Shown here: positions 1 to 36,578 of the stretch, one piece after another
Layout: each line of letters opens with the position of its first letter
Numbering within the stretch: the first letter of the stretch is position 1
Assembly: GCA_018969905.1 (NCBI GenBank)
Contig: JAGWXK010000016.1
Coordinates: 1 to 36,578 of the forward strand
DNA length: 36,578 nt
Direction of reading: 5' to 3'
Origin: Bdellovibrionales bacterium
GTDB taxonomy: Bacteria > Bdellovibrionota > UBA1018 > CAIMNF01
Notes under the pieces: generated by a model
Told to the model about the DNA's origin: nothing
Database searches by the model: none
What the model saw: the letters and a program-made list of their open reading frames with translations, nothing else
Made by a program: the position numbers and the translations under genes

Positions 1-99
1 CTCAGAGCATTCCCTTCGTCTGCGGGTCATGTCGGCGGTCTGATTCAGGCGCGAATCGATCACCTTGGTTTCGGGAGTGGAGCAATAAGGGCATTTCAT
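1..99 (-). CDS. nrdR: Transcriptional repressor NrdR, N-terminal part (cut by window edge)
   Basis: The minus strand opens with ATG at 99 and stays open to the window edge, giving 33 residues that begin [20 protein letters not shown] and continue to RRRRECSE. This is the zinc-ribbon start of NrdR: CxxC at residues 3 and 6, the VIDSR stretch, the Arg run, and the first cysteine of the second CxxC pair. NrdR is an ATP/dATP-binding repressor of ribonucleotide reductase genes. The ATP-cone domain lies outside the window. It is divergent from holA across about 100 bases. Confidence 0.9.
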
Positions 100-203
100 A
101 AAGGGGCAATGTACACCAAAACAGGGCGGTCAGGCAATATGGTCACTTCTGGAAGGGGATTTGGCTTTGCAAAAAGGGAAAACCCCGTTAAACCTCTGAA
201 AGC

Positions 204-1199
204 ATGCCGAAATTGGAGCCAAAGCTCATCCAAAAAGAACTCGAAAAAGGAAAAGTCCGCCCTGTCTATTTTCTTTTCGGTACGGAGCGGATGAAAGCCC
301 GCGAGTTGATTCGAAAGATTCAGCGCGCCTCCCTTTTAGGTGCCAGTGTCAACGATTTTAATCTGGAGAAATTCGACGCATCCGACACGGGAATCGAGCG
401 AATACTGGATTCTGCCCAGAGCGGGTCAATGACGGGCGGAACGAAGTTCGTTCTGGTTCGGAATGCTGAGGATCTGAGAAATCTGGATCCTCTTGCGGAG
501 TATTTGAAGTCTCTGCCGACGTGTGAGCCTTCGGGGGCTGAGTCGTTTTCTACGGTATTGGTTCTTGCCTCGAAAACTTTTGATGGGAGGAAAAAAGCCT
601 CCAAGGTGTTGAGCGATCTTGCAGCCGTGGTTCCTTGTGAGGAAGTCAAGGAGCAGGAACGGGAGGCATGGATTGAGTTTCTGGCCAAACGAAGAGGTCT
701 CTCCCTGGCGGATGCCGAGCGGCTTTCGCTGAGGGGGCTTGATCCATGGAGTCTCGACATTGTGGACCAGGAGCTTTCCAAACTCGAGTTGGTCGGAGAG
801 GATGCGTTCCTTCGTGCGGAAGCGCTCAGATCGGGTGTGAGTGCATATGCCCAGGATGAGTTCATTGATGCGATTTTTATGAGAGACAAAAAAAGAGCTC
901 TTGGAGTGGTCCATCATTTCTCGAAGGATCTTGAGGTTCAGCTTCCTTTTTTGGGGCTACTGGCCTGGAATCTTAGGCAATTCAAACTCTTTCTCCTGGA
1001 GCAGGAAACCCGAACCCCCTCCCTCGAGAGAAGAAATCCGATGCTGCAACAGAAACTGGAACGGTGGAGGAAATCATGGAATCGGCGCACGGTTCAGGAT
1101 TTGGAGCGCGGGCTTTTTGAGATTGATTTTTCTTTGAAAAACACCCGCCTTTCATCCTCGGGACTTTGGACCGGGCTGATTTTCGGACTCGACCAATGA
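204..1199 (+). CDS. holA: DNA polymerase III subunit delta
   Basis: This 331-residue protein has the usual length of the delta subunit, which opens the beta sliding clamp within the clamp-loader complex. The N-terminus (LIQKELEKGKVRPVYFLFGT followed by E and R) matches the family's opening strand, where a degenerate AAA+ fold begins. The region around residues 95-150 corresponds to the second AAA+ lobe. The C-terminal part (FLGLLAWNLRQFKLFLLEQE and onward) fits the helical collar domain that packs in the clamp-loader ring. The ATG at 204 is preferred because the family alignment begins there, although no strong Shine-Dalgarno sequence precedes it. The stop overlaps the next start as ATGA, so translation is probably coupled. 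Confidence 0.88.
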   Translation: MPKLEPKLIQKELEKGKVRPVYFLFGTERMKARELIRKIQRASLLGASVNDFNLEKFDASDTGIERILDSAQSGSMTGGTKFVLVRNAEDLRNLDPLAEYLKSLPTCEPSGAESFSTVLVLASKTFDGRKKASKVLSDLAAVVPCEEVKEQEREAWIEFLAKRRGLSLADAERLSLRGLDPWSLDIVDQELSKLELVGEDAFLRAEALRSGVSAYAQDEFIDAIFMRDKKRALGVVHHFSKDLEVQLPFLGLLAWNLRQFKLFLLEQETRTPSLERRNPMLQQKLERWRKSWNRRTVQDLERGLFEIDFSLKNTRLSSSGLWTGLIFGLDQ

Positions 1200-1702
1200 A
1201 TCTTCTGCTCCGACTGCTCATGATCATTGTGGAGGGATTTTTCCGAAAAAAGCTTCACCCTCTTTCTGAATCTGTTTTGAATCTCAGGGTTCTTCCAAAC
1301 GATCTGGACTTGAATCTTCACATGAATAACGGAAGATTTCTGTCTCTCATGGATCTGGGCCGATTGGATCTTCTGATTCGAACGGATCTTGCAGCCGCTC
1401 TCGTGCGTCATCGCTGGCAGCCTCTTGTGGGTGCGGTCAATATTCGATACAAGATTTCACTCCTGCCGTTTCAGCGCTACCGTCTTCATACCAAGGTGAT
1501 CGGATGGGACGAGAAATGGTTTTATATCGAACAAAGGTTTGAGAGAAAGAATCGCACCGTTGCGGTCGGGCTTGTGAAGGCGCTGTTTCGAGGAGATCAT
1601 CGCAACATTACTCCTGAGGAAACCCTCCGTTTGATCAAGGTTCATATTGATGCGCCAAAAATGCCGGATCAAGTCCTCAAGTGGCTTTCCATGGAAGCCT
1701 GA
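1196..1702 (+). CDS. Hotdog-fold acyl-CoA thioesterase family protein
   Basis: This 168-residue protein starts at the ATG that overlaps the holA stop (ATGA, 1196-1199). An in-frame codon at 1166 would lie inside holA and is less likely. The stretch DLDLNLHMNNGRFLSLMDLG is the signature of the 4-hydroxybenzoyl-CoA thioesterase (4HBT_2/THEM6-like) hotdog family. There the Asn-rich segment begins the long hot-dog helix and the Asp/Asn side chains activate water for thioester hydrolysis. A hydrophobic N-terminal stretch (residues 1-15) could anchor it to the membrane. The substrate cannot be read from sequence, but fatty acyl-CoA is most common. It is tail to tail with the amidase gene. Confidence 0.75.
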   Translation: MNLLLRLLMIIVEGFFRKKLHPLSESVLNLRVLPNDLDLNLHMNNGRFLSLMDLGRLDLLIRTDLAAALVRHRWQPLVGAVNIRYKISLLPFQRYRLHTKVIGWDEKWFYIEQRFERKNRTVAVGLVKALFRGDHRNITPEETLRLIKVHIDAPKMPDQVLKWLSMEA

Positions 1703-1730
1703 GCCGGTTCGGATTGGCCAGACGTCGAAT

Positions 1731-2570
1731 CTAAATCCTGTTTTTGGGGCGGGGAAGTTCGGCTTTTCGTTGAAACTGCTTCTCGCTTTGAACCATGCAA
1801 GGGGCTTTGATTTTCTTGAGACGATAATCATCGACCGCGGCAGCAAGGTCCGCAGCCATGGCCAAGCGAGATCGGGTGTAGAGGATCCTGTCCCGGTCTT
1901 CCTTTGAATTCATAAAGCCGGATTCGATCAGGATGCTGGGCATGTCCGCTCCGAGCAAAACATAAAAGAGCGCCTGCTTCACGCCGCGGTCATTGATCTT
2001 TCCGCGAATTCTGGACTGTACAGAGCAGGCAAGATCCTTGGAGGGTTCGAGATTCGCATCGAGGATCAGGTCTTTCATGATCAGGGACACGTTTGATGAT
2101 CCGGAGTCCGAATTCGCCTGGGAATCCTTGAGAACTGCGTTTTCGAGATCTGCAAGCCGGCGAGAGGTTTCATCGGTTGCATGGTTCAGGATGAAGGTTT
2201 CAACGCCTCCGGTACGAATGGCCTCTTCGCTCGAGTTCAAATGGATGGAAATGAAAATGTCAGCTTTCACCTTGTTTGCAAGTGCGGTGCGATCGCTCAG
2301 AAGAAGATCGCGATCTTCATTGCGGGTGAGGATGACATTGTGACCACGGATGATGAGTTCGCGGGCAAGGTCCCGGGCCAACAGCAACGTGAAGTGCTTC
2401 TCGGTCAAACGGGTCTTGCCTCCATCAAACACGGCGCCCGTATCGGAACCTCCGTGGCCCGGGTCAATCACGACCAGGAATTTTCTGGACCCGTCTCGCG
2501 CATCCGAAAACGGTGCGGAAAAAAAAGTGGAAAAAATAAGAAATGCGAAGAAAAACCGGTTTATCACCAC
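1731..2570 (-). CDS. N-acetylmuramoyl-L-alanine amidase (Amidase_3), exported
   Basis: This zinc amidase cleaves the bond between N-acetylmuramic acid and the stem peptide of peptidoglycan in the periplasm. Amidase_3 motifs are all present: VVIDPGHGGSDTGA with ligand His39, a Glu in the LTEKHF segment, ISIHLNSS with the second His, and ILIESGFMNSKED with the catalytic Glu. Residues 1-24 form a signal peptide (Arg5 followed by a Phe/Leu-rich core). I chose a GTG start at 2570 because it gives a proper signal peptide; the adjacent GTG at 2567 is equally possible. A TTG at 2618 would add 16 odd residues and run into mutY. There is no AMIN or SPOR domain, so it is a minimal amidase. It is divergent from mutY. 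Confidence 0.85.
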   Translation of the reverse strand: MVINRFFFAFLIFSTFFSAPFSDARDGSRKFLVVIDPGHGGSDTGAVFDGGKTRLTEKHFTLLLARDLARELIIRGHNVILTRNEDRDLLLSDRTALANKVKADIFISIHLNSSEEAIRTGGVETFILNHATDETSRRLADLENAVLKDSQANSDSGSSNVSLIMKDLILDANLEPSKDLACSVQSRIRGKINDRGVKQALFYVLLGADMPSILIESGFMNSKEDRDRILYTRSRLAMAADLAAAVDDYRLKKIKAPCMVQSEKQFQRKAELPRPKNRI

Positions 2571-2598
2571 GCAGAATTCAGGATAGCATGGGCACGTT

Positions 2599-3663
2599 GT
2601 GAGCGTCAAAATCGTCAAAAATCTGAGCGCCTGGTTTCAGAAATCCGCCCGTGATTTGCCATGGAGGAAAAACCCCCACCCCTATTGGATTTGGCTCTCC
2701 GAGATCATGCTGCAGCAAACCCGGGTCGCGACAATGCTGCCTTATTTTGAAAAGTTCACTCTGGAATTTCCGGATGTGGGGGAGCTGGCAAAGGCTCCAG
2801 AGGAGCGGGTTCTCAAACTCTGGGCGGGGCTTGGTTATTATTCGAGGGCCCGGAATCTCCATCGGGGCGCAAGGAAGATTCATGAGAGATTGGAAGCGGG
2901 GCTCGGGTTTCCAAAGACCGCGGAGGAATGGAGCGCAATTCCCGGTGTCGGGCCCTATACGGCTGGCGCAGTGGCTTCGATCGCCTATGGGCAAAGGGCC
3001 CCGATCGTGGACGGGAATGTGGTGCGTGTGCTTTCGCGCGTATACGCCATTCAAAAGCTTGACTCGGCAAAGAGCCTGATCTGGCATCATTCCCGCCGCC
3101 TTGTGGAGCTGAAGGATGCGAATCCACGGATTCTCAATCAGGCCTTGATGGAGTTGGGTGCGATCCTGTGTTTGCCAAAGAATCCGAAATGTGGAGAGTG
3201 CCCGATTCGCGGCTCATGCAAGGGGAAGGGCAGGCCCGCCTCTTTTCCTGAAAAGAAGCCCGGGAAATCCTGGAGGCATTTGCAGGAGAAAAGGTGGATT
3301 CCACTCCGAAGTCGAGGACCCTTCCGGGAAATCTTCCTGGTTCAGAACAAAAAAGGAGCCTGGAGGGAAGGCCTTTGGGATTTTCCTGTGCCTGATTCAA
3401 GCGCCGTGACGAGTGGTGCTTTGCTTTTCGAGTTCAAGGTCCGATACGTGGTCACAAATCACAAGGTGGAGCGTACCCATTGCGTTTTTCTGGTCAAGAA
3501 TCGCGGAAGCATGGGGTTGAGGGGCGGTCGATGGTTTTTGCTGGAGGATCTTCCGGGAGTGCCTGCGCCAGTGCGTAAGGCGATTATTGAGCTTGAGCGG
3601 GGCAGAAGTAGAGCGCCCGATAGGGAAGCCTTCGCAAAAGCGGAATCTGGTCCCGAAGCTTGA
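2599..3663 (+). CDS. mutY: Adenine DNA glycosylase MutY
   Basis: MutY removes adenine mispaired with 8-oxoguanine. The 354-residue length is normal. SEIMLQQTRV carries the catalytic Glu35. The helix-hairpin-helix is IPGVGPYTAGAVASIAYG, and the catalytic Asp138 lies in PIVDGNVVRV. The [4Fe-4S] cluster ligands are C191, C198, C201 and C207, spaced C-x6-C-x2-C-x5-C. The C-terminal third (from about residue 235) corresponds to the NUDIX-like domain that reads 8-oxoG. The start is GTG at 2599, which places LPW at the position usual for MutY. The last 80 bases overlap the 3' end of the membrane glycosyltransferase gene on the other strand. Confidence 0.93.
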   Translation: MSVKIVKNLSAWFQKSARDLPWRKNPHPYWIWLSEIMLQQTRVATMLPYFEKFTLEFPDVGELAKAPEERVLKLWAGLGYYSRARNLHRGARKIHERLEAGLGFPKTAEEWSAIPGVGPYTAGAVASIAYGQRAPIVDGNVVRVLSRVYAIQKLDSAKSLIWHHSRRLVELKDANPRILNQALMELGAILCLPKNPKCGECPIRGSCKGKGRPASFPEKKPGKSWRHLQEKRWIPLRSRGPFREIFLVQNKKGAWREGLWDFPVPDSSAVTSGALLFEFKVRYVVTNHKVERTHCVFLVKNRGSMGLRGGRWFLLEDLPGVPAPVRKAIIELERGRSRAPDREAFAKAESGPEA

Positions 3664-5047
3664 AAATGAAGCCTGGAAGCGCAAATGCCTCGGGTTTGCA
3701 GTTTTCCCGGTCCAGAAGGCCCAGCACGCCGGAAGCGTTTTCATCATTAAATTTGTAATCCACCAGGACCCGGATCGGCCGCAGATGAGGCAATTGTTCC
3801 GAAAGCTCTTTTTCTTGCGAGAACAAATGCAGTTTGATTCCATCAACCCGATAGTAAAGTTTTTTTGTCTCAGAAATGAAATCCCGGTTGCTAAGCCAGG
3901 CTTCCCCTGCGCTTCCATGGCGATCGGCCATGTGTACGCCCCAAAGGGATTCAAGAGATGCGCCATGAAGGGTGGAGACTGAAAATCCGAGAAGGGTGGA
4001 GAGAAGGTAAACCGATAGATAAGCACGATCAAACCAGAGTTTGCCTGAGTCCTGATATGCACGAATGCACATCATGGCCACCAGGTTCAGTATTGGAAAC
4101 AAAAAGCGGTATTCCTTGTTTGTGATGAGGAGATGAATCAAGAAAAAAGAGAGGACAAACCAGGCCATCGGGTCTTGTTTTTCCTTTTTCGCATAAAGGA
4201 AAACCCCGAAGAAAAGAGGAAGTGACACGAGCGGATTCATTTCAAAAATCCAGATGAAATACTGGTACCATGGGTAGGGATTGAAGGTGGCAGCCACGCC
4301 GTCAACGATATTTGTCTTGAAATATCGGTAAGGAGTGAATGCCCAGGCACCGTACCCGATTCGGTCCAGGAGGAATCCGAGTAGAACCACGGACATGAAT
4401 CCGGCCAGCAGTTTAAGATGGTGGGGCTTGATTTTTCGGTCGATCAGCAAGAGAGACACGCCAAGGCCAAAGAGCCCGAGTGCGATCTGATAACGGGCAA
4501 GGAAGGCGAATCCGAACAAGGATCCATACAGAAACCACCTTCGTCCCGAAAAAAGTCCTGCAAATGCAAAGGTCAGGAATATCCCCGAAAGGTTTTCGCT
4601 TGAGGTCCGCACGTGGATGTAGGGAAAAAACCAGAGGGTGCCCAGGAGAAGAAACCACTTGGGATCAATTCCAAAGCGCTTTTTGAATGTCTGCCACAGG
4701 GTCCAGAGAGCCGCCAGATTTAATGAGGCGTACACAAAGCGCCAGACCTCGGTCAATGTAAACGCCTGGTGGAGCCCCGCAAGAGACAGCAGCTTCATGG
4801 GAATGGCATGAAGCAAGGGCTGGAACCAGGGACGGATCTGGAGCCTGAACTCCCAGGGTAAGGCCGAGGGATCTGCGTTCACGCCCGCAAAGTGCGCAGC
4901 AAACTCAAGGATTTGATAGTGCTCGTCCGGATGGTTGTATCCAAAAGAGAAATGCGCTGCCAGCGAATGTCCAACAAAGAAAAGAAAAAGTCCGATCCAC
5001 TCAAATCGGTCGAGTTTTGGAAATGGATTCCAGGGCGAGCTCTCCAT
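3584..5047 (-). CDS. GT-C fold mannosyltransferase-like membrane protein (GT22, ALG9/PIG-B type)
   Basis: This is a 487-residue polytopic membrane protein with about ten hydrophobic segments. Near the N-terminus, in the first luminal/periplasmic loop, is NHPDEHYQILEF with an Asp-Glu pair (about residues 41-42), the expected metal/donor site of GT-C enzymes. A later TNKEYRFLFPIL stretch (about residues 308-320) strongly resembles the HKEYRFxFP signature of the Alg9/PIG-B/PIG-Z group (Glyco_transf_22). Such enzymes transfer sugar from a polyprenyl-phosphate donor; the acceptor here is unknown. I prefer the ATG at 5047 over an in-frame TTG at 5071. The start lies 47 bases inside the upstream transglycosylase gene, and the 3' end overlaps mutY by 80 bases. 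Confidence 0.72.
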   Translation of the reverse strand: MESSPWNPFPKLDRFEWIGLFLFFVGHSLAAHFSFGYNHPDEHYQILEFAAHFAGVNADPSALPWEFRLQIRPWFQPLLHAIPMKLLSLAGLHQAFTLTEVWRFVYASLNLAALWTLWQTFKKRFGIDPKWFLLLGTLWFFPYIHVRTSSENLSGIFLTFAFAGLFSGRRWFLYGSLFGFAFLARYQIALGLFGLGVSLLLIDRKIKPHHLKLLAGFMSVVLLGFLLDRIGYGAWAFTPYRYFKTNIVDGVAATFNPYPWYQYFIWIFEMNPLVSLPLFFGVFLYAKKEKQDPMAWFVLSFFLIHLLITNKEYRFLFPILNLVAMMCIRAYQDSGKLWFDRAYLSVYLLSTLLGFSVSTLHGASLESLWGVHMADRHGSAGEAWLSNRDFISETKKLYYRVDGIKLHLFSQEKELSEQLPHLRPIRVLVDYKFNDENASGVLGLLDRENCKPEAFALPGFIFKLRDQIPLLRRLPYRALYFCPAQAQ

Positions 5048-6002
5048 TCTGCTTAACGTAGCGTATTGCAACGGTTTGGGGAACCCAGATCTGTACGGGT
5101 TTGCGACGTGCGTGCCTCAGTTTTTCGAGAAGGGCGGGATTGAAGCGAAGAAGTTCCTTTGTAGGCATGCCCGTCATCCGTGCGAGAGTTTCCATTTTCA
5201 TCCCGGCCGGGATCCGGATGCCGGAAACCTTTGGCCATTGATAGAGCGGTTGAATTTCGTTGAATCCGAACTTGTCCAGATGGAAGGCGATGGTGGTTGC
5301 GGCGAGAAATTTTGGCAAGTATTCCATGGTTTCTCTTGGAAGGGCTCCCCGGTCTGCCAACGTCCAGAAATCCGTGCTTCGTCCTTCACGAATCGCCCGT
5401 CGGATCCGCCCCTCTCCGGCATTATAGGCCGCGATGGCAAGGTACCAGGAGTTGAATCTTGAGTGCAGAAAATCAAGATATCGAATGGCCGCATAGGTGG
5501 AGGCGATTGGATGTCTCCGCTCATCAAGTTTTTCGCTCACTCTCAGGCCAAAGCGTTTGGCAGTGGGTTCCATGAACTGCCAGATTCCCACAGCGCTCGT
5601 GTGAGAGGTTGCATGAGTGACATACGAGCTTTCGATAAACGCCAGGTAGAAAAGTTCCCGGGGAAGTCGTGCCTCAGCGAGCGCGGACTGAACCAGCGGA
5701 CGATAGATTTCTGCGCGGTTCAGGGTGCGCGCAAAGCTTTCTCGTTCCCGGACGGAAAAATAGCGAATCCACCACCAGATCTCCCGTTTGATTTCTCCTT
5801 CGATTCGAACGCGGGATCTTGATTTCCTCTTTGGGGCCTCACTCATGATTCGAGTTGCCAGATCTTCATCCAGATCTCCCACCTCATGATCAAGAATGTC
5901 CTCGATTTCGGTATTGGGTGGTGGCGCGGACGAGCAGCCTGCATGGATCAATGCTAAGAAAAGCACCGGAAGAAGAGCGTAGATGGCTTTGCGTTGAGTC
6001 AT
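5001..6002 (-). CDS. MltD-like membrane-bound lytic murein transglycosylase (lipoprotein)
   Basis: This 333-residue lipoprotein carries a lipobox LIHAGC with Cys23 after a hydrophobic signal, so it should sit in the outer membrane. An SLT/GH23 domain spans about residues 105-245. LPRELFYLAFIESSY carries the catalytic Glu124, followed by TSAVGIWQFMEPTAKRFGL and YLAIAAYNAGEGRI, all classic MltD motifs. The C-terminal part (about residues 262-310, IPAGMKMETLARMTGMPTKE then LLRFNPAL) looks like one LysM-type peptidoglycan-binding unit; E. coli MltD has two. It cleaves the MurNAc-GlcNAc glycosidic bond with 1,6-anhydro formation. The ATG at 6002 is chosen because it begins the signal sequence. The next gene downstream overlaps its 3' end. 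Confidence 0.87.
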   Translation of the reverse strand: MTQRKAIYALLPVLFLALIHAGCSSAPPPNTEIEDILDHEVGDLDEDLATRIMSEAPKRKSRSRVRIEGEIKREIWWWIRYFSVRERESFARTLNRAEIYRPLVQSALAEARLPRELFYLAFIESSYVTHATSHTSAVGIWQFMEPTAKRFGLRVSEKLDERRHPIASTYAAIRYLDFLHSRFNSWYLAIAAYNAGEGRIRRAIREGRSTDFWTLADRGALPRETMEYLPKFLAATTIAFHLDKFGFNEIQPLYQWPKVSGIRIPAGMKMETLARMTGMPTKELLRFNPALLEKLRHARRKPVQIWVPQTVAIRYVKQNGELALESISKTRPI

Positions 6003-6237
6003 TTCGGGGCCTAGGTGTATAGCGATCAGAGGTGAACTCAAATAAAAAGGTTGAATTTATTGACATTTGTGAACTTAAATGGTCGGACTAAGCGTTCTTC
6101 TATCGATATAAATGATTTGAAGGCGAATCTTAGGGATTTTCACTCGGGATCTTTTTTAGCGCAACGAGTCTAATTGATGTCGTGCATCCTAAATGTTTCC
6201 TCCTGGCCCAAGTTCTCTTCGTGGTAGCTTCGACCCC
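6003..6237. promoter_or_regulatory. Divergent intergenic region between the transglycosylase and hemH genes
   Basis: This 235-base AT-rich gap lies between two divergent genes and must hold both promoters. On the plus strand a TATAAA at 6107-6112 is a good -10 candidate for hemH, with a weak -35 (CGGACT, 6084-6089) 17 bases upstream. A perfect TTGACA at 6060-6065 lacks a well-spaced -10. On the minus strand a TATACA lies about 20 bases before the transglycosylase ATG. I see no open frame or RNA structure here. Confidence 0.3.
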
Positions 6238-7266
6238 ATGCAAAAAGAAAAAACCGGAGTTCTCTTGCTGAATCTCGGGACCCCTGAGAGCCCGAGCAAG
6301 AAAGATGTGAGGGCGTATTTGAAAGAGTTCCTCAATGATCCCTTCGTGATCGACATCCCCGCGATTCCCCGCAAATTGCTGGTGAATGGGATCATCCTGA
6401 ACACCCGTCCCAAAAAATCGGCTGAAGCCTATGAGAAAATCTGGACCGAGCGAGGTTCCCCTCTGATGATTCATACCCGTGAGCTCACTGACAAGGTCAG
6501 ATCGCGCTTGAATCGGGACGGAGTCGGCCCCAGCGTGAAGATGGCCATGCGTTACGGAAGGCCATCGCTCCCTGAAGTTCTTCAGGAATTCAAAAAGGAG
6601 GGCGTGGAGTCTTTGGTGTTTTTGCCTCTCTATCCGCAGTATTCCTACGCCGCAAGCGAGAGTTCGATCGTGGAATTTGATCGGGTCATGAAAAAAGAGC
6701 TTCCCCGGGCGCGGGTTCGGGTCATTGAGGACTTTTTCTCGGCTCCCGGTTTCATTTCGGCATTGGCTGCCACACTTAGACCTGTTCTTGAGGTCGAAAA
6801 ACCCGACGCTCTTTTGCTCAGTTACCACGGAGTTCCGGAGAGGCAACTCTTGAAGATCAAAAAGCGTCCAAATCCGTGTTGCTCGCCGGGATGTTGTGAA
6901 CGCTGGAATGAGGGAAACGAAAAATGTTATCGGGCCCAGTCCTTTGAAACATCAAGGCGTCTCAGTGATGCGCTCTCCTGGTCCCGGGAAAAAACCATTA
7001 CCGCATTTCAATCCCGACTGGGGCGAACCAAGTGGATCGAACCCTATACGGACATTCTTCTGGAGGAGCTGCCCAAAAAAGGCGTGAAGAAGCTGGTTGT
7101 GGCCTCTCCTTCATTCACGGCGGATTGCCTGGAAACCCTCGAGGAAATCCAACTCCGCTACCGGGAATTGTTTCTGGATGCCGGAGGAGAGAGTTTTGTG
7201 TATGTGCCGTGTTTGAACAGTCGCGATGATTTTGCGGATGCGATTGCAGAGTGGGTTAAGGTGTAA
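6238..7266 (+). CDS. hemH: Ferrochelatase with internal cysteine cluster
   Basis: This 342-residue enzyme inserts Fe(II) into protoporphyrin IX (or coproporphyrin III) as the last metal step of haem synthesis. It begins GVLLLNLGTPESP, typical of HemH. LLSYHGVPER holds the catalytic His197, and SPSFTADCLETLEEI carries the acidic residues (Glu299, Glu302, Glu303) of the active site. Residues 213-230 contain five cysteines (C214, C215, C219, C220, C230). These match the class of ferrochelatases, exemplified by Myxococcus xanthus, that bind a [2Fe-2S] cluster through an internal segment rather than the C-terminus. I chose ATG 6238; an ATG at 6193 would add 15 residues unlike the family. Neither has a clear Shine-Dalgarno. 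It overlaps the next, convergent gene by 11 bases. Confidence 0.93.
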   Translation: MQKEKTGVLLLNLGTPESPSKKDVRAYLKEFLNDPFVIDIPAIPRKLLVNGIILNTRPKKSAEAYEKIWTERGSPLMIHTRELTDKVRSRLNRDGVGPSVKMAMRYGRPSLPEVLQEFKKEGVESLVFLPLYPQYSYAASESSIVEFDRVMKKELPRARVRVIEDFFSAPGFISALAATLRPVLEVEKPDALLLSYHGVPERQLLKIKKRPNPCCSPGCCERWNEGNEKCYRAQSFETSRRLSDALSWSREKTITAFQSRLGRTKWIEPYTDILLEELPKKGVKKLVVASPSFTADCLETLEEIQLRYRELFLDAGGESFVYVPCLNSRDDFADAIAEWVKV

Positions 7267-7699
7267 ATACCGGAATGCACTGCGCTTCCCAGTTTTGATC
7301 GATTCGGGATGCGTATCCGAAATACCAGCGGATCTTTTCCTCGGTGCCGAGGAGCTTGTATTCATCTGCAAGAAGTTCCGGAGTGACCCCGTCCACCGAA
7401 TAGCACCAGCCAAAGGCTCGAAGCTCCCGTGCGCTGACATGCTCAACGGAGAAACCAAGCGGGAGGCCGCGGAGAGGGGTGATGAAGTCAACTCCCACTT
7501 CACCAAAACCAAAGGCGTCAATGAGCCCCGAATCTTTGGCGCGGGAGAGATTTCGTTTCGTGACCTGCGCAATGCTCTCTCCTTTTTCAACAGAGACTTC
7601 CACCGAAAAGAGGGGAGATTCTCCGTAGACTTCGAAACGCGCAGCATCGGCTTTGTTTGAGAAAGAGGCCATCAGGAGTATCCACACAATTCGATTCAT
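7256..7699 (-). CDS. Small exported DUF4430-like protein
   Basis: This 147-residue protein has a signal peptide of about 21 residues ending NKADA before RFEVYGES. The mature part has the layout of DUF4430/cobalamin-carrier C-terminal beta-grasp domains. An early strand is followed by a segment like EKGESIAQVTKRN, and later come FGWCYSVDGVTPE and KIRWYFGYAS, recalling the 'W-y-VNG' and 'I-W-y-y' signature of that family. Its role is unknown; proteins of this fold bind small molecules or act as periplasmic adaptors. The start at 7699 is set by the signal peptide. It is tail to tail with hemH (11-base overlap) and divergent from the metalloprotease. I am only moderately sure of the family. Confidence 0.55.
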   Translation of the reverse strand: MNRIVWILLMASFSNKADAARFEVYGESPLFSVEVSVEKGESIAQVTKRNLSRAKDSGLIDAFGFGEVGVDFITPLRGLPLGFSVEHVSARELRAFGWCYSVDGVTPELLADEYKLLGTEEKIRWYFGYASRIDQNWEAQCIPVFTP

Positions 7700-7792
7700 G
7701 CCGTGAAGACTACCACCTGTTTTTTGGCGTGTCATTCCCGACACCCATGAAAAAAACTCCAAGAAAATATCCCATGTTCCGATGGGTGGATT

Positions 7793-10342
7793 GTGGCTGG
7801 AATTCGCTGGAAGTCATTTAAACTGTATGTGTTGATTTTTCTTCTGGGAGGCTGGCCTGCGGCGGAAGAGTCCTTTCCCCAAACCTCACAGGTTTCCCGA
7901 AAATCAGGCGATGCCCGGCTGCAGGCTCTATTGAGTGAAGCAAGGGGGGAGTCCACTTGCGGTTTTGATCCTCTGACGTCCCGACATCCTGAGTTTGAAG
8001 CGGAACGGCTCAGAAATGAACAGAAGCTCGCGGAGGCAATGGATCGGAATTCGAGAGTGGCCTCCCAGATGTTGCTTGCCGACACAGTAGTCACTCTTCC
8101 GGTGGTATTTCATGTGATCCACCTGGGTGAGCCGGTCGGAGTCGGATCAAACATCTCCAATGCGCAAATCGAAAGCGCAATCACATCCTTGAACCAACAC
8201 TTCCGAAAAATGACGGGAACCACCGGAGATGGAGCCGGTGTGGACACAAAAATTCAGTTCGTTTTGGCCAAGCGGGATCCCAACAATCAACCCACCAATG
8301 GAATCATCCGGGTCAATGGAAGCTCCATTCCAAACTACCCGACCCTGGGGATCGAGGCATCCTCCGGCACTGGAGCGGTTGAGGAGAGCGTGAAAGCGCT
8401 CTCCACCTGGCCCCGCGACAAATACATAAATGTTTGGGTTGTGACAGAAATCGAGGGAAATAACGGAGGAGGTGGAATCCAGGGTTATGCCTATTTCCCA
8501 TTCAACAGTGCGATTGACGGGATCGTGATTCTTCACAGTGCCACCGGAACGCTCGGAACGGTAAAATCCTATACCAATCACGGAAAGACCCTTTCTCACG
8601 AGATGGGGCACTATCTGAATCTCTACCATACATTCAATGCGACCAGCTCGTGCACATCCGAGACAAGTTGTTCGGCCGGGGGGGATCGGGTGTGTGACAC
8701 TCCTGCCACTCCGCTCGGAGGCTCTTGCAGCAGTCCCCAGTGTTCGGGAACCCAACAGGTTGAGAATTACATGGATTATACCTCCCAGTCCTGTCAGGAC
8801 ATGTTCACTCAGGGACAAAAAGACCGCATGCGTTCAGCCTTGGATGTTTTGCGGCCTACCATGTTGACCACGCTAGGAGGAGTACCGCTCACGACACTGG
8901 ATGCCTCGATTGCGCCGTCCGGGATGCCCGGATTTTTGTGTGATTCAGGTTTCCAACCAAAGGCTTCGCTCACGAACCTCGGCTCATCCACCATCACATC
9001 GGCCACAGTGCGATACCGGATTGACGGAGGAGCGTGGGAGTCGGTCTCTTTCTCAGGAAGCCTTGTGACCGGAGTCTCCACCATCATCACTCTTCCCGCC
9101 ATCCCAAGTTTGAGTGCAGGCAATCACACGATCGAATTCAATGTCAATGCGCCGAATGGCGGCACCGATCAGAGCACAGCGAACAATTCCGCGACGGCTT
9201 CCTTCTCTGTTCCCTCCAATCCGGAAACCATCAATGTCTCGTTTACGCTCGATTTTTACGGTTCCGAAAATACCTACATCGGTTCTCAAAACGGAGTGAA
9301 TGTCTTCACAGGGGGACCATTCCAAAACGGATCGCAAGGTACGGTGGTAAACAACTATCACTGTCTTGCGCCCGGTTGTTACACAGTGAGTGTTCGGGAT
9401 CAGTTCAACGACGGGCAAAGCTTTACAACCGGCAGCTACAGGATCCTGAGTGGAGCCGGAGTCACTCTGGCCACAAATTCCGGCAACTGGGGATCCGTTC
9501 AAAACCATGAAATTTGTGTCGGTGGGGCGACCGGGGGCGGAGGCCCCACGCCAACTCCCAGCCCGAGTCCGGTTGCTGATTCCGTTCCTCCCTCGGTGAC
9601 CCTGACCTCACCCTCAGCGCCGGTGAATTTGAATGCATCCTCGAGTCCCACGATCACTCTGAGTGCGACGGCATCCGACAATGTGGGTGTGAGCCGCGTC
9701 GAGTTTTATCGGGGTTCCGTGCTGATCTTCACGGATTCAACCGCACCGTATTCGCTCTCCCTGAATACCACCTCGATCGGGGAGGGAAACTATGCTCTTC
9801 GGGCAAAGGCATTCGATGCGGCCGGGAACTCGTCCTTTTCAGCCTCAGTGAATCTTTTGATCGACTTGACTCCTCCGTCTGGATCGATCGCCTCACCCGC
9901 GCACCTCTCTACGCTCAGCGGTGCCTCAATCATGCTTTCCGCCACTGCATCCGATGGAGTCGGAATCGGACGGGTTGAATTTTACCGTAATGGAGCACTT
10001 CTTGGAAGCACTACGACCTCACCGTATCAATACAACTGGGATCTTTCAGCCCTTCCCGATGGCAGCCATACGATTGGAATCAAGATATTCGATACCGTGG
10101 GGAATTCTTTTTCTCCTTCCAGTGTGAATCTCATCAAAGGAGGCAGTTCCTCGTTGACCGGAGCGGTGACTGCCTCATTCGGAGGGGCGAGCATTGGCTG
10201 CTATACCCGCTCCCAAATCACCTCGTTTATGAGCAATTTCGGGTGTACCGGCGCATGCAATTCCTCGTTCGATGTCAATGGAGACTCGAGAATCGATACC
10301 CTGGATCTCACCGAAGTGATGGGGAGCATGTGCCATGAATGA
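7793..10342 (+). CDS. Secreted M43-like zinc metalloprotease with Ig-like and dockerin-like domains
   Basis: This 849-residue exported protein starts at GTG 7793, the only in-frame start after a stop at 7748, and has a signal peptide over residues 1-24. A pappalysin/cytophagalysin (M43) domain covers about residues 95-355. HEMGHYLNLYH supplies zinc ligands His269, His273 and His279 with catalytic Glu270, and ENYMDYT has the Met-turn Met327. A CARDB-like domain follows (about 365-480), then a beta domain (to about 575), a Pro/Thr/Ser linker, and two similar Ig-like domains (about 595-785; each has LSATASD then RVEFYR). Near the C-terminus DVNGDSRIDTLDLTE is a dockerin-like calcium loop. It probably digests protein outside the cell. 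The stop overlaps the next start by eight bases. Confidence 0.82.
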   Translation: MAGIRWKSFKLYVLIFLLGGWPAAEESFPQTSQVSRKSGDARLQALLSEARGESTCGFDPLTSRHPEFEAERLRNEQKLAEAMDRNSRVASQMLLADTVVTLPVVFHVIHLGEPVGVGSNISNAQIESAITSLNQHFRKMTGTTGDGAGVDTKIQFVLAKRDPNNQPTNGIIRVNGSSIPNYPTLGIEASSGTGAVEESVKALSTWPRDKYINVWVVTEIEGNNGGGGIQGYAYFPFNSAIDGIVILHSATGTLGTVKSYTNHGKTLSHEMGHYLNLYHTFNATSSCTSETSCSAGGDRVCDTPATPLGGSCSSPQCSGTQQVENYMDYTSQSCQDMFTQGQKDRMRSALDVLRPTMLTTLGGVPLTTLDASIAPSGMPGFLCDSGFQPKASLTNLGSSTITSATVRYRIDGGAWESVSFSGSLVTGVSTIITLPAIPSLSAGNHTIEFNVNAPNGGTDQSTANNSATASFSVPSNPETINVSFTLDFYGSENTYIGSQNGVNVFTGGPFQNGSQGTVVNNYHCLAPGCYTVSVRDQFNDGQSFTTGSYRILSGAGVTLATNSGNWGSVQNHEICVGGATGGGGPTPTPSPSPVADSVPPSVTLTSPSAPVNLNASSSPTITLSATASDNVGVSRVEFYRGSVLIFTDSTAPYSLSLNTTSIGEGNYALRAKAFDAAGNSSFSASVNLLIDLTPPSGSIASPAHLSTLSGASIMLSATASDGVGIGRVEFYRNGALLGSTTTSPYQYNWDLSALPDGSHTIGIKIFDTVGNSFSPSSVNLIKGGSSSLTGAVTASFGGASIGCYTRSQITSFMSNFGCTGACNSSFDVNGDSRIDTLDLTEVMGSMCHE

Positions 10343-11828
10343 CTTCAGAAACCGACTTTCCGCATTCCTCTTTTTTGGTCTTGTCGGCTGTACAGAAATT
10401 CGGGGAGTTACGAAAAGCCCCCTTGATTCCGGAGTGGTCTCGGACACGGAGGCTGCAATTTCCTTGAAACTTCCCAATGGTTCCCGCTCTGTTACAACTT
10501 CAAACGGGTATGTCACCCTGGGCTGTGCCAATGACTTCCTATCCAATTTCTGTTTCTCGGTTCTGACCAATGGAGGTGTGAAGGTGCGGGAAGTGGGAGA
10601 TCTTCCAAAGCTCGCTCTTCCTGCGGGTGGATACGTGGTTGCAAGTTCAATCGCGTTTCTGCCACCCAACGATGTGGTGATTGTGGGCCACACCAGTGGA
10701 AATCTCGGCGAAGTGCAAGGGGGGGCGGGGGATGGCTTCGTGGCGCGCTATTCTCTTGGGGGCCCCAGGGTGTGGATCAAACAATTCGGCCAAACCACGC
10801 TCGGTTCGGCGAACACCAATCAGCGGGAGGATTTTTTTGATGTTGCGGTGGACTCAACCGGAAATATCTATGTTGCTGGAAGGACACGCAGCCATTTTCG
10901 TGCCACAGGGAGCGATTCCGCCAATGCTGGAAACTATGATGCGCTTCTATTGAAACTGGATCCGAATGGAAATCTTCTTTGGCGAAAAATGAACGGTACG
11001 GTGAGTGACGAAGAGTACCGCAGGGTTGTGGTCACGGCACAGGGCCAGATTCTTGCGGCCGGGCATTCCTGCGGAAACCTCTTTGAGGTGAATGCCGGGC
11101 TCACCACTGAAGCTGGATACAATGCTAATGCTGCATGTCCTACAGAAAACTTTCGTGATGTGATCTTGAGTGCCTTTTCATCAAGTGGCGCTTCGGTTTA
11201 CAACAGACAACTGGGCAAAGTTTCGCTCACCGCGGGAAAGGGAACCGGGTCGGATGTCGTCTTTGACCTGAATGTGAATTCAACGGGAGAGATCTTCATG
11301 ACCGGCACCACCACTTCCAGTTACGGGAAATCATTAAATGCTTCATTCAATGGGGAAACCCATGGCGGGATGGGGGACATTTATGTCTCGAAACTGAATT
11401 CAAACGGAATCCTTCAGTGGACGCGCATGTGGGGGGCCTCCCTTGCCGGATCCTCAAAGGTGGATGTCGGCAAAAGAATCCTCCCGATTCAGGAAACAGG
11501 TGAGATCCTCGTCTGCGCAGAAACTCTGGGCAATCTTCTTGAAGCGCAGGGTGGTGGAGTGATTTCTGGAGGAAACCCGGTTCAGGGCAAGGGAGATCTT
11601 GTTTTGATCAGACTTTCCGCCTCCGGTGCCACGTTGGGACAATCCCAGTGGGGCAATGCAAATATGGGTGCTGCGCGTGCATCCGAAAAGGAAACCTGTG
11701 GTTCATTGATCAAGGCAGGCACGCAAGTGGTGCTGTTTGGAACTTCGGACGGCCAGATTTTTTCAAATGGAAGCGGCTCTGCATTCCTGGTCCGGGGTCT
11801 TGCATCCGAATATGAGCTGATCCGCTAA
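10335..11828 (+). CDS. Lipoprotein with SBBP-type beta-propeller repeats
   Basis: This 497-residue protein has a clean lipobox GLVGC (Cys19) after a short hydrophobic signal, so it is a lipoprotein. The body is a string of repeats of the form 'D-x-F/Y-V-A-R/K-Y/L ... G ... W ... D ... G-N-I-Y-V-A-G'. Examples are GDGFVARYSLG, DSTGNIYVAGRTRSHF, YDALLLKLDPNGNLLWRK and IYVSKLNSNGILQWTRMWG. This is the SBBP beta-propeller repeat pattern seen in secreted bacterial proteins. The ligand is unknown. Its start lies inside the protease stop (ATGAATGA), so the two are translated together and may act together at the cell surface. It converges on kup with a 4-base overlap. Confidence 0.75.
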   Translation: MNDFRNRLSAFLFFGLVGCTEIRGVTKSPLDSGVVSDTEAAISLKLPNGSRSVTTSNGYVTLGCANDFLSNFCFSVLTNGGVKVREVGDLPKLALPAGGYVVASSIAFLPPNDVVIVGHTSGNLGEVQGGAGDGFVARYSLGGPRVWIKQFGQTTLGSANTNQREDFFDVAVDSTGNIYVAGRTRSHFRATGSDSANAGNYDALLLKLDPNGNLLWRKMNGTVSDEEYRRVVVTAQGQILAAGHSCGNLFEVNAGLTTEAGYNANAACPTENFRDVILSAFSSSGASVYNRQLGKVSLTAGKGTGSDVVFDLNVNSTGEIFMTGTTTSSYGKSLNASFNGETHGGMGDIYVSKLNSNGILQWTRMWGASLAGSSKVDVGKRILPIQETGEILVCAETLGNLLEAQGGGVISGGNPVQGKGDLVLIRLSASGATLGQSQWGNANMGAARASEKETCGSLIKAGTQVVLFGTSDGQIFSNGSGSAFLVRGLASEYELIR

Positions 11829-13723
11829 AGATCAATTTGGGTTCCAAGTTCGAGGACCTGGTTTGGCGGCAACCCGAAGTAATCGGTCGCGTTTCGCGCA
11901 TTCCTTGACAGGAACGAGAAGATCGCCTGCTTCACTCGCGACATCTCTCCCGCATTTCGCTCGACAAAGGTTTCATGGCCAAGCACGTAGAGAAGGTCAT
12001 CGACATTCTGGTCGGGGAGCTCGAGCTTTTCAAACGCCACTTTCATCACTCTCGGAATGTCGGGAAGCTCCATGAATCCATACTTGATGATCACGCGGTA
12101 AAAGCCATTGGACAGCTCTGAGACTTGAACCCGGTCGCCCTCGCAATTGGGTTTGCATGCGTAAGGAACGTTTTCGGAGGTCACGGTAAGAAGAACCACC
12201 CGCTGATGAAGCGAGCGGAACCGGTTCACCATTCGCATCACCACCGGAGGAACGCCGTTTGAGTTTGAGGCCATGAAGACGCCCGTTCCGGGCACGCGGA
12301 AGCTCACCTTGGATTTGATGTTTGCGAGAAAGTCATCTAGCGGTGGAGAGTTTTCCTCAAAATGCCTGGAGAGAAGGCTTCGCCCCATCTTCCAGGTCCA
12401 CATGATTAGAAAAAAGAAAGTGCCGATGAAGACGGGGATCCAGCCGCCTACAAAAAATTTCATCGAGTTCGCAATGAAAAAAGGGATATCCACTGAATAA
12501 AATAGGATCAGGATCCCAAAAGACAAAGCTGGATGCCACTTCCATCGATATCGGGTCACAAGAAAGAAAATCAGGGAGGTAATGCTCATCGTGCCAGTGA
12601 CAGCAAGTCCATAGGCTGCAGCAAGTTTGCTTGAGGCCTGAAATTCAAGTACAATCGCGATGCAAAGAATCGCAAGAGCCGTATTGATGAAAGGCACATA
12701 GATTTGGCCTTCTCCCTCTTCGGATGTGTGCTTCACGGTCAGGCGCGGAAAGAAACCAAGGCGTATTGCCTGGCTGGTAAGGGAATACGCACCTGATATG
12801 AGCGCCTGAGAGGCAATCACGGCCGCTGCAGTCGCAAGGAAGATCATCGGGTAGAGGAGCTGCTCGGGCACCATTCCATAAAAAGGATTTGTGGCAAGCT
12901 CGGGGTGAGCAATCAGGAGCGCGCCTTGACCGAGATAATTGAGAAGCAAACAAGGAAAAACCAAAAAGAGCCAGGCTACCTGAATTGGCTTTCTACCGAA
13001 ATGTCCCATGTCGGCATAAAGCGCCTCGCTTCCAGTCACCGCAAGTACCACTGAGCCAAGCATTCGGAATCCATGAAAACCGTGTTCTCTAAAAAAATTG
13101 ATTCCGTACACAGGAGAAAGACCCTTTAGGATCTCGGGCGCATCGAAGATGTGCATGAGCCCCAAAACTCCAAGCGCACCAAACCAGATGAGCATGATCG
13201 GGCCGAAGTAGCTTCCGATCTTGTGCGTCCCGCTCTTTTGGACACTGAAAAGGGCGATTAGAATGGCCAGGGTCAGGGGAACCACGAAATGTTCGAATTC
13301 GGGAGAAACCACTTTCAACCCTTCAACTGCGGACAGCACTGAGATCGCAGGGGTAATGACCCCTTCTCCAAAAAGCAAGGAAGCGCCGGCAATGACGAAC
13401 ATGGCGGCAACTCCCACTTGTCCTGGCTTTGGAACCTTGAGGTGATCGGGGAGGAGCGCCATGAGAGCCATGATTCCTCCCTCTCCCCGGTTGTCTGCGC
13501 GCATGAGGAAGAAAATGTACTTTAGAGTTACGATGATCAAAAGAGACCAAAAGATCAACGAGACCAGACCGAAGAGATTGGCAGGGATCTGTGCGCTTAC
13601 TCCATGGGCCGGATTTACGCACTCGCTGATCGTATAAAGAGGACTGGTGCCGATGTCACCAAATACGACGCCAAGCGCCCCAAGCGTCAGGGGCAACATT
13701 CTTCGAGATGATTTTGCTTTCAT
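11825..13723 (-). CDS. kup: Low-affinity potassium transporter Kup
   Basis: This 632-residue membrane protein has the expected length (E. coli Kup is 622). The N-terminal segment LGALGVVFGDIGTSPLYTI is the family signature. About twelve transmembrane segments follow (to about residue 440), then a soluble C-terminal domain (about 450-632). Conserved blocks include GGIMALMAL, GDGVITPA-like FGEGVITPAISVLSAVEGL and LYADMGHFG. Kup imports K+ with protons at the inner membrane. The ATG at 13723 overlaps the mutS stop by four bases, so kup is translationally coupled to mutS, an odd functional pairing. The stop overlaps that of the convergent lipoprotein gene by 4 bases. Confidence 0.94.
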   Translation of the reverse strand: MKAKSSRRMLPLTLGALGVVFGDIGTSPLYTISECVNPAHGVSAQIPANLFGLVSLIFWSLLIIVTLKYIFFLMRADNRGEGGIMALMALLPDHLKVPKPGQVGVAAMFVIAGASLLFGEGVITPAISVLSAVEGLKVVSPEFEHFVVPLTLAILIALFSVQKSGTHKIGSYFGPIMLIWFGALGVLGLMHIFDAPEILKGLSPVYGINFFREHGFHGFRMLGSVVLAVTGSEALYADMGHFGRKPIQVAWLFLVFPCLLLNYLGQGALLIAHPELATNPFYGMVPEQLLYPMIFLATAAAVIASQALISGAYSLTSQAIRLGFFPRLTVKHTSEEGEGQIYVPFINTALAILCIAIVLEFQASSKLAAAYGLAVTGTMSITSLIFFLVTRYRWKWHPALSFGILILFYSVDIPFFIANSMKFFVGGWIPVFIGTFFFLIMWTWKMGRSLLSRHFEENSPPLDDFLANIKSKVSFRVPGTGVFMASNSNGVPPVVMRMVNRFRSLHQRVVLLTVTSENVPYACKPNCEGDRVQVSELSNGFYRVIIKYGFMELPDIPRVMKVAFEKLELPDQNVDDLLYVLGHETFVERNAGEMSRVKQAIFSFLSRNARNATDYFGLPPNQVLELGTQIDL

Positions 13724-16347
13724 GGGGACTTTGCTCCGAGATGTCTATCTTTCAGCCCGGAGAGGAGTTGGATTGCGTCAATCGGGCGGATGAGGTTTAC
13801 GTCAATCGAATCAAGCTCCTCGCGAAGCTCGTCGCGTTCGGTCTCGCTGGGTTCTGGTGTTGCAGGCACGGAAATAGAATCAAATAGCGAGAATTGTGAA
13901 GAGGCCTCAACCGGTCCCTTGGCCGGCTTTTCGAGATCCTTCAGAATCGTCCAAGACTTCTTGACTACCTCTTTTGGGAGGCCTGCAAGCTCCGCAACCT
14001 GGATCCCGAAACTCTTTGAGGATTTGCCGAGCGCCATCTCATAGAGAAACGTAAGCTTCCCGTTTTTGTCCAGAACCTTCATGTAGGCATTTCGGATGCC
14101 GGTGTGCTTTGATTCAAGGGCCGTGAGCTCGTGGTAATGGGTGGCGAACACGATTCTGGCATTTGATTTCTCGTGGAGATATTCCAGAGCCGCTTGAGCG
14201 ACGCTCATTCCATCATAGGTCGATGTTCCACGGCCGATTTCGTCAAGAACGACAAAGGACCTTGAATCAGCATGATTCAAGATGTGGGCAAGCTCCACCA
14301 TCTCGACCATGAAGGTGCTTTGGCCTTTGGCAATCGCGTCGTGGGCGCCGATTCGGGTGAAAAGCGAGTGGAAAACACCCCAGTGAGCCTCGATTGCAGG
14401 AACCGGTGCCCCGATTTGGCCCAAAAGTATGATCTGGGCCATTTGGCGCATAAGGGTGGATTTTCCGCCCATGTTCGGGCCGGTAATGATCAAGGTCCGC
14501 GAGCTGGCCGGATCCATCTCGACATCATTGGGAACAAAAGAGCCCTTAAGCACGGAATCCACAACTGGGTGGCGTGAGCCCTTTAAAACATACCCGAAGC
14601 CGTCATCGATCTTTGGAAAGGTCCAACCGGGTCTTGAGGCCAGAAATGCTAAGGAAACTAGGCCATCGAGCACACCGATCGCAGCGGAGAGCCGCTTGCT
14701 TGCTTCGGAAACATCCCGAAGGTCCTGAACCAGGGTTTCAAAAAGTTTTGCCTCGAGCGCACGCCTTCGGGTGGAAGCAGAGAGGATTTCCTCCTCGAAT
14801 TTCTTGAGTTCCTCGGTGAAGAAGCGTTCGCCTCCCACCATGGTTTGCTTGCGCTGGTAGTGAGCGGGCACGAGCTTCAAATTTGCACTCGAAATCTCGA
14901 TGAAATAGCCAAAAACACGGTTGTATTTTACCTTAAGCGAGGAGATGCCGGTGGCCTCCCTCTCGCGTGTTTCGAGTTCGATCAAAAAGCGCTCACCCTC
15001 GGTGGTCAGATCAATCAAACGATCGAGCTCGGTGTTGGTTCCACGCTCGAAGATATTCCCTTCGCGGGTGTGAGTGGGCGCATCGGGTTTTTGGGTTTTG
15101 AGAATTCGCTCCGAAAGAGGGGCTAAAATTTCGCGCGTGGAGGCAAAAGTCTCAAAAAGTTCTTTCAAATCAGGCGAGCTCAGGCCTGCAAGGCGATCGG
15201 TGAAGCGGAACGCGGCCGCAAGTGAGGTTCCGAAGGCATAGGTGTCGCGGGGGTGCGCAAGGCCTGCGGAGATCCGTCCCAAGATCCGGTCGAGATCATA
15301 CACTTGTTTCAGGTCCTGATTGAGCTGGCTTGCAAACAATGATTCTTTCGAAAGCTCCTGCACCGCTTGTTGGCGAAGTCTCAGGGTTTTCAGATCCTTC
15401 AAGGGAGCAAGAAGCTCGCCTTGCAAAAACCGGGAACCCATGGAAGTGGCGCACAAGGAAATGTTCTGAAAGAAATCGGCAGTATCGAGATGGGCATGGG
15501 TTTCGGGCCCCACACTCATCCGGTCGCTCTCGGTGATCGGCTTTGGCTCGTGGAGATGGGCCAGGGTTTCCTGGCCTTGAGATCGAAGCACATACTGAAC
15601 CAGCATCGCAAGAGACCTTTTTGCTGCAGGCGATTCCAGAAGGGGATGGAGCACGAGTTTGCCAAAAATTCGCTGCAGGAGCGGGAGCTCTTCGCTTGAA
15701 GAAACCAAATTGGAGGCAACATCCTCGATCAAAACAGAACCGCGGGATTCCAGCAGTTCAAGAAGCTCGATCGGGGTTTTTGAGGAGCTGTTCAAAAAGT
15801 GCCGGATGTCGGAAAGCCGTGGCTCGGACAAAAGACGGTCGAGTGCAACTGCCGCACTCAATCGGATCTCGCCGGTCGCAGGCTCCAAAAGGGCAAGGCA
15901 ATATGACTTTCCCTCCGCAGGAGTGATCGTGGCAAGGAACCTTGGTCGGTTTCCCTCGCCCAGTTCGAATTGCACGGCCGGAGAAAAGGTTCGGATGATT
16001 TTTCGCTCGACGATTCCTTTGACCTGGTCCGCGGTAACTCCCTCGGGCAGGATTTGCTCTGCAATCGCGACTTTTTTTCCGTGGCTCAGGAGTTTTTGAA
16101 TGTAGGCAGTGGCGCTGTGAAACGGCACACCCGCCATCGGGATCGGGTTTTCGCTACGCTTGTCACGGGACGTGAGTGTCACTCCCAGGATCGGAGCGGC
16201 CAGGACCGCGTCTTCTCCGAAAAGTTCGTAAAAATCGCCCATGCGGAAAAATAGAATCGAATCCGGGGCTTGTTCCTTAAGGCGCAAAAACTGTTTCATC
16301 AATGGTGTCGAGCACTCGGGAGCGCTCGGATCAAGCCTGAATGTCAT
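13720..16347 (-). CDS. mutS: DNA mismatch repair protein MutS
   Basis: This 875-residue protein recognises mismatches and starts mismatch repair. The N-terminal mismatch-reading motif is FFRMGDFYELF (Phe-x-Glu). Connector, lever and clamp domains follow; KYNRVFGYFIEIS lies in the clamp/lever part. The ATPase has Walker A GPNMGGKSTLMRQ (about residue 622), the signature FVVLDEIGRGTSTYDGMS and FATHYHELT. I chose ATG 16347 because it aligns with MutS N-termini. A TTG at 16368 would add seven residues; neither has a clear Shine-Dalgarno sequence. It leads a two-gene unit with kup. No mutL is in the window. Confidence 0.96.
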   Translation of the reverse strand: MTFRLDPSAPECSTPLMKQFLRLKEQAPDSILFFRMGDFYELFGEDAVLAAPILGVTLTSRDKRSENPIPMAGVPFHSATAYIQKLLSHGKKVAIAEQILPEGVTADQVKGIVERKIIRTFSPAVQFELGEGNRPRFLATITPAEGKSYCLALLEPATGEIRLSAAVALDRLLSEPRLSDIRHFLNSSSKTPIELLELLESRGSVLIEDVASNLVSSSEELPLLQRIFGKLVLHPLLESPAAKRSLAMLVQYVLRSQGQETLAHLHEPKPITESDRMSVGPETHAHLDTADFFQNISLCATSMGSRFLQGELLAPLKDLKTLRLRQQAVQELSKESLFASQLNQDLKQVYDLDRILGRISAGLAHPRDTYAFGTSLAAAFRFTDRLAGLSSPDLKELFETFASTREILAPLSERILKTQKPDAPTHTREGNIFERGTNTELDRLIDLTTEGERFLIELETREREATGISSLKVKYNRVFGYFIEISSANLKLVPAHYQRKQTMVGGERFFTEELKKFEEEILSASTRRRALEAKLFETLVQDLRDVSEASKRLSAAIGVLDGLVSLAFLASRPGWTFPKIDDGFGYVLKGSRHPVVDSVLKGSFVPNDVEMDPASSRTLIITGPNMGGKSTLMRQMAQIILLGQIGAPVPAIEAHWGVFHSLFTRIGAHDAIAKGQSTFMVEMVELAHILNHADSRSFVVLDEIGRGTSTYDGMSVAQAALEYLHEKSNARIVFATHYHELTALESKHTGIRNAYMKVLDKNGKLTFLYEMALGKSSKSFGIQVAELAGLPKEVVKKSWTILKDLEKPAKGPVEASSQFSLFDSISVPATPEPSETERDELREELDSIDVNLIRPIDAIQLLSGLKDRHLGAKSP

Positions 16348-16410
16348 GGTGGGTTCCGGTTTTAGCAAAAGGGGGGAGGACCTTCCAAATAAAAACTGGG
16401 CTCATTCAAA

Positions 16411-16601
16411 CTGCCCCCGAAGATTGGGTACAGGAGAGCCCCTTGGGATTGAATCCCTCTGATTTCAATGGGGTTTTGCCGACTCCCGCGAGTCCGGACT
16501 GACAAGAGCGAAGCCAAAGGACGCGGCTCGGCTAAAAAACCTATAGAATTCAATGGTTTTTCAAGTCCAAGGACTCGCCCATACCCAATCTTCGGGTGCA
16601 G
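16411..16601 (+). ncRNA. ssrS: Candidate 6S RNA (long rod-shaped hairpin)
   Basis: The 423-base gap between mutS and miaB holds a 191-base imperfect inverted repeat and no credible open frame. Fifteen bases at 16416-16430 (CCCGAAGATTGGGTA) are perfectly complementary to 16582-16596. Pairing extends outward through CTGC/GCAG and inward, with small internal loops, to about base 38. An asymmetric bubble follows (about 16449-16465 opposite about 16540-16560). An apical stem then pairs about 16466-16490 with about 16513-16538. Closing stem, central bubble, apical stem and a length near 190 is the outline of 6S RNA, which traps housekeeping RNA polymerase by mimicking an open promoter. On the plus strand the right side of the bubble can form a small AAAAACC/GGTTTTT hairpin. 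I prefer plus for this and a slight sequence likeness to E. coli 6S, but strand is uncertain and no strong promoter is visible. A structured transposon remnant is the alternative. I see nothing else in 16602-16700. Confidence 0.5.
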
Positions 16602-16702
16602 CTGGAGAGGCCATGATGGGCCACAAACTCCGTTCCAGATCTTCCCCTCCTGTGGTAGGTTCACGGGGCTCTGAATTTACCAGATCCCTCTGGAATGAAG
16701 GC

Positions 16703-16731
16703 TGATCAAAAAGCCGACTAAACAATATACT
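16703..16731 (+). promoter_or_regulatory. Probable miaB promoter
   Basis: TATACT at 16726-16731 is a good -10 element. It is 17 bases from a weak -35 (TGATCA, 16703-16708). Transcription would start near 16738 and give a leader of about 33 bases. The leader contains a strong Shine-Dalgarno sequence, AAGGAGG, at about 16760-16766, just before the ATG at 16771. Confidence 0.45.
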
Positions 16732-16770
16732 TTGGGCCGGATTTAACAGCCGCAGTCCGAAGGAGGAACC

Positions 16771-18312
16771 ATGACCCCAGGAACCGAAGTCCCTGAAACC
16801 CGGAAAAAAGTACACGTAAAGACCTTTGGCTGCCAGATGAACGTGGCCGACACCGAGCGCATGATTGCGCTCATGGGAGAGCGGGGGATGCAATCCACCG
16901 AAAACCCGAAAGACGCGGATCTCATCATCATCAACGGATGCTCCGTGCGTGAGAAGGCGGTTCACAAGGCGGTTTCGTTTCTTGGAGAACAGCAGATTCT
17001 GAAAAAACAAAAAGGCGAGAAGGGCCCGATCATTGCGCTGGGCGGATGTGTGGGACAACTCGACAAGGGCGAAGTGTTCAAACGCGCGCCTTATCTTGAT
17101 TTTGTTTTCGGACCCGATGCGATCGATCAGCTTCCGGAGCTCGTTCATAAGGCTGAGAGCGGCAATCGCCATTTTGTACAAGTCGAGTTTGACAAAACGC
17201 TAAGCTATTCCACTCAAACCAAGGTTCAGGGTTCGAAAGCTCAGGCTTTTGTGAACATCATGAAGGGCTGTGACAAGTATTGCACCTATTGCATTGTACC
17301 CTTCACCAGAGGACGCGAGAAATCCCGCACGATCCGCGAGGTTCTCGACGACATCGCAGAGCTGGTTTCAAAAGGCGTTCGGGAGGTCACCCTGCTTGGT
17401 CAGAATGTGAATTCTTTTGGAAAAGGAAATCCGAATGTTCATGGCTATGAGCCAAAAGAGCTGCACAGTCCGATCGGAAAAGTAGGCCCTCGCGCGGGCG
17501 AAGAAAACTTCCCGCAACTTTTGTACGCAATCGAAAACGATCCAAGGCTTGAAAAGTTGAAGCGCATCCGCTTCACCTCTTCTCATCCCCTTGATTTCAG
17601 CGACGAGCTGATTGCGTGCTACGCGCCCAAGGAAAAGGGCGGAGTGAGCAGGCTTGCGCGCCACCTTCATTTGCCGGTTCAATCCGGGTCCAATCGCATG
17701 CTGACCAAGATGGGGCGCCACCATCAGATTGAAACCTACATCGCGCAGATGAAGCGGCTTAAGGAACTTTGCCCGGATGTGGGTCTCTCGACCGACCTGA
17801 TCGTCGGGTTTCCGACCGAAAGTGAAGAGGAGTATCTTGAGACGAAGCGTTTGCTTGATGAAGTCCGCTACGACAACATCTATGCGTTCATGTACTCTCC
17901 GCGACCGGGGACACGGGCTGCAAAACTCCCTGATGATGTTCCAAATGAAGTTAAAAATCGGCGATTGAACGAACTTCTCGCGCACCAACTGAAAATTGCA
18001 GCAAGCACCTATGCCGAACGCGTGGGGCAAACCATGGAGGTGTTGGTAGAGGGAGTTGCGAAGAATCAAAATCTCATCAAAGAAGGCGTAACAGGCCGGG
18101 TCTGGACGGGTCGCACGAGCTGCAATCGTGTGGTGAACTTCATTGACGACAGCAATCGCAATTTGCTGGGAAGATTTTTGCAGGTGAAAATCACCGGATC
18201 CACCTCGCTCTCGCTTTCAGGGGAGTGGGTGCATGATCCGCTTTATGCCGAACAAAATCCAACCGATGTGGCTTACACATCTTCGTATTCCAGCTCCGAG
18301 GTGGTTCAATGA
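16771..18312 (+). CDS. miaB: tRNA-2-methylthio-N6-(dimethylallyl)adenosine synthase MiaB
   Basis: This radical-SAM methylthiotransferase modifies A37 of tRNAs that read UNN codons. The 513-residue protein has the UPF0004 domain with cluster ligands Cys21 (KTFGCQMN), Cys56 (NGCSVRE) and Cys92 (GGCVGQ). The radical-SAM motif GCDKYCTYC holds Cys166, Cys170 and Cys173, and a TRAM domain lies at about residues 425-490. E. coli MiaB is 474 residues. The extra length includes an insertion around residues 218-250 (GKGNPNVHGYEPKELHSPIG and following) between the VTLLGQNVNS motif and the next helix. The start is fixed by a strong AAGGAGG. It ends in an ATGA overlap with the carbonic anhydrase gene. Confidence 0.94.
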   Translation: MTPGTEVPETRKKVHVKTFGCQMNVADTERMIALMGERGMQSTENPKDADLIIINGCSVREKAVHKAVSFLGEQQILKKQKGEKGPIIALGGCVGQLDKGEVFKRAPYLDFVFGPDAIDQLPELVHKAESGNRHFVQVEFDKTLSYSTQTKVQGSKAQAFVNIMKGCDKYCTYCIVPFTRGREKSRTIREVLDDIAELVSKGVREVTLLGQNVNSFGKGNPNVHGYEPKELHSPIGKVGPRAGEENFPQLLYAIENDPRLEKLKRIRFTSSHPLDFSDELIACYAPKEKGGVSRLARHLHLPVQSGSNRMLTKMGRHHQIETYIAQMKRLKELCPDVGLSTDLIVGFPTESEEEYLETKRLLDEVRYDNIYAFMYSPRPGTRAAKLPDDVPNEVKNRRLNELLAHQLKIAASTYAERVGQTMEVLVEGVAKNQNLIKEGVTGRVWTGRTSCNRVVNFIDDSNRNLLGRFLQVKITGSTSLSLSGEWVHDPLYAEQNPTDVAYTSSYSSSEVVQ

Positions 18313-18896
18313 TTCTTCCGCACAAAGGGATCAATCCTGAAATTCCGGAAAGTTGTTTCATCGCGCCCTCAGCCGACATCATTGGCGATGTGAAGATGGG
18401 TGAAGAAAGTTCGGTCTGGTTCCAGGTCGTGATCCGGGGTGATGTGAATTCCATCCGCATCGGTTCGCGCACCAATGTTCAGGATGGGGCGATTCTGCAT
18501 GTCACTCGCGACAAACCGCCCATGAAAAGCGCGCCCCTTACGATCGGGGATGATGTCACGATCGGGCACCGGGTGACCCTTCATGGATGCACGATCAAGA
18601 ATCGGGTCTTGCTCGGAATGGGTGCGACGGTGCTTGATGGCGCAGTGATCGGTGATGACTCGATTGTTGCGGCAGGGGCGCTCGTCACGAAAGACAAGGT
18701 GTTTCCTCCAAGGTCCCTGATCCAGGGGGCGCCGGCAAAGGTGGTGCGTGAGCTTACTTCGGATGAGGTTTCGATGCTTACGGCATCGGCTTTGAATTAC
18801 GTGGGTGACACAAAGCTTTACAACGAGGAGTTCGAGAATCTCTTTGCAGATCATGACCATGGCTGCGGGGATGAGGATTGCGGAGATTGCCACTAG
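18309..18896 (+). CDS. Gamma-class carbonic anhydrase-like protein with metal-binding tail
   Basis: This is a 195-residue left-handed beta-helix protein of hexapeptide repeats. The three zinc-ligand histidines of the gamma-carbonic anhydrase/YrdA/PaaY group are present: His64 (AILHVTRD), His87 and His92 (GHRVTLHGC). VIRGDVNSIRIGSRTNVQDG matches the family block with the Arg and Asp that form the trimer interface. It may hydrate CO2 or be an inactive relative, as many bacterial members are. The last 17 residues, FADHDHGCGDEDCGDCH, are rich in His, Asp and Cys, unlike the typical family C-terminus, and could bind metal. Its ATG overlaps the miaB stop by four bases. dnaE follows 20 bases downstream. 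Confidence 0.85.
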   Translation: MILPHKGINPEIPESCFIAPSADIIGDVKMGEESSVWFQVVIRGDVNSIRIGSRTNVQDGAILHVTRDKPPMKSAPLTIGDDVTIGHRVTLHGCTIKNRVLLGMGATVLDGAVIGDDSIVAAGALVTKDKVFPPRSLIQGAPAKVVRELTSDEVSMLTASALNYVGDTKLYNEEFENLFADHDHGCGDEDCGDCH

Positions 18897-18916
18897 TGGA
18901 AAATCGGGGAGGGAGC

Positions 18917-21900
18917 ATGGAAGGAAATAAAGGCGGCATTCTAAACCCGGATTTCAATGCGGATACAGGCGGAATGGTTCAGGAGTCTGAACCACCCTTT
19001 GTTCACCTTCATGTTCACTCCCACAATAGCTTTCTTGCCTCCACCATCAAGATCGCAGACCTGGTAAAACGCGCGAAATCCGAGAACATGCCGGCCGTGG
19101 CACTCACTGATACCAACAATGTGTTTGGTGCCATTGAATTCTACTTTGCTTGCAAGGATGCCGGAATCAAGCCGATCATTGGCTGTGATCTGGTTTATTG
19201 CCCGGATGGGCGGGATCAGGTATTTGATAAAAAGAAGCAACTCCACTCGCTTGTGGTTCTTTGCAAGGACATGACGGGATATCAGAATCTCTCAAAGCTC
19301 CTGACCCGCGCCTTTGTGGATGGCGCAAACAACAAGACTCCACTCAGTGACTTGGTCCGAGGAGTGGTGGATCGCGAGCTTCTGAACCAGTTTGGCGATG
19401 GACTCATCGTGCTGAGTTCCTCCATTCGTGGAGAGGTTGGGTATCATCTCTTGAACGGAAACGAAGACGAGGCCGTGAAGTCGATCGAATGGTTCAAGAA
19501 CCGGTTTGGAGCCGACTTTTATCTTGAAGTGGTCGACAACGGAATTCCCGAGCAGGATTCGGTAAACCAGCGACTTTCTGAGATCGGTCCCCGCATGGGG
19601 GTAGAACTCGTCGGCGCAAGCGAGAGCTTTTATCTCGATCCTTCATTTGCAGAGGCACAGGAAGTGCTCCAATGCATTCCTCTTGGACGCACTCTTGATT
19701 TTGAGCGGCCAAAGTCGCTTGTTCCTGCCGAGTTCAGCTTCAAATCAAGCGAAGTCATGCGCCAACGGCTTGCCTCTTATCCCGGTGCCTATGAGAATTC
19801 TCTAAAAATTGCCGAAAAATGCAAGCTTAGCTTCAAGTTCAAGGATGAGTCCGGAAAGGCGATTTATCACCTGCCGAGCTTCAGGCCGGATGGGGTGAAC
19901 AAGGGCGATGCTTTTGATGCGGTCGCATTCTTCCGTGAAGAAGCAAGACGCGGGCTTGAGCAAAGGTTCCTTGAGCCCGGGTTCTCGGGCCCTGAGGGCA
20001 AGAAGAATCTTCCTGAATGGTCGGAACTTGAAACCCAGTACCGCGCGCGTCTCGAAGAAGAACTTACGATGATCGAGCGGACCGGATTTTCTGGGTATTT
20101 CTTGATCGTTTCTGATTTTATCAAGTGGGCCAAAGCCCAGAACATCCCGGTAGGGCCGGGCCGGGGATCGGGAGCGGGCTCGCTTGTGGCCTATGTGCTT
20201 TTCATCACGGACATTGATCCGATCGAGTTCAAGCTCCTCTTTGAGCGATTCATCAACCCCGAGCGGGTGTCGATGCCGGATTTCGATATCGATTTTTGTC
20301 AGGATCGCCGCGGGCGGGTGATCGAGTACGTTGAGCAAAAATACGGAAAAGAAAACGTTTCGCAAATCATCACCTTCGGAAAGCTACAAGCCAAGGCCGT
20401 AGTGAAGGATGTGGGCCGGGTGCTTGGGTTACAATTTTCTGAAACCGATCAGATCACAAAGCTCTTTCCGGATGAGCTCAATATCAAGCTTAAGGACGCC
20501 TATGATCAGAGCGCCGATCTTCGCGCCAGGATCGAATCCGAGCCCAAACTCCAAAAGGCGTGGGAATACGCGCTCAGGCTTGAAGGTCTGTACCGAAACG
20601 CCGGGATGCACGCAGCCGGCGTGATCATCACCGAGGAGCCGATCGTAACGTACTGTCCGCTTTATGTTTCAAAAGACGGCGACATGGTCACCCAGTTTGA
20701 CAAGGACTATGCCGAGAAGATCGGGCTCGTGAAATTCGATTTCTTGGGGCTTAAGACCCTGACCGTGATCGATAGTGCGGTCAGGTTCATTCGCTCGCAG
20801 CCGGGGCATGAGAATTTCGATCTGAAGGCGGTCTCGTATCGGGATCCAAAGGTGTTTGATCTGATTTCAAGCGGGAACACGAACGGGGTGTTCCAGGTTG
20901 AATCGGATGGAATGAAGGATCTTTGCCGACGAATCATTCCGAACAGTCTTGAGGACATCACCGCGATCAACGCTCTTTACCGACCGGGGCCGCTTGGCTC
21001 GGGGATGGTGGATGATTTCATCGATCGGAAGCACGGACGCCTTGAAACCAAATACGAACTCCCGGAGCTCGAGCCCATCCTGAAGGACACCTATGGCGTG
21101 ATTCTCTATCAGGAACAAGTGATGCAGATCGCGCGCGATGTTGCGGGCTATACGCTCGGACAAGCCGACATGCTCAGGCGTGCCATGGGTAAGAAAAAAG
21201 CCGACGAGATGGCCAAGCACAAGGAGATCTTTGTGAAGGGTGCGACGGGGCGAGGCGTGGACGAAAAGAAGGCGGGCGACCTCTTTGACTTGATGGCGAA
21301 ATTTGCCGAGTACGGTTTCAACAAGTCCCACTCCGCGGCTTACGGGGTGATCACTTATCAAACCGCATATTTAAAAACCTATTTCCCGGTCGAATTCATG
21401 GCAGCCCTGATGACCACCGAAATGAGCGACACCGACAAGCTTGCGAAGTACACTGCGGACGCGAGAAGCATGGGGATCACGGTGCTTGCGCCTGATATCA
21501 ATGCTTCGATTCATTCTTTTACGGTGGAGCCGATCGCAAAGGCCGAGAATGGTTTTACAAAGGCAATCCGCTTCGGGCTTGAGGCCATCAAAGGGGTCGG
21601 CGGAGCCGCGGTGGATGCGATTCTGGAAGCCAGGGCAAATGGCCCCTTCGATTCGCCCCTTGATTTTGCAAAGCGCACCGGAATGAGGAAGGTGAACAAA
21701 AAAGTTCTCGAATCTCTCATTTTGTCGGGCGGATTCGATGCCCAGTTTGCAAGGACGGGGCTGAATCGCGCCTCGCTCTATTCTTCCATGGAGAACCTGA
21801 TTCAATATGGGCAGGACGAACAGGCAAAAGCGGAGCTCGGGCAAAGCTCGCTCTTTGATGATTTCAAGGCCGAAGAAGTAAAACTTTCAACCCCCATTGA

Positions 21901-22633
21901 TTCCCTGATCAAAAAAGAGGCCGAGTGGCCGCTCTCAAGGCGTCTGTTGTCTGAAAAGCAGGTGCTGGGGTTTTTCATTTCTGGGCACCCCATGCAAAAT
22001 TGGCAAAGCATCTGCAATGATTGGCTTGGCTTCAACACTGACGGACTGAAGGCATTGGCCGAGAAGACAAAACCCGCGCAGACGGATGCCCCGGCTTATG
22101 GCCCGAATGCCCAGCGGCCCCGCCGCAAGGAAGTGAAGATCGCGGGCATTGTCACCGAGTTCAAGGAAATCACCACAAAGAAGGGTTCAAAAATGGCATT
22201 CATGCAGGTGGAAGACCTGATGGGCCGGATCGAGGTGATTGCGTTCCCCGAATTTTATGCCAAGTTCCAGGCACAGCTCCAGGTGGCCAAGGAATCTCCG
22301 GAGCCTTATGTGGTCACGGGCGAATTTGAGGTGAAGGAGGGCGAGGGGAAGATCCTTGGATCCGATTTCAAACGGCTGGAGGAGGCCCACGGTGATCGTC
22401 CGGTAACCGTGGTGGTGGAGGTCGATCCTGATGGGATCAGGGTCGATCAGCTTCGAAGCTTCAAGCAGCATGTACTCAAGAATCGGGGTAAATCCCCAGT
22501 GAAAATCGTATTTTTGAATCCCGAGTGGAGTGGCAGGCTTGATCTTCCACAGGCTTTGAAGGTGGAGGGCACGCCCCAGTTTGCTGCCGAGGTGAACCGC
22601 ATTTTCGGGAAGCCCGTGGCAAGACTCCAGTAG
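18917..22633 (+). CDS. dnaE: DNA polymerase III subunit alpha
   Basis: This 1238-residue replicative polymerase has a PHP domain at the N-terminus (HLHVHSHNSFLAS, from residue 30). The C-family palm has catalytic Asp457 and Asp459 in SMPDFDIDFCQDRRG and Asp608 in KFDFLGLKTLTVI. Other conserved blocks are GPGRGSGAGSLVAY, RNAGMHAAGVII, NALYRPGPLGSGMVDDFI and MGKKKADEM. A tandem HhH and then an OB-fold (KIAGIVTEFKEITTKKGSKM, about residue 1075) close it. ATG 18917 is preferred over an in-frame codon at 18878, because GGGGAGGGAGC supplies a strong Shine-Dalgarno sequence and 18878 lies inside the previous gene. The PHP metal ligands are largely lost, so proofreading must come from a separate DnaQ-type subunit, not seen here. 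Confidence 0.96.
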   Translation: MEGNKGGILNPDFNADTGGMVQESEPPFVHLHVHSHNSFLASTIKIADLVKRAKSENMPAVALTDTNNVFGAIEFYFACKDAGIKPIIGCDLVYCPDGRDQVFDKKKQLHSLVVLCKDMTGYQNLSKLLTRAFVDGANNKTPLSDLVRGVVDRELLNQFGDGLIVLSSSIRGEVGYHLLNGNEDEAVKSIEWFKNRFGADFYLEVVDNGIPEQDSVNQRLSEIGPRMGVELVGASESFYLDPSFAEAQEVLQCIPLGRTLDFERPKSLVPAEFSFKSSEVMRQRLASYPGAYENSLKIAEKCKLSFKFKDESGKAIYHLPSFRPDGVNKGDAFDAVAFFREEARRGLEQRFLEPGFSGPEGKKNLPEWSELETQYRARLEEELTMIERTGFSGYFLIVSDFIKWAKAQNIPVGPGRGSGAGSLVAYVLFITDIDPIEFKLLFERFINPERVSMPDFDIDFCQDRRGRVIEYVEQKYGKENVSQIITFGKLQAKAVVKDVGRVLGLQFSETDQITKLFPDELNIKLKDAYDQSADLRARIESEPKLQKAWEYALRLEGLYRNAGMHAAGVIITEEPIVTYCPLYVSKDGDMVTQFDKDYAEKIGLVKFDFLGLKTLTVIDSAVRFIRSQPGHENFDLKAVSYRDPKVFDLISSGNTNGVFQVESDGMKDLCRRIIPNSLEDITAINALYRPGPLGSGMVDDFIDRKHGRLETKYELPELEPILKDTYGVILYQEQVMQIARDVAGYTLGQADMLRRAMGKKKADEMAKHKEIFVKGATGRGVDEKKAGDLFDLMAKFAEYGFNKSHSAAYGVITYQTAYLKTYFPVEFMAALMTTEMSDTDKLAKYTADARSMGITVLAPDINASIHSFTVEPIAKAENGFTKAIRFGLEAIKGVGGAAVDAILEARANGPFDSPLDFAKRTGMRKVNKKVLESLILSGGFDAQFARTGLNRASLYSSMENLIQYGQDEQAKAELGQSSLFDDFKAEEVKLSTPIDSLIKKEAEWPLSRRLLSEKQVLGFFISGHPMQNWQSICNDWLGFNTDGLKALAEKTKPAQTDAPAYGPNAQRPRRKEVKIAGIVTEFKEITTKKGSKMAFMQVEDLMGRIEVIAFPEFYAKFQAQLQVAKESPEPYVVTGEFEVKEGEGKILGSDFKRLEEAHGDRPVTVVVEVDPDGIRVDQLRSFKQHVLKNRGKSPVKIVFLNPEWSGRLDLPQALKVEGTPQFAAEVNRIFGKPVARLQ

Positions 22634-22668
22634 ACAATCGCTCGTATCGCTGGTGTAATGAAAGAATC

Positions 22669-24021
22669 GTGACCCAGAAGCGCAAATTAAGGCTCACAAC
22701 ACGATTTCAGGAAATCTATGACCTGCTTTCCCGATCCGTCGAGAAGGACGGCTGCTTCATCTGGAAAAGCTCGGATCGCAAGCGACTCAAGATCCCGGTG
22801 ATGGTCGTGCAGATCTCCAACGACCAGTCGGTCATCCAGGTCAGGCAAAGTTCCATTCATGAATCGATCCAGATGGGAGAGGTGTTGTACCTGAAGCTTC
22901 CTTTCAGGGATGCGGCGCTCAAGACACGTGTGGTGGAGCGGGTCGGGGCCAAGCTTACCCTGGAGTTCCCCGTCCAGCTTGCGCTTGAAGAAGGCCGGAA
23001 GAATCCCCGCTTTTATTTTCATCCCTCCGAGGAGAAAAACGCCCAGGTGCGAACGCTGGTGAACCGGGCGAAGGTATTGCCGGAGCGTCTTCACAATGTG
23101 CTTGTTTGCGATATCAGTAAAGGTGGGATGGCGGTTTTCATCCCCACCCAGAGCAGGCAGTTTTTCGACGTGAAGGACAAGATCAGACTTACCGCGCTCG
23201 GTATCCATCGGTTTGATGTGTTGCTCCGGGGTGAGGTGCTCTTCAAGGTACCATTTGATATCAAGGGAACGCTTGCCAACCGCTCCGGGTACAAGATCGG
23301 AATCCAGTTCGAGCAAGAGTTGGATCAAGCAAGCCTTGAGCGGTTTTTGCAAAAGAGGAATCTGTTCAGCATCACAGATGAGCAGATTGTGCGGGATGAA
23401 GGGTTTCGGCGCGAAATCGTGTCTCACATGGCGGACATCAAAAAGACGCTCTCCTCGCGCAAGGCATTCAAGGAGCTTTTCGATGCGTTTGACCGATCAA
23501 AGGCGGAAAACCACTATTTGAAGCAGCACGTACATCTTCTTTGCCAGGTGATGACGGGTCTTGGCACCCGTCTTGGCTGGATCTCGGAGCGAAGTGTGGA
23601 CAAGCTCATCTATGTGGCTTACCTGCATGATGTGCGCTTCAGTGCCATGCCTCATCTGGCCCGGATTCAAAACAAGCGGGAGTTTGAAAAGCTAAAGCAC
23701 ACGCTTACTGAAGCCGAACAGAAGGCGTTCTTGGAGGCTCCGATGTATGCTGCGGAGCTTGCCCGAATGGATCTTGAGTCGTACCCGGATGCGATCAAGA
23801 TCCTGGAACAACAAAAGGAGCTTCCGGACGGCACCGGGTTTCCGCACGGGATGAGTGCTTCGTTCATTGCTCCACTCAGTGCACTTTTCATCGTTTCTCA
23901 CTATTTTGTGGATTACGTGATCGATCACCCAGATTGGACAGCGAGGGATTTTGTAAAAACCTACCAGCACAAACTCAAGGGCCAGTATTTTCAAAAGGCC
24001 CTCAGATCCATGATCGAGTGA
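22669..24021 (+). CDS. PilZ domain protein fused to a degenerate HD-GYP-like domain
   Basis: This 450-residue cytoplasmic protein starts at GTG 22669, 35 bases after dnaE. Residues 1-100 resemble the YcgR-type N-terminal domain. A PilZ domain follows, with the cyclic-di-GMP motif RxxxR as RKNPR (Arg110, Arg114) and DxSxxG as DISKGG (Asp148, Ser150, Gly153). Residues about 285-450 look like an HD-GYP domain. YLHDVRFSAMP has His320-Asp321 but lacks the usual Gly-Lys. The HHE metal triad is replaced by LEQQKE. DGTGFPHG (387-394) stands for the DGxGYPxG motif. So it should bind cyclic-di-GMP through PilZ, but probably cannot hydrolyse it. A role in c-di-GMP-controlled motility or surface behaviour is inferred only. 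Confidence 0.72.
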   Translation: MTQKRKLRLTTRFQEIYDLLSRSVEKDGCFIWKSSDRKRLKIPVMVVQISNDQSVIQVRQSSIHESIQMGEVLYLKLPFRDAALKTRVVERVGAKLTLEFPVQLALEEGRKNPRFYFHPSEEKNAQVRTLVNRAKVLPERLHNVLVCDISKGGMAVFIPTQSRQFFDVKDKIRLTALGIHRFDVLLRGEVLFKVPFDIKGTLANRSGYKIGIQFEQELDQASLERFLQKRNLFSITDEQIVRDEGFRREIVSHMADIKKTLSSRKAFKELFDAFDRSKAENHYLKQHVHLLCQVMTGLGTRLGWISERSVDKLIYVAYLHDVRFSAMPHLARIQNKREFEKLKHTLTEAEQKAFLEAPMYAAELARMDLESYPDAIKILEQQKELPDGTGFPHGMSASFIAPLSALFIVSHYFVDYVIDHPDWTARDFVKTYQHKLKGQYFQKALRSMIE

Positions 24022-24025
24022 CTCT

Positions 24026-25531
24026 TTAGCGGCGGTTATTGTCCTGATTTGAACCGTCGATTGCAGGACTCAGGATTGATGGGGTTTTTTTGCGGTAGCG
24101 ATGCCCGATCCTGACAAAAAGACTGATGTCGCGGTTTGCCTCGATTTTATCGGGCGGCAAGAGGTCTAATTTTCTAAAGACCGCCTCACTTGTGTTTTCC
24201 TGGTTCAGCATGCCCGATTTTTCCTCGGGGTTGAGTTGCTTCAACATGCCATCCATCATCTTCGTGAAATCCAGTTCACCCACACCGGACTTTGCGGGTT
24301 CGGGGTTGCCCTTGGAGGCATAGACTGCTCCGGGGATACTTTCCGCTTCTTTCAAAGCGTCTTTTTCGATTTGGTCCATGCTTTTGCTGAGTGCCGCAGC
24401 GGTCGATGCGGGTAGTCCCATGGCTCCTGCAAGGTAGGTTCCGATTCCTGCACCGCTCACATCTCCGGGATATCCTTTGGCAAGATCGCCAAGGGTTTTT
24501 CCGTTCGTCATGGTTTCAAGAACCTTGTTGAGTTTCTCATTTCCAATCAGCGCCGAAATTGCAGGGGCGGAACTTGATCCTTTGAAGATGCAGGTCAGGT
24601 AGGAATTTCCTTTTGATGAATCGCAATCATTCGCAGAGCTTGTGGTGACTCCGTCCGCAGCGGCAAGTGCTGCCGGGTTTTGTTGAGCACCCGAGGGCCT
24701 GCCAAATTCGTTTCCGATGGCGCCCCCTGAGGACTGAGCCAGGAGTGCCTCTTCTTTTGCCTTGCTTGTGTAGTTCTTCTGAAAGGTTCTTGCATGGATG
24801 GACTCCACAATCGCGAAACCCATTTCAAGTGCGAGAATTCCCGCTTGAATAAAACAGGAATTTTTTTGCGATTGGTCGACGGATTTTGTTTCTGTGCCGG
24901 TACTTGTAGTTTGAGTTTGGGGAGCTTGGGTCTGGGCCGGGGCATTCGAAGTATTTGCGTTTGCTTCAATGGTATCATTTGTGGCGCCTAAACTACCGAT
25001 GACATTCATGACTTTATCTTTCATGAGCGTGATGTACTCTCGTGCCACCATTGTTTTTGCAGCTCCGAGGACATACCCGGATCCTTGGGCTATTTTGTTT
25101 TGTTCATACTGGGTGTCAGTGCCGATTTTTTTTGTGAGGCGGCGGTCCATGAGCATCTTGGCGCCGGTCCCAGCGAGAGAAATGGCGGTACAGGCGATGC
25201 CTGATGGTTCCCAGATCGCGAGGGCGGCACAGGAGGCGGACATCGCTCCAAACATGATGGCTTTTGCGTTTGCCTGTCGTTTTGCAATTCGGGAATGTTC
25301 AGCGGTTTTGCACTCCTGATATCCTCGAACCGGTACGCTCGGATCAGGATTCAGGCCCTGCTTTTGATTGATCGGATCGCAAACCGCGGACTGTTCCTCG
25401 TTGATCGAATCAGCCCAAGCCTTTCTCTGAAACGTGAAAGGTGAGGAAATGCCAAGCTGGAACACGAGCACCCCGAACAAAAATCGTTGAAAACCGCTCG
25501 TTTGTTTCTTAAACGCTTGTCCTGGTCTCAT
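24026..25531 (-). CDS. Large exported or membrane protein of unknown function, second in a pair
   Basis: I do not recognise a family. The 501-residue protein starts at ATG 25531 behind GAGGGGGCAGAAG and has a long N-terminal signal (residues 1-41, ending KAWA). Two hydrophobic segments with paired cysteines follow at about residues 90-130 (AIMFGAMSASCAALAIWEPS, SGIACTAISLAGTGA). Another lies near residue 230 (CFIQAGILALEMGFAIVESI). These suggest a membrane hairpin. Between them is a Gln/Thr/Ala-rich linker (PAQTQAPQTQTTSTGTET). The C-terminal end has SLFVRIGHRYRKK, which matches the F-x-x-I-x-x-R-Y-x-K-K pattern at the end of the upstream partner. It lies 28 bases downstream of that partner, so they form one operon. 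Confidence 0.7.
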   Translation of the reverse strand: MRPGQAFKKQTSGFQRFLFGVLVFQLGISSPFTFQRKAWADSINEEQSAVCDPINQKQGLNPDPSVPVRGYQECKTAEHSRIAKRQANAKAIMFGAMSASCAALAIWEPSGIACTAISLAGTGAKMLMDRRLTKKIGTDTQYEQNKIAQGSGYVLGAAKTMVAREYITLMKDKVMNVIGSLGATNDTIEANANTSNAPAQTQAPQTQTTSTGTETKSVDQSQKNSCFIQAGILALEMGFAIVESIHARTFQKNYTSKAKEEALLAQSSGGAIGNEFGRPSGAQQNPAALAAADGVTTSSANDCDSSKGNSYLTCIFKGSSSAPAISALIGNEKLNKVLETMTNGKTLGDLAKGYPGDVSGAGIGTYLAGAMGLPASTAAALSKSMDQIEKDALKEAESIPGAVYASKGNPEPAKSGVGELDFTKMMDGMLKQLNPEEKSGMLNQENTSEAVFRKLDLLPPDKIEANRDISLFVRIGHRYRKKTPSILSPAIDGSNQDNNRR

Positions 25532-25559
25532 CTTCTGCCCCCTCAAATAAAGCACACAC

Positions 25560-27866
25560 TTAGAGATTGTACAAAACCGCACCCTCTTGGTTCTTCTTCA
25601 GATACCGCTTATGAATCACTTCGAAAATGTTCTGGTTCCGACCAATGACGGCAGCCTGATCGGTTGCAGGCGCCCGATCCCCGAGGGCTACTTGTTCGGC
25701 ACCCGCATCCTTCTTCTCTCCCTCTTCCTCGCCCGGAAGAAGTTTCTTCAGAAGATCCGCAAAGGCTTGATCCACTCCGACCCCGGCTGAATCGCCGCCT
25801 GATTTTGAGGCAAAGCCTCTGGGCGCGGATGCATCATTTGAGGCGTAGCTTACGACCGGATCCTTGGTTTTGGCAGGAGCCTCGGGTGATCCATCATCCT
25901 GCGCGGCTGCAGTTCCGCCCACTCCACCGGCAGCACCGCCTGCCGCACCTTGAGGGGCCTGGGCCTGGGCATCGCCGAATCCTCCCGGAGCGGGGGCCTC
26001 GGGTCCGGCATTCGGATCGTTCAGGTTGAATTGGGGTTGATCATCCAAAGCAAGAGGGCTTTCATCGCTGTCAGAGTTTAGGACCTGGCCCGAGTCCAAA
26101 GCAGTCACAGTTGGGGCGGAGTCGGGGACTCCCGGGAGAGGGGCCTCGTTTGGCAGTTGAATGTTGTAGTTTGAGTTGAAGTTTTTCCCTGCGTATTCCA
26201 TTTTTTCGATGGCATTTCTCTCCGTACGGGCACCCCAAGCGGAGAGGAGCGAATCTTTCATGGCTACCGCCATTTTCAGTGCATTTTCCCCTTGAGCATT
26301 CTTTGTGCTAGTCGTGTTGATGCCAACATTATCCAGCCTCCTATTGTAGTCATCCGTCAATGCCGCCTTCTGTGCTGGATCATTGGTCCCAGAAATTCTC
26401 TTCTCCAAGTCTCTAAGGTCCTTTTCTGCGGCCTCTTTCAGTGTTGTTACCCTTTGATTGCTCTGGAGGTGTTTTACGCCCATCATGGCCTGTATTGTTG
26501 CAAGGCCATAGGCTCTGATTTCCTTGTTTTTTAGTGCCTTTTTGGCGTCGTCTCGAACACGATTCTCTGCCTCTTGCACTGCTTTATTGTCGGTAAAGAG
26601 CCCTTGTGCTGCAATGTTTGCTGTTTCTTGAGCTCCTTTGGCTTGAACCCGAGACGCGCTTACTTGCTCTGCGACCCCCGCAGCTCCTGTCATGACGTGG
26701 TTGATCCCTTGGGTGTAGGTGGAACTCAGGGTCCCAAACGCACCATCAAAACTTCCTTCGTGTTTTTCTTGAATGGCCTTAGCTCCGGCCAAATTTGCAA
26801 GATTCTTTTCGTGCTCTTTGAGTGTTTTCTTTTCTCCCTTTATCCTAGATCGATACGACTGTTCATTTAGATTTTGGTCATTAAGTCCAAGTTTTTTATT
26901 CGAAGCCTCGATTTCTTCCTGTGTTTTTTTGATTGCTTCCTGTGTTTTTTTGATTGCTTCCTGATTTTGGTTGATTGCTTCCTGATTTTGGTTGGCTCCA
27001 TTATGGTTCTCTTTATTAATCAAACCGTTTTTTTCGCTGTTCAGCTGCTTCAGTTGTGCAATGTTGTCATTCCGGTTTTCAAGTTCCTTATTGTATTCTT
27101 TTCGGCCCAATTTCTTTGCATTTTCGAGGTTGGTTTGGGCTGAATTTTTATGGTTTTCAGATGCAGTCTTTAGGTTGGCATAATCAGTCATTTCTTCATT
27201 CTTCGTTTTCGCCCATTCCGCGGAATAAATGCAATTCCCTTCAGAATCAGCAATTACGCCTTTATCTTTGCATTCGGCTTTCTTTTTGGCTAATTCAATG
27301 CTTGCTTTATGGATCTCATTTGGATCGGAGTTCTTTTGTTGATCATGTAATGCGCCAAGGTCTTGTTTCGTTATGTCTTCCTCATAACCAGTGGGGTCAA
27401 ATTTCTTGAGTCTTTCAACATCGCTCCAAATAAATGATGAGTAAGAATGACCCCCTTCATCCCAAGTATATCTTAGCTCGGGGCGTTTTAGGCCCTTTTG
27501 AATGCAAATCCATCGTGTGTCTTCGGTTATAACTTTATTATTTTGACTATCGTGATAGTAACATTGTGCACCAGTGATTGTCGCAGTACGCGCCTGTGGA
27601 CTAGGGTTTGGGCGGGGAAAAAGGGGCATGTTCAACTGGTAATCACTGTAGGACCACTGGTTATTTGAAGCTTTCTTCCATCTTCTGTTAGAATATTTAA
27701 ATCCGCCCCGCCCGAAGCAATTCTCTTTAGAATCATCCCCTAGCCAAACTCTTTTCCAAGTACCATTAGTAGCATTTTTTTCTTGACACTCCCCAGCCCA
27801 CGCCCGGAGAGGCAGAGTGCTCATCAACGCCATGATGAAAACAAAACTGAGGCTTGATCTATTCAT
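25560..27866 (-). CDS. Large exported coiled-coil protein of unknown function, first in a pair
   Basis: No family is recognised. The 768-residue protein starts at ATG 27866 (TTTGGGGGAATT upstream), giving a good signal peptide (residues 1-24, ending LRAWA). The N-terminal 210 residues contain several cysteines and aromatic residues (NCFGRGGFKYSNRRWKKASN), suggesting a small disulphide-bonded domain. About residues 225-375 are coiled coil, with four exact or near-exact heptads (NQNQEAI twice, KKTQEAI, KKTQEEI). The middle (390-560) is helical. The C-terminal 170 residues form an Ala/Gly/Pro-rich low-complexity stretch that ends in NQNIFEVIHKRYLKK. Its N-terminal half is AT-richer than the flanking genes. 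It leads an operon with the next gene; a scaffold or surface-fibre role is a guess. Confidence 0.72.
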   Translation of the reverse strand: MNRSSLSFVFIMALMSTLPLRAWAGECQEKNATNGTWKRVWLGDDSKENCFGRGGFKYSNRRWKKASNNQWSYSDYQLNMPLFPRPNPSPQARTATITGAQCYYHDSQNNKVITEDTRWICIQKGLKRPELRYTWDEGGHSYSSFIWSDVERLKKFDPTGYEEDITKQDLGALHDQQKNSDPNEIHKASIELAKKKAECKDKGVIADSEGNCIYSAEWAKTKNEEMTDYANLKTASENHKNSAQTNLENAKKLGRKEYNKELENRNDNIAQLKQLNSEKNGLINKENHNGANQNQEAINQNQEAIKKTQEAIKKTQEEIEASNKKLGLNDQNLNEQSYRSRIKGEKKTLKEHEKNLANLAGAKAIQEKHEGSFDGAFGTLSSTYTQGINHVMTGAAGVAEQVSASRVQAKGAQETANIAAQGLFTDNKAVQEAENRVRDDAKKALKNKEIRAYGLATIQAMMGVKHLQSNQRVTTLKEAAEKDLRDLEKRISGTNDPAQKAALTDDYNRRLDNVGINTTSTKNAQGENALKMAVAMKDSLLSAWGARTERNAIEKMEYAGKNFNSNYNIQLPNEAPLPGVPDSAPTVTALDSGQVLNSDSDESPLALDDQPQFNLNDPNAGPEAPAPGGFGDAQAQAPQGAAGGAAGGVGGTAAAQDDGSPEAPAKTKDPVVSYASNDASAPRGFASKSGGDSAGVGVDQAFADLLKKLLPGEEEGEKKDAGAEQVALGDRAPATDQAAVIGRNQNIFEVIHKRYLKKNQEGAVLYNL
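26910..26993 (-). repeat. Four tandem 21-bp units encoding coiled-coil heptads
   Basis: Units 26910-26930, 26931-26951, 26952-26972 and 26973-26993 share GATT(G/T)CTTCCTG on the plus strand and differ in the second half. The two right-hand units are identical to each other. The left pair differs by one base. Read on the minus strand they encode heptads NQNQEAI, NQNQEAI, KKTQEAI and KKTQEEI. Such a minisatellite can gain or lose whole heptads without a frameshift. Confidence 0.9.
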
Positions 27867-27889
27867 AATTCCCCCAAACATAAAAATCA

Positions 27890-27902
27890 GGCGTGACACG
27901 CC
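27890..27902. promoter_or_regulatory. Palindrome in the leader of the exported-protein operon
   Basis: GGCGTGACACGCC is a near-perfect palindrome with one central base. It lies at about +2 to +14 relative to the start site predicted from the promoter at 27911-27939. It could be an operator. On the minus strand it is followed by TGATTTTTATG and so also looks like a short terminator or attenuator hairpin ahead of the gene. Confidence 0.35.
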
Positions 27903-27910
27903 CTGTTATC

Positions 27911-27939
27911 AGAATAGCAAGAGCCTCATTTAAAAACAA
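27911..27939 (-). promoter_or_regulatory. Probable promoter of the exported-protein operon
   Basis: Read on the minus strand, TTGTTT (27939-27934) and TATTCT (27916-27911) are spaced by 17 bases, close to the sigma-70 pattern. The surrounding bases are AT-rich. The start site would fall near 27904, about 38 bases before the ATG at 27866. A second TTGACT upstream (about 27999) lacks a well-spaced -10. Confidence 0.4.
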
Positions 27940-28131
27940 AGCAAAATAGTCGTTTAATTTACATTCTTTTTGTTGTGAGGGATAATTTATAAGTCAATGA
28001 AATAATTCACTAATTTATCCGTATTGCCTGCAGCGACTCAAAGAGGAGGAGGGCGATCTGATCCTCCGATCCCTAACATCAACCTGCTCCATACGATGAG
28101 CCCCCATCCCGCGAGCCCAAGGTGCCCTTTC
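27940..28131. other. AT-rich intergenic stretch
   Basis: About 190 bases lie between the upstream edge of the operon promoter and the 3' end of the PQQ-propeller gene. The left part (to about 28020) is strongly AT-rich, the right part is not. A GGAGG/CCTCC stem is possible at about 28045-28070, but it has no T-run. I see no gene or RNA structure I can support. Confidence 0.3.
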
Positions 28132-29490
28132 TCAAAGCTTCCGATAGGCCCAGACATGACTCTCGCTAAAAAGATAAACCCAATCCCCCAAAAAATGCAG
28201 ATCCACCAATGGAAGCGAGGCCCGTGCCGCCCCGAGATACTCGCCCGTACTCAGCGAGTAAAAGGAAACACTCCTGGATTCCCCCTCCACTTCGCTTGGA
28301 ATCACAACACGGCTCAGATCCGGACTCGGGTGAATCCAGATGAGGTCTGAGGCCTGAACCTTGATTTGCCATTTAAGGTCATGATCCTGCAATCCGCGAA
28401 GCTCCAGAAGATTGGCCTCGCTCCAGGTGATGAACCGATCCATACCAATCAGCGCAAGCGACTTGAGACTTGATTCCGCATGATTCGTCCAACGCTGCGA
28501 AAGATCAGCCGGGTTGAGCAAAAACGAATTCTCCTCATCCACCATCCCGATCACCAGATGGCCCGGATGGCCGCCACGGTTTGCGCCTGGATCCCTAAAG
28601 TCACGAACATCAGGATACACATGCGGCGTTCTTTGCAGGGTTTTGCCGCTTGCCGGATCCAAGAACATCCAGTGTCCGCGGCGTCCCGCCACCTGTGGCT
28701 CAAAAAGGAGAAGGTGCTTTCCACCCCGGAGTGCGCGCACCTTTGAAAAAAGCTCGGGACGTTTCCAAAGCACTTCGCCCGTCTTGGACTTGAGCGCCCA
28801 GGCCCCGGCTCCCGCTCCCGAGAGAAACAAGGTCTGGGTTTCAGGATCCAGTACCATCGCACCCTCCCGGGAACGCGGAATCGTTCTGGTCCATAAAAGC
28901 GCCGGATTCAAGTAATCCACGCACGAAATCCGCAAGACCCCAAGAGAGGTTCGCTCCAGAAGGTAGAGCTTTTTTCCATCAAGAGAAAGGTCCAGCAGCT
29001 GGTTCAAGCGCAATCGAAGCACCCAGTGATTGAGGCCGGTATAGGCATGAAATCCGTGCAGGTTGCCCTCCTGATCCAGGAGCACGAGTGCCTCGGGGCT
29101 CGAAGTCAGAACCCTCTGCAAATCATATCCGAGCTTGAGCTTGTATTTGAACTGGTAGCCAAGCCCCTTGGCCCACGAGATTTCCTCATCCGGAAGCTCG
29201 GTTTCCGGGTTGCTCATGGGCTCAATCCATTCCGTGCGCACAAGGTCCTCAATCGGAGTGAGGCGAGATTGATCGGGGCTTAGCCTGCTTAGAAACAGGG
29301 GCAGGGACCAAATGGCAAGGCCCAGAATCATCGAGCTTGAGGCCACGGCAATCAAGGATTTCCGGTATTTCCGGAGCAGGGGAGAGCGAAGCGAAGTGAG
29401 GAGTATCGCGCAGACTGCGGCAATGAAGAAAAAGCTCCACGCAAGAACCGAAAAAAACGAGATACGATTTAAGAACTCCAAAAGAAGCAC
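28132..29490 (-). CDS. Membrane-anchored PQQ-like beta-propeller protein
   Basis: This 452-residue protein has two transmembrane helices near the N-terminus (about residues 10-32 and 45-68). A large domain follows, built of PQQ-type blades: EALVLLDQEGNLHGFHAYTG then LNHWVLRL; GAWALKSKTGEVLWKRPEL; FLDPASGKTLQ; FYSLSTGEYLGAA. The pattern 'A-x-D-x-x-T-G-x-x-x-W' resembles BamB and other PQQ-like propellers, though no family assignment is secure. The propeller would face the periplasm. The start is GTG 29490, 12 bases after the stop of the upstream gene, so they are co-transcribed. A short dispersed-repeat-like insertion codes for IPSEVEGES near residue 400. Confidence 0.62.
   Translation of the reverse strand: MLLLEFLNRISFFSVLAWSFFFIAAVCAILLTSLRSPLLRKYRKSLIAVASSSMILGLAIWSLPLFLSRLSPDQSRLTPIEDLVRTEWIEPMSNPETELPDEEISWAKGLGYQFKYKLKLGYDLQRVLTSSPEALVLLDQEGNLHGFHAYTGLNHWVLRLRLNQLLDLSLDGKKLYLLERTSLGVLRISCVDYLNPALLWTRTIPRSREGAMVLDPETQTLFLSGAGAGAWALKSKTGEVLWKRPELFSKVRALRGGKHLLLFEPQVAGRRGHWMFLDPASGKTLQRTPHVYPDVRDFRDPGANRGGHPGHLVIGMVDEENSFLLNPADLSQRWTNHAESSLKSLALIGMDRFITWSEANLLELRGLQDHDLKWQIKVQASDLIWIHPSPDLSRVVIPSEVEGESRSVSFYSLSTGEYLGAARASLPLVDLHFLGDWVYLFSESHVWAYRKL
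28276..28305 (-). repeat. Short dispersed-repeat-like sequence inside a coding region
   Basis: On the minus strand this stretch begins GTGATTCCAAGCGAAGTGGA and ends in GGGGGAATCC, with GATTCC/GGAATC ends in inverted orientation. It closely resembles the GTCATTCCGAGCGAAGTCGA type of dispersed palindromic repeat found in many bacterial genomes, known to leave IPSEVEG-like peptides in proteins. Here it adds IPSEVEGES in frame to the propeller protein. The identification rests on recalled likeness; other copies are not visible in this window. Confidence 0.45.
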
Positions 29491-29502
29491 GCCGGCTAAA
29501 GA

Positions 29503-30657
29503 CTAGGCGATTTTTTTCCGCTCCGCCACCTTCTTTTCGATGGCCTGGATCAGAAAACGGATGTTGGAAACCTGATGCTCCATGATGAAGCGCTCTTCAT
29601 GCGAAATGTTCTCCAAGGACAGATGCACGGCTTTCAGGTGCTCAAGCACCTCATGAAACTGCTCGGTGATCAGATCGCGCTTTGCCGTATGGATCGGGAT
29701 GCGCTTTTGGAACAGGTCTTCGGCCGAAGACCGCAGGTATTTCAGTTTTTGCGGCTCGATCCAGAATCCCCGCATCTCGCCCGGATGATGGAGCGTGGGG
29801 GAGGATTCCAAAAAGAAGGCCGTGATTTCAATTTGCCGTGATTCCGGAAAATGCGCGACCCGGATGAAATCAGAGTTCTTGATCATGGCATGGATTGCCT
29901 GATTCTGATGATTCTGCGCGGGCCAGAAGTAGTCCATCATCTGCTTCAGTGTGAGATCCGCGTCCTCTATGACGAATTTGATTGCGATTCGCTTTGAGAA
30001 TTCTGCGATTTCGATCTGTGCCACGCGCTCGCCGGTTTTCCTGTGAACGCGCTCCGAAAAACTCAGCGTCCAAAGAGCGGTCAGAAAAAACCGCAGCTGC
30101 TGGTTTCGCTCGGACCACCGATTGGATTTCATGAGCGGTGTGTTCATGATCGCATCAATGCAGCGGGTGTTGGCTCCGTCATGGTCAAACCAATCCTGAT
30201 GATGAATCGGCGTGGTCTGGGGCAAAATCCCACGAAATCCGGCTTTTTGGTCCGGAAAGATCAGGGCCTGAAGAAGAGTTTCGATCTCAAATGAATCCAA
30301 ACGGTAAAAATCAAGAAGGATCATCCGGTGAAACGAGGGCATGGCCGAGAGCTCAAAGGGGAGGATTGCATCTGCAAAGTAGCCCGCAATCGTCGGTCCA
30401 TCAAGCCTGAGCGAACCAAACCGTGTTTCGAGCTTTTTCCACGAAAGATACCGGTACCAAGGGAGAAGCATCAAGCTGTAGGTGTGGGTCTCCAGGTGTT
30501 TGAGGAAGTCGGCCTCGCTGAAACTTGCGGGAATGATTTCAAAATTGTACCTGGGTCTTAGCACCGCAACGAGCTTGGTGAACTGGGCCTTCCGGTCGTG
30601 CGGGAGGCGGTCATCCATGAAAAATGCGATTTTCTGGGACGCATCTTGAGGGTCCAT
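29503..30657 (-). CDS. Unrecognised cytoplasmic protein, divergent from the helicase-nuclease gene
   Basis: I do not recognise this 384-residue protein. ATG 30657 follows a good Shine-Dalgarno (AAGAGGAT). An open frame continues upstream to 30942 but only as the antisense of the helicase gene. The N-terminal 120 residues (KIAFFMDDRLPHDRKAQFTK then LVAVL) alternate strands and helices with an Asp pair after the first strand, which recalls a receiver-like Rossmann fold, but this is weak. The C-terminus (about 335-384) is strongly helical and charged (HLSLENISHEERFIMEHQVS), likely a coiled coil. There is no signal peptide or membrane segment. Only 42 bases separate its start from that of the helicase-nuclease gene, so their promoters overlap. 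Confidence 0.7.
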   Translation of the reverse strand: MDPQDASQKIAFFMDDRLPHDRKAQFTKLVAVLRPRYNFEIIPASFSEADFLKHLETHTYSLMLLPWYRYLSWKKLETRFGSLRLDGPTIAGYFADAILPFELSAMPSFHRMILLDFYRLDSFEIETLLQALIFPDQKAGFRGILPQTTPIHHQDWFDHDGANTRCIDAIMNTPLMKSNRWSERNQQLRFFLTALWTLSFSERVHRKTGERVAQIEIAEFSKRIAIKFVIEDADLTLKQMMDYFWPAQNHQNQAIHAMIKNSDFIRVAHFPESRQIEITAFFLESSPTLHHPGEMRGFWIEPQKLKYLRSSAEDLFQKRIPIHTAKRDLITEQFHEVLEHLKAVHLSLENISHEERFIMEHQVSNIRFLIQAIEKKVAERKKIA

Positions 30658-30699
30658 ATCCTCTTCCCTTATCGTCAAAACTAAGACAAACTTTAGCCC

Positions 30700-33588
30700 G
30701 TGAACGAAAAGCAGCGAGTCATCGTGGAAACCTTCGGGCAGGGCCTTGCGGTCGTGGCAGGAGCCGGGTGTGGAAAGACCACCACGCTTGTGGCCAAGTG
30801 TGCGGAACTGCTCAGGCAAAGTCCAAAGGCCCGGTTTTGTGCGGTCTCCTTTACCGAGAAATCGGTGAGGGACCTGAAGGAGTCGCTCAGCGAAAACCTG
30901 GGGGGCGTGGACCTGCAGGAACATTGGGTGAAGACGATCCATGGCTTATGCGCCTCGATCCTTCATGAGTTTCCGGTGGCGGCGGGTCTTCAGGGCGGAG
31001 AACGGATCCTGCTTGAGGATGAGGCAAACCGGCTTTGGTCAAAGAGCCTTGATGTGCTCTGGAGCTCAAATGACAACGAAGAGATCACGCAGGCGCTTGA
31101 TCGCCTTTTGTTGGTCTACTCCCGAGACTCCCTTGAATCCCTGTTTCGAAAACTCCGAAGCCTCATGTCCTTTGGTGTGGCTGAATTCATCACGAAATCC
31201 TTTGATCGCACCGAGGTCAGGGATCTTTGGCTTGTGTTTGAATCGGTATACCAACGCTATCAGCAGGCAAAGAATCGGGATGGCGGCCTTGATTTCAACG
31301 ATCTTGAACTTCGCGCCGATCGCGCGCTCCAGGATGAGCGGGTCCGAAGGCATTTTCACTCGCGGTTCGACCTTGTGATGGTGGATGAATTCCAGGACAC
31401 CAATCCCCTGCAAGGCAGGATCCTGGAGCGATTCGTAAAGGAGGGCCTAAAAAACCTCTGCATCGTTGGAGATCCAAAGCAGTCGATCTACCGGTTTCGC
31501 GATGCCGATGTTTCGGTCTTTCAGGACCTGACCGCGAGATTGCCCTCAAGACATGTGCTCGATGAGAACTACCGCTCCCGTCCTCCGATCATCGAATTCG
31601 TGAACGAGGTGTGCAGGCCCGCGTTTGCCGCCTCGAATCTTCCCTACGAGCCTCTGATCGCCAAACGGGAATCCGTTGACCCCGACGCAGTTTCGATTCT
31701 TGAGTGGGGCGAGGAAGCCGATCTTGCCGATTACCTTTTGTCCGAACGTGCCCGCGATGTGGATCTTTCTGAATTCGTGATTCTTGCGCGATCGGTGAGG
31801 AATCCCAAAACCCAGAAATTCCTGCAAGCGCTCCAGGCACGGGGCATTCCGATTCTGCTGGGAAGTGGCGGGCGTTTTTATGAGGATCCGCGTGTTCGCG
31901 AGGCCATCGCCCTGCTCCGGGGGTGGGTTTCGCCCGAGAACACGATCTCACAGGTGACGGCATTGCGATCGCCCTGGATCGGGGTTTCGGATTTGTGGCT
32001 TTTACAAAAAAAGGGCTCGTATTTCAGGAGTTTTTTTACCGAGTCTGATCATCCTGTGGCAAAGGCCCTCAAGCCCCTTTATCTTTCCGCCGGAAGAACC
32101 TCACTCATTCGACCGGGGCAGATCCTGGCCGAGCTTTTGAAACTGGAGGGGCTGGATGAGGAACTTTACACTCCGCTTGTGGCGCTTTGGCACAAGGTCG
32201 AGGAGTGGAGCCGGCAGGGGTTGCGTTTCGAGGCGGTGGTTCGGCAGCTTTCGGATGCGGTGGAGAACGAGAAAATCGAAAAAGAGGTGCCTGCACCCGC
32301 GGAAAAGGGCATGGTCCGTGTGATGACGGTGCATGGCTCAAAGGGGCTTCAGTTTCCGCGCGTGATTTTGGTTGATTTTGAAGGGCCCTCCCGTTCTTCC
32401 TCCCGAAGCGGGGATCTGATTTGGGATCGAAAGATGGGGGTTCATCTTTTGAATCGGGACGAAGACGGGGCCACGCTCAAAGAGGACGCCGCGAATGTGA
32501 GATGGAAGGAGCTTGAAAAAAAATCCGCAATCGCAGAAAGCAAGCGGGTGTTTTATGTTGCCTTGACCCGTGCACAGGAGCGCCTGATTCTTCTTTGGAA
32601 AAAAGACGTAAAGGAATCAAAGAAAACAAGCGAGCCCGGCTATGATCCCTACCTCGAAGACAACTGGCGGGCCTGGGTGAAGGCAGCAAGGATTCCGAAA
32701 TCTTTGGAATGGGGTCGCGGACGGCTCAACTTTGAGGGGACCAAAAATCCCGAGCCGCACAAAAATCCCGAGCCGCACAAAAATCCCGAGCCGCCTTCGA
32801 TCAGTTCGCGAGCGTCGGTTCAATCTCCCTTTGATTCAAAACCCTATCGTGCGCGCCATTCCCCCAGTGAGTGGTTGATTTTGAACCAGTGTGCCCGCCG
32901 CTACCGGAAGAGATTTTTCGAAGTGGAACCGGAATCAGCGCGCGAAGAGCCTGCGATTGAAATTGACCCTGATTCGGAGCCGGAAACGGAGCGGGGCACG
33001 AGCCGGGGACGGAGCTCCAGCATTCAAAAAGGCGAGCGAATCCACAAGCTCATCGAGGAGCGGCGGGATGCGGAATTGGCGGAAGAGTTTTCATCCAGAA
33101 CACTTGGATCAGAGGTCGTTTCAAAGTTGCGAGACTTTCTGCGGGAATCGGGTGGCAGCGTTCGGAGTTATACGGAGCTTGGCTTCGAGGTTCCGCTCTC
33201 GCCGCGAGAGGCTCTGGTGGGGATGATGGACCGCCTGGAAGTCGATTCAGAGGCAAAAAGCATTCGCCTGATCGACTACAAGTTCACGTCCAAACCGGTG
33301 TCCCCCGAGCAGCTTCTCTCGAGTTACGCGCTGCAGCTACAGCTTTATGCTTTCGCGGCTTCAAATTTGGTACGCTTCACTCCGAAAAAAATGGAAGGGT
33401 TTCTGGTTCATTTCACTGAATCCTCTTTTTCGATCATCCAATGCCCTGAATCCTGGTTTCAGCAAGCAGCGCTCCAGGAAGAGGTTTCAAACTTATTTGC
33501 TCAAGCAAAATCTTCGAATGATTCTCCAAGCCCGGGAGAGCATTGTCGATATTGCGAAGTGAGGGAGTCTTGCCCGGCCAAACTGTGA
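30700..33588 (+). CDS. UvrD/AddA-like helicase with C-terminal Fe-S PD-(D/E)XK nuclease
   Basis: This 962-residue protein couples an SF1A helicase to a nuclease in one chain. Helicase motifs: Walker A GAGCGKTT (21-28), VMVDEFQDTNPLQ with Asp229-Glu230, GDPKQSIYRFRDADVSVF, VMTVHGSKGLQFPRVILVD and RVFYVALTRAQERL. From about residue 720 an AddB/Cas4-type nuclease follows: GMMDRLEVD then LIDYKFTSK (Asp, Asp-x-Lys), and LQLYAFA for the Q-x-x-x-Y motif. Cys731 with C949, C952 and C958 are the four expected [4Fe-4S] ligands. AddAB and AdnAB enzymes with this layout resect double-strand breaks; no partner subunit is visible here. The start is GTG 30700 without a clear Shine-Dalgarno. The stop abuts an in-frame ATG of the topoisomerase VI B gene. 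Confidence 0.85.
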   Translation: MNEKQRVIVETFGQGLAVVAGAGCGKTTTLVAKCAELLRQSPKARFCAVSFTEKSVRDLKESLSENLGGVDLQEHWVKTIHGLCASILHEFPVAAGLQGGERILLEDEANRLWSKSLDVLWSSNDNEEITQALDRLLLVYSRDSLESLFRKLRSLMSFGVAEFITKSFDRTEVRDLWLVFESVYQRYQQAKNRDGGLDFNDLELRADRALQDERVRRHFHSRFDLVMVDEFQDTNPLQGRILERFVKEGLKNLCIVGDPKQSIYRFRDADVSVFQDLTARLPSRHVLDENYRSRPPIIEFVNEVCRPAFAASNLPYEPLIAKRESVDPDAVSILEWGEEADLADYLLSERARDVDLSEFVILARSVRNPKTQKFLQALQARGIPILLGSGGRFYEDPRVREAIALLRGWVSPENTISQVTALRSPWIGVSDLWLLQKKGSYFRSFFTESDHPVAKALKPLYLSAGRTSLIRPGQILAELLKLEGLDEELYTPLVALWHKVEEWSRQGLRFEAVVRQLSDAVENEKIEKEVPAPAEKGMVRVMTVHGSKGLQFPRVILVDFEGPSRSSSRSGDLIWDRKMGVHLLNRDEDGATLKEDAANVRWKELEKKSAIAESKRVFYVALTRAQERLILLWKKDVKESKKTSEPGYDPYLEDNWRAWVKAARIPKSLEWGRGRLNFEGTKNPEPHKNPEPHKNPEPPSISSRASVQSPFDSKPYRARHSPSEWLILNQCARRYRKRFFEVEPESAREEPAIEIDPDSEPETERGTSRGRSSSIQKGERIHKLIEERRDAELAEEFSSRTLGSEVVSKLRDFLRESGGSVRSYTELGFEVPLSPREALVGMMDRLEVDSEAKSIRLIDYKFTSKPVSPEQLLSSYALQLQLYAFAASNLVRFTPKKMEGFLVHFTESSFSIIQCPESWFQQAALQEEVSNLFAQAKSSNDSPSPGEHCRYCEVRESCPAKL
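32743..32796 (+). repeat. Three tandem 18-bp units in the helicase-nuclease linker
   Basis: AAAAATCCCGAGCCGCAC occurs twice exactly (32743-32760 and 32761-32778). A third copy (32779-32796) differs only in the last two bases. It encodes KNPEPH, KNPEPH, KNPEPP, a proline-rich flexible linker between the helicase and nuclease parts. Confidence 0.95.
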
Positions 33589-33633
33589 ATGGTTGACGGG
33601 GGGCCTCCTTTTTGGTTCACTGTGGCCTACACC

Positions 33634-35283
33634 ATGGCTGAACAAAAGAAGATCTCAAGCTCCTCAACCGCTGAATATTTCTCAAAAAATCTCCAACAGG
33701 TCGGATTTTCAAGCCCGACCAAGGCGGTTCTTACGACCCTGAAAGAGGCAGTCGACAATGCGCTTGATGCCTGCGAGGAGCATCACATTGCGCCATCCCT
33801 TCGGGTCGAAATCGACCGTTTGGGCGCCGGATCCATTAAAAATTCTGAACGAATCCGCGTAGTGGTCGAGGACAATGGTCCGGGAATCGATGCGGATGAT
33901 TTACCGAAAGTTTTCGGGGAATATCTGGCCTCCTCCAAATTTGGTCGCGGAAGATGTACCCGCGGACAGCAGGGGATCGGGATTTCTGCCGCGACGACTT
34001 GGGCCCAACTCACCTGCGCCCAAGGTGCAAAGGTCATTTCAAAGACCAAGAACATGCGGAAAGCCGTATCCGGCATGATCGAAGTCGACATCAAGAACAA
34101 CAAGGGTGTGATGAAGAATCGCGAAACCTTCGATTGGGATCGTCCTCACGGAACCCGTGTCGAGTTTGTTTTTGATGGCCGGATCCAGATCAACGGTGAG
34201 GCCGGGCTTTTGAACTATCTTCTCGGAACGACTCTTGTGAACCCTCATCTGCAGCTCGAGTACAAGCTTCCGGATCAGGAAGTCCAGAAAGTGGAGCGGG
34301 TATCGAATGATGTTCCGGCCATTCCGGAAGCAACCGAGCCTCATCCCCACACCATGAAGCTTGGAGAGTTCATCGCGCACTCCCATTTGTTCGGGCGCCA
34401 AAAGGTCTCTGCATGGCTCAAAAAAGGGTTTAGTCGAGTGGGCGACAGCGTGATCGAGGAGATCGCAAAGAAAAAAGAACTCGGCGTGCCCAAGGCAAAC
34501 TTCGACAAACTCGTCGATCAGCTTGCAGATGGCGATCTGAACAAGCTCTTTAGTGCCATTCAGAATACCGAACTGAAAGCGCCCTCCACGAACTCGGTGC
34601 TCAGCATCGGTGAAGAGGCGATGTCCAAAAGCATCCAGCGCCTTGGCAAGGTCGACTTCTTTTCGGTTGTGACCCGGAAACCGACGATTTGCGATTTCAA
34701 GCCAGTGCAGGTGGAAGTTGCGATTGCCCGGCTGGAGCAAAAGGGAGCGGATGGCGACAATCCCGCCCAGCTCCTTCGCTTTGCAAACCGGGTGCCGCTG
34801 CAGTTTGACAAATCGGCTTGCGCGATCGCGCAGGCTCTCTCTTCGGTGAACTGGCGGGCCTATGGGCTTGCGCAACCAAAGGACGCGTTTCCACTCGGGC
34901 CCTACATTTTTGCGGTCTCGGTCGTGAGCCCTTTCATCAAGTTCAAAAACGCATCCAAAGAAACCATCGATGCCTCCGATGAACTTGTGGAAGAGATTCG
35001 CCGCGCCCTGATCCAGGCCGGTCAAAAGCTCTCGCGCTACATTCGTGCCGAGCACAAGGCAAACGAGCTTGAGGAAAAAATCCGCTACATCGAGCAGTTC
35101 GGGCCTATCCTGGTCGAGGGACTTGCACGGATCACTCAAGCCAAGGAAGACCAGAAAAAGCGCGCCCGCGATGGACTCATGAAGATTCTGGGGCGCGACA
35201 CCAACGAAACCGAAAAAGAGCTGACCGACGCAAATAAGAAGCTCGAGATTCAGAAAGCAAAAGATTCCGAGGAGCAACCATGA
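33634..35283 (+). CDS. top6B: DNA topoisomerase VI subunit B (ATPase)
   Basis: This 549-residue GHKL ATPase forms an A2B2 type IIB topoisomerase with the next gene product, passing one DNA duplex through another. All Bergerat-fold motifs are intact: KEAVDNALDACEE (Glu38, Asn42), VVEDNGPGID (Asp80, Gly82, Gly84) and GRGRCTRGQQGIGISAA (G111, G114, G116). KLGEFIAHSHLFGRQKVSAW falls in the helix-two-turn-helix region. VNWRAYGLAQPKDAFPLGPY is the transducer-domain WKxY-type block found in archaeal Top6B, and SKETIDASDELVEEIRRAL lies beyond it. Length fits the archaeal enzyme (about 530). I prefer ATG 33634, as an ATG at 33589 adds 15 residues with no family match. Neither has a Shine-Dalgarno. Its stop overlaps top6A by ATGA. 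Confidence 0.93.
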   Translation: MAEQKKISSSSTAEYFSKNLQQVGFSSPTKAVLTTLKEAVDNALDACEEHHIAPSLRVEIDRLGAGSIKNSERIRVVVEDNGPGIDADDLPKVFGEYLASSKFGRGRCTRGQQGIGISAATTWAQLTCAQGAKVISKTKNMRKAVSGMIEVDIKNNKGVMKNRETFDWDRPHGTRVEFVFDGRIQINGEAGLLNYLLGTTLVNPHLQLEYKLPDQEVQKVERVSNDVPAIPEATEPHPHTMKLGEFIAHSHLFGRQKVSAWLKKGFSRVGDSVIEEIAKKKELGVPKANFDKLVDQLADGDLNKLFSAIQNTELKAPSTNSVLSIGEEAMSKSIQRLGKVDFFSVVTRKPTICDFKPVQVEVAIARLEQKGADGDNPAQLLRFANRVPLQFDKSACAIAQALSSVNWRAYGLAQPKDAFPLGPYIFAVSVVSPFIKFKNASKETIDASDELVEEIRRALIQAGQKLSRYIRAEHKANELEEKIRYIEQFGPILVEGLARITQAKEDQKKRARDGLMKILGRDTNETEKELTDANKKLEIQKAKDSEEQP

Positions 35284-36446
35284 GTGCATCAACCCGCAGA
35301 GGCGGAAAACTTCAGAGTGAAATCCCAGGGCTCAGCAAAGCGCTGTGCCTGAAACTTTTGAATGACCTTGAGAAAGGTAAGCGCCCCGTCCTGCATGCCA
35401 CCAAGTGCTCGCTTGACAATTCCATTTACAATCACAAGGTGGGGTATCTGACCCCGGGGGGCAAGAAAGTCGCAACCGAGTTGAATGTAAGTTCGGTGAA
35501 AAAGATGTCCCGTGCCGTGTTCATGCTCGAGATCCTGCTCCGAAACATCGAGAGCGGCGCGGTGAACACGAAGCGCGAGTTGTACTACATGAGCAAGGGT
35601 GAAACGAAAAACACCCCGATGCTAAAGCCCCTTGATTTCACCGAACAGGGTGAGAGCGACGAGACCATCGATTTCCTTTGCGAGATCCTCGAGTGCTATC
35701 GCGAGGAGTTCAATTGCTATGCGAACGACCGCGGAGGGCAGACCTATTCGCAACATCTGGTGGTGACCGAAACCCTGCCGGACGGTGATACAGCTGTGGT
35801 GGATCTCTCAAAACTTGGAACTTCGCCCTTTCAGCCAAAGAACCGGCCCCAGAACCTGAAGCTTTCCGCAAAAAAGAAGATCGATTTTTGCCTGATCGTC
35901 GAATCCGAAGGTACCGCGAATACCCTGGTGGCCAATGGAATCACGAAGCGCCACAATTGCATTGTAATGGGTGCCCAAGGGGTACCGTCCAACGCGGTTC
36001 GTGGATGGGCCAAGCTCATTCAGGATCAGCTCGATGTGCCGATGTATTTCTTCGGGGATTTGGATGCGTACACGCTTCAAAACATTTATCGGACACTGAA
36101 AGCAGGGTCTGCCGCCTCCCTGATCCGGAACCAGGATTACAGTGCGCCGGATGTGAAGTTTTTGGGCGTGTTGCCCGAGGACATCAAGCGCTATGACTTG
36201 TTTGATTATCCGGTGAAGGAAAACGATGTGCAGGAAGTGCGGGCGCTGAAAAAGGCGGACGATGCCCTCAAAAACGACCCTTTCTTTCAGGACAAGCGGA
36301 ACAAGGGGCTTGCCGATATTTTGCGCTGGCTTTACAAGAACAAGCGCCGTTGCGAGCAACAGGCCTTTTTCTCGGTGAATCCCAAGGATCCGACCACGCC
36401 GGAGAGGATCATTGTGGATAAGATCAAGCGCGGCGAGTTCGTCTGA
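35280..36446 (+). CDS. top6A: DNA topoisomerase VI subunit A (DNA cleavage, Spo11-related)
   Basis: This 388-residue subunit makes the double-strand break. The 5Y-CAP domain has NTKRELYYMSKG with catalytic Tyr103 (Tyr102-Tyr103), as in archaeal Top6A. The Toprim domain has Glu208 (CLIVESEGTANTL) and the metal-binding Asp260-x-Asp262 in FFGDLDAYTLQNIYRTLKAG. The length matches archaeal Top6A (about 370-390), and the spacing between Tyr and Toprim is normal. The ATG at 35280 lies inside the top6B stop (ATGA), which gives coupled, equimolar translation. No catalytic residue is missing, so an active enzyme is expected. Spo11 is excluded as the better name because subunit B is adjacent and the organism is bacterial. 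Confidence 0.94.
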   Translation: MSASTRRGGKLQSEIPGLSKALCLKLLNDLEKGKRPVLHATKCSLDNSIYNHKVGYLTPGGKKVATELNVSSVKKMSRAVFMLEILLRNIESGAVNTKRELYYMSKGETKNTPMLKPLDFTEQGESDETIDFLCEILECYREEFNCYANDRGGQTYSQHLVVTETLPDGDTAVVDLSKLGTSPFQPKNRPQNLKLSAKKKIDFCLIVESEGTANTLVANGITKRHNCIVMGAQGVPSNAVRGWAKLIQDQLDVPMYFFGDLDAYTLQNIYRTLKAGSAASLIRNQDYSAPDVKFLGVLPEDIKRYDLFDYPVKENDVQEVRALKKADDALKNDPFFQDKRNKGLADILRWLYKNKRRCEQQAFFSVNPKDPTTPERIIVDKIKRGEFV

Positions 36447-36479
36447 ATAACTGGCCTCGAAGATTGCTGATGAAGGAAT

Positions 36480-36578
36480 CTAAGGGGTGAGATTTCTGTT
36501 GTGATACACGGCGTAAATCGCAAGATGATCCACAAGTCCTTGGATTTTCTTTGTGGTGTTCCAGGTTTTTCGGAAGAG
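36480..36578 (-). CDS. C-terminus of an unidentified protein (cut by window edge)
   Basis: On the minus strand a frame is open from the window edge to TAG at 36480-36482, giving 32 residues: LFRKTWNTTKKIQGLVDHLA then IYAVYHNRNLTP. The pattern with a late His-Leu and YHN is loosely like the end of some DDE transposases, but 32 residues are too few to name it. It is tail to tail with top6A, 33 bases away. Confidence 0.4.
   Translation of the reverse strand, partial: LFRKTWNTTKKIQGLVDHLAIYAVYHNRNLTP

Follow-up and report, generated by a model that had tools for sequence, protein, structure and literature searches.

The window analyzed here, a stretch of 36,578 nucleotides from a Bdellovibrionales bacterium (contig JAGWXK010000016.1), encodes what is, by families and motifs, a complete and intact DNA topoisomerase VI (topo VI, type IIB), and the genome to which it belongs has gyrase and topo VI, without topoisomerase IV (topo IV). 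Topo VI is a housekeeping trait of the phylum, found in most members and vertically inherited. It is likely that this chromosomal, vertically maintained A2B2 enzyme serves as a decatenase in place of topo IV. The genes and domains concerned are as follows:

30700..33588, + strand: UvrD/AddA-like helicase with a C-terminal PD-(D/E)XK nuclease, directly upstream of top6B
33634..35283, + strand: top6B, DNA topoisomerase VI subunit B (549 aa; GHKL ATPase, H2TH region, transducer)
34582..35079, + strand: Top6B transducer domain (PF09239)
35280..36446, + strand: top6A, DNA topoisomerase VI subunit A (388 aa; catalytic Tyr103)
35499..35714, + strand: Top6A winged-helix/CAP domain with the catalytic tyrosine (PF04406)
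35886..36386, + strand: Top6A Toprim domain with Glu208, Asp260, and Asp262 (PF21180)

The start of top6B was set at the ATG at 33634 and not at the in-frame upstream ATG at 33589; homologues begin with MAEQKK. Its reading frame shares an ATGA overlap with that of top6A, as the initial annotation had described. A single Top6B chain combines a GHKL ATPase (PF02518) with the Topo-VIb transducer (Pfam Topo-VIb_trans, 152 bits) and scores above the cut-offs of two NCBIfam models (NF003218, 525 bits; TIGR01052, 389 bits). Top6A matches the Pfam families TP6A_N (50 bits) and TOP6A-Spo11 Toprim (129 bits), and its score against the NCBIfam equivalog NF003335, 401 bits, falls just under the cut-off of 424. 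Top6B retains Glu38, Asn42, Asp80, the GQQGIG motif at 111-116, and Lys442, the equivalent of the Sulfolobus shibatae transducer lysine, while Top6A retains Tyr103 (aligned with Tyr103 of M. jannaschii), Glu208, Asp260, and Asp262; these catalytic residues are invariant both within the phylum (alignment A1) and across bacteria and DPANN archaea (alignment A2). The best solved-structure matches are from M. mazei and S. shibatae for Top6B, and from M. jannaschii, S. shibatae, and M. mazei for Top6A. All ten PDB matches with E<0.001 to the AlphaFold model of Top6A (pLDDT 85.5) are Top6A or Spo11. Against 9o0g_A, the model gives a Foldseek E value of 1.8e-21 with a TM-score of only ~0.5 and a large rmsd, probably due to differing domain orientations. 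Profiles, residue alignments, and the Top6A model thus bear out the earlier description of a complete topo VI with every catalytic motif. Moreover, the dN/dS between same-genus top6 copies is ~0.03-0.04, with dS saturated, pointing to strong purifying selection.

The contig itself is ordinary bacterial chromosome, carrying holA, an amidase gene, a mutY-type gene, hemH, a Kup-type transporter gene, mutS, miaB, and dnaE. Two other regions of the window were also noted. At 24026-27899 on the - strand lie two large open reading frames (518 and 779 aa) with no Pfam matches, in a segment where the AT skew is strong and the GC is lower, dropping to 0.44 in places; at 7793-11828, a gene for an M43-type metallopeptidase with bacterial Ig domains precedes one for a beta-propeller protein that weakly resembles lipoproteins of the Leptospira LipL53 family.

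The source genome is a metagenome-assembled genome (MAG) of 2.73 Mb in 180 contigs and is 97% complete. It contains exactly one GyrA/ParC-type gene (PF00521) and one GyrB/ParE-type gene (PF00204), and no second gene of either type was found with these profiles at that completeness. The initial annotation had pictured topo VI as an addition to the customary gyrase and topo IV, and had proposed looking for both elsewhere in the genome; the search returned a single gyrase (one GyrA and one GyrB), with parC and parE absent. The gyrase genes belong to a dnaN-recF-gyrB-gyrA cluster split by a KASIII-like gene, where the names dnaN, recF, and KASIII-like were read from the sequences and not from a profile search. 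The sole A subunit is assigned to gyrase because it retains a GyrA-box, in the variant form QGRGGKG. A degenerate box in the window's order, and with it an absence of gyrase, was considered and rejected, as the box is present there as either QGRGGKG or QHRGGRG.

Across the phylum, a set of 369 genomes grouped according to GTDB was surveyed, the organism names in it indicating Bdellovibrionota. Top6B is present in 212 of them, in one copy each with few exceptions, and in 155 of the 235 high-quality genomes; it was found in every sampled genome of the window's genus and in most genomes of the same order. The implied rarity of topo VI in bacteria therefore does not hold here, and this frequency, together with the phylum-only clade described below, makes the enzyme a normal trait of the group, an outcome that the initial annotation had itself foreseen. 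PF00521 occurs once in 192 of the Top6B-bearing genomes, is missing from 13, and occurs more than once in seven. In five of these seven, one gene is split over contigs or frames, and in another (G368) the extra match is a fragment on a scrambled contig. In the last, G367, a contig of 8.6 kb carries an additional gyrase-type pair; a real topo IV was rejected in this case, as the pair scores as GyrA and as GyrB (subfamily level) and the short contig may be contamination. PF00204 counts agree, with two matches in only two Top6-bearing genomes, G367 and G321, the latter a fragmented assembly. Thus, by PF00521 and PF00204 copy numbers and inspection of the multi-copy PF00521 cases, no credible topo IV was found among the 212 genomes. 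Assembly gaps are not the cause of this pattern, because thirteen single-contig genomes of family f11 (apparently that of Bdellovibrio) each contain Top6B, GyrA, and GyrB in exactly one copy.

The 157 genomes without Top6 are largely accounted for by one family, f9 (129 genomes, presumably Bacteriovoracia), in which 107 have at least two PF00521 matches and the rest are mostly incomplete or fragmented. The complete f9 genomes examined have exactly two A subunits, one of which is a normal GyrA with its box. The second is short (477-482 aa), is without a C-terminal domain or box, and adjoins a gene for a ParE-like protein with a Lys-rich tail. It shares 25% identity with the window genome's GyrA, scores far below the NCBIfam cut-offs, and finds its best PDB match in fungal topo II; the gene is chromosomal. 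One example is the following:

L223 (genome G043), 5387-7534 and 7549-8991: second type IIA gene pair of f9; also seen in L088-L091, L221, and L222

A phage origin for this second enzyme was entertained and then dropped, because ordinary GyrA obtains an even higher score with the PHROG profile. Another family, f25, carries a longer box-less ParC-like protein of 776 aa. Families f23, f24, and f26 (G289-G296 and G301) consist of small genomes, up to 100% complete, whose only recognizable type II topoisomerase is gyrase; neither Top6A nor a second A-type subunit was recognized in them, and G301 has two PF00204 matches. Most of the other genomes lacking Top6 are fragmented assemblies from families that otherwise bear it.

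A second set comprised 45 Top6-bearing bacterial genomes, mostly from outside the phylum (L099, L100, and L110 have phylum-type Top6). GyrB-type genes are single in 36 of these, absent from two, and doubled in seven. Five of the seven are Pseudomonadota, in agreement with the published statement that this group retains gyrase, topo IV, and topo VI together (PMC11302465). Planctomycetota, Myxococcota, and Acidobacteriota, along with families f27 and f28 of the window's own phylum, also combine gyrase and topo VI and usually lack a second GyrB-type gene; their Top6 proteins group with the DPANN type and are 29-39% identical to those of the window.

What, then, does the enzyme do? The initial annotation was right to raise the question of its role, although the answer need not be an additional, special job; more simply, it would be the missing job of topo IV, chromosome decatenation. 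Because the cell has gyrase and no topo IV, unlinking of sister chromosomes is the simplest assignment for topo VI. Its activity, essentiality, and cellular role are what we infer here, the observations being its presence and intactness, the absence of topo IV, and the phylum pattern. By analogy with characterized topo VI, the A2B2 complex would bind DNA crossings. As in other members of the family, Top6B would dimerize on ATP and capture a second duplex, and Tyr103 of each Top6A would cut one duplex, giving a transient double-strand break with 2-nt overhangs. Passage of the second duplex with ATP would then unlink the sister chromosomes, with gyrase presumably keeping up negative supercoiling meanwhile. 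M. mazei topo VI complements an E. coli parE-ts mutant, a result given as unpublished data in PMC11302465.

Alternatively, gyrase could decatenate while topo VI performs a separate job, such as handling positive supercoils at forks, nucleoid compaction, or a part in a predatory or filamentous cell cycle. Decatenation by gyrase alone is possible in some bacteria, and the gyrase-only families f23, f24, and f26, from within the same phylum, count against replacement; the Pseudomonadota, with topo VI alongside a second type IIA enzyme in both our count and the literature (PMC11302465), point the same way. However, across the phylum the presence of topo VI excludes, one for one, that of a second type IIA enzyme, and the M. 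mazei enzyme decatenates by preference and relaxes DNA poorly (PMC8837201); we therefore regard a separate job as unlikely. The exclusivity with topo IV rests on few independent swaps, and the Pseudomonadota keep all three enzymes. A sign test was not significant, and co-variation statistics on the GyrA tree were abandoned because independent pairs were too few.

It is very improbable that the pair forms a Spo11-like or defense-type DNA-cleaving complex instead of a strand-passing topoisomerase. Top6A is homologous to Spo11 and to defense-system nucleases (PMC13040014), Spo11 structures appear among its weaker matches, and an AddA-like recombination gene lies upstream. Yet the locus has kept a complete top6B that overlaps top6A and whose product still has the ATPase motifs and the transducer lysine; the best matches are to topo VI, and the genes are single-copy and phylum-wide. 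The AddA-like helicase-nuclease gene is separated from top6B by 45 bases on the same strand, and this gene order is kept in the closest relatives only (L092 and L190). Because the linkage is limited to these, a functional unit of the two was rejected, and the AddA-like gene probably plays no part in topo VI function.

Top6A and Top6B trees agree in placing the window's proteins in a phylum-only clade with 100% support. Top6B identity to the window is at least 61% inside this clade and at most 39% outside; the clade's Top6A and Top6B are very divergent, with 29-39% identity to other Top6. Since the stem leading to this fully supported clade is very long, at several substitutions per site when modeled with C20, acquisition of topo VI is, on this sequence evidence, old. 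A recent transfer, or contamination of the MAG with archaeal DNA, suggested by the archaeal associations of topo VI and by the position of the locus at a contig end, is refuted by this tree and by the same-genus genomes, and is practically excluded, the codon usage of top6 (RSCU correlation 0.86 and 0.84) and its GC also matching the bacterial neighbors dnaE, mutS, and miaB. The initial annotation's reading of compositional likeness as a sign of old transfer thus stands. In plasmid and phage collections, Top6B was seen on haloarchaeal megaplasmids only, and no Top6A was found in the phage collections.

Some clade members are labeled Lysobacteraceae, Nitrospira, or Deltaproteobacteria at NCBI. 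The Lysobacteraceae label (L095) is a misnomer, as the contig matches in length one of G320, from the same order as the window. Separately, a public contig labeled Bacteriovorax stolpii (L115) matches in length a contig of G365, from the Top6-bearing family f29 of the same phylum; this label, too, looks wrong.

Families f27 and f28 (L004-L009; G302 and G360-G364) contain a topo VI of a second, markedly different type, which clusters with those of Planctomycetota and Myxococcota. Their Top6B is 35-37% identical to that of the window, and they have no second type IIA enzyme. A separate acquisition of this type is plausible from the sequences; two proven acquisitions would be an unsupported claim, as AU tests do not reject a single origin with the window type (p 0.50 for A, 0.23 for B). 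On the GyrA tree, used as a stand-in for the species tree, f9 nests among the topo VI families (97% SH-aLRT with f1-f7), which would imply a loss of topo VI in f9; a constraint uniting all type-1 families in a single clade was not rejected on this tree (p 0.23). On balance, we lean toward a decatenase that is exchangeable within one phylum: archaeal-type topo VI, possibly acquired twice, in most families; a divergent type IIA enzyme without a C-terminal domain in one large nested family; a canonical-looking ParC-type enzyme in another; and gyrase alone in the small-genome families.

Among characterized enzymes, M. mazei topo VI (PDB 2q2e and 9o0g) shares with the window's both subunits, the GHKL-H2TH-transducer and WHD-Toprim domain orders, and all catalytic residues, whereas the C-terminal Ig-like domain of M. 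mazei Top6B is missing from the window's. Also missing is the Lys/Ala-rich tail that follows the transducer in many Top6B proteins of the phylum. In alignment A1, L020, L018, and L031 have a long Lys/Ala/Thr-rich, histone-H1-like tail. S. shibatae topo VI (PDB 2zbk) likewise has a compact Top6B ending after the transducer, with the lysine at 427 in place of 442. Against the window's Top6B, that of S. shibatae scores lower than that of M. mazei. To our knowledge, S. shibatae is an archaeon without the bacterial gyrase/topo IV pair.

Closer to the window, Bdellovibrio bacteriovorus, of the same phylum, likewise has gyrase and topo VI without topo IV, and the f11 Top6 falls in the same clade as the window's. 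From gene position, Bd2865 and Bd0005 are most likely Top6B and GyrA, respectively. A 2023 review lists these as 'Top II' and 'Top IV', respectively (PMC11318664). Allen and Maxwell described the B. bacteriovorus topo VI (Bd2864/Bd2865), noted the lack of topo IV, and suggested a replacement role (Allen & Maxwell 2024, PMC11302465). Their one representative of the phylum had an 'anomalous' Top6B position, whereas the many members included here form one deep, well-supported clade; with its relatives included, the Bdellovibrio position looks like a real deep lineage in the sequence trees.

The occurrence of topo VI in bacteria, the Bdellovibrio case of topo VI with no topo IV, and the idea of replacement are thus already published (PMC11302465). 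In the literature searched, neither the exclusivity across the phylum nor the different second enzymes of f9 and f25 were found; the exclusivity of topo VI and topo IV throughout the phylum is what this analysis adds. Model bacteria cannot do without topo IV, which is also a major target of antibiotics. If the decatenase is indeed exchangeable, the phylum would be a natural experiment in replacing an essential topoisomerase. If the phylum uses topo VI for decatenation, Bdellovibrio, for which genetic tools exist, would allow direct tests of the enzyme in a bacterium, and this would help to answer why bacteria keep topo VI. It would also suggest that fluoroquinolones have a single target, gyrase, in these predatory and environmental bacteria.
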